Assembly (NCBI GenBank): GCA_033391075.1
Contig: JAWPMV010000001.1
Coordinates: forward strand, 2,604,001-2,668,000
Source: Bacteroidia bacterium
GTDB taxonomy: Bacteria > Bacteroidota > Bacteroidia > J057
Direction of reading: 5' to 3'
Length of the DNA: 64,000 nucleotides
The notes under the pieces: generated by a model
Told to the model about the DNA's origin: nothing
The model's database searches: none
What the model saw: only the letters and a program-made list of their open reading frames with translations
Translations under genes and position numbers: made by a program
In this document: in pieces, positions 1 through 64,000 of the stretch
Layout of the letters: every line of letters begins with the position of its first letter
How positions within the stretch are numbered: position 1 is the first letter of the stretch

Positions 1-180
1 ATAAAACCGAATAAACACTTCTTGTCCTACGTCCTCTGCTTCCTGACAGTTTCCCAACATCCCTACAACTGTCCTCGCGATCTGATACTCATAGCGTTCC
101 ACGATTAATTGGAATGCTTGCTTGTTCCCCTCTCGTACTTGAGAGATCAGTTCGATATCTGTAAGGGACTCTGTTTGCAC
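1..180 (-). CDS. ECF-type RNA polymerase sigma factor, N-terminal part (runs off window)
   Basis: An open minus-strand frame of 60 codons runs off the left edge. It reads as sigma-70 region 2: a leading helix ELISQVREGNKQAFQLIVE, then RYEYQIARTVVGML, then the core-binding stretch EAEDVGQEVFIRFY, which matches the usual 'AEDxxQExFxR' signature of ECF factors. Only region 2 is inside the window, so region 4 and the regulon cannot be judged. No ATG lies at the expected start; a GTG at 180 or a TTG at 183 gives the expected N-terminus, and a stop lies a few codons further upstream. It is divergent from the SRAP gene. Family assignment is firm, exact start uncertain. Confidence 0.75.
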   Translation of the reverse strand, partial: MQTESLTDIELISQVREGNKQAFQLIVERYEYQIARTVVGMLGNCQEAEDVGQEVFIRFY

Positions 181-279
181 CAATTTTGTAATCGTTTTCT
201 TTTAGACATAAGAAATTCACGATATATTCCAATAACGTCATATTTTTTATCTTAGGTTCAAATCAAGACCATTTTCTTT

Positions 280-960
280 ATGTGTGGCAGATATACCTTT
301 ACCGCAAAACCTGATCCTGCATTGGTGATTCAATCCCAACAGCAGCAATTAGACCTTGTTCCCCGCTACAATATTGCCCCTACCCAAATGGCCCTTATTA
401 GTCCTATGCACGATCCGGAGCATATGCACTTTTATCGTTGGGGACTGATTCCTCATTGGGCAAAGGATGTCAAAATCGGGTATAAAATGATCAATGCACG
501 TTCGGAAACCATCCTTGAGAAAGCATCTTTCAAAAGTCCGATGAAGAATCAACGGTGCCTGGTATGGGGGGATGGCTTTTTTGAATGGAAGAAAGAGTTG
601 GGCGGAAAGCAGCCGTATTATATTGGCTTGAAGGAGCATGGCTTATTTGCAATGGCTGGATTGACATCTAGCTGGACTTCACCGCAAGGGGAGGAGCTAA
701 GGACTTTTACGATCATTACCACAGAACCCAATGAACTTATGGAGGATATACATGACCGCATGCCGGTAATTCTTCCTCCTGCTCAAAGAGATACCTGGAT
801 GGATGCTAAAAAAGATCCTAAGGATTTATTAGAATTGCTCAGACCTTTGCCGGCAGAATATATGAAGGCCTATCCCGTAGGAAATTCTGTAGGGAATGTA
901 CGAAATGACCATGCTCAATTGATTGAGCCATTTAGTCCTCCGCCGACATTATTTGGTTGA
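280..960 (+). CDS. yedK: SOS response-associated peptidase (SRAP/YedK/HMCES family)
   Basis: 226-residue SRAP-domain protein. Family members cap abasic sites in single-stranded DNA by a thiazolidine crosslink through Cys2, which becomes the N-terminus after removal of Met1. The sequence starts MCGRY as required. The other active-site elements are visible: RYNIAPTQ (Asn31), NARSE (72-76), GFFEW with the conserved Glu near 102, and HDRMPVIL with His158. Length is normal for the family. The gene stands alone and ends 2 bp before the convergent sufT stop, with no hairpin between them. The ATG at 280 is forced by the need for Cys2. Confidence 0.95.
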   Translation: MCGRYTFTAKPDPALVIQSQQQQLDLVPRYNIAPTQMALISPMHDPEHMHFYRWGLIPHWAKDVKIGYKMINARSETILEKASFKSPMKNQRCLVWGDGFFEWKKELGGKQPYYIGLKEHGLFAMAGLTSSWTSPQGEELRTFTIITTEPNELMEDIHDRMPVILPPAQRDTWMDAKKDPKDLLELLRPLPAEYMKAYPVGNSVGNVRNDHAQLIEPFSPPPTLFG

Positions 961-962
961 TT

Positions 963-1274
963 TTATAGGAAGCCCAGTTCCAGTTGAGCCTCTTCTGACA
1001 TCATTTCTTTGTCCCAGGGCGGGTCAAAGGTGAGCTCAACTTCTACCTCCTCGATATCCTCGATGGTAAGAACCTTTTCCTTGATTTCTTCGGGGATAAT
1101 TTCTGCTGCTGGACATGCCGGTGCAGTCAGGGTCATGAGGATATGCGTTTTTTTCTCCTCGGGAAATTTAATCTCATAAATCAAGCCCAACTCGTAAACA
1201 TTTACCGGAATTTCCGGATCGTAAACGGTGCTGATTTTTTCAATTACGGCTTCCTTGCGGTCTAAATCTGTCAT
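963..1274 (-). CDS. sufT: SufT, MIP18/DUF59-family Fe-S assembly factor
   Basis: About 103 residues. It carries the DUF59 (MIP18) features: an N-terminal helix, DPEIPVNVYELGLIYEI, the TAPACPAAE loop with the conserved reactive cysteine, and the C-terminal FDPPWDKEMMSEEAQLELG. SufT proteins help mature or deliver [Fe-S] clusters in organisms using the SUF pathway. It is the last gene of the sufBCDST run. The ATG at 1274 follows the sufS stop by one base; an in-frame TTG at 1283 would overlap sufS and is less likely. Translational coupling to sufS is inferred from the spacing. Confidence 0.92.
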   Translation of the reverse strand: MTDLDRKEAVIEKISTVYDPEIPVNVYELGLIYEIKFPEEKKTHILMTLTAPACPAAEIIPEEIKEKVLTIEDIEEVEVELTFDPPWDKEMMSEEAQLELGFL

Positions 1275-1275
1275 C

Positions 1276-2505
1276 TTATCCAAACATTTTCTTAACCTGA
1301 TGAATGCCTTCTACCAAACGATCGATTTCCTCGAAAGTATTGTAAAAAGCAAATGAGGCACGGACAGTACCAGGTATATCCATGAAACTCATAATAGGTT
1401 GTGTACAATGATGGCCGGTTCTGACGGCTATTCCCAAACGATCCAGAATAGTACCTGCATCATAGGGATGGATATCTCCAATTAAAAATGAGATTAAACT
1501 GGCTTTATGTTTTGCAGTACCGATGAAACGGATTCCCTCAATTTCTGACAATTTTTTTGTGCCATAGTCAAGTAATTCCTTTTCGTAGGCAGCTATATTC
1601 TTGTATCCTATCTTATGGATATAGTCTATGGCCGCTCCCAAAGCAATGGTGTCTGCAATATTGGGGGTTCCTGCTTCAAATTTATGAGGAAGACCTGCAT
1701 AAGTAGTTTTGTCAAAACTTACCAGATCTATCATATCTCCACCTCCCATATAGGGGGGCATTTCTTCCAACCACTTTTCCTTCCCGTATAAAATTCCTAT
1801 TCCTGTTGGACCAAACATCTTATGGCTGGAAAAGACCAGAAAATCACAATCCAGTTCCTGAACATCCAGGCTATCATGTGGAACTACCTGAGCAGCATCC
1901 AGCAAAACCGGAATATCCCGCTCATGGGCTTGTGTGATAATGTCTTTTACAGGATTTATGCTTCCCAAAGAATTTGAGATGTAGACGACTGATACCAGTT
2001 TGGTACGATCGCTCAAAAGCTTTTGATAAGCTTCCATATCCAGCTCACCTGCCTCGGATATTGGAATAACTTTCAATACAGCTCCCTTCTCCTCACAAAG
2101 CATCTGCCAGGGCACAATATTGGAGTGGTGCTCCATGGCCGAGATGATGATTTCATCTCCTTCCTGTATATACTTTCTTCCGAAACTACTGGCTATGAGA
2201 TTTATTCCTTCAGTAGTACCTCGGGTAAAGATTACTTCATAATCCTTTTTCGCATGGATGAGCTGCTGCACCTTTTTCCTTACCTCTTCATAAGCATCTG
2301 TAGCAAGTTGGCTAAGCTTATGAACTCCTCGATGAACATTACTGTTCTCCTCATTATAATAGGTACTCAGTCGATCAATAACGACCTGAGGTTTTTGGGA
2401 AGTGGCAGCATTATCAAAATAGACAAGCTCTTTCCCATATACCTTTTGACTTAGGGTTGGGAAATCCTTGCGAATGCTGGATATGTCGAGTTTAGTATGT
2501 AGCAC
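1276..2505 (-). CDS. sufS: Cysteine desulfurase SufS
   Basis: 409-residue PLP-dependent group II cysteine desulfurase that takes sulfur from cysteine as a persulfide for the SufBCD scaffold. Visible features: AMEHHSNIVPW around 123-133, the PLP-binding Asp/Gln in LLDAAQ (201-206), the Schiff-base lysine in FSSHKMFGPTG (Lys229), and the persulfide cysteine in RTGHHCTQP (Cys367). Length is normal. No ATG lies near the N-terminus; the start is a GTG at 2505 whose first base is the last base of the sufD TAG stop, pointing to coupled translation. SufE or SufU is not present in this operon. Confidence 0.95.
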   Translation of the reverse strand: MLHTKLDISSIRKDFPTLSQKVYGKELVYFDNAATSQKPQVVIDRLSTYYNEENSNVHRGVHKLSQLATDAYEEVRKKVQQLIHAKKDYEVIFTRGTTEGINLIASSFGRKYIQEGDEIIISAMEHHSNIVPWQMLCEEKGAVLKVIPISEAGELDMEAYQKLLSDRTKLVSVVYISNSLGSINPVKDIITQAHERDIPVLLDAAQVVPHDSLDVQELDCDFLVFSSHKMFGPTGIGILYGKEKWLEEMPPYMGGGDMIDLVSFDKTTYAGLPHKFEAGTPNIADTIALGAAIDYIHKIGYKNIAAYEKELLDYGTKKLSEIEGIRFIGTAKHKASLISFLIGDIHPYDAGTILDRLGIAVRTGHHCTQPIMSFMDIPGTVRASFAFYNTFEEIDRLVEGIHQVKKMFG

Positions 2506-3800
2506 TAAAATCTGTTTTCGATCTTTTCTTCAATAAAATCTTTAACCGCATCCATGGAGATATCATCAGCTACTTCCATCACAAAAGAATGAACCAGCAT
2601 TTTTCTTGCCTGGTCTTTTTTGATTCCTCTGGCTTGCAAGTAAAACATTGCTTCTTCATCCAATGATCCCAGGGTAGCTCCATGGCTACACTTTACATCA
2701 TCGGCATATATCTCCAATTGAGGTTTGGTATAAATATTTGCCGTATCATCCAGCAGTACATTATTGTTGGATTGAAAGGCATTGGTCTTCTGAGCATCTT
2801 GATACACATGTATTCTACCATTGAATACACCCGTAGATTGATCCTTTAGAATCCCTTTGTACAATTCATTGCTATATCCATCGGCATTCATATGGTCCAC
2901 TTGCGTGTGATTGTCCACGTGCTGTGTACCAGAAAGCATATAGAGCCCTTTGAGTTCGGAAGAAATATTCACTCCATCCATTTTGATGTCGAGATTATTT
3001 CTTACCAGTTTACCTCCAAGAGTAATGGTATGAATAGAAAAACGAGAATCTCTGGCTTGATGAACCAGGGTCCTATCAATGCTGGACGCTTCTCCGCTTT
3101 CCAATTGGATTTTAACATACTCCAGCCCGGCATTCGCATCTACGAATATTTCCGTAACCTGATTTCTCAGGGTAGGGGAGTCTGCAAGTGAATGATAGCT
3201 TTCTACCACTTGAGCTTCTCCATTTCTTCCCACAACAAACATATTTCTATGCTGCATGGTACTGGATTGCTCTTTATTATCTGCCAGATGCAAAATCTGG
3301 ATAGGCTTGGCTGTGGTTTTGCCAGTAGGTACTCCAATGAATACCCCATCTCCTGCATAAGCTGTATTGATCGCTGCAAAAATATCGAGATCAGGACTTA
3401 CTGCTTTTCCGAAATAGGTTTCGAAGGCCTCTTTTCCTTTTCCCGCAATATTTCTGAGGTCATTGATGATCAGACTTTCTTCATTATGGCTGATAGAAGA
3501 AAGTTCTTCTCTATATCTGCCATTGATAAAAACCAATACATCTGATTCCAGATTGGGAATGAGGTAAGGCTGAATATCAGTAAATGGGCTTTCATGAGCA
3601 GGACTAAATTCCTTTTTGACTAAAGCCTTTAAATCCGTGTATTTCCACTCTTCCCACTTTCGGGTGGGGATCTGGAGGTTTTTTAGTGCGGAAGCAGCTA
3701 TAGCTTTCTGGTCTTCTACAGCCGCTATGCCCTGGCCTGCGTCAAACTGCGCAATAAAAGCCGTTCTTTCTTGTTCCAATTCCTGGATTTTGTTTGCCAT
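2505..3800 (-). CDS. sufD: Fe-S cluster assembly protein SufD
   Basis: 431 residues with the right-handed beta-helix core typical of SufB/SufD, ending in a helical region (SLDEEAMFYLQARGIKKDQA near 380-400) shared with SufB. SufD pairs with SufB and the SufC ATPase to build [Fe-S] clusters and is needed for iron entry. The histidine-containing stretch KCSHGATLGSLD is conserved in the family. It begins 21 bp after sufC and overlaps the sufS start by one base. Start ATG at 3800 is clear. Confidence 0.94.
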   Translation of the reverse strand: MANKIQELEQERTAFIAQFDAGQGIAAVEDQKAIAASALKNLQIPTRKWEEWKYTDLKALVKKEFSPAHESPFTDIQPYLIPNLESDVLVFINGRYREELSSISHNEESLIINDLRNIAGKGKEAFETYFGKAVSPDLDIFAAINTAYAGDGVFIGVPTGKTTAKPIQILHLADNKEQSSTMQHRNMFVVGRNGEAQVVESYHSLADSPTLRNQVTEIFVDANAGLEYVKIQLESGEASSIDRTLVHQARDSRFSIHTITLGGKLVRNNLDIKMDGVNISSELKGLYMLSGTQHVDNHTQVDHMNADGYSNELYKGILKDQSTGVFNGRIHVYQDAQKTNAFQSNNNVLLDDTANIYTKPQLEIYADDVKCSHGATLGSLDEEAMFYLQARGIKKDQARKMLVHSFVMEVADDISMDAVKDFIEEKIENRF

Positions 3801-3821
3801 GTTTCAGAAAACAGCTTTAGG

Positions 3822-4574
3822 TTAAACAGCTTCTGCCTCTTTGAGCCAGTCATATCCTTTTTCCTCTAGTTCGAGAGCAAGGCTCTTATCTCCCGACTTA
3901 ACGATCTTTCCTTCATGCAGCACATGAACTACATCAGGTACGATATAGTTGAGTAAGCGCTGGTAGTGAGTGATTACGAGGAAAGCATTATTCTCATTAC
4001 GGAGCTTGTTGACCGCATCAGAAACGATTCTCAAGGCATCGATATCCAGACCGGAATCGGTTTCATCAAGAATGCAGAGCTGAGGCTCAAGCATGGCCAT
4101 TTGAAAAACTTCATTCCGCTTTTTCTCACCACCGGAAAAGCCTTCGTTTACAGCACGCTTGGTCAATTTGGTATCCAGAGCGACTACTTTTTGCTTTTCC
4201 TTCATCAATTTGAGGAAAGCACCTGCACTAAGAGGATCTTCTCCGCGATATTCTCTAACAGAATTCAAAGAAGCTCTCAGGAAATTAGTCATACTGACTC
4301 CTGGAATTTCAACGGGATATTGAAAAGCGAGAAACAATCCTTCGCCAGCTCTTTCTTCCGGCTCCAGATCCAGGAGATCTTTTCCATTAAATAAAACTTC
4401 TCCTCCATCTACTTCATAATCTTCATTGCCTGCAAGCACAGATGCGAGGGTACTTTTTCCTGAACCATTGGGGCCCATGATGGCATGTACTTCGCCGGGT
4501 TTTATATCCAGATTCAAACCTTTCAGAATCTGTTTGTCTTCAATTGACGCTTTTAAGTTTTTTATGCTGAGCAT
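3822..4574 (-). CDS. sufC: Fe-S assembly ATPase SufC
   Basis: 250-residue ABC-type ATPase of the SufBCD complex. It is soluble and powers conformational change of the SufB-SufD scaffold rather than transport. Walker A is GPNGSGKST (about 35-43), the signature is [10 protein letters not shown], and Walker B is [12 protein letters not shown], with the H-loop in VITHYQRLL. The 'EKKR' after the signature is characteristic of SufC. It lies between sufB (33 bp gap) and sufD (21 bp gap) in the expected Bacteroidota order. Confidence 0.96.
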
Positions 4575-4607
4575 TAGAGAAAATTTTCTTTGTTGTACCC
4601 TTATTTA

Positions 4608-6089
4608 TTATCCTACACTTCCTTCGAGGCTGATAGAAAGTAGTTTCTGAGCTTCAACTGCAAACTCCATCGGCAATTGATTCAAAACTTCTTTTGCATA
4701 GCCATTAACAATCAGGCTTATGGCTTGCTCTTCATCAATCCCTCTCTGCTTACAGTAGAAGATTTGATCTTCGCCTATTTTGGAAGTAGTCGCTTCATGT
4801 TCAATTTTGGAGGTGGTATTTCCTCCTTCTATGTAGGGAAAAGTATGTGCACCACACTGATCTCCAATCAACATGGAATCACATTGAGAGAAGTTCCGGG
4901 CATTGGTCGCACCTTTCATCATTTTCACCAAGCCACGATAACTATTGTTACTCTTACCTGCAGAAATTCCTTTTGAAATGATAATGCTACGGGTATTCTT
5001 TCCATAGTGAATCATCTTGGTCCCTGTATCTGCCTGCTGACGACCATTAGTAACGGCAACCGAGTAAAATTCTCCTTCGGAATTGTCTCCTTTCAAAATT
5101 ACACTTGGGTATTTCCAGGTAATTGCTGATCCCGTCTCCACCTGAGTCCAGCTGATTTTGGAATTATTTCCTTCACAGATTCCTCTTTTGGTAACGAAGT
5201 TGTAAATCCCTCCGGCACCGGTTTCAGGATCCCCAGGATACCAGTTCTGAACGGTAGAATATTTGATTTTTGAATCTTCTGCGGCAATCAATTCGACTAC
5301 GGCTGCATGAAGCTGATTTTCATCTCTTTGAGGAGCAGTACATCCTTCGAGATATGATACATAACTTCCTTTTTCTGCAACGACCAGGGTTCTTTCAAAC
5401 TGGCCCGTATTCTGTTCATTGATACGGAAGTAAGTAGAAAGCTCCATTGGGCAACGAACGCCCTCAGGGATATACACAAATGAACCATCCGTAAATACCG
5501 CAGCATTTAGAGCTGCATAGAAGTTGTCTGTATGAGGAACTACTTTCCCCATATACTTCTTGATCAGTTCTGGATGATCCTGTATAGCTTCGCTGAAAGA
5601 GCAAAAAATAATGCCCAATTCGGCAAGCTTTTCTTTGTAAGTGGTCTTGATAGAAACACTGTCGATTACAGCATCAACAGCTACGCCCGCAAGCACCTTC
5701 TGCTCATAAAGCGGAATGCCTAATTTCTCAAAAGTCTTGAGCAATTCCGGATCAACTTCATCCAGGCTATCAAGTTTCTTTTTGGGTTTTGGGGCTGCGT
5801 AGTAGTGGATGTTTTGAAAATCAACAGGGGGATATTCGACATGTGCCCAATTGGGCTCCTTCATCTTTTTCCAATGCTCGAATGCTTTCATTCTATACTC
5901 AAGCATCCATGCTGGTTCGTTCTTTTTGGAAGAGATTAGTCGAATGATATCTTCATTCAGGCCTTTAGGAGCTTTGTCGGATTCTATGTCAGTAACCCAA
6001 CCATATTCGTACTTTTTATTAGTAACCTCCTGGATGATTTTTTCATCTTCGGAGAGCTCCTCAACGGCTGCTATTTGATCCTCTGCCAT
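4608..6089 (-). CDS. sufB: Fe-S cluster scaffold protein SufB
   Basis: 493-residue scaffold of the SUF machinery on which nascent clusters form; it receives persulfide sulfur and contacts SufC and SufD. The family signatures are present: [33 protein letters not shown], and the C-terminal [17 protein letters not shown] with conserved cysteines. It is the first gene of the leftward suf operon; the ATG at 6089 follows a 182-bp intergenic region that holds a good -7 element and a palindrome. Length and order are standard. Confidence 0.96.
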
Positions 6090-6175
6090 TCCTTATTTAA
6101 ATTTAGACTGATTCTAATTAAGTAACGAAAAAAAATGCAGCTTGTTCAAAGTGGCATTTTCTTTTTGTCAGACGC

Positions 6176-6216
6176 CAAAGTTAATCTAACTAAAATTAAT
6201 TACCTAAAATTAGGTA
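6176..6216 (-). promoter_or_regulatory. Candidate suf operon promoter with overlapping 16-bp dyad
   Basis: On the minus strand TAACTTTG at 6183-6176 is an exact match to the Bacteroidota -7 consensus TAnnTTTG. It lies about 87 bp before the sufB ATG. No good -33 TTG is seen at the expected distance; instead that zone (6201-6216) holds the perfect dyad TACCTAA-AA-TTAGGTA (half-sites separated by AA). A palindrome placed over the -33 region is a common operator arrangement. The consensus match is seen directly; the regulatory reading is inference. Confidence 0.5.
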
Positions 6217-6271
6217 GATTGTTTAAGGCTCAGTAGAAAAAAGTTAAATTTTTGTAGGCTAGGCGACCGGC

Positions 6272-6895
6272 CTAGTTATTTTTGCCGGCCATGAAAGCTT
6301 CCATCGGCTTAAACTGTTTTGCCTCATCTCCATTTCTGTAAATGCGGACGGATTCAATCACATCGCCTTGTGCAATGGCATTTACTACCTCCATCCCCTG
6401 AATTACATAGCCGAAAACGGAATGTTTATTATCTAGCCAGGGAGTAGGTACATGCGTGATGAAGAACTGACTTCCATTGGTATCTGGTCCGCTATTAGCC
6501 ATTGAAAGAGTTCCTGGTCTATTGTGAAATAGTCCAGGGAAAAATTCATCTCCAAAAGCATATCCAGGAGTTCCCATACCAGTAGCTAGCGGATCGCCGC
6601 CCTGGACCATAAAATTGGGGACGACTCTGTGGAAAGTGAGCCCATCATAAAATGGTTCTCCTTTTCCTTTAAAATTATTTTCCATATGCCCTTCAGCAAG
6701 AGCAAGGAAATTTCCTACAGTAGTAGGAGTCTGCTTAAAGGTAAGCTGTGTAACGATCTGCCCTTTGTTGGTATTGAACACGGCAAAAATTCCATCTGGA
6801 TATCCTTCCAGACTTTCCATAGACCATTTGGAGCCACATGAGCTCAAGATTAGGCCTAATACGATTGTTAAAAACAGACTTCTTTTCATTATCAT
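6272..6895 (-). CDS. Cyclophilin-type peptidyl-prolyl cis-trans isomerase, lipoprotein
   Basis: 207 residues. The N-terminus has a short basic end, a hydrophobic helix and the lipobox LSSC, so it is predicted to be acylated and membrane-anchored outside the cytoplasm. The rest is a cyclophilin domain (about 33-195) with family motifs FHRVVPNFMVQGGDP, GSQFFITH and SVFGYVI, which accelerates proline isomerisation in protein folding. Two ATGs are possible (6895 and 6889); both keep the signal peptide. The TAG stop lies inside a small hairpin (6259-6275) without a clear U-tract. It is upstream of and co-directional with the suf operon but probably a separate unit, because a suf promoter lies between. 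Confidence 0.92.
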   Translation of the reverse strand: MIMKRSLFLTIVLGLILSSCGSKWSMESLEGYPDGIFAVFNTNKGQIVTQLTFKQTPTTVGNFLALAEGHMENNFKGKGEPFYDGLTFHRVVPNFMVQGGDPLATGMGTPGYAFGDEFFPGLFHNRPGTLSMANSGPDTNGSQFFITHVPTPWLDNKHSVFGYVIQGMEVVNAIAQGDVIESVRIYRNGDEAKQFKPMEAFMAGKNN

Positions 6896-6911
6896 TAATT
6901 TTTGGACACCG

Positions 6912-6919
6912 CAAAAGTA
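6912..6919 (-). promoter_or_regulatory. Candidate -7 promoter element of the cyclophilin gene
   Basis: TACTTTTG on the minus strand fits TAnnTTTG exactly and lies 16 bp before the first ATG of the cyclophilin lipoprotein gene. No convincing -33 TTG is visible at 19-21 bp spacing, so this rests on the -7 match and position only. Confidence 0.35.
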
Positions 6920-7029
6920 AAAAATGAAGCAGAAGAAATAAAAATGAATCCAAGATTTCTACCACCCCATATGGAAAATCGGCCATTGTATTTGTTTTGA
7001 ATGGGAATCCTGATCTTCTTTGAAAAATT

Positions 7030-8100
7030 ATGCGTATCCCATTAATTAAATACTTGAATATTGGAGCCCACATCCTTATCTGGGGTACGGTAATCTATTT
7101 TTTCTTTCCAGAACCCTATGGAAGAGGCTTATTTAATACCGCTTTTTATGAAGGGAAAGAGGAAATTCCCTTTTTCCTTTACAGCACCATTCTGAATATT
7201 ATTCTTTTCTATCTTTTTTCTCATGGGATTCTTCCCTATTCATTAAAACAGAATAGTTTCAAGATCTTTCTCTTAAGCAATTTGCTGACTCTGGGGGCTT
7301 TTGTTCTGGTCGAATGTGGGTTGGATTTTGCCTACCAATGGTATGTATATAAATTTGAACGAGTCCCAAGTGTATGGGAAGAATTTGGCCTGGGTTATTT
7401 TGATTGGATCGAAGGTAATTTGGTCTTTACAGCGGTAATTCTTGCCTTTTCGAATTTCTACGGCTATACCTATGCCTGGTTTAATGGCCAAAGGGACAGA
7501 CAAATCCTCAAAGAAGAAAAACTCAAAGCAGAACTTTCTGCCCTCAAGCATCAGATCAATCCCCATTTTCTTTTCAATATTCTTAATGGTCTGTATGGGC
7601 TCGCGTTTAAAAATAATGATGAGCAAACGGCCAGTGGAATTGCCAAGCTTTCTCAGCTGATGCGCTATATGCTCTATGAGAGTAATGACAATAAGGTACC
7701 GCTTTCTAAAGAGATTGAATACCTGGAGAACTATATTGATTTACAGAAACTTCGCTTAAATGGAACCACTAAAGTCAATTTCTCCGTAGATGGAAATATA
7801 AAAGGGAAGCAGGTAGCTCCGATGCTATTTATTCCTTTTGTAGAAAATGCCTTTAAACATGGAATAAGCACTGTCAATGCCTCTCAGCTCATCATCAATC
7901 TGAAGGTTTTGGAAAGTGAACTGGATTTGGAAGTTGAAAATCCCATCCATCCGAAAAGTAAACATGAGCTGAATCCTTTTGGCGGAATAGGCCTCAATAA
8001 TGTAAAAAAACGTCTAGATCTATTATACCGGGACAATTATGAGTTGGACATCGACGAAGACCCGGAAAAACATCGCGTTCATTTAAAACTAAAACTATGA
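7030..8100 (+). CDS. LytS-like membrane sensor histidine kinase
   Basis: 356 residues. Four hydrophobic segments fill residues 1-150 (roughly 10-27, 48-66, 78-98 and 130-150), followed by a short coiled linker rich in Lys/Glu. The kinase core is of the His_kinase (PF06580) type: the phospho-acceptor histidine is in KHQINPHFLFNILNGLYG (about 178-195), and the ATPase N-box is FVENAFKHGIS. No recognisable extracellular sensor domain is present, so the stimulus may be sensed within the membrane. Its last four bases (ATGA) overlap the start of the response regulator gene, so the two are a cognate pair. Confidence 0.93.
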   Translation: MRIPLIKYLNIGAHILIWGTVIYFFFPEPYGRGLFNTAFYEGKEEIPFFLYSTILNIILFYLFSHGILPYSLKQNSFKIFLLSNLLTLGAFVLVECGLDFAYQWYVYKFERVPSVWEEFGLGYFDWIEGNLVFTAVILAFSNFYGYTYAWFNGQRDRQILKEEKLKAELSALKHQINPHFLFNILNGLYGLAFKNNDEQTASGIAKLSQLMRYMLYESNDNKVPLSKEIEYLENYIDLQKLRLNGTTKVNFSVDGNIKGKQVAPMLFIPFVENAFKHGISTVNASQLIINLKVLESELDLEVENPIHPKSKHELNPFGGIGLNNVKKRLDLLYRDNYELDIDEDPEKHRVHLKLKL

Positions 8101-8795
8101 AGAAATTGAACTGTATTGCAGTTGATGATGAACCTTTAGCATTGGAGGTGATTAAAAGGTTTGGTGAAAAGATTCCAGCGCTCAATCTGATGGAAACTTT
8201 CCAAAACCCTATAGAAGCCGTAGAATTTATTAAAGAAAATCCGGTTGATTTGGTATTCCTGGATATTCAAATGCCCGATCTTACCGGCCTGGAATTCATC
8301 AATAGTTTTGCAGAAAAGCCGATGGTTATCTTTACTACGGCCTTTGCGGATTATGCAATCGAAAGTTATGAAGTGGACGCTATCGATTATCTCTTAAAGC
8401 CGGTTCTATTTGATCGTTTTTATAAAGCCGTAAATAAGGCCCTTATGAAGGTCGAAGAATCTGGAACAGAAATTCTTGCAGAAGAAGATTTCATGTTTAT
8501 CAAATCGGATACTCGTATCTTCAAAATTAACTACAATGACATCCTTTACATAGAAGGAATGCGGGACTATATAGCTGTTCATACCCCTAAACAGCGAATC
8601 CTTACTCTGATGAGTATGACTCGTATGCTGGATAAACTCCCCAAGAGGAGGTTTATGCGGGTTCATAAGTCCTACATCATAGGAATAGGTCATATTCATA
8701 TGATTCAAAACAACCGGGTCCTGATCAATCAAAAAGAAATTCCTATCAGCAATTCTTATAAGGAACAATTCCTTAAATTTATAGAGAACAAATAG
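8097..8795 (+). CDS. LytTR-family response regulator
   Basis: 232 residues. A receiver domain (1-120) carries the acidic pair Asp10/Asp11, the phospho-acceptor Asp56 in VFLDIQMPDLTG, a conserved Thr in FTTAFADYAIES, and Lys in YLLKPV. A LytTR DNA-binding domain follows (about 135-232; ILYIEGMRDYIAVHT, RRFMRVHKSYIIG). It works with the LytS-like kinase that overlaps it. The next gene, a secreted S9 peptidase, begins 22 bp downstream in the same direction, so it may be co-transcribed or a target. The regulon is not evident from the sequence. Confidence 0.94.
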   Translation: MKKLNCIAVDDEPLALEVIKRFGEKIPALNLMETFQNPIEAVEFIKENPVDLVFLDIQMPDLTGLEFINSFAEKPMVIFTTAFADYAIESYEVDAIDYLLKPVLFDRFYKAVNKALMKVEESGTEILAEEDFMFIKSDTRIFKINYNDILYIEGMRDYIAVHTPKQRILTLMSMTRMLDKLPKRRFMRVHKSYIIGIGHIHMIQNNRVLINQKEIPISNSYKEQFLKFIENK

Positions 8796-8817
8796 AACCC
8801 ACTCAATCCAAAGCTCT

Positions 8818-11259
8818 ATGAAAACTATTACTGCCATCTTTCTGGCCAGCCTGCTGGTCATACTATCTGATATGCTATTCGCTCAGGATCAATTGGGCTA
8901 TCAAATGCCTCCGCAAGCCATCGCCGACCTGGCTGATGCTGCCCCGACACCAGCTGTAAGTCTTAGTCCCGATGATCAATGGATGTTGCTTATGCAGAGA
9001 TCGAGTATGCCTAGCATAGCCGAACTTTCTCAACCAGAGCTACGCATCGGTGGTCTTCGCATAAATCCTCGTAATAACGGCCAAAGTCGTACTTCCTATT
9101 ATCTGGGATTTCGATTCAGATCTATGGACGATCAGGCAGAATATTCAATAGAAGGATTACCCGCTGATCCCCTTATTTCTAATGTCTCCTGGTCAGCAGA
9201 TGGTAAATTCATTGCTTTCACTCATTCAAAGCAAGAACATATTGAACTTTGGGTATTAGAGGTAGAAAGTAGAAAAGCCAGAAAATTAACGGATGCACAT
9301 GTCAATGCCGCTATGAGAGGGAGACCCTATTCCTGGATTTCTACCTCACATGACATACTTTTGACAGCTATACCTGAAGGTCGGCAAGCAGCACCTCAGA
9401 AACCTGCGACTCCTTCTGGTCCGGTTATCAGTTCAAATGAGGGAAAAGTAGCGGCAGTAAGGACCTATCAGGATCTTTTGAAAAATGGGTTTGACGAATC
9501 TCTTTTCAGCTATTTCACCGAGTCTCAATTGTTGTTGGTGAATGCAGAAAGCGGAGTCTCAAAAAAGTTGGGAGAAGAAGGGATTTTCAGAAGTTTTAGC
9601 CCCAGCCCTGATGGGCAATACATCTTGATTGAGGAGATTAAAAAGCCCTTTTCTTATTTGGTTCCCTATTATAGATTTCCAAGGTCTGTAGAGATTTGGG
9701 ATAAATCAGGTAATGTAGTTCGTGAAATGGCAGATCTACCTTCAGGAGAAGATATTCCTAAAGGTTTTATGTCTGTGCAGACGGGTCGACGCTCTTTTAG
9801 TTGGCGGGCGGATAAAGCTGCCAGCCTTTACTGGGCAGAGGCCCTGGATGCAGGAGATCCGAAGAAGGAAGTTGAATTCAGAGATCAAGTCTACCATATG
9901 GATGCGCCTTTCAAAGGAGATCCTAAAGCTGATATGAAAACGAGCCTGCGATATAGTGGTATACAATGGGGAGATGCTGATTTGGCGATTGTAAACGAAT
10001 ACTGGTGGAATACTCGAAGAAGAATAAGCACTGCATTTTCGCCTGAAAACCCTAAGGAGACCAAAGTTCTCTTTGACCGCTCAACAGAAGATCGATACAA
10101 TGATCCGGGCAATTTTGAGACAGTTAGAAATGAGTATGGGCGCTATGTGTTACTTCAGGATAAAAAGAAGAACAAACTTTTCCTTTTTGGATCAGGAGCT
10201 TCTCCTGAAGGGAATAAACCTTTCGTGGATACCTATGATCTGGAAAACGGCGAAACGGAACGTTTATGGAGGTCAGATAATCCTTATTATGAGTATCCCA
10301 TAGCCATTCGCGATGTAAAGAAAATGACCGTGCTCACAAGCCGCGAATCCAAAGAAATGCCGGCCAATTTCTATATCAGAAATTTGAAAAACGGCAAACT
10401 TGAGCAAGTCAGTGAATTTGGAAATCCTTATCCATCTTTAAGCGGAATCAAGAAAGAGTTGATAAAATACGAGAGAAATGATGGACTTCCTTTAACAGGA
10501 ACGCTTTATACGCCTCCGGGCTATGATCCTCAAAAGGATGGACCGATTCCTGTTTTGCTATGGGCCTATCCGCGTGAATTTAAAAGTGCCAGCGCAGCCG
10601 GACAGGTAAGTGGATCTCCCAATCGTTTCGTGAGATTATATGGAGGAAGCCCCTTGTTCTGGGTGGCTAGAGGTTATGCAATTCTGGATGGACCCAGTAT
10701 GCCTGTAATTGGAGAAGGGGATGAAGAACCCAATGATAGTTTTGTAAAACAGTTGGTGGCCAATGCTGCAGCTGCAATTGCCAAGTTGGAAGAAATGGGA
10801 GTGGCAGATGGGAAGAGAGTAGCAGTAGGAGGACATTCCTATGGAGCTTTTATGACTGCCAACTTATTGGCGCATTCAGACCTTTTTGCTTGTGGAATTG
10901 CCCGTTCAGGAGCTTACAATAGAACCCTTACCCCTTTTGGATTTCAATCTGAAGAAAGAACCTTCTGGGAATCTCCGGATATTTACTTTGCCATGTCTCC
11001 TTTTATGCATGCTGACAAAGTAAAGGAGCCTATTCTTTTGATTCATGGGGAAGCTGATAACAATAGTGGAACCTATCCGCTCCAAAGTCAGCGTTATTAC
11101 AATGCCTTGAAAGGTCATGGGGCTACTGCCAGATTGGTCATGTTGCCACACGAAAGTCATGGCTACAGAGCCCGTGAATCAGTCATGCATATGCTTTGGG
11201 AGATGGATAGTTTCATGCAGAAACACCTGGGGAAAGGATTTAAACAGAGCTCCAGATAA
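8818..11259 (+). CDS. Secreted S9-family serine peptidase (S9D glutamyl-peptidase-like)
   Basis: 813 residues. A signal peptide covers about 1-22 (ending MLFAQ). The middle (about 60-540) is a WD-like beta-propeller with segments such as NVSWSADGKFIAFTHS and SFSPSPDGQYILIEE. The C-terminal alpha/beta-hydrolase domain has the triad Ser674 in GGHSYGAF, Asp747 in HGEADNN and His781 in ESHGYRARE. The long N-terminal propeller and the HGEADNNSGTYP segment resemble plant and bacterial glutamyl endopeptidases (S9D), but substrate preference is inference. It is predicted to be periplasmic, with no T9SS sorting domain. It follows the two-component pair closely. Confidence 0.9.
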   Translation: MKTITAIFLASLLVILSDMLFAQDQLGYQMPPQAIADLADAAPTPAVSLSPDDQWMLLMQRSSMPSIAELSQPELRIGGLRINPRNNGQSRTSYYLGFRFRSMDDQAEYSIEGLPADPLISNVSWSADGKFIAFTHSKQEHIELWVLEVESRKARKLTDAHVNAAMRGRPYSWISTSHDILLTAIPEGRQAAPQKPATPSGPVISSNEGKVAAVRTYQDLLKNGFDESLFSYFTESQLLLVNAESGVSKKLGEEGIFRSFSPSPDGQYILIEEIKKPFSYLVPYYRFPRSVEIWDKSGNVVREMADLPSGEDIPKGFMSVQTGRRSFSWRADKAASLYWAEALDAGDPKKEVEFRDQVYHMDAPFKGDPKADMKTSLRYSGIQWGDADLAIVNEYWWNTRRRISTAFSPENPKETKVLFDRSTEDRYNDPGNFETVRNEYGRYVLLQDKKKNKLFLFGSGASPEGNKPFVDTYDLENGETERLWRSDNPYYEYPIAIRDVKKMTVLTSRESKEMPANFYIRNLKNGKLEQVSEFGNPYPSLSGIKKELIKYERNDGLPLTGTLYTPPGYDPQKDGPIPVLLWAYPREFKSASAAGQVSGSPNRFVRLYGGSPLFWVARGYAILDGPSMPVIGEGDEEPNDSFVKQLVANAAAAIAKLEEMGVADGKRVAVGGHSYGAFMTANLLAHSDLFACGIARSGAYNRTLTPFGFQSEERTFWESPDIYFAMSPFMHADKVKEPILLIHGEADNNSGTYPLQSQRYYNALKGHGATARLVMLPHESHGYRARESVMHMLWEMDSFMQKHLGKGFKQSSR

Positions 11260-11278
11260 ATCGCATTCATCCGGACCT

Positions 11279-11992
11279 TTAGATATGTCTGAACAGGGCA
11301 AATCTAAAGGTCTGGAAAAATGATTGCATTGCAGCTTTCAATAATTTGAAGTTTCTAATACTCACATGCCCGGTTTCCCTAAACTTATGGGTAATGGGGA
11401 TTTCTTGTATTTTCATTCGGCTATGACTGGCAAGCCCACTAATGAGGATATTGGGGGCGAAAGTATCCGGGGGGATCTGAGCTACCCCTTCTTCAAAACT
11501 GCTCGTTCGCATCAAGCGAAAAGGACAGTTTACATCCCGAACCCCTCTACCAAATAAGAAGCTAATCGCCAATCTGGAAAAAAGGGTGATGAGTTGTCGA
11601 ATGGGAGGAGAATTTCTGACCCTTTGGCCTACCAGGAAATCTAGACCTTGTTTCTTTCTCCAGAAGGCCCCAAAATCTCTGGGATTTATCTCATCATCCG
11701 AATCAATTTGTAGCACCCATTCTGCTAAATGAAAGCCTAATTTGTACCCCCTCAAAAGGGTGGGACCATGCCCTACATTCTTATGGCTGAACGCAAGAAT
11801 TTTTTCATGTTTATCAGAAAGCTGAGAAATAATCTCATAAGAGCGATCCTTGGAACCATCATCGTATATCAATAAGCGATAATCTCCTATTAGCTCTTTC
11901 TCCAGGGTATCCAACCAGTTTTCCACTACCTTTTCGATACAGGCTTCTTCATTGTAAACCGGAATTACGACTGCAAGGCTTAGTTCTTTCAC
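11279..11992 (-). CDS. Glycosyltransferase family 2
   Basis: 237 residues, a compact GT-A fold enzyme with no membrane segment. The nucleotide-sugar site is visible in VVIPVYNEEACIEKVV, IYDDGSKDRSYEII and the DXD-like LQIDSDDEINPRD. The C-terminus (KFRETGHVSIRNFKLLKAA) resembles dolichol-phosphate/undecaprenyl-phosphate-type GT2 enzymes. It is the last gene of the leftward glycan cluster. The start is a GTG at 11992 in a GTGA overlap with the methyltransferase stop; no ATG precedes the conserved VIPVYNEE strand. Donor and acceptor are not determinable. Confidence 0.9.
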   Translation of the reverse strand: MKELSLAVVIPVYNEEACIEKVVENWLDTLEKELIGDYRLLIYDDGSKDRSYEIISQLSDKHEKILAFSHKNVGHGPTLLRGYKLGFHLAEWVLQIDSDDEINPRDFGAFWRKKQGLDFLVGQRVRNSPPIRQLITLFSRLAISFLFGRGVRDVNCPFRLMRTSSFEEGVAQIPPDTFAPNILISGLASHSRMKIQEIPITHKFRETGHVSIRNFKLLKAAMQSFFQTFRFALFRHI

Positions 11993-12657
11993 AGCATTTT
12001 CTTTTTAGCAACAACAATTTGATGCAATCCCATTATTTGTTCGTACTCCAACAATTCAAATCTTTCTTCCATTTCCGCTTTAAAACTTTCTGATTTAAAA
12101 TCCTGTACATGCCAATCAGAAAAACCGGATTCAATTCCTGGAAAAAAGACTTTCATCAGACCCAGTTTCTTCAGAATTTTCTTGATTTGATTTTTCAAGC
12201 CTTCAAGAGGGACTGTCAGGATTAATAAACTTTCTTCGTCCAACAACTTTTCAATTTGATCCAGGGCTTTTCGGTAATCAGGTATATGTTCCAGGGTTTC
12301 TGAGCAGATTATTACATCGGCTTTAGCATAATAGGGGATAGGCAGGCAAATATCTGCTAATATCCATCTGCAGGAATCTTCCGGCAATTTGTCCTGAGCA
12401 ATCGTAAGCGCATAATCAGAGATGTCTGCACCAACTAATTGAGCATCCGGAAATGCCTGATGCAAGGCCACCATAAGATTACCTGCTTCGCAACCTAGCT
12501 CGACAATTTCCAATTCACTATTTGGACAGTATTGCCGAATGGCCTCAATGATTCTTTGAAGCCTTCTTCTTTCTATCCAGCCAGCTATGCCTGTGTAGGG
12601 AGTAGGATGAGAAAGAAACATCTCATTATTCCACTCTCTGGAGCCTATATGCTGCAT
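11989..12657 (-). CDS. Class I SAM-dependent methyltransferase
   Basis: About 222 residues. SAM-binding motif I is EIVELGCEAGNLMVAL, followed by the acidic loop LVGADISDYAL and the motif IV region ADVIICSETLEHIPDY, matching Methyltransf_11/23 enzymes that act on small molecules or glycans. Three starts are possible: 12690, 12657 and 12621. I chose 12657 because the segment SREWNNEMFLSHPTPYTG looks like the conserved N-terminal helix seen in related polysaccharide-cluster methyltransferases; this overlaps glf by 32 bp. The 12621 ATG would give no overlap. It sits between glf and the GT2 gene and probably modifies the same surface glycan. Confidence 0.82.
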   Translation of the reverse strand: MQHIGSREWNNEMFLSHPTPYTGIAGWIERRRLQRIIEAIRQYCPNSELEIVELGCEAGNLMVALHQAFPDAQLVGADISDYALTIAQDKLPEDSCRWILADICLPIPYYAKADVIICSETLEHIPDYRKALDQIEKLLDEESLLILTVPLEGLKNQIKKILKKLGLMKVFFPGIESGFSDWHVQDFKSESFKAEMEERFELLEYEQIMGLHQIVVAKKKML

Positions 12658-13795
12658 GATTGCTTTTGATTTGAGTTTCATATACTTCAAGGGCCCGGGC
12701 TATGGTCGCATCCATATCATAGTACTTATAGTCTCCCAATCGGCCAGAAATGATAAGGTTTTCTTCCTTATCTGCTTCAGCTCGATACAGCTTGACCAAC
12801 TTTTGATTACGGTGGTCATTGATGGGATAAAAAGGATTTTCCCCATTATCCATTAAAGAGTATTCACGAATGATGAGGCTTTTGTTCGGGTGATAGGAAC
12901 GTTCCGGGTGCAAGTGGCGAGCTTCATGGATGCGGGTAAAGGGAATGTTTTGTTCCGGATAATTCATGACTGAAGTACCCTGATAATCTTCTACTTCTTT
13001 TATTTCCTGTTCAAAGCGAAGACTTCTCCATTCCAGTTTACCGTATTTGTAATCATAATATCGATCGAGGGGCCCACTATAAATCAAGTTTGTATCAGGC
13101 GAAATGAGGTCTTTGATCTCGAAAAAATCCAGGTTCAGCTTTAATTCAATCTTTGGGTTTCTTAAGAGCTTTTTGAAGATATCGGTATATCCATGTAAAG
13201 GAATGCCTTGCCACTTGCTATCGTAATAGCTCTCATTATAATTTTTCCGAAAGGGTAGGCGAGTCAAAATGGAAGCAGGCATCTCTTTAGGATCCTTATT
13301 CCATTGTTTGAGAGTGTATCCCCGAAAGAATGCCTCGTAAAGAGGCCTTCCCATCATAGAAATGGCTTTGTCCTCAAAATTTTGGGGCTCTCCACTTAGT
13401 TCAGACTTCGCGATCTCTTTAGCCAGAAATTCATCTACTTCAAAAGGCTTAAGATTTACATCATAAAAGGAATTGATGGTTTCCAGGTTAATGGGAAGTT
13501 GGTAAACTTTGTTTTTATAGGTACTAAGTACCTGATGTCTATAGGAATTGAAGGATGTAAATCGATTTATATAGTTCCATACTTTATCATCAGAAGTATG
13601 AAAAATATGGGTGCCATAGGCGTGATACTCTATGCCTGTTTGCGGATCTCTTTTAGAGTAACAGTTCCCACCAATATGATTTCGCTTCTCAATCAGCAGG
13701 ACTGGTTCATTGAGCTCATTTGCGATGCGTTCAGCCATCACAGAACCAAAAAATCCTGAGCCAACGATGATGTACTTAAATTTCCTGTAATCCAT
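12626..13795 (-). CDS. glf: UDP-galactopyranose mutase
   Basis: About 389 residues. This FAD enzyme interconverts UDP-galactopyranose and UDP-galactofuranose, supplying Galf for surface glycans. The FAD-binding beta-alpha-beta is at the N-terminus (YIIVGSGFFGSVMAERIAN) with LIEKRNHIGGNCY, followed by YHAYGTHIFHTSDDKVW and the substrate-site residues in FFRGYTLKQWNKDP, LPFRKNYNESYYDSKWQG and GPLDRYYDYKYGKLEWRSL. The end carries GRLGDYKYYDMDATIARAL. The ATG at 13795 is preferred over an in-frame GTG at 13801; it starts 6 bp after the preceding membrane protein gene. It implies a galactofuranose-containing polysaccharide. Confidence 0.95.
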   Translation of the reverse strand: MDYRKFKYIIVGSGFFGSVMAERIANELNEPVLLIEKRNHIGGNCYSKRDPQTGIEYHAYGTHIFHTSDDKVWNYINRFTSFNSYRHQVLSTYKNKVYQLPINLETINSFYDVNLKPFEVDEFLAKEIAKSELSGEPQNFEDKAISMMGRPLYEAFFRGYTLKQWNKDPKEMPASILTRLPFRKNYNESYYDSKWQGIPLHGYTDIFKKLLRNPKIELKLNLDFFEIKDLISPDTNLIYSGPLDRYYDYKYGKLEWRSLRFEQEIKEVEDYQGTSVMNYPEQNIPFTRIHEARHLHPERSYHPNKSLIIREYSLMDNGENPFYPINDHRNQKLVKLYRAEADKEENLIISGRLGDYKYYDMDATIARALEVYETQIKSNHAAYRLQRVE

Positions 13796-13801
13796 GATCA
13801 C

Positions 13802-15727
13802 TTATTGCGTGTCAATGAGGAGGAATTGCTCTCCTGAAAATGTATCTCTTATCTTTCGTTTTATTCTAAGATTAAGAGCGGGGTCAAGGGTTACATTTTT
13901 ACTTAGAACCAGAAAATTGATCTTGTGTTTTTTCAGGAAGGAAAGTTGGCTTTGGGGAAGGGATTTGAAAAGGCCCTCATTTTTTTGCTTTTGGACATAT
14001 TGATAGAAGAGGCCACTGTTTCTGTTTACCAGATTATTTCTTTGGTTGTGAGGATTGATCTTGATTTCATAATCAGATAGACTTAGACAATCGATTTCAT
14101 GTTCGAAGTATTGTAAATAATAAGCAGCTGTATAGGCATAGGTGATTTTGCTGAAATCAGAGAAGTAATCCTCTTCTGCCTTCATGGCTCCTCCCAAATC
14201 AGATAATTTCCCATTTTCGGCCAGGGTTTTGATTTCCTCTAAATAGCTGGCACTGTAATATTGAGTTGTGTGATGCGAGAAAAGTTTAGGACCTAAAATA
14301 GCAGCCTGGTTAAAGATGGATAGAACCAAAATCGCATACATTCCTGTTCTTTTTCCTTGATCTTTCCATAAAAAAAGAAGAGCCAGGATTCCTCCCATAT
14401 TCAGGCAAACTATAACGGGATTAAAAAACAATTGAATAGCATTTTCGAATTCTCCCAGAAAAGCATAAGCTGCAGCACCAGATAATATTATACCTCCTGA
14501 AATGAAGACAAGGTCTCTGAGGGCATGATCCGAAGTCCGTTTGCAGGCAAAGAAGAGTAGTAAGAATGGGAGCAAGAATATGGGGATCAAGCCAGAGAGA
14601 TGAAGCAAAAACCTCCCCAGGCTTTGAAGTAGGTGGGGAAAACTAAGATAGCCTAAGAGTTCTTGCTTTTCTACACCCATAGATGCTGATAATTGAGGCG
14701 CAGGAACAAAAGCATAAAAGCCCAAAAGGGAAATACTTGTAAGCACTATGATCAGGAGTGAAATTCGAAAAGATCTGTCTTTTCTTTTCTCTGCCCATAA
14801 ACCTATCAGAATGCTGGCTCCCAGCAGGGCAGGAATGCTCACGACTGTAGCAATCATCAACATAGCCAACATTAAAAAGGCTTTTTCTTTTTCCCGATCC
14901 AGAAAGTTTAGAATAAAGCCCAGATAAAAGGGGTAATAGACCATCATTTTGGTCCGATAACTTAGGCTGGACAGATTGAATTCAGGAAGAGTTAAGAAGG
15001 ATATTTTGAGGTAAAGTCCAGAGAAAAAGAAGAACGCCAGCGCTAATCCTAAAGACTCCCATTTCTTATCATACCCCCATTTATCAAGCAGAGAAAGAAA
15101 GCCTACTCCCGTGATAAAATATAAACTGGGTTTCACGATTAACCCAAGGCTAAATACATGATTTACTCCCAATAACTGACTGAAAAAGGAACTCAACCAG
15201 AGTTCCAGATAATGGTAAGGAGTTAAGCCTTGATAGGCTTTATTCAATCCATTGAGAGAGGCAAAATAATTTTCCTGCCCAAAGCTAGACAGCGATTTTG
15301 CTCTTTGTGCATAGATAAAGAAGTCATTTTCCTGTGTGCTCAGTCCATCAGGTACATAGAACCCCAATTCGCCAGCATTGATAAGTGAAAAGAAACACCA
15401 GAGAAAGCAGAAGACTCCTAAGAAGAATAGATGGGCTAGCTTTATTTTATTGACTTTGCCTGCTTTTGTATTTCCCCTTCCCAGGTAGAAGTAAGTAGCC
15501 ACCAGGGGAAGAAATAGCCATTGTACGGTCAGTCCTTTGGTTTGAACAATGGCCCAAATCGCTGAAAGGAGTACGAAACCGAGGAGAAAAAAGTCAAATA
15601 AACCCTGGTAGCCGAAAGAAGCAGCTTTTCGTCTGGATACAATTAGATAAGCCAGAAGATAACATAAACTCCAGAGCAAGAAATTTGCTCCTCCATACAT
15701 CCAAAATAGCTGCAAGGGCTCTGACAT
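13802..15727 (-). CDS. Polytopic membrane protein of the glycan cluster, unknown function
   Basis: 641 residues. About the first 480 are strongly hydrophobic, with a dozen or so membrane helices; the last 150 are soluble (from about LFSHHTTQYYSASYLEEI to the end) and contain many charged and aromatic residues. The layout of many helices followed by a periplasmic C-terminal domain resembles GT-C glycosyltransferases or flippase/ligase-like proteins, but I do not recognise a family motif. It is the first gene of the cluster, followed by glf, methyltransferase and GT2, so a role in building or exporting the same glycan is the best inference. Confidence 0.75.
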   Translation of the reverse strand: MSEPLQLFWMYGGANFLLWSLCYLLAYLIVSRRKAASFGYQGLFDFFLLGFVLLSAIWAIVQTKGLTVQWLFLPLVATYFYLGRGNTKAGKVNKIKLAHLFFLGVFCFLWCFFSLINAGELGFYVPDGLSTQENDFFIYAQRAKSLSSFGQENYFASLNGLNKAYQGLTPYHYLELWLSSFFSQLLGVNHVFSLGLIVKPSLYFITGVGFLSLLDKWGYDKKWESLGLALAFFFFSGLYLKISFLTLPEFNLSSLSYRTKMMVYYPFYLGFILNFLDREKEKAFLMLAMLMIATVVSIPALLGASILIGLWAEKRKDRSFRISLLIIVLTSISLLGFYAFVPAPQLSASMGVEKQELLGYLSFPHLLQSLGRFLLHLSGLIPIFLLPFLLLFFACKRTSDHALRDLVFISGGIILSGAAAYAFLGEFENAIQLFFNPVIVCLNMGGILALLFLWKDQGKRTGMYAILVLSIFNQAAILGPKLFSHHTTQYYSASYLEEIKTLAENGKLSDLGGAMKAEEDYFSDFSKITYAYTAAYYLQYFEHEIDCLSLSDYEIKINPHNQRNNLVNRNSGLFYQYVQKQKNEGLFKSLPQSQLSFLKKHKINFLVLSKNVTLDPALNLRIKRKIRDTFSGEQFLLIDTQ

Positions 15728-15808
15728 GATCGGGAATTTGTCTTAGAACAATATAGATACTTATTTAAGAGCAGGGTTACTTAAGAAGATCTATTTAAAC
15801 AGAAAATT

Positions 15809-16567
15809 ATGCTCTTAGCCTTAGACATGGGGAATACAGACATCCTGGTAGGATTACACGACGGCAATAGTTGGGTGCAGCAATGGAGAAATCCTTCCGA
15901 TCAGATAGGAGAACTTAGAAATAAGTTAATTGCTTGGATGAAAGAGGCTAGCTATTCTTTCGACTGGATAGAAAAGAGCATTTTCAGTACTGTGGTTCCT
16001 AGCCACCGAAAGGAGATTTCCCATTTATTGAAAGACCTCCTTAAACATGAGCCCATTATCATGGGGCCTGATTTTTACCATAATTTTTCTATCCAAATTG
16101 ACAATCCTACTGAAATTGGTTCAGATCTGGTTGCAAATGCTTTTTGTGCCTATGAAAAATATGGACAAGCTGCAGTGGTGGTTGATTTTGGAACAGCTTT
16201 GAGTTTTACTACCGTTTCTGATTCTGGAGAAATCCTAGGCGTTAGTATCGCTCCCGGATTGCGAACGGCTATGCGAGCACTTTTCAGCAAAACAGCTCAA
16301 TTATTTGAAGTCCCTTTGAAGATCCCTCCATCGGTGATTGGAAAAAACACTACGCATTCTCTGCAAGCAGGAATTTTGCGTGGATATGTCGGCCTGGTAA
16401 ATGAGATTCTGGATCAAATTGAAGTAGAGCTTGGCAAGAAACCCAAAGTCATTGCAACGGGAGGTTTGGTTAGCATTCTGACTCCTTTACATAAAAGATT
16501 TGATGAAATAGACCAACTACATACAATAGAAGGTCTACGCTTGATCGCAGAAAAATATCAGGGTTGA
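15809..16567 (+). CDS. coaX: Type III pantothenate kinase
   Basis: 252 residues. Catalyses the first step of coenzyme A synthesis, phosphorylating pantothenate. The ASKHA-fold motifs are visible: LALDMGNTDILVGLHDG (phosphate 1), EIGSDLVANAFCAYEKYG (pantothenate site), and VVVDFGTALSFTTVS (phosphate 2), with IATGGLVSIL near the end. In the second motif the residue after Asp is Leu rather than the frequent Arg. Its 3' end overlaps the convergent PBP gene by 10 bp, so no terminator separates them. Confidence 0.95.
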   Translation: MLLALDMGNTDILVGLHDGNSWVQQWRNPSDQIGELRNKLIAWMKEASYSFDWIEKSIFSTVVPSHRKEISHLLKDLLKHEPIIMGPDFYHNFSIQIDNPTEIGSDLVANAFCAYEKYGQAAVVVDFGTALSFTTVSDSGEILGVSIAPGLRTAMRALFSKTAQLFEVPLKIPPSVIGKNTTHSLQAGILRGYVGLVNEILDQIEVELGKKPKVIATGGLVSILTPLHKRFDEIDQLHTIEGLRLIAEKYQG

Positions 16568-18870
16568 TTTTCTATAAATTCCTCTTCGTCTTCGCCGAAC
16601 TCTGATCTGTACCAGGCTTTAAACTCTTCAAGATTTAAGGGGAACCAATAATCTTTACAATCCATTTCCGCGAGCATTTTCGGGCTGGGCTTTGGGAATT
16701 TCCCATCTTTCAGGTGAGTGTAATCTTCATCCTTAAATGTCTCTCGCATAAAATAGGCCCAAATCGGCAGAGCTGTTGCAGCTCCCTGTCCGGCTGCAAG
16801 GCTTCTGAAATGAATACGAGGATCGTCTGCTCCCACCCAGGCTCCTGCCAAAAGACCGGGTACTGAACCAATAAACCATCCATCACTTTGCTCCTGGGTT
16901 GTGCCGGTTTTTCCTGCAACTTCGGCTTTAATTTTATACCGCGTTCGAATAGATCTGGCAGTTCCTTCGTCCACTACATCCTGCAGCATGCGATTGATGA
17001 ATACGCTGGTCTCCGGACTGATGATTTGTTTTTCAGAAAACTGACCCGGATCCTGGTAAATGATCTTGCCATTTCTGTCTTCCATCCGAAGCAAGTAGCG
17101 AGGATTTACCACTTTCCCCTGATTAAACAGAATAGCATACATATGTAGCATATCCCTCAGACTAATATCTGCACTCCCTAAAGCAATCGAAGGCAAGGCG
17201 GGAAGGTCATAGCTCAGGCCCATACGCCGAGTTAAGTCAACTACTTTCTGCGGGCCTATCTTAAGGATAAGGTTAACTGCTGCTACATTCACCGAATGCG
17301 TAAGGGCCCCTCGCATAGAGTATTCTCCTCCATATATATTGTCAGAGTTTCTGGGCGACCAATTATTATAGGTTCGATGGGCTACTTTGTCATTGGGAAT
17401 ATATTCACAAGGCGAAACGCCCTCTTCAAGTGCTGCTGCATAGACCAAAGGCTTGAAAGCTGAACCCGTTTGCCGACGACTTTTTACATGATCAAATTGA
17501 TAGAATTCATGGTTAAATCCCCCTACCCAGGCACGGATAAATCCATTCTGGGGTTCTATTGCCATAAATGCCCCTTGTAGCATGTAGATATCATGCAAAA
17601 TGGAATCCTTGGGACTCAAGGTAGTATCTCTGATTCCTTTATGGGTAAAAATCCGCATAGGAAGCTTTACCATAAATACCGAATCGATTTCTTTCTCGGA
17701 GAATCCAGCAGTTTGCAAATTTTTGTATCGTTTGCTTCGCTTCAGTTTATCTTCATACAGACCTTTGCTGGCTTTGGCTTTATTATATCCTTTCCAGTGT
17801 CGATCAAATTTGCCCTGAAGCTTGCGCATCTGATTATTCATAGATGCTTCTGCATAGCCTTGAAGGCCTGAATGGATACTGGTATATATCTTAAGTCCGT
17901 CTTTGTATAAATTATAATGCTTCCCGTCTGCTGCAGGATTTTCTTTGCACCACTGAACCAATTCCAGTCGCATATTTTCCCGTAGATAGGGAGCGATTCC
18001 TTCATGATGGGTGTATCGACCATAATCCAGCTCAAGGGCTAAGCCTTTGAGTCTTTCAAATTCTTCGGCACCTATCATACCGTATTTATGCATCTGACTA
18101 AAAACCAGATTCCTTCTTTGTTTGGCTCTCGCCGGATGCTGGATAGGACTATAGTAAGTAGGAGCCTTGAGCATGCCTACAAGAAGAGCAGCTTCTTCTG
18201 TACTGATTTCCTTTACATGCTTGTTGAAGAAATTTCTAGCGGCTATCTCCACCCCAAATTCATTGCCACCAAAAGAAACAGTATTTAGATAGAGGGCAAT
18301 GATATCTTCTTTGGAATAAATCTCCTCAAGATCTGAAGCAATAAGTGACTCTTTCACTTTATTTACGGGCAGACTCAAAATGGAAAAGTCTTCCCGGGGA
18401 TAGAAGTTCTTGGCAAGCTGTTGACTGAGTGTGCTTCCACCTCCGGAACTTTCATTCTGGAAAAGCAGGGTTTTGAATAGAACCCGTATCAAACTTTTAC
18501 CGTCTATTCCTTCATGTTCATAAAATCGTATATCCTCTGTAGCAAGCAATGCATCGATCAGATGGGAAGGCAAACTGTCGTAAGGGACAGTAATTCGATC
18601 TTCCAGAAAGTAGCGACCAATCAAGACTCCATCCACCGTATAAATTTCTGATGCCTGTGGCAAAGGATAATTTATAAGATCATTTTTATCAGGCATTTCC
18701 GTCCAAAGGCCCCAGGAAACTGTCTGTATAAATAGGAGTAGAAGGGAAAGGACACTTAGGAAGGCTCCAGAGATGAGGGATGTGCGTGGATTTTTCCGAA
18801 TAAATCCCCGGAGTTTATAGTAGAACTTTTGGTATGAACTTTTACTCTGTTGCGTGTCTTTATGGCTCAT
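16558..18870 (-). CDS. Class A penicillin-binding protein (PBP1A family)
   Basis: About 770 residues. A cytoplasmic N-terminus and one membrane helix (about 33-55) lead into a GT51 transglycosylase domain with ATEDIRFYEHEGIDGKSL, GGGSTLSQQLAKN and EIYSKEDIIALYLN. The transpeptidase domain (about 400-690) has the SxxK serine in TGSAFKPL (near 470), SVN in LTHSVNVAAV, and KTG in GKTGTTQEQSDGWFIG. It polymerises and crosslinks peptidoglycan in the periplasm. The ATG at 18870 is preferred over an in-frame TTG three codons upstream. It converges on coaX with a 10-bp overlap and diverges from mutL. Confidence 0.95.
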   Translation of the reverse strand: MSHKDTQQSKSSYQKFYYKLRGFIRKNPRTSLISGAFLSVLSLLLLFIQTVSWGLWTEMPDKNDLINYPLPQASEIYTVDGVLIGRYFLEDRITVPYDSLPSHLIDALLATEDIRFYEHEGIDGKSLIRVLFKTLLFQNESSGGGSTLSQQLAKNFYPREDFSILSLPVNKVKESLIASDLEEIYSKEDIIALYLNTVSFGGNEFGVEIAARNFFNKHVKEISTEEAALLVGMLKAPTYYSPIQHPARAKQRRNLVFSQMHKYGMIGAEEFERLKGLALELDYGRYTHHEGIAPYLRENMRLELVQWCKENPAADGKHYNLYKDGLKIYTSIHSGLQGYAEASMNNQMRKLQGKFDRHWKGYNKAKASKGLYEDKLKRSKRYKNLQTAGFSEKEIDSVFMVKLPMRIFTHKGIRDTTLSPKDSILHDIYMLQGAFMAIEPQNGFIRAWVGGFNHEFYQFDHVKSRRQTGSAFKPLVYAAALEEGVSPCEYIPNDKVAHRTYNNWSPRNSDNIYGGEYSMRGALTHSVNVAAVNLILKIGPQKVVDLTRRMGLSYDLPALPSIALGSADISLRDMLHMYAILFNQGKVVNPRYLLRMEDRNGKIIYQDPGQFSEKQIISPETSVFINRMLQDVVDEGTARSIRTRYKIKAEVAGKTGTTQEQSDGWFIGSVPGLLAGAWVGADDPRIHFRSLAAGQGAATALPIWAYFMRETFKDEDYTHLKDGKFPKPSPKMLAEMDCKDYWFPLNLEEFKAWYRSEFGEDEEEFIENQP

Positions 18871-18963
18871 TACCACCAAATCAATCGAATAGCAAGTTAC
18901 ATATATATCTGCTGATTACCAGAAAGCTATGAAAAGAACCGAAATATCGAATTGATTAAAGGG

Positions 18964-18971
18964 TAAATTTG
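18964..18971 (+). promoter_or_regulatory. Candidate -7 promoter element of the mutL operon
   Basis: TAAATTTG matches the Bacteroidota -7 consensus TAnnTTTG exactly and lies 20 bp before the mutL ATG at 18992. Transcription would start very close to the start codon, giving a short leader. No clear TTG is seen at the expected -33 distance. Confidence 0.4.
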
Positions 18972-18991
18972 TAGATTTGTGCGGAAGAGAT

Positions 18992-20839
18992 ATGAAAAAC
19001 CTGATTCAATTATTGCCAGACGCAATAGCTAACCAGATTGCTGCGGGAGAAGTGGTTCAAAGACCTGCCTCGGTTTTGAAGGAGCTTTTGGAAAATGCGA
19101 TCGATGCAGGATCAAGCTGTATAGACGTTGTCATAAAAAATGCGGGCAAAAGTTTGGTGCAGGTTACCGACAATGGAAAAGGTATGTCTTCACTCGACAG
19201 CCGGATGTGTTTCGAGAGACATGCTACCTCAAAAATCAGGAATCAATCAGATCTGTTCAACATCCAAACCCTGGGATTTCGGGGTGAAGCTCTTGCGAGT
19301 ATCGCTGCGGTGGCTCAGGTGCAATTAAAATCCCGCCAGTATGAAGACGAACTGGGGACCTTGCTGGAAATAGAGGCTAGTGAGATTAAAAAGCAGGAAC
19401 CTGCGGTTATGCCAATAGGGACTACCTTCCAGGTCAAAAACCTCTTTTTCAATGTACCAGCGAGACGAAATTTCCTTAAATCTAATCCCGTAGAGACTCG
19501 TCATTTGCTCAATGAGTTTATTCGAGTGGCAATTCCTCATCCGGAAATAGAAATGAGTTTCAGACATAATGAGACCCAGGTCTATGAATTGAAGAAGGGA
19601 AGTATGGAGGAAAGGCTGCATGCCTTGTTCGGCAATGATTTAAAGGGAAAGTTAACTCAGGTACAGGAAGAGACCGGTTATGCAAGACTCTCCGGTTTCT
19701 TAGGTACTCCTGATCTTTATAGAAAATATAGAGGGGATCAATTCTTCTTTGTCAATGGTCGATACATCAAGAGCAACTACCTCAACCATTCTATTGTCAA
19801 AGCCTACCAGGAATTCATTCCGGAAGACACCTATCCTTTCTATTGCATTTTCATTGAAATTGATCCCGAGCATGTCGATATCAATATACATCCGACAAAG
19901 ACCGAGGTAAAGTTTGATGATGAACGGACTTTGTATGTACTCTTGCAGGGAATTGTAAAACAGGGATTGGGAGCCCTTCATCAGGCTCCTGAATATGACT
20001 TTGAAAAAGGATCCATTCAATCAGAAATATATGGCTCCTCTTCACCCTTACCTAAGACGAGTCCCAAAGATTTTCCTCGCATTCCGGATTTCCCACAAAG
20101 AGAAAGGCCCAAAACCGAAGATTGGGATGCATTATATAGGCCTGAAAGTCATACGGAAAGAAAAACTGAGCAACTTCCATTTGAAAGATTTGAGTTGCCG
20201 GAGGTTCCGGAAAAGAAAAGTCCTCAGACTTCTTTGCCAATAAGCAATAAAAGCAGCGGAGGAGTAGGGGAAGAGCCCGGCTTTTTCGTGCAGTTTAAAA
20301 ATCGCTACATTCTGACAGAGAGGAATGGTAAGTTGCTTATCATTGATCAGAAGCTAGCGCATCAAAGAATCCTTTTTGAAAAATTCCTGAATAGTCAGAA
20401 AGGGAAACAATTGGCGAGTCAACAATTACTTTTCCCTCAGACAATTGAATTCAACGCTCCGGATTATGCTATGATCCTGGATGCTGAAGATGCCCTACAA
20501 AAAATGGGCTTTGAGTTGAAGGAGTTTGGGAGAAATACGCTCATCGTCTATGGTTCTCCTGCGGGGATACCAACTGGACAGATACGCGAGATATTCGACC
20601 AGATTCTGGGAGACCTGAAAATTTTAGGCACCAGCCATACACATGAGAAACTTTTTGAAGGAGTTGCAAAATCTGTTTCTGCCAGAAGCGCTGTAACTTC
20701 CTCAGGAAAATTGAGTATCATAGAACTAAAACATCTAGTTGAAGATCTCTTTAGATGCCAGGCGCCCGGATATAGCCCTAGTGGCAAACCGACATTCAAA
20801 AGTATAAACCCGGAAGAGCTTTCCGAGTTTTTTAGTTAA
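18992..20839 (+). CDS. mutL: DNA mismatch repair protein MutL
   Basis: 615 residues. The N-terminal GHKL ATPase is intact: IAAGEVVQRPASVLKELLEN, DAGSSCIDV, DNGKGM, and TLGFRGEALASIAAV, then FFNVPARRNFLKS and FVNGRYIKSN. A charged, proline-rich linker (about 350-420) joins the C-terminal dimerisation domain. There the usual endonuclease motif DQHAxxE is altered to DQKLAHQR (452-459), and the C-terminal CPHGRP-type motif reads SPSGKP (595-600). The start is the ATG at 18992; an upstream in-frame TTG would add only five residues. It heads a run of co-directional genes with two rhomboid-like proteins and an EEP protein. Confidence 0.95.
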   Translation: MKNLIQLLPDAIANQIAAGEVVQRPASVLKELLENAIDAGSSCIDVVIKNAGKSLVQVTDNGKGMSSLDSRMCFERHATSKIRNQSDLFNIQTLGFRGEALASIAAVAQVQLKSRQYEDELGTLLEIEASEIKKQEPAVMPIGTTFQVKNLFFNVPARRNFLKSNPVETRHLLNEFIRVAIPHPEIEMSFRHNETQVYELKKGSMEERLHALFGNDLKGKLTQVQEETGYARLSGFLGTPDLYRKYRGDQFFFVNGRYIKSNYLNHSIVKAYQEFIPEDTYPFYCIFIEIDPEHVDINIHPTKTEVKFDDERTLYVLLQGIVKQGLGALHQAPEYDFEKGSIQSEIYGSSSPLPKTSPKDFPRIPDFPQRERPKTEDWDALYRPESHTERKTEQLPFERFELPEVPEKKSPQTSLPISNKSSGGVGEEPGFFVQFKNRYILTERNGKLLIIDQKLAHQRILFEKFLNSQKGKQLASQQLLFPQTIEFNAPDYAMILDAEDALQKMGFELKEFGRNTLIVYGSPAGIPTGQIREIFDQILGDLKILGTSHTHEKLFEGVAKSVSARSAVTSSGKLSIIELKHLVEDLFRCQAPGYSPSGKPTFKSINPEELSEFFS

Positions 20840-20850
20840 AGAAAAAGATA

Positions 20851-21567
20851 ATGCTGGATAGACTTACTCCCATAACCAAACATCTTATACTGATCAATGT
20901 AGTAGTATTTGTGGCGCTATTGATCATTCCCAATGCACAGTCGGTAGACGAGACCTATTTCGTCTTGAACAAATCAAATGCTTTGGGATTTCGGGGAATT
21001 GGCATCTATCAGGGGGAAGAATACCTTACGATGAATGTGAAAGGGCAGGACCTGGCCGTTACGCCGGCAGATGCCTTCAATCCCGTCCAAATTGTTACCT
21101 CCTTTTTCAATCATTCTAAAAGGGGCTATGGTGGCAGAATAGAGATTTTTCATATCCTCTTCAATATGTTGGTGCTGGGTATGTTCGGTCCCGTCTGCGA
21201 GAGTGTCCTGGGTAGTAAACGCTTCCTCAACTTTTATTTGTTCTGTGGAGTGGTGGCCAGTTTACTCTTGACTTTTCTGGATCCTTCTCCCATACCGGTC
21301 TTGGGAGCATCCACAGCAGTCTCGGGTGTTTTGGTGGCATTTGCGATGACCTTTCCCAATCAGAAAATGGGTATAATGTTTTTGCCGATTTACTTTAAAT
21401 CCCGTGATTTTGTGCTGGGTTTAGCAGCTATTTCGGCGCTTTTAGTCATTTTGCAAGTATTCGGAATAAATATTGGAGGGGGTATATCACACTTTGGCCA
21501 CTTGGCTGGAATGGTCGCGGGATATTTATTCTTTAAGATTGAAAAATATTTACCTCTACCTAAATAG
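20851..21567 (+). CDS. Rhomboid-family intramembrane serine protease
   Basis: 238 residues, six or so membrane helices. The rhomboid core is recognisable: HILFNMLVLGMFG (HxxxN, His101/Asn105), the serine motif in LGASTAVSGVL (Ser154), and the catalytic histidine in SHFGHLAGMVAGY (His217). The serine motif is GAST instead of the usual GxSG, an uncommon variation next to the nucleophile. Rhomboids cleave transmembrane substrates within the bilayer. It begins 11 bp after mutL and is followed by a second rhomboid-like gene. Confidence 0.88.
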   Translation: MLDRLTPITKHLILINVVVFVALLIIPNAQSVDETYFVLNKSNALGFRGIGIYQGEEYLTMNVKGQDLAVTPADAFNPVQIVTSFFNHSKRGYGGRIEIFHILFNMLVLGMFGPVCESVLGSKRFLNFYLFCGVVASLLLTFLDPSPIPVLGASTAVSGVLVAFAMTFPNQKMGIMFLPIYFKSRDFVLGLAAISALLVILQVFGINIGGGISHFGHLAGMVAGYLFFKIEKYLPLPK

Positions 21568-21629
21568 TGGCTAAACATTATATTCAAATTAGGCTTGTAA
21601 TAGTATAAGGGAAAAAAGTAACTTTGTTT

Positions 21630-22706
21630 ATGGATTTGAAAGATCAGTTCAATTTATTTATCAGTCGCCATAAAACAATTGCCTGGGTATTGGTTTTGAT
21701 GGGAGCTGGCTTGCTTTTGCAAGGTCTGCTTTACGTTATTTTCAGTATGACCGGTCAAACACAAATGTATGATGGCCTGATTAAATTACTGGTTTTGCCT
21801 TCTGATCTTATCCTGTTACTTCGACAACCCTGGAGTATTATTACCTTCCCTTTCTTCAGTCTCGAGTTTAATATCCTGAAGCTTTTGGTTAATGGCCTTA
21901 TCCTTTGGGCCTTTGGGCGAATTCATCAACAATTGATGGGAGACCAGAGAACCCGAAGATTATTGATTTTGGCTGTGCCGATTATTGGTATTCTGACAGC
22001 GAGCCTATCAAGTTTTACTACAAATCCCTATGTTGAGCAAGTAGCCCAAACAGAGGTAGTCGAAAGCTCTGAAAATCCTGTCGAAAGCTCAGCAACTAGT
22101 GCAGATTCAACAACTGAAGCTTCTGCAACAGAGGCAGAGACTGAAAAAGAAAAAATAAAACCCGATCCAGAGGAACAGCAAGTTGCCCAAAGAGGACTTA
22201 AAAATCTGTATTTCCCTTCTGGTATGATCGCCATTGTCATGGTCTTGGTTTTATCTTCAGTTACCCTGGTGCCCGCTTTCCAGGTACAACTCTTCTTATT
22301 TGGGAGAGTGAAAATATTGTGGATTGGAGTGGTACTGTTATTGCTTGAATTATCCATGGCGCTATTTTATACGCCATTAGCTATAGCCATTGCCATTGGA
22401 TCATTGTTGGGCTTTTTGCATGTGTACCTGATGAGGAGGGAAATAGATATTACAGAAATGATCTGGTCTTATTATTCGGAAAGCAATCGTCCTAAGATGA
22501 CAGTTGCTTACAAGTCCAGAAAAAAAGATGATTTGCAAGAAGCTCCGGTAACATCGGCACCCAAAAGCAAGAAGAGCAAAGGTAGTGTGCCGCAGGAAAC
22601 GGTAGACAAGATATTAGATAAGATCTCTGAAAAAGGATATGAGAGTTTAAGTAGAGAGGAGAAAGAGATTCTTTACAAGGCATCGAGCCAAAAAGAGGAT
22701 GAATAG
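21630..22706 (+). CDS. Rhomboid-like membrane protein lacking catalytic residues
   Basis: 358 residues. The N-terminal half has helices arranged as in rhomboids (WVLVLMGAGLLLQGLLY, then the FNILKLLVNGLILWAFGRIH segment that parallels the HxxxN helix), interrupted by an acidic Glu/Ser/Thr-rich loop (about 135-185). I find no GxS serine motif and no following histidine, so protease activity is unlikely. The C-terminal tail (VDKILDKISEKGYESLSREE) is a short helical motif found at the end of many Bacteroidota rhomboids. Start is the ATG at 21630; a TTG at 21624 is possible but unneeded. The 3' end overlaps the EEP gene by 8 bp. Confidence 0.75.
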   Translation: MDLKDQFNLFISRHKTIAWVLVLMGAGLLLQGLLYVIFSMTGQTQMYDGLIKLLVLPSDLILLLRQPWSIITFPFFSLEFNILKLLVNGLILWAFGRIHQQLMGDQRTRRLLILAVPIIGILTASLSSFTTNPYVEQVAQTEVVESSENPVESSATSADSTTEASATEAETEKEKIKPDPEEQQVAQRGLKNLYFPSGMIAIVMVLVLSSVTLVPAFQVQLFLFGRVKILWIGVVLLLLELSMALFYTPLAIAIAIGSLLGFLHVYLMRREIDITEMIWSYYSESNRPKMTVAYKSRKKDDLQEAPVTSAPKSKKSKGSVPQETVDKILDKISEKGYESLSREEKEILYKASSQKEDE

Positions 22707-23760
22707 GAACAGGAATTTATTCCACTTCATTATTGCTACATTCTATGCGCCCGTTCTGGCCCTGAGTTTTCTGGGTTTAGCGGCACCCTATATTTCTACC
22801 TCTGTTTTTTCCTGGATACAACTCATTCCTAATCTTTTTCCCCTCCTGATTGTCTTTCATTTACTGGCCATTTTCCTCTTTTTTAAAAAGTATAAATTCT
22901 TAAGCCTGCTTGCTTTTTTGGCTTTATTGGGTAGTAGCTGGGTGATCTCTAAGGATTGGAAAATAGGGGCGAAGAAAGAAATGGCTATTCAGTCAGATCA
23001 ATCCCTCAAAGTACTCTCTTATAATGTGGGGACTTTTGATTTTAAAGCGGAGAATATTGATACCTCTTCAGAGTTGTTGAAAAGCCTGGAGCCGGATGTA
23101 ATCACTCTGCAGGAATTTAGGAATCACAAACTGGCAGATGGTTCTTACGCCATCGATTATATGTCCAGGGCTTTGGATATGCCCTATCATCGCTTTGTAC
23201 ATCTTCCGGTTCATATTCATGGTGCAGTCATTTACTCCAAATATCCGATTGTGAATATTGATACTTTATTCATGCCTAGAAAGGAAATCAATAGTGGGAT
23301 TCTGGCTAGCATAGAAACTCCAGTGGGTATGGTAGGCGTCGGGAATGTGCATTTGAGTTCTTTTCAGATTGCCCAGACCTATAATGAGACGGATGGTTTT
23401 TTTGACAAATTAATCGCCATTTTCAGGCGAGCCAGGAAGGTTGTCAAATTGCAAAACGATAAAGTTGATCAAATCCTCAATAAGACAGCAAAATATCCTA
23501 ACCCTATCATTCTAACGGGGGATATGAATGCGACTCCCCATACAAGAGTCAATTATTTGCTCGCTCAGAAAATGAATGATTCCTTCCGTGAAGCGGGTAC
23601 TGGAATAGGGTGGAGCTATCCTTTGATGAACAAAATGCTGGGATTACGTATAGATCATCAGTACGCATCCTCAGAATTCGAAATATTGAAACATGAGATC
23701 GTACGAGAAGGAGTATCCGATCATTATCCTGTAATAGCCACCTATCGGATACAACCCTAA
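22699..23760 (+). CDS. Membrane-anchored endonuclease/exonuclease/phosphatase (EEP) family protein
   Basis: 353 residues. Two or three N-terminal membrane helices (about 8-95) are followed by an EEP domain facing the periplasm or cytoplasm. The metal and catalytic motifs are there: SYNVGTFDF, VITLQEFRNH (Glu), HGAVIYSKYPI, VGNVHL, ILTGDMNATPHTRV (Asp/Asn) and EGVSDHYPVIATY (Asp/His). Substrates of such proteins range from nucleic acids to phosphoinositides and sphingolipids; membrane anchoring makes DNase activity less certain. The order mutL, rhomboid, rhomboid, EEP looks like a fixed Bacteroidota neighbourhood. Confidence 0.88.
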   Translation: MNRNRNLFHFIIATFYAPVLALSFLGLAAPYISTSVFSWIQLIPNLFPLLIVFHLLAIFLFFKKYKFLSLLAFLALLGSSWVISKDWKIGAKKEMAIQSDQSLKVLSYNVGTFDFKAENIDTSSELLKSLEPDVITLQEFRNHKLADGSYAIDYMSRALDMPYHRFVHLPVHIHGAVIYSKYPIVNIDTLFMPRKEINSGILASIETPVGMVGVGNVHLSSFQIAQTYNETDGFFDKLIAIFRRARKVVKLQNDKVDQILNKTAKYPNPIILTGDMNATPHTRVNYLLAQKMNDSFREAGTGIGWSYPLMNKMLGLRIDHQYASSEFEILKHEIVREGVSDHYPVIATYRIQP

Positions 23761-23937
23761 GTAAAGCGAGATGAAAAAATTTCTCCTTACATATCACTTC
23801 TTTTGTTGCCGCCTGGCCGGCTAATTCATTATTTTTTCTCATTTCCCCCTATTTCTTTCCAAAAGGAGAGAAAGTTTTTGATTTCCAGTCGAATAAGATT
23901 TGGAAAATGCTTTTGCTAATTTTTATTTGCAAGCCGT

Positions 23938-25455
23938 ATGACACAACTTCAAGTTTATAACAGCCTTAATAGGAAAAAAGAAATATTCGAGCCCATAAAT
24001 CCTCCATTCGTAGGAATGTATGTTTGTGGTCCTACCGTTTATGGAAATGCCCATCTGGGCCATGCCCGATCAGCGATTACCTTTGACACGGTTTTCCGAT
24101 TCCTGAAAGATCAGGGGTTTAAAGTGAGATACGTCAGAAACATTACTGATGTAGGCCACCTGGAAAATGATGCCGACGTAGGAGATAGTAAGATTGAAAA
24201 GCAGGCGCGGGTCGAGCAATTGGAACCCATGGAGGTTGCACAGCGATACTTCAATGCATATACCGAGGATATGACAGCGATGAACCTCATCCGCCCGGAC
24301 ATAGAGCCAAGAGCGACTGGTCATATCCTTGAACAAATCGAAGCGGTACAACAAATCCTGGATAATGGATTCGCTTATGAATCGGAAGGTTCAGTCTACT
24401 TCGATGTTTTTAAATACAATGAGGCCTTTCCTTATGGGAAACTTTCTGGAAGGGATCTCGATAATATCCGCGAAATCACCCGTGATCTGGATGGAGTAAG
24501 CGATAAGAAAAACCAGGCGGACTTTGCCCTCTGGAAAAAAGCGGAACCCAATCACATCATGCGCTGGAACTCTCCCTGGGGAGAAGGATTTCCCGGTTGG
24601 CATATCGAGTGTACGGTTATGAGTACCAAATACCTTGGTAAGAAGTACGATATCCATGGAGGTGGAATGGACCTTCTGTTTCCGCATCACGAAGCCGAAA
24701 TCGCACAGTCAAATGCCTGCAATTGCGATTTGCCTGTATCGGAGCAAGATGAAGCGAAATACTGGCTCCATAATAACATGATTACCTATGAAGGGAAAAA
24801 GATGGGTAAGTCTTTAGGGAATGCCATCGGACTCCGACAATTCTTCAGTGGGGATCATCCTTTACTGGACCAGGCTTATCACCCAATGGTGATTCGTTTC
24901 TTCATACTTCAGGCTCATTACCGTAGTACCCTCGACTTCTCCAATACAGCCCTTCAGGCTTCTGAAAAAGCATTGAAGAGAATGGGAGAGAGCATCAAAC
25001 GCCTGCAAGCCATTGAGCTAAAAGGAAGACCAGAAATGGTGAATCCCAATATGGAGAGCAATTTGCTCAGCTTTTACGAGGATGCACAAAAAGCCATGAA
25101 TGATGATTTCAATACAGCTCAGGTTATAGCAAGAATGTTTGATACCCTTGCTGTTGTAAACGAAATTTATCAGAATACAAATAAAGCACTGCCAATAAAA
25201 GCAGAAACTTTCGAGAAATTTCGTGAGGATTTTCTTCGAATTTTCACCCAATGGCTGGGCATGAAGCTGGAGATAGATGAGTCTTCCCAAATGGGCAAGA
25301 CCGTCGATGGCCTCATGCAACTTGTGATTGAATTGCGTGCTCAGGCGAGGGAGGAAAAACGCTGGCCGGAAGCCGATTTGATTCGTGATCAATTGGGTAA
25401 ACTCAAGATCAAACTTGACGATGGTTCAGATAAGACCGATTGGAGGTTTGAATAA
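23938..25455 (+). CDS. cysS: Cysteinyl-tRNA synthetase
   Basis: 505 residues. Class I aminoacyl-tRNA synthetase charging tRNA-Cys. The HIGH motif appears as NAHLGHARS following the zinc cysteine of [10 protein letters not shown]; further zinc ligands are in WHIECTVMS and [10 protein letters not shown]; the KMSKS motif is KKMGKSLGN. The C-terminal DALR-type helical domain (about 350-480) is present. A 177-bp intergenic region precedes it. Its TAA stop shares one base with the ATG of the following M28 gene. Confidence 0.96.
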
Positions 25456-26447
25456 TGAAGCATTCATTTTTAACATACAGAACAGGAGGATTGGCTTTGC
25501 GGTCAATGCTCCTTTTTTTTCTGACAGCTTTCCTCTTTTTTTCCTGCGAAGACAAACCGAAAAAAACGAGTTTTGATGAACAGGAATTACAGGTGGATAT
25601 TCCCGATTTTAATGCTGACTCGGCCTATGAGTATGTAGCTAAGCAGGTAGCCTTTGGGCCCAGAGTTCCGAATATGGGGAGTCATATCAATTGTGGGGAA
25701 TGGTTAGGAAAATTTTTGGAAGATAAAGGAGCCAAAGTATTTCGACAAACGGCGACTGTTACGGCCTGGGATGGTACGCAATTGTCAGCTCAAAATATTA
25801 TTGCTCAGTACAATCCTGAAGCAAAAAAACGGATACTCCTTTCTGCTCATTGGGATACGAGACCCATAGCTGATCAGGATACAGAGCGGCAGAATGAGCC
25901 TATCTTAGGAGCAAATGATGGTGCCAGTGGAGTAGGGGTACTCTTGGAAATTGCCCGACAAATTCAGGCAAAGAAACCTGCAGTAGGTATTGATATTTGC
26001 CTGTGGGATGCTGAAGATTATGGGAATCCTGGAACGGTCAACTCCTATAGTTTGGGTACCCAATACTGGGCAAAAAACAAGCATGTCCCTAATTATAATG
26101 CCCAATTTGGGATAAATCTCGATATGGTTGGGGCAGCTGGGGCTCAATTTTTCAAAGAAGGAAATTCGATGACCTATGCACCAGCGATCCTGGAGAAAGT
26201 ATGGTTATCTGCAAGAAGGCAAGGCTATGGCTCTTATTTCTCTCATGTAAGAAGCAATGCCGTTACTGATGACCATTTCTATGTGAGTAAGCTGGCGGGG
26301 ATTCCCTGCATAGATGTGATAGACCAAAAAAGCGGGGCCGAATTTTTTGATCAATGGCATACCCATGGCGATGATATGTCGGTCATTTCTAAAGAAACCC
26401 TGAAGGCAGTTGGGCAAACGGTTCTGGATGTAATCTACCGAGAGTAA
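25455..26447 (+). CDS. M28-family zinc peptidase / glutaminyl cyclase-like lipoprotein
   Basis: 330 residues. A hydrophobic N-terminal helix ends in a lipobox (FFSCEDK, Cys31 or so), so the protein is probably an extracytoplasmic lipoprotein. The M28 metal-binding residues are visible: SAHWDTRP (His/Asp), ANDGASGVGVLLE (Asp), LWDAEDYG (Glu/Asp), NLDMVG and the final His in TDDHFYVSKLAG. Close Bacteroidota relatives are annotated as glutaminyl-peptide cyclotransferases; aminopeptidase activity is the alternative. Both ends overlap neighbouring genes by one base (TAATG). Confidence 0.9.
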   Translation: MKHSFLTYRTGGLALRSMLLFFLTAFLFFSCEDKPKKTSFDEQELQVDIPDFNADSAYEYVAKQVAFGPRVPNMGSHINCGEWLGKFLEDKGAKVFRQTATVTAWDGTQLSAQNIIAQYNPEAKKRILLSAHWDTRPIADQDTERQNEPILGANDGASGVGVLLEIARQIQAKKPAVGIDICLWDAEDYGNPGTVNSYSLGTQYWAKNKHVPNYNAQFGINLDMVGAAGAQFFKEGNSMTYAPAILEKVWLSARRQGYGSYFSHVRSNAVTDDHFYVSKLAGIPCIDVIDQKSGAEFFDQWHTHGDDMSVISKETLKAVGQTVLDVIYRE

Positions 26448-27541
26448 TGCTGGCCCTGATCCTCTGCTCTGCTGGAATATATTTACTGATTCAAATCGGT
26501 TTGGCCATTGGCTGCTTTCGTATAAAAAATCCTCAACTAGCTTACAATCAGGATTTTCATCCAGTTTCCCTCATTATTGCAGCGCATAATGAGGCAGAAA
26601 ACCTCAAGAAAAATCTCAAAAACTGGTTGGAATTAGATTATTCTGAATATGAAGTATTAGTTGTACTGGATAGATGCTCGGATGAATCTGAAGAAATTCT
26701 GAAGAATTTTAAAGCTCAATACTCCCATTTACGTTACCTGAATATTGAAGAGCTTCCTGAAGATTGGGCTGGAAAGAAATGGGCTTTGCAGAAAGGAATA
26801 GAAGCCAGTAAACATGCATTTCTTGCTTTCACAGATGCAGATTGCGAACTGGAAGAAAAGTTTTTATTACACTTAAATGCCTTTTATACCCAAGGGAATG
26901 AGGTGATTCTTGGACAGGGTTTATATATAAAAGAATCAGGCTTCCTCAATCAATTTATTCGCTTTGAAACCCTTTACACATCTTTCCAATATCTCGGCTC
27001 AGCAAAATTAGGGTTTCCTTATATGGGAGTTGGTCGAAATCTTTCTTATACAAAAGCTTTTTATTTGGATAGCCAGGGTCTGAAAGAAATAAGTTCGAGA
27101 ATCTCAGGAGATGATGATTTGTTGATCAACAAATATGCCCGTCCACAAACTACCGCATGTATGATAGGGAAGGGGACTAGAAGTTTTTCAGAAGCAAAAA
27201 AGGATTTCAAATCCTGGATTAATCAAAAATTGAGGCACTTAAGCGCTTCCCCCGCCTATTCTCTAAGCTCAAAGCTTTTTCTTTCTGCCTTTCACCTCTC
27301 ACACACAGCCTTTTACCTGGGACTTATACTTTTTCTCATCTTTGATCGAACCTTATGCTTATTCTGGGCGTCTTATATAGGACGGATTGGAATTAGTTGG
27401 TTGATTTTTCTTCTTGTGAAGAATAAATTGGAAGACAATAGCCAGTTATACCTATTTCCCGTCTTGGATTTGTTGTATTTTATATACAATTTATCCCTCG
27501 TTCCGATAGGACTTATTCAGAAGAGGACGGCATGGAGTTAA
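26447..27541 (+). CDS. Membrane-bound glycosyltransferase family 2
   Basis: 364 residues. An N-terminal membrane helix (1-20) precedes a GT2 catalytic domain (PVSLIIAAHNEAENLKKN, VLVVLDRCSDES, FTDADCELEE as the DXD, ISGDDDLLIN), and three membrane helices lie at the C-terminus (about 285-355). This layout is typical of processive or lipid-linked GT2 enzymes acting at the inner membrane. The acceptor is unknown. It overlaps the M28 gene by one base and the sigma factor gene by 10 bp. Confidence 0.88.
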   Translation: MLALILCSAGIYLLIQIGLAIGCFRIKNPQLAYNQDFHPVSLIIAAHNEAENLKKNLKNWLELDYSEYEVLVVLDRCSDESEEILKNFKAQYSHLRYLNIEELPEDWAGKKWALQKGIEASKHAFLAFTDADCELEEKFLLHLNAFYTQGNEVILGQGLYIKESGFLNQFIRFETLYTSFQYLGSAKLGFPYMGVGRNLSYTKAFYLDSQGLKEISSRISGDDDLLINKYARPQTTACMIGKGTRSFSEAKKDFKSWINQKLRHLSASPAYSLSSKLFLSAFHLSHTAFYLGLILFLIFDRTLCLFWASYIGRIGISWLIFLLVKNKLEDNSQLYLFPVLDLLYFIYNLSLVPIGLIQKRTAWS

Positions 27542-28137
27542 AACCAAAAGTTTCTAAAAATACTAAAGAAGATAGGGAGCTGGTCGCAGCAGCACAAAGA
27601 GGAGAAAACAAAGCATTTGAGACTCTGCTTAAAAAATACCGCAAATCAGTCTACTATTTGTTGTTAAAAATGGTTAAGAATGCGGATGATGCAGAGGATC
27701 TCACTCAAGAGGCTTTTGCTAAAGCTTTCAACTCCATTGAAAAATTTGATTCCAAATTTGCTTTCTCAACCTGGTTGTTTAGGATTGCTACCAACAACTG
27801 TATCGACTTCATTCGTAAAAAACGTGTTCAAACCATTTCCATTGATTCTTCTATAGAAGGAGATGATGGCAGTTCTATGCGTTTTGATGTGAAGGATGAG
27901 AATCTGGATCCTAATGAAGCTATGCTTAAGCAGCAGCGTAAGCGCTATCTGAATATGGCCATCGAAAGGTTGCCAGAGAAATACAGAACATTGGTTGAGT
28001 TGCGTTACTTCCGGGAATTATCCTATGAAGAAGTGGCTACGGAATTAAGTATTCCATTGGGGACAGTGAAGGCTCAGTTATTCAGAGCCAGAGAATTGCT
28101 CAACCAGGAGTTGAAGAATCTAAAATCACAAATGTGA
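27532..28137 (+). CDS. ECF-type RNA polymerase sigma factor
   Basis: 201 residues. Region 2 (about 25-95) contains FETLLKKYRKSVYYLLLK, NADDAEDLTQEAFAKAF and STWLFRIATNNCIDFIRKK; region 4 (about 140-195) has RLPEKYRTLVELRYFRELSYEE... with the helix-turn-helix ending in LGTVKAQLFRARELL. No anti-sigma factor gene follows, which is unusual for classical ECF systems but common for this highly conserved Bacteroidota group. The ATG at 27532 lies inside the end of the GT2 gene, suggesting read-through or coupled expression. Confidence 0.92.
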   Translation: MELKPKVSKNTKEDRELVAAAQRGENKAFETLLKKYRKSVYYLLLKMVKNADDAEDLTQEAFAKAFNSIEKFDSKFAFSTWLFRIATNNCIDFIRKKRVQTISIDSSIEGDDGSSMRFDVKDENLDPNEAMLKQQRKRYLNMAIERLPEKYRTLVELRYFRELSYEEVATELSIPLGTVKAQLFRARELLNQELKNLKSQM

Positions 28138-28177
28138 TTTTTCCACTATTACTATTACAAGACTTTCCCGCAAATCC

Positions 28178-29173
28178 ATGATCAAAATTGGATTATTAGG
28201 TGTAGGCCATCTCGGCAAAATTCATCTTAAACTCTTACAGGAGATAGAAGCTTTCGAGCTTGTCGGTTTTTTTGATCCCAATAAAGAATTGGCTGAAAAA
28301 GTTTCTGCTGACAAAGGGATTCCCTTTTTTCAGTCAGAAGAAGAACTCCTTGAACAAGTAGATGCTATAGACATCGTAGCCCCAACCCTGGCTCATCATA
28401 GCTGCGCTATTCGTGCACTTGAGAAGGGAAAGCACATCTTTATAGAGAAACCGCTTACAAATACCCTGGCTGAAGCCAAGGAGCTCCTGAAATTTAGTGA
28501 GCAGCATCCCAATCTTAAAATTCAGGTTGGCCATGTCGAACGTTTCAATCCTGCTTTCCTTTCCGTATCACATCGGGATTTGACGCCCATGTTTATAGAA
28601 GGACATCGGCTGGCTCTTTATAATCCCCGAGGAACAGATGTTTCAGTAGTTCTTGACCTCATGATCCATGACCTGGATATCGTATTGTCTGTAGTGAAGT
28701 CGCCTGTTCGGAAAGTAAGTGCCAGTGGAGTTGCTGTCATCAGTGAATCTCCGGATATCGCTAATGCTCGAATCGAATTTGAGAACGGATGCGTTGCCAA
28801 CCTCACAGCCAGCAGAATTTCAGTAAAAAATCTACGTCGCCTCCGTTTCTTCCAAAAAGACACTTACCTGGCTGTTGACTTCCTGGAAAAGAAATCTGAA
28901 ATTTTCAAACTCAGCCAATCTCTTGATGAGGTTCCTGATGGTGTTCATCCTATTAAAATGGAATCTGGTCAGGATACCCGATACCTTTATTTCGAAAAGC
29001 CCGAAATCCACCCGGTCAATGCTATTAGAATGGAGTTGGAAGAGTTCGCGGCGGCAATTAGAGGGGAGGCTGCAATTCGGGTTTCTCTGGAAGATGGATA
29101 CAGAAATCTTGCCCTGGCTCATCAAATACTTCAGGAGATAGAAGATCTCGCTGGCAGGGTTCAGATCCCCTAA
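28178..29173 (+). CDS. Gfo/Idh/MocA-family oxidoreductase
   Basis: 331 residues. The N-terminal Rossmann domain has IGLLGVGHLGKIHLKLL (NAD(P) binding) and GKHIFIEKPL (EKP catalytic lysine); the C-terminal alpha/beta domain includes VLDLMIHDLDIVLS with the conserved His-Asp. Family members oxidise or reduce sugars, inositols or bile pigments, and the substrate cannot be read from sequence. It follows the sigma factor gene by 40 bp in the same direction. Confidence 0.92.
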   Translation: MIKIGLLGVGHLGKIHLKLLQEIEAFELVGFFDPNKELAEKVSADKGIPFFQSEEELLEQVDAIDIVAPTLAHHSCAIRALEKGKHIFIEKPLTNTLAEAKELLKFSEQHPNLKIQVGHVERFNPAFLSVSHRDLTPMFIEGHRLALYNPRGTDVSVVLDLMIHDLDIVLSVVKSPVRKVSASGVAVISESPDIANARIEFENGCVANLTASRISVKNLRRLRFFQKDTYLAVDFLEKKSEIFKLSQSLDEVPDGVHPIKMESGQDTRYLYFEKPEIHPVNAIRMELEEFAAAIRGEAAIRVSLEDGYRNLALAHQILQEIEDLAGRVQIP

Positions 29174-29484
29174 TTGTTTCAGATTATCAAAACTTTTACT
29201 ACTGCTAAGAACCCAAAATTAGCAGCTAGCTCCCCCTTATCTGCCATTCATGGCTTTTTACTAAGTTTTCGGGCGAAAAAGGCATAACTTTTGAACCTGA
29301 TTGAGAGTTGAATTCTCGTTTGGGGTTAATTAATTCAAGTACAAAATAAGAGGTCAGTCTTTGACTGATTCTGATGATTTTTTTTGAACTGTTTTGGTTA
29401 ACATTACCGACGTGGAGTTCAACTTAATTTAATTGATAAAAATTACTGTTTACCCCAATTTATCTTGACTGTTCTTTTAGCACT
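29174..29484. other. 311-bp intergenic region upstream of the 1438-residue secreted protein
   Basis: No open frame of interest. It holds a short hairpin, TCAGTC-TTT-GACTGA at 29354-29368, followed some bases later by a T-run (29378-29385), which could be a weak terminator for the oxidoreductase or a leader structure. The 3' part is AT-rich and probably holds the promoter of the large downstream gene, but I find no exact TAnnTTTG with a spaced TTG. Confidence 0.4.
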
Positions 29485-32400
29485 ATGAGGTTAAATTCTA
29501 CTAAATCTTCCTTGCCTATCTCCTTTTCTGGCAAAGACGTTGCAACTATTCAAGCAAAAAACAAGCTATTTTCTTTTCTATTTCTACTTTTTTTCTCTTT
29601 ATCGACTATCCAGCTCGATGCACAGATTAGTTTTAATTCAGCGAACCTGGATTTAAATGGAGTGGTTACCATCTCCAATGCTACTTCTCTGGAATTTGGT
29701 CCGGATAATCGTTTGTATGTAGCTGAGAGATATGGAAAGATTAAGGTGTTGGATATTCAGCGCATCGGATCAGCAAATTATCAGGTTACTGCTGCTGAGA
29801 CGATCTTACTGGTTGAAAGCATTCCTAATCACGATGACGATGGAAGTACTACTTCTCAAAATCTAAGACAAGTAACAGGTCTGATCGTTGAAGGGACTCC
29901 AGCAAATCCTGTCATCTATGTTGGCTCTAGCGACCCCAGAGTAGGGGGTGGTGGTAGCGGTGGTGATAAAGACCTGGATACCAACTCTGGTATGATCACT
30001 CGAATTACCAAAAGTGGTGGAAGCTGGATAGCAGTGGATATTGTAAGAGGACTCCCCAGATCTGAAGAGAATCACGCCAACAATGGGATGGCTTTTACTT
30101 CTTATGGAGGAAAAGATTACCTCATGGTGACTTCTGGAGGAAACACCAATGCAGGTGCACCTTCTAACAACTTTGCATTTATTACTGAATATGCACTGGC
30201 AGCAGCTGTAATAGCTGTTGACCTGACTGCAATTGAAGCCATGCCTATCCTCACGGATGCTAGCAGTGGCAGAAACTATATATATGACATACCTACCCTG
30301 GACGATCCTACCAGAGCCAATGCCAATGGAATCACAGATCCTGATGACGGAGGTTATAATGGTATCGATGTTGGAGATCCCTGGGGAGGAAATGATGGAT
30401 TGAACCAGGGGATGTTGATGCCCGGAAGTCCGATCATTATGATTTCTCCAGGTTACAGGAATACCTATGACCTCGTTATAACAGCAAGTGGTGGTCTCTA
30501 TGTTACAGACAATGGGCCAAATGGTGGCTGGGGTGGTTTCCCGGAAAACGAAGCTTCTGCCAGTGTTACCAATAACTACCGTTCCGGCGAACCGGGAAGT
30601 GATCCTACTCAGCAGGATAATGGAGAAGACGGAGTTCAAAACCAGGACCACCTTACCTGGGTAACCGATGATATCAGCACCTATGTTGCAGGTAGTGTAT
30701 ATGGGGGACACCCTTGTCCAGTTAGGGCGAACGTAAATGCAGGTCTTTATACAGTGGGTAGCCATTCTAGTGGTGGAGCTTTCTTTAGAACGGTTACTTA
30801 TGATCCAAATGGATCAGGAGATGAAACAGATCCTTCAAAGGCTTTGCCAGCAAACTGGCCTCCGGTTGATCCTAGTCTGATCGACGTAAGAAATGCAGAC
30901 TATAGAGATCCTAATAAAACCAATCCAGATGGTGATGATGATTTTTACATGACCAAATTGCAAAACAACTCAAATGGAATTGCAGAGTACACAGCTTCAA
31001 ATTTCAGCGGAGCTATGCAAGGAGATTTGATCATAGGAAAGAGTGGGGGAAGTTTGCACAGACTTATCCTTAATAATGATGGCTCTTTCAATGCAATAGA
31101 AAATAATAAGTTCTCTACCGGAGGAGGTAATCCATTAGGAATTACCTGCCAGGGAGATACAGATGTATTTCCCGGAACCATTTGGGTAGCTACTTTTGAT
31201 AATAGGGTTCACCTCTTTGAGCCCGCAGGATTCATTTCCTGTATCCTGCCTGGTGATCCCGGCTACAATGCTGCCGCGGATAATGATGGTGATGGATATA
31301 CCAATGGAGATGAAGATGACAATGGAACAGATATGTGTTCCGCTGCATCCAAGCCCAATGACTTCGATTCTGACCTCGTTTCAGATTTGAATGACCTGGA
31401 TGATGATGGCGATGGAATCAATGATGATAGCGATCCCTTTCAAATGGGGCAGCCTTTCGATATTCCTCTGATCAATGAATTATTCTCTGATAACCTTACG
31501 TTAGGAGGGTATCTTGGACTGGGACTTACAGGTCTTATGAACAATGGAGATCCCAATCCTAACTATTTGGATTGGCTTGATATTCCAGGAGAAGCAGGAT
31601 CACCAATCAATGATATTATGGGAGGTGCTATCGGTGCAGTTACCATTTATCAAACAGATGGTGATGCTTTCAGTGATGATCAGGAAAAAGCCTACCAATA
31701 TGGAGTTAATGTAGATAATACTTCTGGGCAATTCATTGCAACAGCTCGTATGATGCCTCCTTTCCACAATCATACGGGAGGAGAATCAAATGGTATGTTT
31801 ATCGGAAATGGTTTCCAGGATGATTATATCAAACTTGTTGCCTATTCTGGTGGCTTAAAAGTAGAAGGCGAAAGTGGCGGAACAACTATAGCAGGACTTC
31901 CAAGTGGAGCGCTAGGTGGTACTCCTACCAATAATCTCGATCTCTTTTTGGTTGTTGATCCGGTTGCAGGTACTGTACAGGCTAAATATGCAATAGACAA
32001 TGGAGCAAGTATCAATTTAGGAAGTCCTTTTTCAGTAAGTGGAGCATTATTGACTGCTATCCAGTCCAATACTACGCCTATGGCGGTAGGACTGATTGGA
32101 ACCAATGGTGGTAATGCCGAATTTGCAGCCAATTACGATTATCTGAATGTAGTTACGGATAAGCCTTTTGTAACACAGGTACTTCCTGATGTAGAAAGAC
32201 CTACCAGTTCTCCTCAGGAAACCACCAATCTTGATAATTATTTCGATGATAATGATGGCGTAGGAAACTTAACCTATACCGTAGAGAATAATACAAATCC
32301 TGCGGTTGGAGCGACTATCGCATCTAATATTCTGACCTTGACCTTTCCAGCAACTCCAGCAGAAAGTGATATTACCATAAGAGCTACAGATGGAAACAGC

Positions 32401-33801
32401 CTCTTCGTTGAGCAAACCTTTAAGGTTACTGTCAGCGATGCTCAAACGATCTTATATCGCGTGAATTCAGGAGGAGTTCAGGTAAATTCTATAGATGGAG
32501 AAATGAACTGGGGAGAAGATAGTCCGGGTACCAATAGTCCTTATTTGATTGATAATGGATCTAACCATACTTCGGGCACAAGCATGAACTCCTATGATTC
32601 TTCGGTAGATGGAGCAACAGTTCCTACTGGAATTTGGAGCAATGAAAGGTCTGACTTTGATGGAGGCGGTTTGATTGAATACCAATTCCCTGTGAGTCAG
32701 GTTGGTGCTTATGAAGTTCGTTTATATATGGGGAATGATTGGGGAGGATCTAATGATCCTGGTGAGCGTGTATTCCATGTACAAATCGAGGATCCTATTC
32801 CATCTGTTTATTCAAATGTTGACCTAAGTGATCAATTTGGACATAAAGTAGGTGGGATGATTTCCTTCACTACTCAAGTGAGTGATGGTAATCTGAATAT
32901 CAGATTCCTACATGGTCCTGCGAATAATCCACTCGTTAATGGCGTCGAAATTCTCGAAGGTAAATTCGGAAGCAATCCGATTGCTGTAAGCAGTGTGGCT
33001 GACCAGACTTCTGCTGAAGGAGAGAATGCAAACGTAACGGTTTCAGCTTCAGGCGGAACAGGTAATCTGGCCTATAGCGCCACAGGTTTGCCTCCGGGAG
33101 CGACTATAGACCCTACCAATGGACTGATTGGAGGTACAATTTCAGCAGGAGCATCCTCAGGTAGTCCTTATACGGTTACTGTTACCATAGATGACTCAGA
33201 TGCAGCTTCTGATGATATTCAAAACATCCAGTTCAGCTGGACCATCAGTGGAGCTATCTTCCCTGTAGAATGGTTAAGCTTTGATGTAAGAGAATACCAG
33301 GGTAATGCAGTCTTGAACTGGGAAACTGCCAGTGAAATCAATAATGACTACTTTGAAATTCAGAGATCATTGGGAGGTGGCCTTTATCAGACAGTTGGTA
33401 GGGTAGAAGGTACTGGAAATAGCAGTACTACGACTTCCTATTCATTTGTGGACGAAGACATCCTTTCCCTTAATGTGACCAACTTCCTTTACAGACTTAA
33501 GCAAGTTGACTCTGATGGAGTGTTCAATTTTAGTCCGCAGGTAGAACTCACGATTGATGTTCCATTTATGGGATATCCTGTTCCTTTCAGCAATGAATTG
33601 AACATTCGATATTTCCCCTACAGATTTGACAATCCTCAAATCAGGATTGTAAGTAGTCTGGGACAGGAAATGTTCCGTGCAGACATTATGGATACTTCAG
33701 GAATTCAGTATGTGAATACAGAATCCTGGCCAAGCGGTATATATTTCATCCACTTGAAATCCAACCGACCTAATCAGGTTTTTAAAGTGATAAAAGAATA
33801 A
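29485..33801 (+). CDS. Large secreted multi-domain protein with malectin domain and T9SS sorting domain
   Basis: 1438 residues. A long N-terminal segment with a hydrophobic helix (about 30-47, ending LDAQ) is the signal peptide. Residues about 50-580 look like a beta-propeller of the glucose/sorbosone dehydrogenase type (LEFGPDNRLYVAERYGKIKV; GLYVTDNGPNGGWGG). A calcium-binding thrombospondin type 3-like stretch (595-655) with repeated DxDxDG follows, then beta-rich modules, a malectin-like carbohydrate-binding domain (about 988-1162), a putative Ig domain (about 1168-1255), a fibronectin-like module, and a T9SS C-terminal sorting domain (1362-1438) with PVPFSNELNIR and WPSGIYFIHLKSN. Expected to be exported and attached to the cell surface or released. 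Enzymatic activity of the propeller is uncertain. Confidence 0.88.
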   Translation: MRLNSTKSSLPISFSGKDVATIQAKNKLFSFLFLLFFSLSTIQLDAQISFNSANLDLNGVVTISNATSLEFGPDNRLYVAERYGKIKVLDIQRIGSANYQVTAAETILLVESIPNHDDDGSTTSQNLRQVTGLIVEGTPANPVIYVGSSDPRVGGGGSGGDKDLDTNSGMITRITKSGGSWIAVDIVRGLPRSEENHANNGMAFTSYGGKDYLMVTSGGNTNAGAPSNNFAFITEYALAAAVIAVDLTAIEAMPILTDASSGRNYIYDIPTLDDPTRANANGITDPDDGGYNGIDVGDPWGGNDGLNQGMLMPGSPIIMISPGYRNTYDLVITASGGLYVTDNGPNGGWGGFPENEASASVTNNYRSGEPGSDPTQQDNGEDGVQNQDHLTWVTDDISTYVAGSVYGGHPCPVRANVNAGLYTVGSHSSGGAFFRTVTYDPNGSGDETDPSKALPANWPPVDPSLIDVRNADYRDPNKTNPDGDDDFYMTKLQNNSNGIAEYTASNFSGAMQGDLIIGKSGGSLHRLILNNDGSFNAIENNKFSTGGGNPLGITCQGDTDVFPGTIWVATFDNRVHLFEPAGFISCILPGDPGYNAAADNDGDGYTNGDEDDNGTDMCSAASKPNDFDSDLVSDLNDLDDDGDGINDDSDPFQMGQPFDIPLINELFSDNLTLGGYLGLGLTGLMNNGDPNPNYLDWLDIPGEAGSPINDIMGGAIGAVTIYQTDGDAFSDDQEKAYQYGVNVDNTSGQFIATARMMPPFHNHTGGESNGMFIGNGFQDDYIKLVAYSGGLKVEGESGGTTIAGLPSGALGGTPTNNLDLFLVVDPVAGTVQAKYAIDNGASINLGSPFSVSGALLTAIQSNTTPMAVGLIGTNGGNAEFAANYDYLNVVTDKPFVTQVLPDVERPTSSPQETTNLDNYFDDNDGVGNLTYTVENNTNPAVGATIASNILTLTFPATPAESDITIRATDGNSLFVEQTFKVTVSDAQTILYRVNSGGVQVNSIDGEMNWGEDSPGTNSPYLIDNGSNHTSGTSMNSYDSSVDGATVPTGIWSNERSDFDGGGLIEYQFPVSQVGAYEVRLYMGNDWGGSNDPGERVFHVQIEDPIPSVYSNVDLSDQFGHKVGGMISFTTQVSDGNLNIRFLHGPANNPLVNGVEILEGKFGSNPIAVSSVADQTSAEGENANVTVSASGGTGNLAYSATGLPPGATIDPTNGLIGGTISAGASSGSPYTVTVTIDDSDAASDDIQNIQFSWTISGAIFPVEWLSFDVREYQGNAVLNWETASEINNDYFEIQRSLGGGLYQTVGRVEGTGNSSTTTSYSFVDEDILSLNVTNFLYRLKQVDSDGVFNFSPQVELTIDVPFMGYPVPFSNELNIRYFPYRFDNPQIRIVSSLGQEMFRADIMDTSGIQYVNTESWPSGIYFIHLKSNRPNQVFKVIKE

Positions 33802-33856
33802 AGAATCAAGATAAATTGAGATGTGTAGTCCCTGTCGATCTATGGATTGGCAGGGA

Positions 33857-35164
33857 TTACTTCTTTCTGAAGAAAATATTGATAGGTGTTCCTGAGAAAT
33901 CAAAATATTTTCTCATCTGATTTTCCAAATATCTTTTATAAGATTCCAGTACGTGATCCGGATGATTTGTGAAGAAAAGGAATGTAGGAATAGCTGCCGG
34001 AATCTGGGTGATGTATTTGATCCGAATAATTTTGCCTCTATGTGCCGGAGGGTGGTGTCTTTCTATAGCTGCCAGCATCACTTCATTCAATTCATTGGTA
34101 GATACTTTTCGCTCTTTATTCTCAAATACCTGGGCGGCAGCCTCTAGTAATTTCAGGAGTCTTTGTTTGTTGATCGCTGATACAAAAATAATGGGGACAT
34201 CACTGAAAGGCGCCAGTTTTTCCCGAACTTTTTCAGCATAATCTCTGGCCGTATTGGTTTCTTTCTCCAAGAGGTCCCATTTATTTACCCCGATCACTAT
34301 CCCTTTATTACTTTTTTGGATTAGGCTAAAAATAGCCATGTCTTGTGCTTCGATTCCCAGGGTAGCATCTATCAGGAGGATGGCTATATCACAAGCTTCA
34401 ATTGCTTTGACCGTTCTAAGGGTGGAATAGAACTCAATATTTTCCTCTACTTTGGCTTTTTTTCTTAAGCCGGCAGTATCGACCAGAACCAAATCATTAT
34501 CAAATGCGGTAAAACGAGTATGAACACTGTCCCTCGTGGTTCCGGCTATAGGTGTTACGATATTAACATCTTTGCCTACCAGGGAATTTATCAGACTGGA
34601 TTTTCCCACATTAGGACGGCCAACTATCGCAAATTTTGGAATATCTCCATAGCCATCATCTTCAATTTCTTCTGGCAAGAGTTCAACAATTCCATCGAGC
34701 AAATCTCCCGTACCTCCTCCATTGGCAGCAGAAATACCAATCACATCGCCTAATCCCAGTTCATAAAACTCATATACTTCATGGGCTTGATTGCTGCTGT
34801 CCATTTTATTGGCAGCCAGAATCATTTTCTTGGTACTTTTTCTTAATAGTTGGGCGAAAGTTTTATCCAGGGGAGTTAATCCGGCCCGACAATCGACAAC
34901 AAATATGAGGACATCTGCCTCTTCCATCGCGATATGTACCTGCTCTCTTATTGCAGCCTCAAAAACATCCTCTGAACCTGTTACATAACCACCCGTATCT
35001 ATAACCGTAAATTCCCGTCCGTTCCATACAGCTTGTCCATAATTTCTGTCACGAGTTACTCCGCTGTGATCATCGACAATGGCCTTCCTTTCTTCAATCA
35101 GGCGATTGAAGAGGGTAGATTTACCTACATTGGGTCTTCCTATAATTGCTACAATTCCGCTCAT
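33857..35164 (-). CDS. der: Ribosome biogenesis GTPase Der
   Basis: 435 residues with two tandem GTPase domains, unique to Der/EngA, and a C-terminal KH-like domain. G1 motifs are IIGRPNVGKSTLF (near residue 7) and AIVGRPNVGKSSLI (near 180); G3 is VIDTGGY and VDTAGLR; G4 is ANKMDS and GVNKWDL. It acts in 50S ribosomal subunit maturation. A possible weak stem-loop (33826-33861) overlaps its 3' end between it and the convergent T9SS gene. Start at 35164 is the standard MSGIVAIIGRPN. Confidence 0.96.
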   Translation of the reverse strand: MSGIVAIIGRPNVGKSTLFNRLIEERKAIVDDHSGVTRDRNYGQAVWNGREFTVIDTGGYVTGSEDVFEAAIREQVHIAMEEADVLIFVVDCRAGLTPLDKTFAQLLRKSTKKMILAANKMDSSNQAHEVYEFYELGLGDVIGISAANGGGTGDLLDGIVELLPEEIEDDGYGDIPKFAIVGRPNVGKSSLINSLVGKDVNIVTPIAGTTRDSVHTRFTAFDNDLVLVDTAGLRKKAKVEENIEFYSTLRTVKAIEACDIAILLIDATLGIEAQDMAIFSLIQKSNKGIVIGVNKWDLLEKETNTARDYAEKVREKLAPFSDVPIIFVSAINKQRLLKLLEAAAQVFENKERKVSTNELNEVMLAAIERHHPPAHRGKIIRIKYITQIPAAIPTFLFFTNHPDHVLESYKRYLENQMRKYFDFSGTPINIFFRKK

Positions 35165-35214
35165 GCCTCTAGAGATGTTTCCAATATTTTGAAATGGGGC
35201 GCAAGCTACGAATT

Positions 35215-36465
35215 TTAACGCGCATCCAGCAACAATCCGTCAAATAACCAATTCGCAAGGAGTTTTCTATTGCCCTCTATCACTAATCTTCCCTGATCAT
35301 TGCGGTTTTTGATATTGCCTAATTCAATAAATACGGCAGTAGGATCCGTTTCGCGAAGCATATGCAGATCTCGGGAAGTTACAGAGCCGTTATACCCTCT
35401 GTCTTTGCGGTACTCATCATACTTCTGGCGCATAGTCTCCTGTAATTGTACGGCCAGTTTCTTGCTTTTATTGTCACCAATCTTATGGTAAAAGTATACA
35501 TCAGTTTTTTCCCCCTTGCTTTTAGAATCCACATGAAGGACCACTAATCTCTGATAATTCACTCCCTGCCGCTTGTTCTTTTTATAAAGCATATTTATCG
35601 CGTCAGAACGTTGTGCCAGGCGAAGTTTCTGGCTCTCTGGTATATCTTTATCTACCCAGCAGGTTTCATCTTTATCGCAGGGCAAAATTTCCCCTGAACG
35701 AATTCCATCATCTTCATCCCTGACTATCAGATAGACCGTAGCTCCATGAGATAGAAGGTTCCATGCAAGTCGCAGCGAAATATCATAGGCATATTCATCT
35801 TCACAAAGACTTTTTCCATAGAAAACACCTACTGCACCTGGATCCGGACCTCCATGACCTCCAACAATGTAGTAAACTCTTCCTCGCAGTCTTGTGCTGT
35901 ATAAAGGGACCCTTTCTTCTTCTTTCCCGAAGATAGGGTAGGTGCCTCTAAGCGGGGTTCTGCCCGGGCGTGTGCCGCTGCCTGCACCTGCTGATGGTCC
36001 GCTGGGCATGCCAGGTCTAGATGCGGAAACTCCAGCACCCAAAATCGGTAGCTTTTCCGAACGACAATTCATCCTGCTATATGGAACCCATAGCTCTCTA
36101 TCCTGACGGTAATCCCCTCTCTTTATCCCGGCCTGATGCATCATCTCATTGTATTTTTGGATGCTTTCAGCCCATTCGAGATCGTTGACCCCTGTAGTTG
36201 AGCGAATGCTTTTTCCATTATATACATAGAGATAAATGGGGAGTTTGTAGGTTTTACCCAGAACAAGACCCTGACGGGGCCGCATGCCATTTACCTGCCG
36301 GAAGTATTTCTGGTTACAGGCAGTATTTACTTCATAGTTTCTGAGTATGGCTAACATTCCTTCGCCTTTTTGGGCGGTAACTTCCAGATGCTTTCTGGAT
36401 TGGCCATTTAGATTGGCACAAAGGATAAGTGCCAGTATGAGAAGAAAAGATCTAGTAGAGTACAT
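35215..36465 (-). CDS. N-acetylmuramoyl-L-alanine amidase (Amidase_3)
   Basis: About 416 residues. A signal peptide (about 1-22) precedes a ~150-residue N-terminal region that resembles a LysM-like/linker segment (GEGMLAILRNYEVN, LVLGKTYKLPIYLYVY), then the zinc amidase domain from about 205. Metal ligands are visible: VGGHGGPDPGAVG (His), CEDEYAYDISLRLAW (Glu), VVLHVDSKSKG (His), and the catalytic Glu in VFIELGNIKN. It cleaves the amide between MurNAc and L-Ala in peptidoglycan, in the periplasm. The ATG at 36465 gives a clean signal peptide; an upstream TTG at 36477 is not needed. Divergent from the M15-like gene. Confidence 0.9.
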   Translation of the reverse strand: MYSTRSFLLILALILCANLNGQSRKHLEVTAQKGEGMLAILRNYEVNTACNQKYFRQVNGMRPRQGLVLGKTYKLPIYLYVYNGKSIRSTTGVNDLEWAESIQKYNEMMHQAGIKRGDYRQDRELWVPYSRMNCRSEKLPILGAGVSASRPGMPSGPSAGAGSGTRPGRTPLRGTYPIFGKEEERVPLYSTRLRGRVYYIVGGHGGPDPGAVGVFYGKSLCEDEYAYDISLRLAWNLLSHGATVYLIVRDEDDGIRSGEILPCDKDETCWVDKDIPESQKLRLAQRSDAINMLYKKNKRQGVNYQRLVVLHVDSKSKGEKTDVYFYHKIGDNKSKKLAVQLQETMRQKYDEYRKDRGYNGSVTSRDLHMLRETDPTAVFIELGNIKNRNDQGRLVIEGNRKLLANWLFDGLLLDAR

Positions 36466-36604
36466 AAAACGGTACAAAATTGACTTTGGACGAATATACT
36501 AAATTCCTAATTGAAACGATTTTTTCAGGAAAAACTTGTTTTCAACCTTTCCCCAATTTTAGCATCTTTATAAATAAGGTTCCAAAAAGCGTGAATATCC
36601 ATAT

Positions 36605-37264
36605 ATGAAATGGTTTAAAAAGACGATAGCATTTCTGTTTCAAATTTTCCTAATGGCCATTTTGCCATTCTGGCTATTCTTACGTGGATCCATTTGGTTG
36701 TATGAATCTTATAATTGGTACCACTGGTTTGCTGTCATAGCCATGTTTGCCCTGGTTTTTGTAATCCTGCTGGTTTATGTAGCGATGATATGGGATGCTG
36801 TTTTTGGAGCCAATAAAATCAGTAGAAGGAGTTTGAAGGGGAAAGTAGCGTTTGTTCTCATCCTGATGAGTTTTTATGCGGGTTATGCCTTGTTTTCTCT
36901 TTCTTCCGGCAATGCCAAGTCTGAAAAAGTTCATAATGAATATCTTTCTCTGCATCCATTTATGAGAATCGCCTCTGGAACCCTGATCTTTCTGGACAAT
37001 GACCTCATGATTACCAGTGCATCTCGGGTGAAAGAAGATTATAAAAATATGGGACTAAAAACCCTTAAGAATTCTCTTCATTACAAGCAAAGTGATGGCT
37101 ATGTTCACGCCCTTGATTTAAGGACCAAGGGGAGGAGCGAATTGAGAAATACGCTTACTATCTGGTATTTCAAAATAATGGGATTCAATACCCTCAGACA
37201 TGTAGGAACGGCTGACCACTTACATGTATCTCTTTCCGTAAAAGATAAACCTGGCGCTATATAG
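36605..37264 (+). CDS. Membrane-tethered M15/DD-peptidase-like protein
   Basis: 219 residues. Three hydrophobic segments occupy about 8-30, 38-62 and 75-98; the last 110 residues are soluble. The soluble part has a pattern like M15 zinc peptidases: LMITSASRVKEDYKNMGL, then SLHYKQSDGYVHALDLRT (His159 and Asp171), and DHLHVSL at the end (His205/His207). In M15 enzymes SxH...AxD...HxH ligate zinc for cleavage of peptidoglycan stem peptides. Spacing between the first His and Asp is longer than usual, so activity is an inference. It ends before a strong terminator and faces an amidase gene across a divergent promoter region. Confidence 0.55.
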   Translation: MKWFKKTIAFLFQIFLMAILPFWLFLRGSIWLYESYNWYHWFAVIAMFALVFVILLVYVAMIWDAVFGANKISRRSLKGKVAFVLILMSFYAGYALFSLSSGNAKSEKVHNEYLSLHPFMRIASGTLIFLDNDLMITSASRVKEDYKNMGLKTLKNSLHYKQSDGYVHALDLRTKGRSELRNTLTIWYFKIMGFNTLRHVGTADHLHVSLSVKDKPGAI

Positions 37265-37383
37265 CCAATCTCTTTCTATAACCATTATATCCAGATTGTT
37301 TTGTACAGCAAAGTTCATGGGTCAATGACAAATCCAAAGCAGGATTTGAGCTCACTACTCACTTGGCATATTCCTTTAAATAA

Positions 37384-37413
37384 GAAAAGGCAGGCCTATA
37401 GGCCTGCCTTTTC
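37384..37413. terminator. Bidirectional intrinsic terminator
   Basis: A perfect 13-bp stem, GAAAAGGCAGGCC / GGCCTGCCTTTTC, around a TATA loop, with A-tract on one side and T-tract on the other. It lies between the convergent M15-like gene and the HhH-protein gene and can serve both. Confidence 0.9.
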
Positions 37414-37434
37414 TTTTCATGTAGACAGCCAGGA

Positions 37435-38385
37435 TTATTTCTTCTTTAAGAATCCTTTTGCCTGTCCAACCCAGTCATCTCTATCCATATGTCCTTCTGT
37501 TAATTCTATCGCATCATTGACCAAAGCTACGTCGCGATTGGTAAGTTTGGATAGTTGTTGGAAGGTATAGATTTCCAGTGCATTGAGTTTGTCTTCAATA
37601 AAAGGACCGATCCCATTGATCTTCTGCAGATCATCTTTATCAGCTACACTTGCCAGGCCGATTCTATCATAATTCAACCAGGATTTTCTTCCTTTAACTC
37701 GAGTAAGGATGAGATCTTCTTCTGATATCAATCCTGCCTGACGTTTAGATTCAAGCACCCAGCCGGATTTTTGGAATTTATCTTTTGGAAGGTCCAGCAA
37801 GCCATTAAGTTTTGCCTGATCTCCTTCCGTCAAATTCGCAATCTGCAGGAACTTATAGATACCTAATGCGTTGAGTTTCTTCTCTAATAAAGCTCCTAGA
37901 CCCGGTAAGCGTTTAAGATTATCCTTATCATCAGGACCTCCAGATCCAATTCTTCCCAGATCAATTACTCCTCTTTGAGCCGAGAGAGAGGCAAGTAAAG
38001 CTTCTTGTTTTCTCTTTCTTTCAGCTGCAGCATCAGAGCGTCCACTACCGGCTGAAGCTTTCAGATTACTAATCTGACCTTCCAATTGTTTAATTCTTGC
38101 CTGTAAAGCAGCATCGGCATTAGCCGAACCAGAGGCAGAACCCTGTAAACTCAGGTATTGAGTATTTAGGCTTGAATGTTCTTTCTCAAGAGAAGAATAC
38201 TTTCCTTTGAGAGAATTCAGTTCAGCGCGCAAAGAATTCGCAGCGCTATTGTCTACTACTGTCTCTGTATTTGTTACAGATTTTTTACCAAAGATACGCC
38301 CAATGAGGTATCCCAGGAGTGCGGCCACAGCCATGAGGCCTAGTATGGTTAAAAAGCATGACATTCCGTCGCAATTCGCTAACAT
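37435..38385 (-). CDS. Membrane-anchored coiled-coil protein with two C-terminal helix-hairpin-helix repeats
   Basis: 316 residues. One N-terminal membrane helix (about 10-33), a Ser/Leu/Glu-rich coiled coil (about 50-112), a basic segment (AAAERKRKQEAL, 120-130), then two related HhH-like repeats. Repeat 1 (about 153-200) has DNLKRLPGLGALLEKKLNAL and repeat 2 (about 250-300) has DDLQKINGIGPFIEDKLNAL; each is preceded by an RIG-containing stretch and followed by LTxxD. Such GxG hairpins bind DNA or mediate protein contacts. The topology suggests the repeats are either cytoplasmic or periplasmic depending on helix orientation. It begins 22 bp after the OmpA-domain gene and is likely co-transcribed with it. 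Function unknown. Confidence 0.8.
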   Translation of the reverse strand: MLANCDGMSCFLTILGLMAVAALLGYLIGRIFGKKSVTNTETVVDNSAANSLRAELNSLKGKYSSLEKEHSSLNTQYLSLQGSASGSANADAALQARIKQLEGQISNLKASAGSGRSDAAAERKRKQEALLASLSAQRGVIDLGRIGSGGPDDKDNLKRLPGLGALLEKKLNALGIYKFLQIANLTEGDQAKLNGLLDLPKDKFQKSGWVLESKRQAGLISEEDLILTRVKGRKSWLNYDRIGLASVADKDDLQKINGIGPFIEDKLNALEIYTFQQLSKLTNRDVALVNDAIELTEGHMDRDDWVGQAKGFLKKK

Positions 38386-38407
38386 GATGTTATATATTTT
38401 TTGTGTG

Positions 38408-39373
38408 TTATTCGATTATAATAATTTCAGCTCGGCGGTTGGCTCTACGACCATCGTCCGTTTCATTAGTTGCAAATGGTTGGCTTTCTCCTTTACCACT
38501 GCTAATGATTCGATTTGCATCGAAACCGCTTCTCACTAACCAGGCTTTGGTTTCTGCTGCCCGGGATTTACTTAAAGTCATATTTCGTCCAGGATCTCCC
38601 TGACTGTCCGTATGTCCGGTTACAGAGAGCTTTGCCGCTGGAACTGCATCCAGATAGGTTTTGGCATCCTTCAAGAATTTTCGTTGAGCATCTGTTCGGA
38701 TGATTATAGTAGAACTGGTTTCGAAATAAACTTTTTGAGCTGCCCCTTTCAGTCTTTTGCCTAATTCTTCCAATGCTTTGGCAGCATCTGCATCACTGCT
38801 TTCTCCCTTCATCCTATTGATGATTTCGAAATAGGCACCATCAAATGTGATCCCATCCCGGAATACCATATCGCTGGACATAATAGAAGACAGTTCCATA
38901 GAAGCTTCGGGGAGCCCCAAACTCATCAGGTAATTCTTCAAGGTATCTGCTCTCGCAAGTCCCAGATTTTCGAAGGAAGACTTATTCGCTTCAGATTCTT
39001 CGTAATAGCCTGTGACGGAAAGGACCTTATCGGGATTCCCTTTCAGGTAATCTGCTATTCCTTGAAAAGCAGCTGTGACTTCAGAAGGTATTTCTGGGAC
39101 AAAAGACGAACGAGGGAAACTAAAATCCTCGACCGAACCGATGGAAAATTTATCTCCATCACTTAGTTCAAATCGATAAATGTCTGTTGATGTTTCCGGA
39201 GTTCGTGTTTGTGGTGTTTCCGGCTCACTTACCTCAGGAGTAGTTGCGACTCCTTCTGTGGTTTGGGCCGTAGCTGTAGGTTCGCATGCACAATAGCGAT
39301 TTTGGTACCACCAGGGCCCCAATATCAAGCTTATCAGCAATAGTAAAACCCATAGCCAAAGTAATCGACTCAT
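38408..39373 (-). CDS. OmpA-family protein with tandem OmpA-like domains and N-terminal membrane helix
   Basis: 321 residues. A hydrophobic N-terminal segment (about 3-24) with WWYQNRYCACEP after it looks like an uncleaved anchor. A Thr/Pro-rich linker leads to a first, degenerate OmpA-like half (about 88-190: VTAAFQGIADYLKGNPDKVL, LARADTLKNYLMSLGLPEA) and a canonical OmpA domain (about 210-321: AKLSVTGHTDSQGDPGRNM, LSKSRAAETKAWLVRSGFD, RRANRRAEIIII). The second can bind peptidoglycan through its conserved Asp/Arg. The linkage to the HhH protein (22 bp downstream) suggests an envelope pair. Confidence 0.85.
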   Translation of the reverse strand: MSRLLWLWVLLLLISLILGPWWYQNRYCACEPTATAQTTEGVATTPEVSEPETPQTRTPETSTDIYRFELSDGDKFSIGSVEDFSFPRSSFVPEIPSEVTAAFQGIADYLKGNPDKVLSVTGYYEESEANKSSFENLGLARADTLKNYLMSLGLPEASMELSSIMSSDMVFRDGITFDGAYFEIINRMKGESSDADAAKALEELGKRLKGAAQKVYFETSSTIIIRTDAQRKFLKDAKTYLDAVPAAKLSVTGHTDSQGDPGRNMTLSKSRAAETKAWLVRSGFDANRIISSGKGESQPFATNETDDGRRANRRAEIIIIE

Positions 39374-39612
39374 GGTATATATGTTGATTTAATTGAGAAT
39401 GTAGTTGCAGCTCTATATATGTAATTTAATATATACAAAAATATAATAAATTTCCTAAGTATGAAATATCTAAAAATTGAAAGGTTAGTTAATAAAAAAC
39501 TTTGCTATATGTCCTTTCACCTGTTTAGATGGGAGAATGGCGTTCAGGTAACATTGAAAAATAGAAATTCCACAAAAAAATATATTATGAATCAGGAAGT
39601 AGCAGGGCAAAT

Positions 39613-39644
39613 AAAAAAAGGCCGGTATAGCTACCGGCCTTTTT
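39613..39644. terminator. Bidirectional intrinsic terminator
   Basis: Stem GGCCGGTA / TACCGGCC around TAGC at 39620-39639, flanked by an A-run on the left and a T-run on the right that extend the pairing. It lies 18 bp after the stop of the leftward membrane protein gene. Confidence 0.9.
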
Positions 39645-39662
39645 GATTTATATTTTGAAGAA

Positions 39663-40571
39663 TTATTCTCCGATTTCGTCAATTCTTTCTTCCATGGTTC
39701 CGTCCATGTTTTTAAGAACGATGTCTTCATAAACTGCATAGTTTACGCAGTAAACAAATCCGACATAAATCAGCATTCCTGCCAATCCGGCTATAACGGT
39801 AATGGCGATAACAAGAAAGTTACCACTTGCACCTGCTATAAAACCGAGAACTCCCATTCCCACTGCAATAGATCCTATCAGTACTAGCATAAGCAGAATG
39901 AAGCTCAATACCTTCTGACTTACAATCTTTCTACTAACCTCCATAGCATCCCAAAACTTTAATCTTCCAAATAGGATATTAGGCTGAGTAAATGAATATA
40001 AAGTGGAAATAACGATTGTCAGAACCAGACCTAATCCTCCGTACATAGCTATCTTAGGGCCCATAGTGGTTAGTTGAGCCATGAAATCTTCAGAATTTTC
40101 GGTAAAGGCCATAGGATTTTGCATATCTGCTATCCATTCAAAGAGATTTGAGCCAACAGCTAAATACACTCCAATTAACATCGGCAAAGCTGCCAACCAT
40201 CCGGCCACTAGATTGCCCAGCCAAAGCTGAACCATGTCTTTTAGGCCATCGAAAAAGTTTCCAAACTCTACTTCTTGATTCTGTGCAATTCTATGCGCTA
40301 CCAGGATAAATCCTGCTCCAAGGCCTACTGTAGGAATCGCTGCAACCTGTCCGAGAATGAAACTCAAAAAGGCATTGCCGAATCCCAGCATTTGTGCGAT
40401 AGTACTAATAATCATCGAGAGGATGATGTAAATGATTATATAACCGATAAAGCCACCGGCATTTTCTTTAAAGAGCTCCCAGCCTCTACTGAGATAGTCT
40501 CCCAATCGGAATTCATACCCAGATTGTATGATCCCTTCGTAATCTTGTGGATTTCCATCGTATGTTGCCAT
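39663..40571 (-). CDS. Polytopic membrane protein, unknown function
   Basis: 302 residues with about six hydrophobic segments after a hydrophilic N-terminus (about 35-75, 75-105, 115-150, 165-190, 215-260, 265-285). The start (GYEFRLGDYLSRGWELFKEN) resembles the lead-in of DUF975-like / 'glycerophosphoryl diester phosphodiesterase membrane domain'-like proteins of Bacteroidota, which have no assigned activity. It starts 16 bp after the MBL-hydrolase gene and is probably in the same transcript. A strong terminator follows. Confidence 0.72.
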   Translation of the reverse strand: MATYDGNPQDYEGIIQSGYEFRLGDYLSRGWELFKENAGGFIGYIIIYIILSMIISTIAQMLGFGNAFLSFILGQVAAIPTVGLGAGFILVAHRIAQNQEVEFGNFFDGLKDMVQLWLGNLVAGWLAALPMLIGVYLAVGSNLFEWIADMQNPMAFTENSEDFMAQLTTMGPKIAMYGGLGLVLTIVISTLYSFTQPNILFGRLKFWDAMEVSRKIVSQKVLSFILLMLVLIGSIAVGMGVLGFIAGASGNFLVIAITVIAGLAGMLIYVGFVYCVNYAVYEDIVLKNMDGTMEERIDEIGE

Positions 40572-40587
40572 AATTGTCTGTTTTATT

Positions 40588-41265
40588 TTATAAGGTTAAG
40601 TGTGTGCCAATATCTAATAGATGGAGGGTTTTTCCTGCATCGGTATATGCTTGCCTGGCTGCGTCATGATCAATTTTAAGTACATCCATGGTATCATAAT
40701 GCATACCAATGACTCGATCACATTTTATAAAGTTGGAAGCAATAAGGGAGTCTTCAACTCCCATCGTAAAGTGTCCCCCTATACAAAGAATAGCGAAATC
40801 TATTTTATGCATTTCGCCAATTAGTTTCATGTCATAATGCAGAGAAGTGTCTCCTGAATAATAAAAATTAACTTCATCACTTTCTACAATAAACCCACAG
40901 GGATTACCTGCGGGGCTCCCATCAGGCAATGTGCTGGAATGAATTGCCAATACCATTTTTACTTTGCAATATCCCAGGTCTATTACTCCCCCAAAGTTCA
41001 TCCCGATTCCTCCTTCTACTCCCTGAGTTTCCAACCAGCTAACAATCTCGTAATTTGAGATCACCGGTGCAGAGGTTCTTTTACTGATTTCCACTGTATC
41101 CCCCAAATGGTCGCCATGGCCATGAGTGAGGAGGATGTGATCAGCAGGAACGCTTTGATGGTCAACATGAGAGGCAGGATTGCCACTAATAAAAGGATCG
41201 AATAGTAGGTGTTTTCCGTTAATTTTCACTCCAAATGCAGAGTGGCCATAGAAGCTTATTTTCAT
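40588..41265 (-). CDS. Metal-dependent hydrolase of the metallo-beta-lactamase fold (UPF0173 family)
   Basis: 225 residues. The MBL-fold zinc motif is THGHGDHLGDT (HxHxDH), with further ligands in LAIHSS, YYSGDTSLHYD (Asp) and IGMHYDTM (His). The start MKISFYGHSAFGVKING is the usual UPF0173 N-terminus; the ATG at 41265 is chosen because extension to a TTG at 41319 adds a non-conserved tail. Substrate unknown; relatives process esters, lactones or nucleic acids. It precedes a polytopic membrane protein gene by 16 bp. Confidence 0.9.
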   Translation of the reverse strand: MKISFYGHSAFGVKINGKHLLFDPFISGNPASHVDHQSVPADHILLTHGHGDHLGDTVEISKRTSAPVISNYEIVSWLETQGVEGGIGMNFGGVIDLGYCKVKMVLAIHSSTLPDGSPAGNPCGFIVESDEVNFYYSGDTSLHYDMKLIGEMHKIDFAILCIGGHFTMGVEDSLIASNFIKCDRVIGMHYDTMDVLKIDHDAARQAYTDAGKTLHLLDIGTHLTL

Positions 41266-41423
41266 AAATTCAGTAGTTTTCCTATGTTGTAAGATGCCGT
41301 TTTTTCGAGCAAAAGACAAGCTTTCTGAAGAATTTGAGGAAGCTTGAATTGTCGGCTAAAAGATAAATGAACTTTTCATCCTATAGTATGTTTGTATTGG
41401 AATAGTAACATTTATTACACGAT

Positions 41424-41702
41424 ATGAAAGCGATTTGGAATAATCAGGTATTAGCCGAAAGTGATGAAACGGTAGTGATCGAAGGGAATCATTATTTCCC
41501 TGCTGATTCTTTGAAAAAAGAATTTTTCAAAGAAACCGAGCATGAATCTGTTTGCTTTTGGAAAGGAACGGCCAACTATTATAGCCTTGAGGTAGATGGT
41601 CAGACAAATGAAAATGCTGCATGGGTATACCACAAGCCCAGCGATGCAGCATCACGAATCAAGGATCATGTAGCCTTTTGGAAAGGGGTAAAAGTAGAAT
41701 AA
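41424..41702 (+). CDS. DUF427 domain protein
   Basis: 92 residues, essentially one DUF427 domain: KAIWNNQVLAESDETVVIEG, NHYFPADSLKKEFF, the invariant CFWKGTANYYSLEV, AAWVYHKPSDAASRIKDHVAFW. The function of the family is not established; the tight conserved tryptophans suggest a small beta-rich binding fold. It is divergent from the UPF0173 gene and followed by a terminator shared with the next gene. Confidence 0.92.
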   Translation: MKAIWNNQVLAESDETVVIEGNHYFPADSLKKEFFKETEHESVCFWKGTANYYSLEVDGQTNENAAWVYHKPSDAASRIKDHVAFWKGVKVE

Positions 41703-41720
41703 CCAATTATTTTGCAGTAT

Positions 41721-41754
41721 AAAGCCGAAGTGGAGATGTCTTCACTTCGGCTTT
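41721..41754. terminator. Bidirectional intrinsic terminator
   Basis: Stem AAAGCCGAAGTG / CACTTCGGCTTT with a ten-base loop, between the convergent DUF427 and DUF5996-like genes. The A/T ends of the stem serve both strands. Confidence 0.85.
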
Positions 41755-41757
41755 ATG

Positions 41758-42582
41758 CTATTCCAGCAATTCTCTAGCCGCTGAGATTGATTCCTTTATA
41801 AAGGTTTCTATGATTTCCTTCTGATTGTCAATTCCTGCAAATTCCCGGGCATTCAATAGCGTGCCTACCCAACCTTCCGTATTCCATTTTCCATGACTCA
41901 AGTCAGGAAGACTAACTTTTTCCGTGTCAGGATATGGCCACATATTGATATAAATATAGGGGAGGGTAGAAGATCCATCTCCTGGACTCATCCCAACTCC
42001 TATAGATTTTCCTTCCCCCAGATCCAGTAGGCTGGCAATATCGAAATGATGAGGCCAGCATCTTATTTGCGAGGCTTCTGTACTTTCGGACAATAGTTCT
42101 GCCAATAGGGCATGTGTATTCCCAAAATAAGCACCTAGCACCTCAAAAGCTTCTGAATCTCCCAGGTCAAACTCCTGTTCATAGGTCTGAAAATCAGGGA
42201 GGTCATCTTTATAGGGTTGGTCCAGGGAAAGCTTGTCTTTATCAAATCCTCTTTCCGAAAGGGTTTCTACCACTTTATTGAATAGGCTATTCCAGTTATT
42301 TCCTTCAAGGGGAATCTGGGAACTAAAAGATTCTTCCAGAATCAAAATCCCGGCTGGATTGAATTGAAGAGCAATAAATGTTGTTCCTGAAGGTCCCGAC
42401 AAGGGATGAGATACGAGGGAATTGATTTCCGTCGCCCAGCCCAGGTTTGCATGTACATCTTCATGATGGCCCCCCAGATAGGATCGCGCTATGATCGCAG
42501 GGATCTGAGCAGCATGATGCAAATTAAGTCTGGCAATTTCTAATTGAGATTCCGTGAGGCTGGGGATATTTTTCCAGGGCAT
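41758..42582 (-). CDS. DUF5996-like protein, function unknown
   Basis: 274 residues, soluble, no signal peptide. The central stretch RCWPHHFDIASLLDLGEGKS (about 185-205) followed by GVGMSPGDGSSTLPYIYI resembles DUF5996 proteins, a family without an assigned activity. The first ATG giving a sensible N-terminus (MPWKNIPSLTESQLEI) is at 42582; a GTG at 42657 would add an unlikely hydrophobic tail. It shares a terminator with DUF427. The family assignment is from memory of the WPHHFD motif and should be treated as tentative. Confidence 0.7.
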   Translation of the reverse strand: MPWKNIPSLTESQLEIARLNLHHAAQIPAIIARSYLGGHHEDVHANLGWATEINSLVSHPLSGPSGTTFIALQFNPAGILILEESFSSQIPLEGNNWNSLFNKVVETLSERGFDKDKLSLDQPYKDDLPDFQTYEQEFDLGDSEAFEVLGAYFGNTHALLAELLSESTEASQIRCWPHHFDIASLLDLGEGKSIGVGMSPGDGSSTLPYIYINMWPYPDTEKVSLPDLSHGKWNTEGWVGTLLNAREFAGIDNQKEIIETFIKESISAARELLE

Positions 42583-42801
42583 AAATAGATGGACTAATGA
42601 TGAATATTGCTCAAGTATATAACACAAGGTAGAAAAGACATGACTAAAAGCCGACACAGTTTGGTATTTCCCGGGATAAAGATCATAAAATTGCTGGTAT
42701 GTCGATAAAATGAGAGTCGTGGTCTAAAATGAAAGCGATCCTCCAACAAAAGCAATATCTTCTGATAAGATTGTAACACACACATAATTTCTATTGAAAA
42801 A

Positions 42802-43260
42802 ATGATACAGAAGATTTTCGCTATACTACTCATTCTTTTTGTATTCTATCCGAGTCTAAAGGCTCAGGATTCTGCCGAGGATGAAGTGAAGGCGGCCATC
42901 ATGCAAATGTTTGACGGGATGAGAGCCGGAGACTCTTCCCAGGTACATTCAGTCATCTCAGATGATGCAGAATTTTATACTTCTGCAACTCGTGAAGGTA
43001 AACCTATCTTATTCAATGGTTCGCTGGAGAGATTTCTGAAAGGAGTAGGAACTCCTCATGAAAAAGTATGGGATGAGCGCATATCAAACTTACATATTCA
43101 GGTAGATGACAATCTCGCTACCGCCTGGATGAACTACAGTTTTTATGCAGGGGATAGTTTTTCTCACTGCGGCGTAAATACCATGACTTTCCATAAAGGA
43201 GAAAATGGCTGGAAAATAATTTTTCTGGCAGATACCCGACGCAAAGATCAGTGTGATTAA
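42802..43260 (+). CDS. Secreted NTF2-like (DUF4440/SnoaL-type) protein
   Basis: 152 residues. A signal peptide (about 1-22, ending SLKAQD) leads into a single NTF2-like domain: EVKAAIMQMFDGMRAGDSSQ, a helical cone lead-in, then the strands DDAEFYTSATREGKPI, LHIQVDDNLATAWMNYSFYA and GENGWKIIFLADTRR. Such domains often bind or turn over small hydrophobic molecules, but no catalytic pair is evident. It stands alone and is followed by a clear terminator. Confidence 0.85.
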   Translation: MIQKIFAILLILFVFYPSLKAQDSAEDEVKAAIMQMFDGMRAGDSSQVHSVISDDAEFYTSATREGKPILFNGSLERFLKGVGTPHEKVWDERISNLHIQVDDNLATAWMNYSFYAGDSFSHCGVNTMTFHKGENGWKIIFLADTRRKDQCD

Positions 43261-43291
43261 AGACATAAAACTACTAGCTACTCGAAACACG

Positions 43292-43316
43292 GCCCGCTCT
43301 CTGAGCGGGCTTTTTG
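43292..43316 (+). terminator. Intrinsic terminator after the NTF2-like gene
   Basis: GC-rich stem GCCCGCTC / GAGCGGGC with a TCT loop followed by TTTTTGTTT. It is 31 bp past the stop of the NTF2-like gene. Confidence 0.88.
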
Positions 43317-43610
43317 TTTAAGTATTTAATAGAAAAAGTGAACAAAAAATTCAACAAAAAACTCTCAATATAAGAGTTTAATTTTTTATTTAAAATGTCA
43401 ATTATATAAATAAATTTCTTTTCATGAAAATAATGCTATTTCGCTATGAACTATTCGCAAAATTGAAAATTAATGACTAACATGTAATAACTGTTTAATC
43501 TAATTAACCCAATTTGCCTATGACATAAACCTCTAAAAACCACCCTCATTTAATCGCTCATCAGAGCATTTTTTACACTCGTTATATTACACTATCTAAA
43601 TGGATCTATC
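43317..43610. other. AT-rich intergenic region upstream of the M4 protease
   Basis: No gene seen. It contains a second small hairpin, AAACTCT-CAATATA-AGAGTTT at 43359-43379, followed by AATTTTTTATTT, which could back up the terminator at 43292. The remaining AT-rich 220 bp must hold the promoter of the secreted protease, but no exact TAnnTTTG element with a proper -33 TTG was found. Confidence 0.45.
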
Positions 43611-46600
43611 ATGAAAAAGACCTTTTCATTTATTTTCATATTACTTTTCGTTACTACTAACATTTTTGCTCAAACATCTCGCCCTGAGATTCGTAAAGAA
43701 CACCCCGCCTTCATAAGCCTGAATAAGGACCAAATTTATCCCAAAAGTCAAAGTCAGATTCTTCTTCAACAGGTTTTCAATATGACGCCTGCTGACGAAT
43801 TGCGTTCGATGGGAACCTTTACTGACAACATGGGACAGGTTCATGAAAAATTCCAACAATACTACAATGGAATTAAAGTAGATGGGGCTATTTACTCCCT
43901 TCACTACACAGCTGGAAAAATCACCCATATGTCGGGAAACTACCAGGATATTCATAACCTGAATGTAACTCCCAAAATAGATGCACAAGCTGGCTTATCT
44001 AATGCTTTGGGCCATATTGGTGCTACACAATATATGTGGCAACAAACAGGACCTGCTGCCAATGATCATATTGAGTATGTAAAGCCACAAGGAGAACTTG
44101 TTGTATTGAGCATTGAAAACTACCCAAAAGCAAGGCTTGCTTTTAAATATGACATTTACGCAACTCAGCCACTTTACAGAGCAGACGTTTATGTAGATGC
44201 TCATACTGGTCAGGTACTTTTTGAAAATAATCGTATTCATCATGCGAATGTTGCTGCAACGGGTAACTCCCTTTATAATGGTAATGTGAGTTTCAACGCT
44301 GACTTGACGGGAGGAACGTATCGCCTTCGTCAAACGGTTGATGGTAATGGTGTCGAAACCTATACCCTCAATGGAAGCACGAATTATGGAAATGCCCAGG
44401 ATATTACCAGTGGCTCTTCCAATTTTACTGGATCAGAAACCGGTGTTCAAGCACATTGGGGAGCCGAAAAAACTCATCAATACTATTCCAGTCAGCATGG
44501 GAGAAATTCCTTTGATGGCAATGGTACCGTATTGCGCTCTTACGTTAGCTATGATGTAAATTATGTCAATGCTTTCTGGGATGGCAGTAGAATGACCTAT
44601 GGCGATGGCGATGGCGTAAGCTATGGTCCGCTTGTATCTTTGGATATTGCCAGTCATGAGATTACGCATGGAGTAACCGAGTTCTCGGCTAATCTGGTTT
44701 ATCAAAGAGAATCAGGTGCATTGAACGAATCTTTCTCCGACATCTTTGGAGAAATGGTCGAATATCATGCGACGGGTAGCAATGATTGGCAAATGGGTAC
44801 TGATATCGGTATCGGTGGTTCAGGAGCTATTCGTTCTATGGACAATCCCAATGCATTTAGTGATCCGGATACCTATGGTGGAACTCATTGGTACAATCCT
44901 AATTGTGGTACTCCAACTCGTTTCAATGACTATTGTGGTGTACACATCAATTCAGGAGTTCAAAACAAATGGTTCTATATCCTTTCTGTAGGCGAAAGTG
45001 GTACCAATGACATTGGCAATTCCTATAATGTAAGCGGAATCACCAGAGAAAAGGCAGCTGCCATTGCTTACAGAAACCTGACTGTTTACCTTTCTACGAA
45101 CTCTACTTTTGCTGATGCAAGAGCAGGAGCCATTCAATCTGCTGAAGATTTATATGGAGCAGGTTCAAATGAGGTAATCCAAACGACTAATGCATGGTAT
45201 GCAGTGGGAGTAGGGGGACAATACGGAACTATCTCATACTGTTCGTCTGCCAGTACCAATATTAATGATGAATACATCGGTCGTGTTCAATTGAATACCA
45301 TAGACAATGCTTCAGGAGGTCAATTTTATACTGATTTTACAAGTGTTTCTACTGATCTAAGTAAAAATACGCAGTATACGATTACTGTAACTCCTACCTG
45401 GACAGGTACAGTTTATTCGGAAGGTTACAGTGTCTGGATCGACTATAATGGTGATGGAGACTTTGCGGATTCTGGAGAACAGGTTTGGACGCAAGCTGCG
45501 ACTCAAACTAGTCCTGTGAGTGGATCTTTTACGGTACCAGCATCTGCTTCAGATGGAGCTACACGTATGCGTGTATCCATGAAGTATAATGGAATTCCTA
45601 CTTCCTGCGAAACCTTCACCTATGGTGAAGTGGAAGATTATACCGTCAACATTGGTTCCGGTGGCGGTGGAGACACCGAGGCGCCTAGTGATCCAACAGG
45701 TCTGACTGCTTCAAATATCCAGGAAACTACCGCAAGTTTGGGCTGGACCGCTTCTACAGACAATGTAGGCGTAACTGGCTATAATGTATATATCGGTGGA
45801 ACGAATATTGGAAGTGTCACAGGTACTTCAGCCAATCTCACAGGTTTAACAGCAAATACTAGCTATTCTGCCTATGTTACAGCTGTAGATGCTGCTGGAA
45901 ATGAGTCTGGTGCGAGTAATACAGTTAACTTCACTACTCAGAGTGGTGCGGATACAGAAGCTCCAACTGCTCCTGGCAGTCTTTCGGCTTCTAATACTAC
46001 TCAAACCACAACGGACTTGAGTTGGAATGCTTCTACGGATAATGTGGGAGTTACTTCTTATAGTGTTTATGTAGATGGAAATCTTGATGGAACAACCGCT
46101 AGTACAAGCTATACGGTTAGTGGTTTGACGGCCAGCACAACATACAGCATGTATGTCACGGCTTCAGATGCAGCTGGAAATACTTCAGGTCAAAGCAATT
46201 CCATCAATGTAACTACGCAATCTGGCGGAGGCGGTGGTACAACAACTGTATTCGCTCACTTCTTTGAAACCGGATTAGACGGATGGGTCGATGGTGGTAG
46301 CGATTGTGCAAGAATCAGTAGTGCTACCAATTCTTATGAAGGTTCCTTCTCTGTAAGAATCAGAGATAATTCAGGAACAGCTTCATCTATGACGCTCAAC
46401 AACCTTGATTTGAGTGGATTTAATGAAGTTAGTCTGGAATTCTATTTCCGTCCGGTAAGTATGGAAAACGGAGAAGATTTCTGGGTACGCTACAATGATG
46501 GAAGTGGATGGCAAACCGTTGCAACCTATGTTGTAGGCAGCAATGGAATCACCAATAACTCCTTCTATGTAGCAACAGTTACCCTGAACGCTGCGGATTT

Positions 46601-47012
46601 CAATCTAAGCAACAATGCCAGCCTACGTTTCCAGAATGATGCAAGTGTAAACAATGATCGTGTTTATATTGATGCTGTAACCCTTACCGGTACCAATTCA
46701 AGCGTCGCTGGATTTAGTGGACAAAGCATAACTGAAATCGGTGGTGGACAAGGATTCTTTGGAAATGCAGGGGAGGAGAGTGGATTAGAACTGGATCTAA
46801 TAGTTTATCCTAATCCTTCTCGTCAATTCATCACTGTTGAAGCTGATGATCCAATCCTGTCTCTGAAGATATTTGATATCGCCGGAGCTCTGGTACTGGA
46901 TGTGAAGCAGGTGGATGGAGAAATAAATGTCGAAGCTCTTAGCAGCGGTATTTATGTAATCCAGGCCATAACAGAAGAAGAAGTTATTCAAGGAAAATTC
47001 ACCCGTGAATAG
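43611..47012 (+). CDS. Thermolysin-like M4 metallopeptidase, T9SS-secreted
   Basis: 1133 residues. Signal peptide 1-21; an FTP/PepSY-type propeptide (about 45-210) that acts as inhibitor and chaperone; M4 catalytic domain with HEITH (His349, Glu350, His353), third zinc ligand Glu373 in LNESFSDIFGE exactly 20 residues on, and His445 in GVHINSGVQNKW. Downstream modules are a GEVED domain (about 545-680, ending YGEVEDYTV), two fibronectin type III domains (about 691-778 and 781-871), a CUB/MAM-like beta-sandwich (about 876-1026) and a T9SS type A sorting domain (about 1061-1133; VYPNPSRQFITVE, LSSGIYVIQA). An extracellular protease for protein breakdown, autoprocessed on export. Confidence 0.94.
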   Translation: MKKTFSFIFILLFVTTNIFAQTSRPEIRKEHPAFISLNKDQIYPKSQSQILLQQVFNMTPADELRSMGTFTDNMGQVHEKFQQYYNGIKVDGAIYSLHYTAGKITHMSGNYQDIHNLNVTPKIDAQAGLSNALGHIGATQYMWQQTGPAANDHIEYVKPQGELVVLSIENYPKARLAFKYDIYATQPLYRADVYVDAHTGQVLFENNRIHHANVAATGNSLYNGNVSFNADLTGGTYRLRQTVDGNGVETYTLNGSTNYGNAQDITSGSSNFTGSETGVQAHWGAEKTHQYYSSQHGRNSFDGNGTVLRSYVSYDVNYVNAFWDGSRMTYGDGDGVSYGPLVSLDIASHEITHGVTEFSANLVYQRESGALNESFSDIFGEMVEYHATGSNDWQMGTDIGIGGSGAIRSMDNPNAFSDPDTYGGTHWYNPNCGTPTRFNDYCGVHINSGVQNKWFYILSVGESGTNDIGNSYNVSGITREKAAAIAYRNLTVYLSTNSTFADARAGAIQSAEDLYGAGSNEVIQTTNAWYAVGVGGQYGTISYCSSASTNINDEYIGRVQLNTIDNASGGQFYTDFTSVSTDLSKNTQYTITVTPTWTGTVYSEGYSVWIDYNGDGDFADSGEQVWTQAATQTSPVSGSFTVPASASDGATRMRVSMKYNGIPTSCETFTYGEVEDYTVNIGSGGGGDTEAPSDPTGLTASNIQETTASLGWTASTDNVGVTGYNVYIGGTNIGSVTGTSANLTGLTANTSYSAYVTAVDAAGNESGASNTVNFTTQSGADTEAPTAPGSLSASNTTQTTTDLSWNASTDNVGVTSYSVYVDGNLDGTTASTSYTVSGLTASTTYSMYVTASDAAGNTSGQSNSINVTTQSGGGGGTTTVFAHFFETGLDGWVDGGSDCARISSATNSYEGSFSVRIRDNSGTASSMTLNNLDLSGFNEVSLEFYFRPVSMENGEDFWVRYNDGSGWQTVATYVVGSNGITNNSFYVATVTLNAADFNLSNNASLRFQNDASVNNDRVYIDAVTLTGTNSSVAGFSGQSITEIGGGQGFFGNAGEESGLELDLIVYPNPSRQFITVEADDPILSLKIFDIAGALVLDVKQVDGEINVEALSSGIYVIQAITEEEVIQGKFTRE

Positions 47013-47031
47013 AGATTGAATATTACTCAAT

Positions 47032-47065
47032 AAAAAAAGCCCTCCAATTTGGAGGGCTTTTTTTT
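47032..47065. terminator. Strong intrinsic terminator
   Basis: Stem AAAAAAAGCCCTCC / GGAGGGCTTTTTTT with AATTT loop directly after the M4 protease gene. The A-run and T-run make it usable for the leftward cysH unit too. Confidence 0.9.
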
Positions 47066-47142
47066 ATTTTATTCGAATAATAGTTCGTAATCAAGGAGAT
47101 TGCTTCGCTGGAGATTCTGAGAAGGTATACTTTTTCAAGTAC

Positions 47143-47802
47143 TTATTTTGTTTCAAGAATGTGCAAACCACATTCGGTTTTTTCTTTTCCGGCCCAGCGT
47201 CCTTCCCGTCCCTCGCCGCGTATTGTACACTGCTCACATCCCACAGATCCAAATCCTTTTTCCTTCAAAGGATGTTGTGGAAGTTCGTACATAAGTTTAT
47301 ACCATTCTGCTTCCTGCCCATCCATATCAATCAAGGGATAGAAGCGCATAATATCTCCACTCCGTTTGAAAATCTCTTTTGTCTTTCTGTTTTCATTTGT
47401 TCCCCCAATCATCCCGGAAATCCAAATGTCATGTCGAGATTTCAGATCATCTAACGGCATGACCTTATTAAAATGGCAACAAGCATCGGGATCTTTGGAC
47501 CAGGTATAGTTGAGGGCCGTAAACGTATTCTCATTCCTTTTTGGCAGAACCTCCTGCACATTCAAATTCCATCTTGCTTCCAGTTCTTTTCTATAGAGAT
47601 GTGTCTCTTTGAAAAGGTATTTGGTATTGATGAAATGAATGGGATGATGAGGTTTTACCTGATGGAGGAGGTGAAGAAAAATCGAGGAGGTGGTACCAAA
47701 TGAAGAGGTGACCAGAACCCGATCAAAATCTTTAAATATCTGCTTCAGACGAGCTTTGGGCTCTAAATCTGAATAGCGTTTGTTTAAGGAATTAACATCC
47801 AT
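47143..47802 (-). CDS. cysH: Phosphoadenylyl/adenylyl-sulfate reductase (CysH family)
   Basis: 219 residues. Reduces APS or PAPS to sulfite in assimilatory sulfate reduction using thioredoxin. The four cluster-ligand cysteines are present: DACCHF (Cys108, Cys109) and CEQCT (Cys189, Cys192), which usually mark a [4Fe-4S] APS-type reductase; the catalytic cysteine is Cys211 in KTECGLH at the C-terminus. The nucleotide-binding loop is VTSSFGTTSSIFLHLL. The stretch SGMIGGTNENRK replaces the more usual 'GxRRxQSxxR' form. It starts 5 bp after the ThiF-rhodanese gene, so sulfur metabolism is shared by the pair. No other sulfate-assimilation genes are in view. Confidence 0.88.
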   Translation of the reverse strand: MDVNSLNKRYSDLEPKARLKQIFKDFDRVLVTSSFGTTSSIFLHLLHQVKPHHPIHFINTKYLFKETHLYRKELEARWNLNVQEVLPKRNENTFTALNYTWSKDPDACCHFNKVMPLDDLKSRHDIWISGMIGGTNENRKTKEIFKRSGDIMRFYPLIDMDGQEAEWYKLMYELPQHPLKEKGFGSVGCEQCTIRGEGREGRWAGKEKTECGLHILETK

Positions 47803-47807
47803 AAAGA

Positions 47808-48980
47808 CTAATACTTAGGTAAAGAGGAATCTATTTCCTCTATGTACGCGAGTAGTCCTCCTTTCAAGTTGCAAATGTGGGTAAATCCGTGTTCGGATTC
47901 AAGCATTTTCACCACTTTCGCGCTTCTTGCCCCACTTTTGCAGTGAACGATGACAGCTTTGTTACGCGCAATGCGATCTAAATGTTTCGAAATCTCTCCT
48001 TTAGGGATCAATTCGCCCCCTAAATTAACAATTTCATACTCATGAGCCTCACGAACATCAATTAATTGAAAATCTTCCCCCGATTTTTTCATTTTTTCCA
48101 ATTCCTGCACAGATATTTCTTGTATACCTTCTGCCTCAACAGGAGCATCTCCCATAGCAGGAACGCCACAAAACTGCTCATAATCGATGAGTTCTGTTTG
48201 GATGGGCTTGTCTCCATTCAGGGGATTATCGGGATTCCTGGAGAGTTTTAGGATGCGTGTAGTAAAACTCAGTGCATCGAATAATAGCATGCGACCGCTC
48301 AGAGGTTTCCCTACGCCACTTGCAAGTTTTATGACCTCAAGGGCTTGCATGCTCCCTATTATGCCCGGAAGAACGCCTAAAACACCTCCTTCGGCACAAC
48401 TAGGCACCATACCCGGAGGAGGAGGGCTAGGAAAGAGGTCTCTGTAATTTGGTCCAATATTTCCCTCCTTGTCTTCATAGTTGAAAACCGAAACCTGCCC
48501 TTCAAACTGAAAAATGGATGCATAAACATTTACTTTCCCTAATAATACGCAGGCATCATTTACCAAATAGCGTGTAGGGAAATTATCGGTTCCATCCGCA
48601 ACAATATCATACTCTTCTATAATCTGTAAAGCATTTTCGCTGGTGAGGATATCCTGATAAGTCTCAACTTCAATATATGGGTTGATATCTTCTATTCTTT
48701 CACGAGCTTCTTCCACTTTGGGTAGTCCTACTGAGCTTTGTCCGTAGAGAACTTGCCGCTGCAAATTACTTTCATCTACCACATCCGGATCAATAATTCC
48801 AATTTTTCCTACACCAGCCGCTGCAATATATTGAAGCAGTGGACTCCCCAATCCGCCAGCACCTACCACGAGTACCCGGGATTGTTTCAATCTTCTTTGG
48901 CCTTCAATATTAAATTCGGGAATGATGAGGTGTCTGCTATATCGAGCCAACTCTTCATGGCTCAAGGCGATTTTATCCAT
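47808..48980 (-). CDS. ThiF/MoeB-type adenylyltransferase fused to rhodanese domain
   Basis: 390 residues. The E1-like domain (about 1-260) has the nucleotide site VVGAGGLGSPLLQYIAAAG and VDESNLQRQVLYG, and the PSCAEGGVLGVLPGIIG loop. A rhodanese domain (about 285-390) ends with the persulfide cysteine in VIVHCKSGARSAK. Such MoeZ/MOCS3-type fusions adenylate a sulfur-carrier C-terminus and load sulfur from rhodanese, for molybdopterin, thiamine or thiolated tRNA. The structural zinc CxxC is replaced by NYRDLF, as in many homologues. The ATG at 48980 is chosen; a TTG at 49007 would start inside a terminator. Confidence 0.92.
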   Translation of the reverse strand: MDKIALSHEELARYSRHLIIPEFNIEGQRRLKQSRVLVVGAGGLGSPLLQYIAAAGVGKIGIIDPDVVDESNLQRQVLYGQSSVGLPKVEEARERIEDINPYIEVETYQDILTSENALQIIEEYDIVADGTDNFPTRYLVNDACVLLGKVNVYASIFQFEGQVSVFNYEDKEGNIGPNYRDLFPSPPPPGMVPSCAEGGVLGVLPGIIGSMQALEVIKLASGVGKPLSGRMLLFDALSFTTRILKLSRNPDNPLNGDKPIQTELIDYEQFCGVPAMGDAPVEAEGIQEISVQELEKMKKSGEDFQLIDVREAHEYEIVNLGGELIPKGEISKHLDRIARNKAVIVHCKSGARSAKVVKMLESEHGFTHICNLKGGLLAYIEEIDSSLPKY

Positions 48981-48989
48981 ACCCAAAAT

Positions 48990-49027
48990 TAAAAAAAAAT
49001 GCCCCAATTGCTTGGAGCATTTTTTAT
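48990..49027 (-). terminator. Probable intrinsic terminator after the OmpA-family gene
   Basis: Near-perfect stem AAAAAATGCCCCAA / TTGGAGCATTTTTT (one mismatch) 20 bp past the stop of the leftward OmpA-domain gene, with an A-run on the plus strand giving a U-run in the leftward transcript. Confidence 0.7.
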
Positions 49028-49046
49028 ATCCTTATTTGATTGTATG

Positions 49047-50363
49047 CTAGTTGGAGCGCAGACCTAAAGAATCGGCTTCGCTTTTAAACATGCGCAATTC
49101 TACTCTGCGGTTTTGTTTTCTACCTTCTGCAGATTGATTGTTGCTGATCGGAGAAGCATCTCCGTAACCGTCAGAAGATATTCTGGCCATTCTGATACCT
49201 TTTTGATATACAAGGTAGTATTTAACCTTAAAGGCTCTTTTTACAGAAAGTACCTTATTGTCTTTTGTCTTTCCGGTATTGTCAGTGAAGCCATGGACCT
49301 CAAGGCTATGGTTGGGATACTTAGCCATCAGATCTGCTATCTGATCCAGAACCGGATAACTGTCATAGGTAAGCTCATCGCTTGCCGGCTCAAAAAGGAT
49401 GTTTTTCATAGCCGTATTCAGAATGCTCTGATCGGCACTTGAAATTCCCTGACCTTCAGTAAAGGTGTTTTCCTTGTAGGTATCCTGTTCTGTATAAATC
49501 TCAGCCGGAGTCTCCTCATAATTTTCGATTTGAGCTGGTTGAGGCTTATTGTCCTCTACGATGCTTAGACCTCCAGATTCTTGCGTACTTTCCAATTCAG
49601 GGTCTTGTGTAACTGCAATATCTGAGGGCTTTTCCTCTTTGGCATTTTCATCCTCTGGACAACCCAGGAACATAGCTCTTCCGGGCTCATTGGGACAAAG
49701 ATCATCTCTATCAAGTACACCATCATTGTCGGCATCAGCATTGGAAGCGATTGGCATCTCTTCTTTTTTGCTTGGCTTTTGCGGTTTTGGTGGAACTTTT
49801 TTAGGATTAGCGGGAAGTGCAAATACAAATCCAGCGGAGTAGGTGAGGGGTTGGAAATTTCCTTGCCCGATCCCATACTTATACATGCCTTCAAAATTGA
49901 GGGCAAAATTCTTGCTCATTCTCAACCTGATCCCAAAAGCTCCGGGAACATAAAGACGGAGATTATTGCTAGCCGTATTCAAACCAAAACCCAGAGAGAG
50001 ATAAGGTGCAAAGAAAGCTTCCTCCTGAAAAATCGTTCCATTGGATTTAAGTTGTAATAAGGCGTTTACATCTATGAGGGAAGTACCTATCGTTTCCGTT
50101 TGAGTTACCGGGTAGGTAGTCTGAGGAACGAAGGTAGTATTTAAACCAAAATTGAGTGCTTCACTTAAAAAAGCATTTGCACCTATAGTAATACCAGGGT
50201 TAAAGGAATTAAAATCGGTATAATTACCGGTTAAGGGTCCTTGGTAATCAAGAAAACTTGCTGACAAGCCCGTGGTAACAGGAGTCTGACTGGTTTGCGC
50301 ATGTACCTGGAAACTACTAAGAAGTAGAAAAACAAGGATAACAATCGAAAAACGGAGATTCAT
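49047..50363 (-). CDS. OmpA-family outer membrane protein (beta-barrel plus OmpA domain)
   Basis: 438 residues. Signal peptide about 1-22 (VHAQ end). Residues about 30-180 are alternating strands ending FAPYLSLGFGLNTASNN and FALNFEGMYKYGIGQG, typical of an eight-strand barrel. A short calcium-type motif ADADNDGVLDRDDLCPNEPG (about 205-225) links to an acidic spacer, then the OmpA domain (about 330-438): LEVHGFTDNTGKTKDNKVLS, VKRAFKVKYYLVYQKGIR, GRKQNRRVELRM. The OmpA domain ties the outer membrane to peptidoglycan. It shares the layout of the next gene (50512-51870). Confidence 0.9.
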   Translation of the reverse strand: MNLRFSIVILVFLLLSSFQVHAQTSQTPVTTGLSASFLDYQGPLTGNYTDFNSFNPGITIGANAFLSEALNFGLNTTFVPQTTYPVTQTETIGTSLIDVNALLQLKSNGTIFQEEAFFAPYLSLGFGLNTASNNLRLYVPGAFGIRLRMSKNFALNFEGMYKYGIGQGNFQPLTYSAGFVFALPANPKKVPPKPQKPSKKEEMPIASNADADNDGVLDRDDLCPNEPGRAMFLGCPEDENAKEEKPSDIAVTQDPELESTQESGGLSIVEDNKPQPAQIENYEETPAEIYTEQDTYKENTFTEGQGISSADQSILNTAMKNILFEPASDELTYDSYPVLDQIADLMAKYPNHSLEVHGFTDNTGKTKDNKVLSVKRAFKVKYYLVYQKGIRMARISSDGYGDASPISNNQSAEGRKQNRRVELRMFKSEADSLGLRSN

Positions 50364-50511
50364 GATTTAAGGTTTGGTGTTTTTTAGTGTACAAATATCT
50401 AGCCAGAATCAATATTCAATTGCGTGAAAAATCAAAGGGTGACATATTTAGGACGAAATAATCGCGTTTTTCGTATATGATTAAAGATTTTTGCGCGAAT
50501 AATCTCGAGCC

Positions 50512-51870
50512 TCATCTAATTACTTTAAAGTCCACCCGTCTGTTTCTTTCTCGGCCAGTGTCTGTGTTGTTGCTTGCTTTGGGTTTGCTTTCTCCAAAGC
50601 CCTCTGAGTCAATTCTATTTTGTCTAATGCCATGCTCATAAACGAGGTAGTATTTTACCTTATGGGCACGTAATACCGAAAGCACCTGATTGCTTTTATC
50701 TGCCCCAGTAGCATCTGTATGTCCTTGCAACTGGAGCTTACTGCTTTTACAAGCCTGGAGTAATGCTGCGATCTCATCAAGCTTTTGTTTGGCTCTGGCA
50801 GGCAAATCGGCGCTTGCATGTTCAAAATAAATGGAGAAATCTGTACTGGTTAAACTGAGATTGCAAGGAAGTTTCTCTTCCTCAGCAACTTCAGTATGAG
50901 TATTATTCTTCTGAGGACTGTAAAGAGGTTCAGGAGATGATTCAATCTGCACTTCTCTTTGGGCTAGTTCTTCCTGGGCAGGAGGGATAGCTTTAGCTTT
51001 ACTATGATCCTCTACAAGGACTTCCTCTTTTTCTTGTTGTATAGGGATTTTTTGCTCTTCCGCTTCCTCTTGCTTTACTTCAGGGCTTCCTTGCGGAAGT
51101 TTTTCTGGTTGCGCATCTGTTTCTTCTGCTATATTTTCCTCTTCTTCTTCTTCCGGACAGCCAAATAATCTTTCTATTCCCGGGACTTCCGGGCAGAGAT
51201 CATCTTCATCTGCAATTCCGTCTTCATCTGCATCCTTAGGTTTAGTTTCTTCTATAATCTTCTCCTCATTTATCTCCTGCTTTGGATATTTCTCCTTTGC
51301 TTTACCTACATTATAGTGAACAGATAAAGCATGAGCTGTGTGCTGGTAATCTTTATTGACAGAGAATTTACGGGTGGACTCCAATCTTATGTCCAAACGA
51401 TCCGAAAGACGAAACTTCAATCCACCTCCCAATGGAATGTAAACATCGGGATTCATCTGTACATAACTTCCTCCCAATCCAAATAGGACATAAGGGCCTA
51501 AAAAGGCATCCTCTTTCATAAACACCCCATTATTTACTTTGAAACCCAGAAGGTAACTCATATCCACCAATTGAGTATTGATGGTATTTGAAGGTGTTTC
51601 ATCAAGAGGAGCGGGAAATTCTATATTATTAGCATAGGTGATCTGCGTTCGAAAATCGAAAGCACCCCCTAATCTTTTAGAAAGGCTCAATTGATAAGCG
51701 GACTGAAAAGCTGCAGCTTGCAAGGCTGGTAGGTCAGCAGGAGCTTTGTATTTCAATAAAACAAAGCCACCACCAACAGCCCATGGATGCTGAAGGTTTT
51801 GCCCTTTGGAAATTGGCGAAAGAATACAGAAGAACAAGGATAAAAAGATAGCAAGGCTAGCTTTACGCAT
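50512..51870 (-). CDS. OmpA-family outer membrane protein, paralogue of the neighbouring one
   Basis: 452 residues. Signal peptide (about 1-23, SKGQ end), barrel-like region to about 190, then a calcium-type motif DADEDGIADEDDLCPEVPG (about 213-235), a long Glu/Pro/Gln-rich spacer (about 240-345), and an OmpA domain at the C-terminus: KLQLQGHTDATGADKSNQVL, SVLRAHKVKYYLVYEHGIRQ, GRERNRRVDFKV. The DxDxDG loop and VKYYLVY segment show common ancestry with 49047-50363; the two are separated by 148 bp and may have separate promoters. Confidence 0.9.
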   Translation of the reverse strand: MRKASLAIFLSLFFCILSPISKGQNLQHPWAVGGGFVLLKYKAPADLPALQAAAFQSAYQLSLSKRLGGAFDFRTQITYANNIEFPAPLDETPSNTINTQLVDMSYLLGFKVNNGVFMKEDAFLGPYVLFGLGGSYVQMNPDVYIPLGGGLKFRLSDRLDIRLESTRKFSVNKDYQHTAHALSVHYNVGKAKEKYPKQEINEEKIIEETKPKDADEDGIADEDDLCPEVPGIERLFGCPEEEEEENIAEETDAQPEKLPQGSPEVKQEEAEEQKIPIQQEKEEVLVEDHSKAKAIPPAQEELAQREVQIESSPEPLYSPQKNNTHTEVAEEEKLPCNLSLTSTDFSIYFEHASADLPARAKQKLDEIAALLQACKSSKLQLQGHTDATGADKSNQVLSVLRAHKVKYYLVYEHGIRQNRIDSEGFGESKPKASNNTDTGRERNRRVDFKVIR

Positions 51871-52057
51871 ATATCCTACCTAATTAAAGGACCCCAAACA
51901 ACAAGGTACTAATTATTACAAAGTACAGGTATTATCTTGTATGAACAATACGAAAACCTGCATAAACAGACACCTTGTTTGTCCCGTCAAATATAACTGA
52001 TCAGACAAAAAAAATAGTATAGGGTATAAAGCTAAGTAGGACCTGAGAAATGTAAGA

Positions 52058-52522
52058 TTATTTCACTCGTTTGTAAATATGGTCAATATCGACTCCATCT
52101 ACTTGATATACGAGTACCAATTCTCCTTCAGACAGGCTTTTGATGCTTTGCGAAGTATCCCAAAGATCAGAAGAGAGCATTTCGTCAATTCTTGTGAATT
52201 CAAAAGATTCCGGGTCAAATCCGTCCGATTCAGAAACCAGGGTTCCATCTGCTTTGAATTCAAGGGTAGATTCATCATTTTCAAGCATTTCCAAGACTTG
52301 AACTCCCATTTTTCTCTCGACAAGTTTCCATTTTCCCATCAAACTAATTCCGGTATCCTCGGTGGGAGGGGCAAGTGAACGGCTGTTATCCAAACTTTGG
52401 GATAAACTGTCTATTTCCTCACTGATCTGCTCAGCGTCCGCAGATTTTGATTCTTCCGTACAGGAAATTTGGCTTGTAAGGAAAAAGGCAAAAAGGATAA
52501 AAAATAGACGCAATTTATTCAT
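52058..52522 (-). CDS. Small lipoprotein, lipocalin-like
   Basis: About 154 residues. A signal sequence ends in a lipobox (SQISCTEES, Cys near 21), then a Ser/Glu-rich spacer and one domain starting SLMGKWKLVERKMGVQVLEM with alternating strands (STLEFKADGTLVSESDG; ELVLVYQVDGVDIDHIYKRV). The GKWKL start and a final strand before a Lys-rich end are the lipocalin-like pattern common in Bacteroidota lipoproteins. Binding partner unknown. Start is the ATG at 52522; an upstream TTG is not needed. Confidence 0.75.
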   Translation of the reverse strand: MNKLRLFFILFAFFLTSQISCTEESKSADAEQISEEIDSLSQSLDNSRSLAPPTEDTGISLMGKWKLVERKMGVQVLEMLENDESTLEFKADGTLVSESDGFDPESFEFTRIDEMLSSDLWDTSQSIKSLSEGELVLVYQVDGVDIDHIYKRVK

Positions 52523-52618
52523 TTTCAATTAATTGTATTCGTTTTTGGTCAAAGAGATTACAGCTGATTTATAGCGAATCTATGAGAATTTGTTAAATAA
52601 TCATAATAGAAATACGCT

Positions 52619-53386
52619 TCAGGATGCCAGATATTTTTGAATTTGGGTTAAAAATTCTGCCGGTTTCTCTGCGTGCACCCAATGGCCTGCTCCTTCCAGT
52701 TTATAGAAAGTGGCCTCGGGGAAAATCTCCTGAATCGGACTTTTATCTTCTTCCTGCAAATAAGGGCTTTCTCCCCCATGAATAAAGAGAGTGGGAAGGT
52801 CAACTTCATCCTCAAATTTGATTTCATCCAGCACCCGTTCATAATTATCATAAATCACTTGCAAATTGAATTTCCAGCGAAAAGACTTTTCCTCATCTCT
52901 GCCCAGACTCTTCAAGAGAAATTGAATTACTGAGGGGTCCTGGATTCTTTCTTCGAGTTTTACTTTTGCATCTCTTCGGCTTTCCAGTTTCGAAAGGTCA
53001 AGAGAAATCAGGGTTTCCAGAATTTCCGTATGGTGTGGGGCATATTGTTTGGGGGTCATATCTGCCACAATGAGCTTATCAATCATTTCGGGATAATGTC
53101 GGGCAAACTCCATGACAGTTTTCCCTCCCATCGAATGTCCCAATAGATGGGCCCGATAAATTCCCAGTTGGTTCATGAACTCAAATAGGTCTTCTGCCAT
53201 CACTGGATAGTTCCAATCATTTTCATGTGGAGACTTTCCATGATTTCTCTGGTCCAAAAGATAAACGGAATAATCTTCGGCCAAAGAACGGGCGTGGCTG
53301 ACCCAATTATCGAGTGATCCGAAGAGTCCATGTAGAATAATAAGGGCTTCTCCCTGACCGTACACCTTATAATTTAGCTCAATCAT
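52619..53386 (-). CDS. Alpha/beta-fold hydrolase (YbfF/EstA type)
   Basis: 255 residues. Classic esterase/thioesterase: oxyanion loop LIILHGLFGSLDNWVSHA, DQRNHGKSPHEND, nucleophile elbow LLGHSMGGKTVMEFA (Ser near 96), Asp in LFIHGGESPYL and His in EGAGHWVHAEKP. Length matches E. coli YbfF, a short-chain acyl hydrolase. It sits alone, 84 bp from the YjbQ-family gene. Confidence 0.92.
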   Translation of the reverse strand: MIELNYKVYGQGEALIILHGLFGSLDNWVSHARSLAEDYSVYLLDQRNHGKSPHENDWNYPVMAEDLFEFMNQLGIYRAHLLGHSMGGKTVMEFARHYPEMIDKLIVADMTPKQYAPHHTEILETLISLDLSKLESRRDAKVKLEERIQDPSVIQFLLKSLGRDEEKSFRWKFNLQVIYDNYERVLDEIKFEDEVDLPTLFIHGGESPYLQEEDKSPIQEIFPEATFYKLEGAGHWVHAEKPAEFLTQIQKYLAS

Positions 53387-53470
53387 GCTGCAATTTTACT
53401 GACTTACTTACATTTTTGGATATTCCAGTTAATTTTTCCTTTCCCGAATTTATCATGGCTTGGTTTTTGG

Positions 53471-53881
53471 TCAAGTGATAACCGTGGCCAGGAGTTTTCT
53501 ACGTCCTCCATGGTTTCGAAATTCACACAAATATATACCCTGCCAGGTACCTAAGTTTAGGCGGTAGTCGGTTATAGGAATGCTAACGGAAGAACCTACT
53601 AGGCTGGATTTCACATGAGAAGGCATATCATCACTGCCTTCATAGGTGTGAGTGTAATAGGGTTGGTTTTCAGGCACAAGTCGATTGAAGATCTGTTCGA
53701 AGTCAACCCGCACACTAGGGTCCGCGTTTTCGTTGATCGAAAGCCCAGCCGAAGTATGCTGAATGAAGACGTGCAGAAGGCCTTTTTCAGGCATCTGCCC
53801 AATTGAAGATAGCACGTGAGGGGTAATCAGGTGAAAACCCCGTGTATATGATGGTAATGTAATCGAAAACTGTTGAATCAT
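53471..53881 (-). CDS. YjbQ/UPF0047-family protein
   Basis: 136 residues, a single YjbQ domain with LHVFIQHTSAGLSINENADP, YTHTYEGSDDMPSHVKSSLV and GTWQGIYLCEFRNHGGRRK. E. coli YjbQ has weak thiamine-phosphate synthase-like activity and the conserved His-Ser-Asp cluster is present; the real physiological role is unknown. Its ATG overlaps head to head with the ATG of the divergent acyl carrier protein gene by two bases. Confidence 0.9.
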   Translation of the reverse strand: MIQQFSITLPSYTRGFHLITPHVLSSIGQMPEKGLLHVFIQHTSAGLSINENADPSVRVDFEQIFNRLVPENQPYYTHTYEGSDDMPSHVKSSLVGSSVSIPITDYRLNLGTWQGIYLCEFRNHGGRRKLLATVIT

Positions 53882-54155
53882 GGAAAACCTAATGGAAAAT
53901 TTAGAGGCAAAAGTAGCAAGAAGAGTAGAACTGGAAAATCAGATTAAGGATATTATCCTTGAGGTATCTGATAAAAGCATTCGAGATTACTCTGAAAATG
54001 CTCAATTCAAATCAGATCTGGGACTTGACTCTTTGGATATGGTAGAATTGATCATGATTTGTGAAAAAGACTTCTACATCACCTTGCCTGACTCGGAGTG
54101 GGAGGGACTGAGAACTCCTTCTGAGTTGATCGACCTTATTAGTTCTAAGGTGTGA
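53880..54155 (+). CDS. Acyl carrier protein
   Basis: 91 residues. The phosphopantetheine attachment serine is in LGLDSLDMVELIMICEKD; helix 1 and helix 3 follow the ACP pattern, with an acidic surface. The N-terminus (MENLMENLEAKVARRVE) is slightly longer than usual, so a second Met at 53892 is an alternative start. It is not next to fatty acid synthase genes, so it may be a dedicated carrier rather than AcpP. It is transcribed divergently from YjbQ with overlapping start codons. Confidence 0.9.
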   Translation: MENLMENLEAKVARRVELENQIKDIILEVSDKSIRDYSENAQFKSDLGLDSLDMVELIMICEKDFYITLPDSEWEGLRTPSELIDLISSKV

Positions 54156-54158
54156 TCA

Positions 54159-54779
54159 CTAATACTTGTAGGCATAATAGAGGAGTTTCAGGTATTCGTT
54201 TGTAACGAAGATCATACCTGACTCTTCTAGCCACCAGGTATCTGTTTCATAATCGATGGGATCAGCTCCTCTTATGATCACTTCGACTCCTTTCTCCCGA
54301 AATTTCTTTCTGAACACTTTCTGAATCCTGCGTGTATGAAATTTTGAGCTGATGATCATGACTCGCTTAAAATCCTCCGCTACTGAGTATCCCAAAATTT
54401 CTTCAGACTCCTCATAGGTGCTCGTTCCCCTCTTCAGGACTCGTATATCTGCAGTATCTGCCCCCATGTTTAATAAAGCTTGTTGGGCCAATTCCGCATC
54501 AGTTCGTATCTCTCCAAAAGCTTCCAGGTCTGCACTAATAGTTTCCCCCATGCAAATCAGGAGATCCGTATCCAGTTTATATACTTCCATGGCCTCGCGG
54601 CTTCTTTCCATGACAGAACCCGAAAGTATGAAAGCTGCGTCGACTGACTGGGTCGTGTCTTCCACTATCAGCAAATTGCCGATCCCTCTAAGGATAGGTA
54701 CTCTTGCCAAATAAAGTGCAGCTAGCAGGAGGATGCCTACTATCAGGAAACGAGTCAGTCGACGCAAGAACTTTTTCAT
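54159..54779 (-). CDS. YdcF/SanA/ElyC-family membrane protein (DUF218)
   Basis: About 206 residues. One N-terminal membrane helix (about 8-30) and a DUF218 domain: DAAFILSGSVMERSREAMEV, DLLICMGETISAD, ALLNMGADTADIRVLKRGTS, VMIISSKFHTRRI. Members are envelope proteins linked to undecaprenyl-lipid-based processes or vancomycin sensitivity; the mechanism is unresolved. The ATG at 54779 is preferred; a TTG at 54809 would overlap the M20 gene by 20 bp. It follows the M20 dipeptidase by 10 bp. Confidence 0.88.
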   Translation of the reverse strand: MKKFLRRLTRFLIVGILLLAALYLARVPILRGIGNLLIVEDTTQSVDAAFILSGSVMERSREAMEVYKLDTDLLICMGETISADLEAFGEIRTDAELAQQALLNMGADTADIRVLKRGTSTYEESEEILGYSVAEDFKRVMIISSKFHTRRIQKVFRKKFREKGVEVIIRGADPIDYETDTWWLEESGMIFVTNEYLKLLYYAYKY

Positions 54780-54789
54780 AATTCTCAAA

Positions 54790-56160
54790 TTACTTGCCCA
54801 TTTTGGCAAAGTGCTGATGAAAGCGAGGAATGGTTTCGATTCCTTTCAGATAATTAAAAATCCCGTAGTGCTCATTGGGGCTGTGGATGTCATCTGAATT
54901 TAATCCAAATCCCATAAGCACAGTCTCCGTCCCTAATACTTTTTGAAATAAAGCGACTATGGGAATAGAACCTCCTTCACGGGTAGGGATAGGGACTTTG
55001 CCGAAAGCATCTTCCATTGCCTTGGCAGCAGCTAAATACCCAGGGTTTTGGGTACTTACTACAGCGGCTTCTCCGCCATGATGAGGCTTTACCTTAACTT
55101 TAACTGTAGCAGGAGCAATTTTCTCAAAATGCTCTGTAAACATACGCGTAATCTCTTCAGAGCTTTGGTTAGGTACCAATCTCATAGAGATCTTGGCGAA
55201 AGCACTGGCAGGTAGTACCGTTTTTGCTCCTTCTCCGATATATCCTCCCCAAATTCCATTTACATCCAGGGTCGGACGGATAGAGGCTCTTTCCGTCACA
55301 GAGTAGGCTTTTTCTCCTCCTGTACCTCCAATTCCAAGATCATCCTGGTATTCATGGAGGTTAAAGGGACGTCTGGCCAGATCGTTTCTTTCCTCCTGAC
55401 TCAATTCGACGACCTTGTCATAAAAACCCGGAATGGTGATCTGACCGTTTTCATCCTTGAGGGACGCGATCATTTCACAAAGCACATTGAGAGGATTTTC
55501 AACAGCTCCTCCATATACTCCCGAGTGCAAATCTCTATTCGGGCCGTGAACTTCTACTTCGACATAGGAGAGGCCTCTTAAGCCTACAGTGATAGAAGGT
55601 GTATCATTGGCCAGCATAGAGGTGTCAGATACAAGGATGATGTCGGCACTGAGTTTATCTATATTAGCCCTTACAAAGTCTTCCAGATTGTCGCTGCCTA
55701 CTTCTTCTTCTCCTTCTATAAGAAACTTCACATTACAAGGAAGTTCTCCCATTTCATTTAGGGCTTCTATTGCTTTCATGTGCATATACATCTGCCCTTT
55801 GTCATCACAAGCGCCTCGGGCGTAGATTTTTCCATCCTTGATCACCGGTTCGAAAGGAGGGCTGTCCCATAGATCGAGGGGATCAGGGGGCTGCACATCA
55901 TAATGGCCATAGACCAAAACAGTCGGCAAGTCAGCACTTATAATTTTTTCAGCAAAAACAATCGGATGTCCGGGAGTTGCATGTTTCTCTACCGTTTGCA
56001 AACCCAATTTCCCAAACTGATCAATTAACCAGTCTGCAGCACGGTCTACATCAGCCTTGTAGGCTGAATCAGCACTGATACTAGGTATTTTCAGGAAATC
56101 AATAAGTTCCTTAAGGAATCTTTCCTTATTACTATCAACAAAGTCTTTTATTTGATCCAT
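54790..56160 (-). CDS. M20-family dipeptidase
   Basis: 456 residues, two-zinc amidohydrolase of the CNDP/PepV type. Metal site motifs: VLVYGHYDVQPPDP (His, Asp), GACDDKGQMYMH (Asp), LIEGEEEVGS (Glu pair), ILVSDTSML (Asp) and the final His in SDDIHSPNEHYG. A lid domain occupies about 180-340. It cleaves dipeptides in the cytoplasm. It precedes the YdcF-type gene closely. Confidence 0.92.
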   Translation of the reverse strand: MDQIKDFVDSNKERFLKELIDFLKIPSISADSAYKADVDRAADWLIDQFGKLGLQTVEKHATPGHPIVFAEKIISADLPTVLVYGHYDVQPPDPLDLWDSPPFEPVIKDGKIYARGACDDKGQMYMHMKAIEALNEMGELPCNVKFLIEGEEEVGSDNLEDFVRANIDKLSADIILVSDTSMLANDTPSITVGLRGLSYVEVEVHGPNRDLHSGVYGGAVENPLNVLCEMIASLKDENGQITIPGFYDKVVELSQEERNDLARRPFNLHEYQDDLGIGGTGGEKAYSVTERASIRPTLDVNGIWGGYIGEGAKTVLPASAFAKISMRLVPNQSSEEITRMFTEHFEKIAPATVKVKVKPHHGGEAAVVSTQNPGYLAAAKAMEDAFGKVPIPTREGGSIPIVALFQKVLGTETVLMGFGLNSDDIHSPNEHYGIFNYLKGIETIPRFHQHFAKMGK

Positions 56161-56217
56161 ATAGCATTATTCTTGGATCAAATGTAGTATAAAAATAAGG
56201 GCTTTGGAAATAGAAGA

Positions 56218-56841
56218 TCAGGCTCTGCCCAATTTCAATTTGAAGGGGATGGGTTCATATTCCCGTTCCATATTAGAGGCCAAGACCAAAATGCGATCTC
56301 CCAGGTATTTATCTATCAGATCGAGGATTTTTCGTGCGTTATCCTTATCCATATTACTGGTTGGTTCATCCAGCATAAGGACTTTTGATTGGGTAAAGAT
56401 GGCCATGCCTACTTTAGCCCGCTGAAGCATACCTGAAGAATAATAATTCAGAAGTTTATCCTTATCATCCCAAAGATCAAGTACTTTGATCATTTCCTCA
56501 ATAGAAGAGAGTAGGGGAGTTTTAAATTTGAAGTGAAGCCGGAACTGTTCCTCTAGGCTTAACTCAGGAAATACCTCAATATAAGGCCCCATCCAGCTGA
56601 TATACTGGTAGGCCTGATCAAGGGGAATTTTCTTCCCATCAATAAAATATTGGACTTTTCCTGTGCTGGGACTGCTTTGTGCAGCAATGATCCTCAAGAG
56701 AGTAGATTTGCCGGAACCATTGGTTCCGACTAATGCTATCTTTTTATGTTCTCCCAATGAGAGATCAAGGTCTTTGAATAACCAGTTTCGATTAAACTTC
56801 TTACCAACTCCCTTTAAGGCTATGTCAAAAGCGCCTGGCAT
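56218..56841 (-). CDS. Orphan ABC-type ATPase with unusual signature motif
   Basis: About 207 residues, a single nucleotide-binding domain. Walker A is [15 protein letters not shown], Walker B is KVLMLDEPTSNMDKD, and a Q-loop lies near YQYISWMGPYIEV. The signature is YYSSGMLQRAKV, so SSGML replaces the usual LSGGQ, although the preceding and following residues keep the helix. No permease or substrate-binding gene lies beside it. Start is the ATG at 56841, which begins one base after the lpxA stop; the upstream in-frame ATG at 56919 would overlap lpxA extensively. Co-transcription with the lpx genes suggests an envelope-related role (inference). Confidence 0.82.
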   Translation of the reverse strand: MPGAFDIALKGVGKKFNRNWLFKDLDLSLGEHKKIALVGTNGSGKSTLLRIIAAQSSPSTGKVQYFIDGKKIPLDQAYQYISWMGPYIEVFPELSLEEQFRLHFKFKTPLLSSIEEMIKVLDLWDDKDKLLNYYSSGMLQRAKVGMAIFTQSKVLMLDEPTSNMDKDNARKILDLIDKYLGDRILVLASNMEREYEPIPFKLKLGRA

Positions 56842-56842
56842 C

Positions 56843-57904
56843 TCATTCTTCCTTTGTCCCACTTTCTTCTGAACTACCAGAGCTTGAAGTATAGCCTCTG
56901 ATGATACCCCTGGAGGCATTTCTTACAAAGGTAATGACTTCATCTCTTTCTTCAGTAGGTGGAAGATGAGCTTCTATATAATCGAGTGCTTTAGAATTAT
57001 TCATACCAGAAAGGAATAGTTTTCGGTAGATATTCTGAATCTCGTGGATCGTTGCATTGTCAAAGCCACGTCTTCTCAGTCCGATAGAGTTGACACCTTC
57101 ATATTGCACAGGATATCTTCTTCCTGCCTTTACAAATGGTGGAACATCTTTACCGACCAGAGAACCTCCGGAAAGGATTACATGTCTTCCGATCTTTACA
57201 AACTGGTGAACGGCTGACATACCACCAATAATGGCAAAATCACCGACTACTACATGGCCGGCCATATTTACTGCATTGGCGAGAATCACATTATTTCCCA
57301 GCACACAATCATGTGCCACATGAGAATATGCCATAATCAGGCAGTTTTTGCCTACGATGGTTTTTCCCAGATAATCCGTTCCTCTATTGAGGGTAGCGCA
57401 CTCGCGGATGGTTGTATTTTCTCCAATTTCCAGGGTAGTTTTTTCCCCGTGAAATTTTAGGTCCTGAGGAATCCCGGAAAGAACAGCCCCGGGAAAAATT
57501 TTGCAATTTTTTCCGATTCTTGCTCCATCAAAAATGGTCACATTCGAACCGATCCAGCATCCTTCCTGAATACTGACGCCCCCTCTGATCGTAACAGAAG
57601 GTTCGATATGCACATTGTCGTGAATGCTGATTTTTGGATTCAGGCTGGTAGATGCCTGTTCTTTGTTCCAGAATTCCAGGTCGCGGATTTCTGGCGAAAT
57701 AACTGTCCCAGAGGAAATATTTACATTTTTTCCAATACTTACACCGGGATGAATTACAACATTGCTACCTATTTTGGACCCCTCACCGATCTCAACATCT
57801 TCATGGATAATACTAAATGGACCAAATTGAACGCTTTCATGGATTTTTGCCTTTGGGCTGAGGAATACTTGGGCGGTGTCTTGGTCAGGATGCTTTATAG
57901 TCAT
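56843..57904 (-). CDS. lpxA: UDP-N-acetylglucosamine acyltransferase LpxA with an extra N-terminal beta-helix repeat
   Basis: 353 residues, versus about 260 usual for LpxA, the first enzyme of lipid A synthesis. The core (from about 92) is LpxA-like: GIPQDLKF (144-151), the catalytic-site His in SHVAHDC (His195/His198), DFAIIGGMSAVHQF, and the C-terminal helical domain RRGFDNATIHEIQNIYR. The extra N-terminus (about 14-100) repeats the same left-handed beta-helix and loop: HESVQFGPFSIIHEDVEIG with EIRDLEFWNKEQ echoing the IPQDLKF loop. The C-terminus ends in a Ser/Gly/Glu tail. Its ATGA overlaps the lpxC-fabZ stop. Identity as LpxA is firm. Confidence 0.9.
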   Translation of the reverse strand: MTIKHPDQDTAQVFLSPKAKIHESVQFGPFSIIHEDVEIGEGSKIGSNVVIHPGVSIGKNVNISSGTVISPEIRDLEFWNKEQASTSLNPKISIHDNVHIEPSVTIRGGVSIQEGCWIGSNVTIFDGARIGKNCKIFPGAVLSGIPQDLKFHGEKTTLEIGENTTIRECATLNRGTDYLGKTIVGKNCLIMAYSHVAHDCVLGNNVILANAVNMAGHVVVGDFAIIGGMSAVHQFVKIGRHVILSGGSLVGKDVPPFVKAGRRYPVQYEGVNSIGLRRRGFDNATIHEIQNIYRKLFLSGMNNSKALDYIEAHLPPTEERDEVITFVRNASRGIIRGYTSSSGSSEESGTKEE

Positions 57905-59301
57905 AGTTTGTCTTTTGGTACAACGCTCGCAACTAAATCTGCGGAGGAGACGAGCTGCCCATCTACATAGGCTTTTCCACTCATTTTACATATACTCCTA
58001 CGAAGTGCCGTCATTTCCAATTCTAAAATTAGGGTATCACCTGGAATAACTGGTTTTTTGAAACGAACGTTGTCAATTGCTACAAAATAAACCCAAATTG
58101 ATTTGGGATTGTCTATCGTGTTGAGCAGTAGTATCCCTCCTAATTGTCCCATCGCCTCAACTTGTAGTACGCCTGGCATGATCGGGTTTCCGGGGAAGTG
58201 ACCTTGGAAAAAAGGTTCATTGAATGTTACATTCTTAACTCCCCTGATCGTACTTTCTGTAAAATCTGTAACCTTATCTACCAGCAGGAAGGGATATCTA
58301 TGAGGTAGTATTTCATGAATCGCATTGATGTCAAAAATCACCCCGGGTTTCCCTCCTTTTCCTTTAGAGAACTTATTAGCTATACGTTGTTGTTTAATTT
58401 TAGATTTAATTTTTTTCGCTAATTCTACATTTGATTTGTGTCCGGGCCGAGAAGCGATGATTTTTCCCTTCAAAGGCATGCCTACAAGCGCCAGATCCCC
58501 CAATAGATCCAATAACTTGTGTCGGGCAGGTTCATTTGGAAATCTAAACCCATTTTTATTTAAAATCCCAGCCTTTATTTCTACATCACTTACCCCAAAA
58601 ATATTTTGTAACTTTCTTATTTCTTCTTCCTCCTCGTCTTTGTCCATTATTACAACTGCACTATCCAAACTCCCTCCCTTTATTAAACCTGCCTGATGTA
58701 AGGCTTCCAGTTCGTGGACAAAACAGAAAGTTCGGGCACTTGAGAACTCCTCTTTAAACTGAGAAATGGACTTCATGTTTGCATGCTGAGCTTCGATCGC
58801 CTTGGATCCAAAATCGATGAAAGTATTCAGCTCGAAAGACCTGGCAGGAAAAGCTGCCAACGTTATATCATTCGCCTCATCGCTGTAGGTAATAGATTCA
58901 TCAATCTCAAAATAGATACGTTCAGCATCTTGTTCATCCAATCCTGTTTCCAGCAATTTCTCAATAAACTCCCGAGAGCTTCCATCCATAATAGGAGGTT
59001 CTGGTCCATCCAGGTCGATCAGGGCATTGTCTATCCCCAATCCCATAAGAGCAGCCATTACATGCTCTACGGTATGAACTTTCGCTCCATTTTCCTTTAG
59101 GGTAGTCCCTCTTGAAGTATCCACAACTAAATCGACATCAGCATGGACCAAAGGTTGCCCCTCGATGTCTGTTCTTCGGAAAATTATTCCATGATCAGGC
59201 TCAGCCGGATGAAAAGTCATCGTTACTGGCACTCCCGTATGAAGGCCCTTACCACTTATCGATGTCGCAGATTTAATTGTGTGTTGTTTTTCCATCTCCA
59301 T
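57901..59301 (-). CDS. Bifunctional LpxC-FabZ (UDP-3-O-acyl-GlcNAc deacetylase / 3-hydroxyacyl-ACP dehydratase)
   Basis: 466 residues, a fusion typical of Bacteroidota. LpxC part (about 1-300): TISGKGLHTGVPV-like start (SISGKGLHTG), HTVEHVMAALMGLG with a zinc His, PARHKLLDLLGDLALVG with further zinc ligands. FabZ part (about 315-466): ILPHRYPFLLVDKVTDF, FFQGHFPGNPIMPGVLQVEA with catalytic His and Glu. LpxC commits to lipid A, FabZ makes enoyl-ACP for fatty acids, so the fusion links the two. It starts 7 bp after lpxD and overlaps lpxA. Confidence 0.96.
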   Translation of the reverse strand: MEMEKQHTIKSATSISGKGLHTGVPVTMTFHPAEPDHGIIFRRTDIEGQPLVHADVDLVVDTSRGTTLKENGAKVHTVEHVMAALMGLGIDNALIDLDGPEPPIMDGSSREFIEKLLETGLDEQDAERIYFEIDESITYSDEANDITLAAFPARSFELNTFIDFGSKAIEAQHANMKSISQFKEEFSSARTFCFVHELEALHQAGLIKGGSLDSAVVIMDKDEEEEEIRKLQNIFGVSDVEIKAGILNKNGFRFPNEPARHKLLDLLGDLALVGMPLKGKIIASRPGHKSNVELAKKIKSKIKQQRIANKFSKGKGGKPGVIFDINAIHEILPHRYPFLLVDKVTDFTESTIRGVKNVTFNEPFFQGHFPGNPIMPGVLQVEAMGQLGGILLLNTIDNPKSIWVYFVAIDNVRFKKPVIPGDTLILELEMTALRRSICKMSGKAYVDGQLVSSADLVASVVPKDKL

Positions 59302-59308
59302 TTCGATC

Positions 59309-60343
59309 TCAAGATCTGTTCTTTAATTCGTTTTCAAGTGCTTCTATCCTTTCGTCCATGCTTTTCAGTTTTCTGAAAAACAATTCGGATCTCAATTGAT
59401 CTCTAAAGGGTTGAATAGGTGATCCCCTGAACGCCTGGCCTTCTTCTTTAATGGATCGGTTTACCCCTGACTGAGCATCGATCTTTGTTCGATCGGCTAT
59501 ATTCAGGTGTCCTACGATCCCTACCTGTCCTCCAATCAAGATGTTAGCACCCAATTTAGTGCTTCCTGATATTCCTGATTGAGCAGCTATTGCCGTATGA
59601 TTTCCCACTTCTACATTGTGGGCGATCTGTACCAGGTTGTCAAGCTTGGCACCTTTGGTAATCCGCGTACTTCCAGTTGTCGCTCTATCTATACAGGTAT
59701 TAGAACCTATTTCAACTCCATCCTCAAGGATTACGTTGCCTATATGATGAATTTTTTTAAAGCTTCCGTCCGCTTGTGGAGCAAATCCGAAGCCATCACT
59801 TCCTATACGACAGCCTGCATGCAGGATACATCCCTTGCCAATTTTTGACTGAGGGTATATAACTACCTGCGGATACAATAGGGTATTGTCATCAATTTCT
59901 GAATAGTCTCCTACATAGCAGCCCGGAAAAATCTTCACATTATTCCCGATTTTTACCTCAGCACCTATGTAGGAAAAAGCTCCAATATAGGCTCCTTCAC
60001 CAATTTCGGCAGAGGAATCGATAAAACTCGGTTCTTCTATCCCGTTTTTTTGAGCTAGTAAGACCTTTTGTGCTTCTTCAAGAAGCTTACTGAAGGCAGA
60101 ATATGGATCGTCAACTTTTAGCAGGGTAGGGGTGTAGTCTCCTTCTGCTTCGAAATCTCTAGCTACAAGGAGAGCAGAGGCCTGAGTACTGTTGAGGTAC
60201 TTTTTATACTTCATATTGGCCAAAAAGCTAATGCTCCCCGGACCAGCTTCTTCAATCTTGGATAGGGTGCTTATTTCCTTGTCAGGATTCCCTATTACTT
60301 CCGCTTGAAGTAAGGCTGCTATCGTGCTAAGAGAAACGTTCAT
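59309..60343 (-). CDS. lpxD: UDP-3-O-acylglucosamine N-acyltransferase LpxD
   Basis: About 344 residues. N-terminal uridine-binding domain (about 1-100; KEISTLSKIEEAGPGSISFL, ANMKYKKYL), a left-handed beta-helix of hexapeptide repeats (about 105-290) containing the catalytic His in LVQIAHNVEVGNHTAI, and a C-terminal helix (RKLKSMDERIEALE). It adds the second acyl chain in lipid A synthesis. Start is the ATG at 60343 (MNVSLSTIAALL); a TTG at 60394 is unnecessary. It follows the dihydroorotase-like gene by 52 bp. Confidence 0.94.
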   Translation of the reverse strand: MNVSLSTIAALLQAEVIGNPDKEISTLSKIEEAGPGSISFLANMKYKKYLNSTQASALLVARDFEAEGDYTPTLLKVDDPYSAFSKLLEEAQKVLLAQKNGIEEPSFIDSSAEIGEGAYIGAFSYIGAEVKIGNNVKIFPGCYVGDYSEIDDNTLLYPQVVIYPQSKIGKGCILHAGCRIGSDGFGFAPQADGSFKKIHHIGNVILEDGVEIGSNTCIDRATTGSTRITKGAKLDNLVQIAHNVEVGNHTAIAAQSGISGSTKLGANILIGGQVGIVGHLNIADRTKIDAQSGVNRSIKEEGQAFRGSPIQPFRDQLRSELFFRKLKSMDERIEALENELKNRS

Positions 60344-60395
60344 TTCTGCTTTATTTTTTTCAGGCGGCCAAGTTACATATTCTTTATTTGCCAAA

Positions 60396-61682
60396 CTAAC
60401 TTAGGGAAAAGTAGCGATTTCCTTTGATTACGCCGAGAACTTTACCCTTCATTTTGCGCCCAATCAAGGGACTATTTTTGGCTCTGGACGGAATTTGATT
60501 TTTGGTAAATTCCCACTCTTTTTTCGGATGAAAGATCGTAAGATTTGCTGACTCTCCTTCTGTCAATTGTGGAAAGGGAATATCCAAAATTTGTCTGGGT
60601 CTCAGGCTGACAAGTTCAATCCATTTTTCAAGATCTATAAGGCCTGATTCTATCAAGTGCTCATTGGCCAGAGAGAAAAAACTCTGGAGGCTCAACATAC
60701 CTGGCTCAGCCTGTTCAAACTGTAGATTTTTTTCTTCCATTCCCTGGGCTTGGTGTGCAGAGGTTAAAACATCAATAGTGCCTTTTTGAAGAGCCTTCTG
60801 CAAGGCTTTTACATCTTTTCTGGACCTTAATGGAGGGAAAAGTTTATAATTGGGATCAAAACTCAATAGTTCCTCATCGCTCATGCAGAGGTATTGAATT
60901 GATGTTCCTACACTCAAACCCTCATGTTTACGTTTGGCAGAGCCTATCATATTAGCAGCTTCAGGCGTACTCAGCGGTTGTACATGAAAACGACTGGGTG
61001 AGTAATCCAAAAGTTGTAATTGACGGCTTAGGGCAATTGTCTCGGATAGAGAAGGAATCCCTTTCATTCCCAATTGAGTTGAAATGGGCCCCTCATGCAT
61101 TTGGCCGCTTCCATTTAGGCTCATATCCATAGGGCAATCTATGATGAGGCCACTAAATGAACGTGTGTATTGCAAAGCTCTCAGCAATAAGCCAGAATCC
61201 TGTACAGGATGCGATCCATCTGTAAAAGCCAGAGCTCCGGCATTATGCATCTCAAACACTTCTGCCAGATCTTTTCCATGAACTCCTTGCGAAAGAGCAC
61301 CGGTGAAATAAAAATCAACCGGCAGTTGGTCGGTTTGCTGAATCAGAGAACGTAATACCTGGCTATTATCTACTACGGGATCCGTATTTGGGTAGCAAAG
61401 CAATCCGGTAAATCCTCCACGAATCGCTGCTTTATTTAATTCAGTAAAAGTTTCTTTGTACTCAAATCCAGGGTCAGAAAGGTGGACTTGCATGTCAAAC
61501 CAGCCCGGAGAAACATAGGCTCCTTTTTCCTCTATGACTTCTACTCCTTTAGAATGTTTGAGCTGTATAGACTTGTCTATTTCTTTAATCTTTCCGGATT
61601 CGATCAGGATATCTACCTTCTTCTTGTGAAATTTACTCCCAGGGGCTAACAACCTGACTTGTTGGAGGAGAAAAGACTTCAT
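60396..61682 (-). CDS. Dihydroorotase-like protein with disrupted metal site (PyrC-type, probably non-catalytic)
   Basis: 428 residues with the type I dihydroorotase fold: SPGWFDMQVHLSDPGFEYKE, GGFTGLLCYPNTDPVVDN, LAEVFEMHNAGALAFTDG, GPISTQLGMKGIPSLSE. The metal-binding positions are altered: the DxHxH motif is DMQVH (Gln65), the carboxylate/His region reads DCPMDMSLNG where HxED is usual, and the HxxH pair is HVQPLST (Pro236). The late TxDHAPH motif reads TSAHQAQ. These suggest loss of catalysis, as in PyrC-prime proteins that support aspartate transcarbamoylase assembly. A working PyrC would be elsewhere. It lies between the BatA/VWA gene and lpxD. Confidence 0.88.
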   Translation of the reverse strand: MKSFLLQQVRLLAPGSKFHKKKVDILIESGKIKEIDKSIQLKHSKGVEVIEEKGAYVSPGWFDMQVHLSDPGFEYKETFTELNKAAIRGGFTGLLCYPNTDPVVDNSQVLRSLIQQTDQLPVDFYFTGALSQGVHGKDLAEVFEMHNAGALAFTDGSHPVQDSGLLLRALQYTRSFSGLIIDCPMDMSLNGSGQMHEGPISTQLGMKGIPSLSETIALSRQLQLLDYSPSRFHVQPLSTPEAANMIGSAKRKHEGLSVGTSIQYLCMSDEELLSFDPNYKLFPPLRSRKDVKALQKALQKGTIDVLTSAHQAQGMEEKNLQFEQAEPGMLSLQSFFSLANEHLIESGLIDLEKWIELVSLRPRQILDIPFPQLTEGESANLTIFHPKKEWEFTKNQIPSRAKNSPLIGRKMKGKVLGVIKGNRYFSLS

Positions 61683-61729
61683 AAAATAGATGAGTTAAGC
61701 GCTTTAGACGAAAATTCCTGCAATTTCGC

Positions 61730-63790
61730 TTAGCTTTCTCTCATTTGCAAAAGGAGAATTTCAATTAAGAAAAAAGCAAGCGCCGCAATGATGAAATATT
61801 TCCATAAAGGCACACCTTCTCTTTCACTTTTTATCTGACTTTCCAATTGAGCTAAATCAGGTTCAACAATTTCTATTTCCCCTAAACCAGCCGAATTTAA
61901 ACGATCTTCCAGTCGATTTCCTCTAAGGAATGTCAATTGAGATTCCAGGTCCGAGATATTAAAAGCAATCTTTTCTATCAATTCTCCTTCCTGAACAATG
62001 TCATAAATCCCTTCTTTAAGTTCCATATTATCAAAAACCAGGGTGATTCCTCCGGCTTTTTGAATCTGGTCCGGGCTAACCGGAATACTGTCTGACCCTA
62101 TCAGGCTAATGTTGGATCTCTTTTCTGTACGGATAAACTTCGGTTCATAAAACCCAATTTCCTGACTGGATTGAACCCGTTGAGATTGATTCATGATCTG
62201 GGTAGACCTGAAAAGAAGAGGGGTGAAAATGGTTTTGACATGTAAATCACTCCATTCGTCAGAGGGGAAAATGCTAAAAGTAAATACCCGACCTTTGAGA
62301 ACTTCAGATTCTACCAGTATGGGTTCCTGATTTTCCAAGGAAAGGATTCTATTCTGAATCAATCCATTTCTGAGGCGAAGTGGGTAGTATTTAAATACCT
62401 GAGGAGCATCAAATTGCCGATTTTTCTGATCTCGTGTGAATATTCCTTCGAATATAGGGTGCAAGAGTTCAACCTGATTGGCTGGGACCCCTGCCTCAAT
62501 TTCTTTTGCCGGCTCAAATGTCCCTATTCCCAATTGCTGGTAGAAAGTGTTGATGCTATTGATGCGGGTATTCTTTCCGGGAAAAAACATCAAGCTATTC
62601 CCCTGGTCCAAAAAGTCTCTCAGGCGGTTAGCCAATCCTGAACTTATATCCGTAACTCCCAATAGAACCAGAGAACGATAGTTAGTCAGGTTGGTTGTTG
62701 AAAGATTTCTGGCAGAAACAAATTCCGTATCGAATTGGGAGAAAAGTGATTCGTATAAAATCCGAATGCTCTCGGATCTTTCCCCTTCGGCAATCAATAC
62801 CTTCTCTTTATCAGGTACGTAAACAGAGAAGAACCTCTTATTATCGAAATCAATAGGATTGTCATCCAGTTCTATATAAGCTCCCAACCAGCCGCTTTTT
62901 TCCGGGGTAAAATTCATCTCCAGTTCTTCGCTTTGATCTGCAGCCAGGTCTTTGCTGTTTATACCCGCAACTTTTCCTTCTACCATAATGCGAACACTCA
63001 AATCTCTCAGGTCCTGATTTCCATCATTTACGAGGGACATAGTCATGTTTACCGGGGCATCCTTTTCAATGATCCGGGAATCTATATTGTGAGATTTTAC
63101 ATATACATTGCTTTGCTCCCGAGTGGCTAAGGGAAGATAATAAACCTGGAGATTGCTATCCGGAGCTATAATCTTCTGACTATCAGTAAGAACTGTAGAT
63201 TCCTGAAAATCACTCAAGAAGTAAAGGACCTGAGCAGAATTAGAAGACCGGGCAAATATCTCTTTCTGGAAAGCCAGAATTTCTCCATGGCTTCTGATAC
63301 TTTGTTGGATTTTCAAGCTCTTAAGGTCATCGGTAGCTTCCTGTTGTGAGAGGAAGTTTCCATTAAGAATCAGGTTTGAGCTGGTCATAACCTGAAATTC
63401 ATCGTCTTCCGAATAGTTTCTGATAATATTTCTGGCCAGAGAAAGTGCCTGCGGAAAAAAGGCTCCCTTTTCATTACTGGCATTCATACTATAGGAATTG
63501 TCTATAACTATAGAAACGGAACGATTTCCCTGTGCAATTGAAGAACCTTGCTCCTTGATAACCGGATTTGCAAAAGCAAAAACTAAAAACAACAAAGCAA
63601 GAAGTCGCGCCAGAAGTAATAGCCATTGTTTGAATTTCACCCTGCGGACCACAGTTTTCTTGACCTCTTTTACAAAGGAAACATTACTAAAAAGTACTTC
63701 TTTGGGTCTTTGGAGGTTGAAAAAATGAACAATAATCGGAACGGACAGAGCCAGTAGTCCCCATAATACCGCAGGATTTAGAAATGCCAT
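61730..63790 (-). CDS. BatA/VWA-domain membrane protein
   Basis: 686 residues. A BatA-type N-terminal domain with two membrane helices (about 5-25, 55-78), FLNPAVLWGLLALSVPIIVH and RRVKFKQWLLLLARLLAL, precedes a VWA-like domain (about 88-260) whose metal-ion site is VSIVIDNSYSMNAS (DxSxS). A long beta-rich region follows, with FFPGKNTRINSINTF-like DUF4159/GATase-like sections (about 370-560), and a final membrane helix (about 665-682). This Bat-like architecture in Bacteroidota has no established biochemical role. It is the first gene in the leftward run to pyrC-like and lpx genes; 47 bp separate it from the next gene. Confidence 0.85.
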   Translation of the reverse strand: MAFLNPAVLWGLLALSVPIIVHFFNLQRPKEVLFSNVSFVKEVKKTVVRRVKFKQWLLLLARLLALLFLVFAFANPVIKEQGSSIAQGNRSVSIVIDNSYSMNASNEKGAFFPQALSLARNIIRNYSEDDEFQVMTSSNLILNGNFLSQQEATDDLKSLKIQQSIRSHGEILAFQKEIFARSSNSAQVLYFLSDFQESTVLTDSQKIIAPDSNLQVYYLPLATREQSNVYVKSHNIDSRIIEKDAPVNMTMSLVNDGNQDLRDLSVRIMVEGKVAGINSKDLAADQSEELEMNFTPEKSGWLGAYIELDDNPIDFDNKRFFSVYVPDKEKVLIAEGERSESIRILYESLFSQFDTEFVSARNLSTTNLTNYRSLVLLGVTDISSGLANRLRDFLDQGNSLMFFPGKNTRINSINTFYQQLGIGTFEPAKEIEAGVPANQVELLHPIFEGIFTRDQKNRQFDAPQVFKYYPLRLRNGLIQNRILSLENQEPILVESEVLKGRVFTFSIFPSDEWSDLHVKTIFTPLLFRSTQIMNQSQRVQSSQEIGFYEPKFIRTEKRSNISLIGSDSIPVSPDQIQKAGGITLVFDNMELKEGIYDIVQEGELIEKIAFNISDLESQLTFLRGNRLEDRLNSAGLGEIEIVEPDLAQLESQIKSEREGVPLWKYFIIAALAFFLIEILLLQMRES

Positions 63791-64000
63791 TTACTATTAT
63801 TTATGGATTTAAATGAGCCAGGAAATATTTTGTAAAAAAAACTACTGATATTTCCAACAAAGTATTGATCTGTGCGTTCAGACAGTAAATATAGATCAGA
63901 AAGCTTAATTCTCTAAGTATAGGGACGATCTATTGAAGATAATAAGGTTTACTTTGTAGAGAAATTCTTAAAAAAAAGCCTTTTTATTCTGTGAAAATAT
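63791..64000. other. Intergenic region at the right window edge
   Basis: No gene is supported in the last 210 bp. On the minus strand TACTTTG at about 63857-63863 resembles a -7 element for the BatA/VWA gene but is one base short of TAnnTTTG. A run AAAAAAAGCCTTTTT near 63971-63985 could be the edge of a terminator for a gene outside the window. Confidence 0.3.

Follow-up and report, generated by a model that had tools for sequence, protein, structure and literature searches.

In the available parts of the published accounts, LpxA is described as needed for the growth of Gram-negative bacteria and as an antibiotic target (PMC6408518). In the Escherichia coli enzyme, as set out in the available part of PMC6286764, the repeat-4 loop contacts both the adjacent subunit and GlcNAc. 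K76 contacts the sugar ring oxygen, the nitrogen of L75 the acetyl group, and Q73 the acyl-chain hydroxyl. The acyl chain heads toward the C-terminal domain (PMC6286764), and its length is set by G173, or by M169 in Pseudomonas (PMC6286764 and PMC6408518, available parts). The usual LpxA architecture, which does not itself serve as a formal criterion, is a single N-terminal unit in a protein of about 260 residues. The LpxA described here has 353 residues and departs from that architecture. A search of the open-access literature by title and abstract found no paper on an internally duplicated LpxA. We class it as a new form of a known enzyme, whole-gene duplications of lpxA being already in print.

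The lpxA gene and its internal duplication

The window analyzed is a stretch of 64,000 nucleotides from a Bacteroidia bacterium (contig JAWPMV010000001.1, positions 2,604,001 to 2,668,000). The features discussed below are as follows.

56843..57904, minus strand: lpxA with the duplicated N-terminal segment (353 aa; matches NF003657 and TIGR01852)
57901..59301, minus strand: lpxC/fabZ fusion, the upstream neighbor (NF009667, 668.7 bits; its stop overlaps the lpxA start)
59309..60394, minus strand: lpxD, a 361-aa open reading frame (NF002060, 407.2 bits, model over residues 18-358)
57668..57868, minus strand: copy 1 of the LpxA N-terminus, residues 13-79 (offset-73 self-alignment; an LpxA N-terminus is the top PDB match)
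57632..57688, minus strand: copy-1 loop and connector, residues 73-91, 19 residues (LEFW motif; Glu77 at the K76 position)
57449..57649, minus strand: copy 2, the canonical LpxA N-terminus, residues 86-152 (best stretches of PDB LpxAs start at 86-130)
57434..57469, minus strand: copy-2 loop, residues 146-157, with Q147, D148, L149 and K150 (equivalents of E. coli Q73, D74 and K76)
57119..57448, minus strand: catalytic coils, residues 153-262 (H195, H198 as general base, D199, G216, H217, H233, Q234 and G246)
56891..57118, minus strand: C-terminal helical domain, residues 263-338 (PF13720)

The lpxA frame runs on the minus strand from an ATG at 57904 to a stop ending at 56843. It encodes the 353 residues, rather than about 260, that an earlier note on this DNA had reported. 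The protein scored 361.6 bits against NF003657 (cut-off 226) and 338.6 bits against TIGR01852 (cut-off 231.05), and both models were matched at E<=1e-30 by 13/13 family members. PF13720, the LpxA C-terminal domain, gave 83.5 bits over residues 253-335 (gathering score 24.5). The score against the LpxD model TIGR01853 was only 126 bits, below its cut-off of 242.5. The window lpxA is the sole match at E<=1e-30 in its genome and is the only evident LpxA there, the UDP-GlcNAc acyltransferase of step 1 of lipid A synthesis. The start that gives 353 aa is well supported, because the ATG and the lpxC/fabZ stop share bases (ATGA) and codons 2-97 hold no in-frame ATG, GTG or TTG. For the window gene this rules out an internal start giving a canonical-size protein; several relatives do have such a codon within that stretch. 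Among the 13 members, the start overlaps the fabZ stop as ATGA in 8, follows it by 2-6 bases in 3 and follows it by 62-67 bases in 2.

The lpxC/fabZ gene lies upstream of lpxA in 12/12 family relatives' loci, as in canonical loci, while an ABC ATPase gene follows lpxA in 8/12 of them versus 14/14 canonical loci tested. The ATPase gene was not found after lpxA in L013, L019 and L020 (about 1.5 kb downstream searched) or in L024 (about 0.2 kb), and gene order downstream of lpxA is changed in L013, L019 and L020, unlike in other relatives. In the window, the ATPase frame (56218-56919), taken from its first ATG, shares 77 nt with the 3' end of lpxA. Its start is likely Met27, near 56841, since 20/23 loci align only from residue 22-38; L011, L015 and L067 align from residue 1-2. 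Both lpxB and lpxK were found elsewhere in the genome. Two adjacent minus-strand frames of the window (49047-50363 and 50512-51870) look by eye like similar OmpA-type proteins; each seems to carry a short acidic repeat ahead of its C-terminal domain.

When the LpxA protein was compared with itself, residues 7-78 aligned with residues 80-151 without gaps at an offset of 73, loop included, with a BLOSUM62 score of 132; the next best self-diagonal scored 60. The loop at residues 71-82 (PEIRDLEFWNKE) parallels that at residues 144-155 (GIPQDLKFHGEK). As read from the sequence, copy 1 consists of nine hexapeptides (19-72), equal to three coils, and the start of a loop, and copy 2 of nine hexapeptides (92-145) and a 12-residue loop (146-157). 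The duplicated unit is 54 + 19 = 73 residues. The left-handed helix rises about 4.8 Å per coil, so the three extra coils would add some 14 Å to the prism.

The repetition of such a helix gives a high background of self-similarity, yet it does not account for a score of 132. In 78 canonical LpxAs the best ungapped self-diagonal at any offset from 15 had a mean of 60 and a maximum of 98, and 0/1000 hexapeptide-block shuffles of residues 13-72, searched only at offsets from 60, reached 132 (mean, 72.6; maximum, 126). The best self-diagonal falls at an offset of 68-77 in 12/13 family members and exceeds the canonical maximum in 9/13, with L014 equal to it at 98. L020 (91), L019 (84) and L024 (61, at offset 18) fall below it, and their case therefore rests on alignment to the family.

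For the 17 PDB LpxA chain sequences, the best stretch starts at window residue 86-130, with about 80 extra residues before it; 4e6u and 4e6t, two of the five alignments listed, have a second piece matching residues 12-51 and 12-60. The first 86 residues of the window protein alone matched 1j2z best (41.4 bits), which we take to be the Helicobacter pylori LpxA, and Bacteroides fragilis LpxA (4r36) scored 40.4 bits. Both matches stay in register through the loop. An N-acetyltransferase gave the same 40.4 bits over a 35-residue stretch, and LpxDs gave 36-37 bits. A profile of the 13 extensions placed 4r36 at the top, aligning positions 9-79 with 22-92 without a gap; among the best 60 of 86 matches, 4r36 scored 79.4, Pseudomonas LpxA 77.0 and LpxD 76.3 bits. 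The LpxD matches among those listed are 46-62 residues long and stop short of the loop.

Together with a profile of canonical N-termini (below), these comparisons confirmed at the sequence level the earlier note's proposal that the extension is a second, tandem copy of the LpxA N-terminus, loop included; that note had named a dot-plot among its checks, and internal similarity is present. The source of copy 1 may be the same lpxA gene or another LpxA. Identity between the copies is 34.2% within a protein versus 34.9% between proteins, which gives no sign of recent duplication or gene conversion. An assembly artifact is ruled out by copies about 34% identical and by the presence of the extended form in 13 genomes.

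Distribution and origin

The extended LpxA occurs in 13/13 genomes of the family, spanning 10 genera, with one LpxA each at E<=1e-30. Outside the family, extension was judged by where the match to the query starts, a criterion blind to an unrelated extension, and by this measure none was found in the order (0/8), the class (0/145 itemized) or the phylum (0/89). In the order, 21/22 genomes have an LpxA match (G013 has none), and in the 8 that do not belong to the family the match begins no earlier than query residue 80. In relatives beyond the family, none of the 44 matches begins before residue 77. In the class, 263/295 genomes match; 150 rows were itemized, 5 of them family members, and none of the other 145 starts before residue 57; the row that starts there runs through a stop codon. 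In the phylum, 90/118 genomes match, and the 89 outside the family (28 from the class, 61 from other classes; the samples overlap) start at residue 71 or later.

Long LpxAs are likewise not common. Outside the family, only 13 itemized genomes have a stop-to-stop frame above 300 aa, and the one looked at, G055, is 268 aa from its ATG. A scan of genome contigs listed 80 loci, 79 with an ATG giving 257-267 aa and one, L067, of 345 aa. L067, the sole extended relative among the contig-scan matches listed, lies on the same contig as G002 and adds no further genome. The extended protein is about a third longer than its relatives. LpxA outside the Bacteroidota was covered as PDB chains and plasmid matches. 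Among the plasmids, 61 records matched, and of the 5 listed only H1 covers more than 80% of the query; its two pieces lie over one 726-base stretch, apparently a single canonical LpxA to which both copies align.

In a tree of 60 LpxAs, built from the columns after the duplication only, the 13 extended proteins fall on one side of a branch with an SH-aLRT of 98 (by the quick method). A single origin in the stem of one Bacteroidota family is supported by this branch together with the 13/13 occurrence in the family and the lack of extended matches elsewhere by match start. The lineage specificity that the earlier note had suspected thus holds within the searched set, and the extension offers a simple sequence marker for the family.

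Some genomes carry more than one lpxA-like sequence. G368, from another class of the phylum, has two lpxA-like genes in tandem (C73:85046-85834 and 85902-86645), a layout that could give rise to an N-terminal fusion or a partial duplication. Two LpxA-like matches each were seen in G092, G156, G186, G214 (family f39), G076, G119 and G125.

Catalytic residues and possible roles of the added coils

Equivalents of E. coli Q73, D74, K76, H122, H125, D126, G143, H144, H160, Q161 and G173 are all present in the window protein. The catalytic His-Asp pair is found as H198 and D199, the oxyanion glycine as G216 and the loop residues as Q147 and K150; the histidine is at the position, offset by 73 residues, that the earlier note had given. 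These residues lie in copy 2 and in the protein body, and the working part looks intact. In the window protein, copy 2 keeps the equivalents of Q73, L75 and K76. L015 and L016 have Gln in place of the H160 equivalent (window H233); this variation belongs to the body and not to the extension.

An effect of the longer helix on the acyl ruler, which the earlier note had also raised, is not supported by these comparisons. The equivalent of G173, Gly246, is conserved in 13/13 family members, and the acyl chain is directed away from the duplication (PMC6286764, available part). E. coli H191, the channel cap and second ruler residue, aligns with Tyr264. Because the canonical Bacteroidota compared also lack His at this position, Tyr264 is no effect of the extension. 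The earlier interpretation is supported for the duplication and, within the searched set, for its lineage specificity, but not for the acyl ruler.

At the K76 position of the copy-1 loop the 13 members have Glu (10), Ala (L020), Asp (L024) or a gap (L019), and Lys in 0/13, and at the D74 position only the window protein has Asp. The position of K76's partner Leu is Leu in 12/13, the next-but-one position is aromatic in 12/13, and the residue after the aromatic is Trp in 10/13 (Cys in L012, Arg in L024 and a gap in L019). L019 is without most of this motif, which is hence not universal. With the hydrophobic L-x-F/Y-W mostly retained and the polar substrate residues gone, the loop suggests that packing was kept and substrate contact lost.

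The two copies have also diverged from canonical LpxA in different halves. Against 17 canonical rows, identity in the first half of the unit is 44% for copy 1 and 36% for copy 2, and in the second half 48% and 75%, i.e., each copy seems to have retained the part whose surroundings it retained, copy 1 the cap and copy 2 the part beside the active site. Within the family, identity is 25% in the N-tail, 48% in copy 1, 17% in the linker, 66% in copy 2, 70% in the catalytic coils and 55% in the C-terminal domain. Copy 1, whose identity exceeds that of the N-tail and linker, is thus under constraint. Its conserved positions are mostly scaffold, that is, buried hexapeptide positions, which fits a structural role yet gives no positive sign of a specific function.

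We consider it fairly likely that an old, single, partial tandem duplication lengthened the prism by three coils and that the second, non-catalytic loop probably clasps the neighboring subunit. In the stem of the family, the first 73 or so residues of lpxA, comprising three coils and the subunit-touching loop, would have been duplicated in tandem once and kept. The downstream copy would have stayed beside the catalytic coils, retaining the substrate-contacting loop, while the upstream copy retained the N-terminal cap and scaffold residues and its loop lost the sugar-contacting lysine. In its catalysis the enzyme would then be an ordinary trimer; its prism would extend three coils further at the end remote from the acyl channel, and three additional loops would form a second tier against the neighboring subunits. 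Any gain would be structural, in stability or packing, with no new activity. The duplication, its presence in all family members examined, the intact catalytic set and the lost loop lysine were each demonstrated by comparison of sequences; the most economical reading would be a trimer of greater height, clasped by loops at a second level as well, and an effect of the extension on the trimer is plausible.

AlphaFold modeling, a check that the earlier note had proposed, contributed little. Model 1, built on an alignment of the window protein and L067 with 39 of the 78 usable canonical rows, was misfolded (TM 0.23-0.34 to solved LpxAs, with other kinds of beta-helix among its matches); L067, the only other extended protein in that alignment, was misaligned. 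Model 2, from the window protein, L067 and 49 of 78 canonical rows, was partly right (pLDDT 76.6; pTM 0.68; TM to 4r36 0.49 by target; rmsd 14.8 Å). The geometry of both is unreliable. Residues 73-89, the copy-1 loop, have a pLDDT below 50 in model 2.

It is possible, though unlikely, that the same duplication was kept as a docking surface for a partner such as acyl carrier protein, LpxC/FabZ, LpxD or a regulator, in which case LpxA would serve as a scaffold or control point. This idea stays alive because other bacteria regulate LpxA through proteins that bind to it, ObgE, LabP and RipA being binders there (PMC12444477, available part), and most of the 13 members keep the copy-1 loop motif (Leu in 12, an aromatic residue in 12 and Trp in 10). 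However, the conserved copy-1 positions are mainly buried hexapeptide positions. A bolder form, in which the second coil and loop tier is a lineage-specific docking or control platform built from a reused subunit-clasping module without substrate contacts, is distinctly unlikely.

We regard as rather improbable a neutral history in which the duplication happened once, was tolerated because a helix of this kind can grow longer, and became locked in when copy 2 lost its cap and came to depend on copy 1 for folding. The divergence of copy 2 from canonical LpxA is greatest in its first coil (32.5% identity over unit columns 3-20, versus 41.0% for copy 1), as expected if it is no longer a cap, and the near-equal identities within and between proteins show no sign of gene conversion. 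Fold lock-in alone, however, leaves unexplained why conservation is higher in the loop motif than in the linker.

Recruitment of the extension from another hexapeptide protein, its likeness to LpxA being a general left-handed-helix resemblance, was rejected as very improbable. Generic hexapeptide families do match residues 35-75, the N-acetyltransferase ties with B. fragilis LpxA on the extension (40.4 bits), and background self-similarity of the helix is high. Nevertheless, a profile of 78 canonical Bacteroidota N-termini gave the extensions 45.6-91.2 bits, versus 20.5-31.9 bits for six other hexapeptide proteins of the genome (best domain in each case); with repeats summed, the two weakest extensions, L020 and L024, score below LpxD (57.7) and hexapeptide protein L002 (48.1). 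Several LpxAs also match in register through the loop, whereas the LpxD and acetyltransferase matches stop before it. A second active or substrate-binding site in copy 1 is extremely improbable and was rejected: although most members retain the loop and 8/13 have a His-Asp pair (125/126) one unit upstream of H198-D199, residue 125 of the window protein is Phe and this protein lacks equivalents of K76, H144 and H160 one unit upstream, so that its copy-1 loop and unit-shifted positions are without the needed residues.

An in-frame duplication of about a quarter of LpxA, found in all family members examined, is a natural experiment in how far a left-handed-helix trimer can lengthen. It also bears on the growth of repeat proteins by several coils at once and on separating a subunit-contacting loop from its substrate role.

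Comparison with known systems

Duplicated lpxA sequence is found in Geobacter sulfurreducens, where the whole gene is duplicated (PMC3087551), and in the tandem pair of G368. In both these are separate genes, with no in-frame internal duplication (for Geobacter, as far as the available part of the report describes). LpxD (TIGR01853) is, like the window protein, a left-handed-helix acyltransferase trimer with added material before the helix; unlike it, the LpxD N-terminal domain is a separate uridine-binding fold, with no extra coils described in the available parts of PMC6286764 and PMC10863985. E. coli LpxA (1lxa) differs in having 262 residues, one N-terminal unit and H191 in place of Tyr264, and its eleven listed functional residues from Q73 to G173 all have equivalents in the window protein. 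B. fragilis LpxA (4r36), of 255 residues in the structure library, has no extra N-terminal copy. Window residues 88-336 align with it over the catalytic and C-terminal part at 240.5 bits, and its N-terminus also aligns with copy 1.
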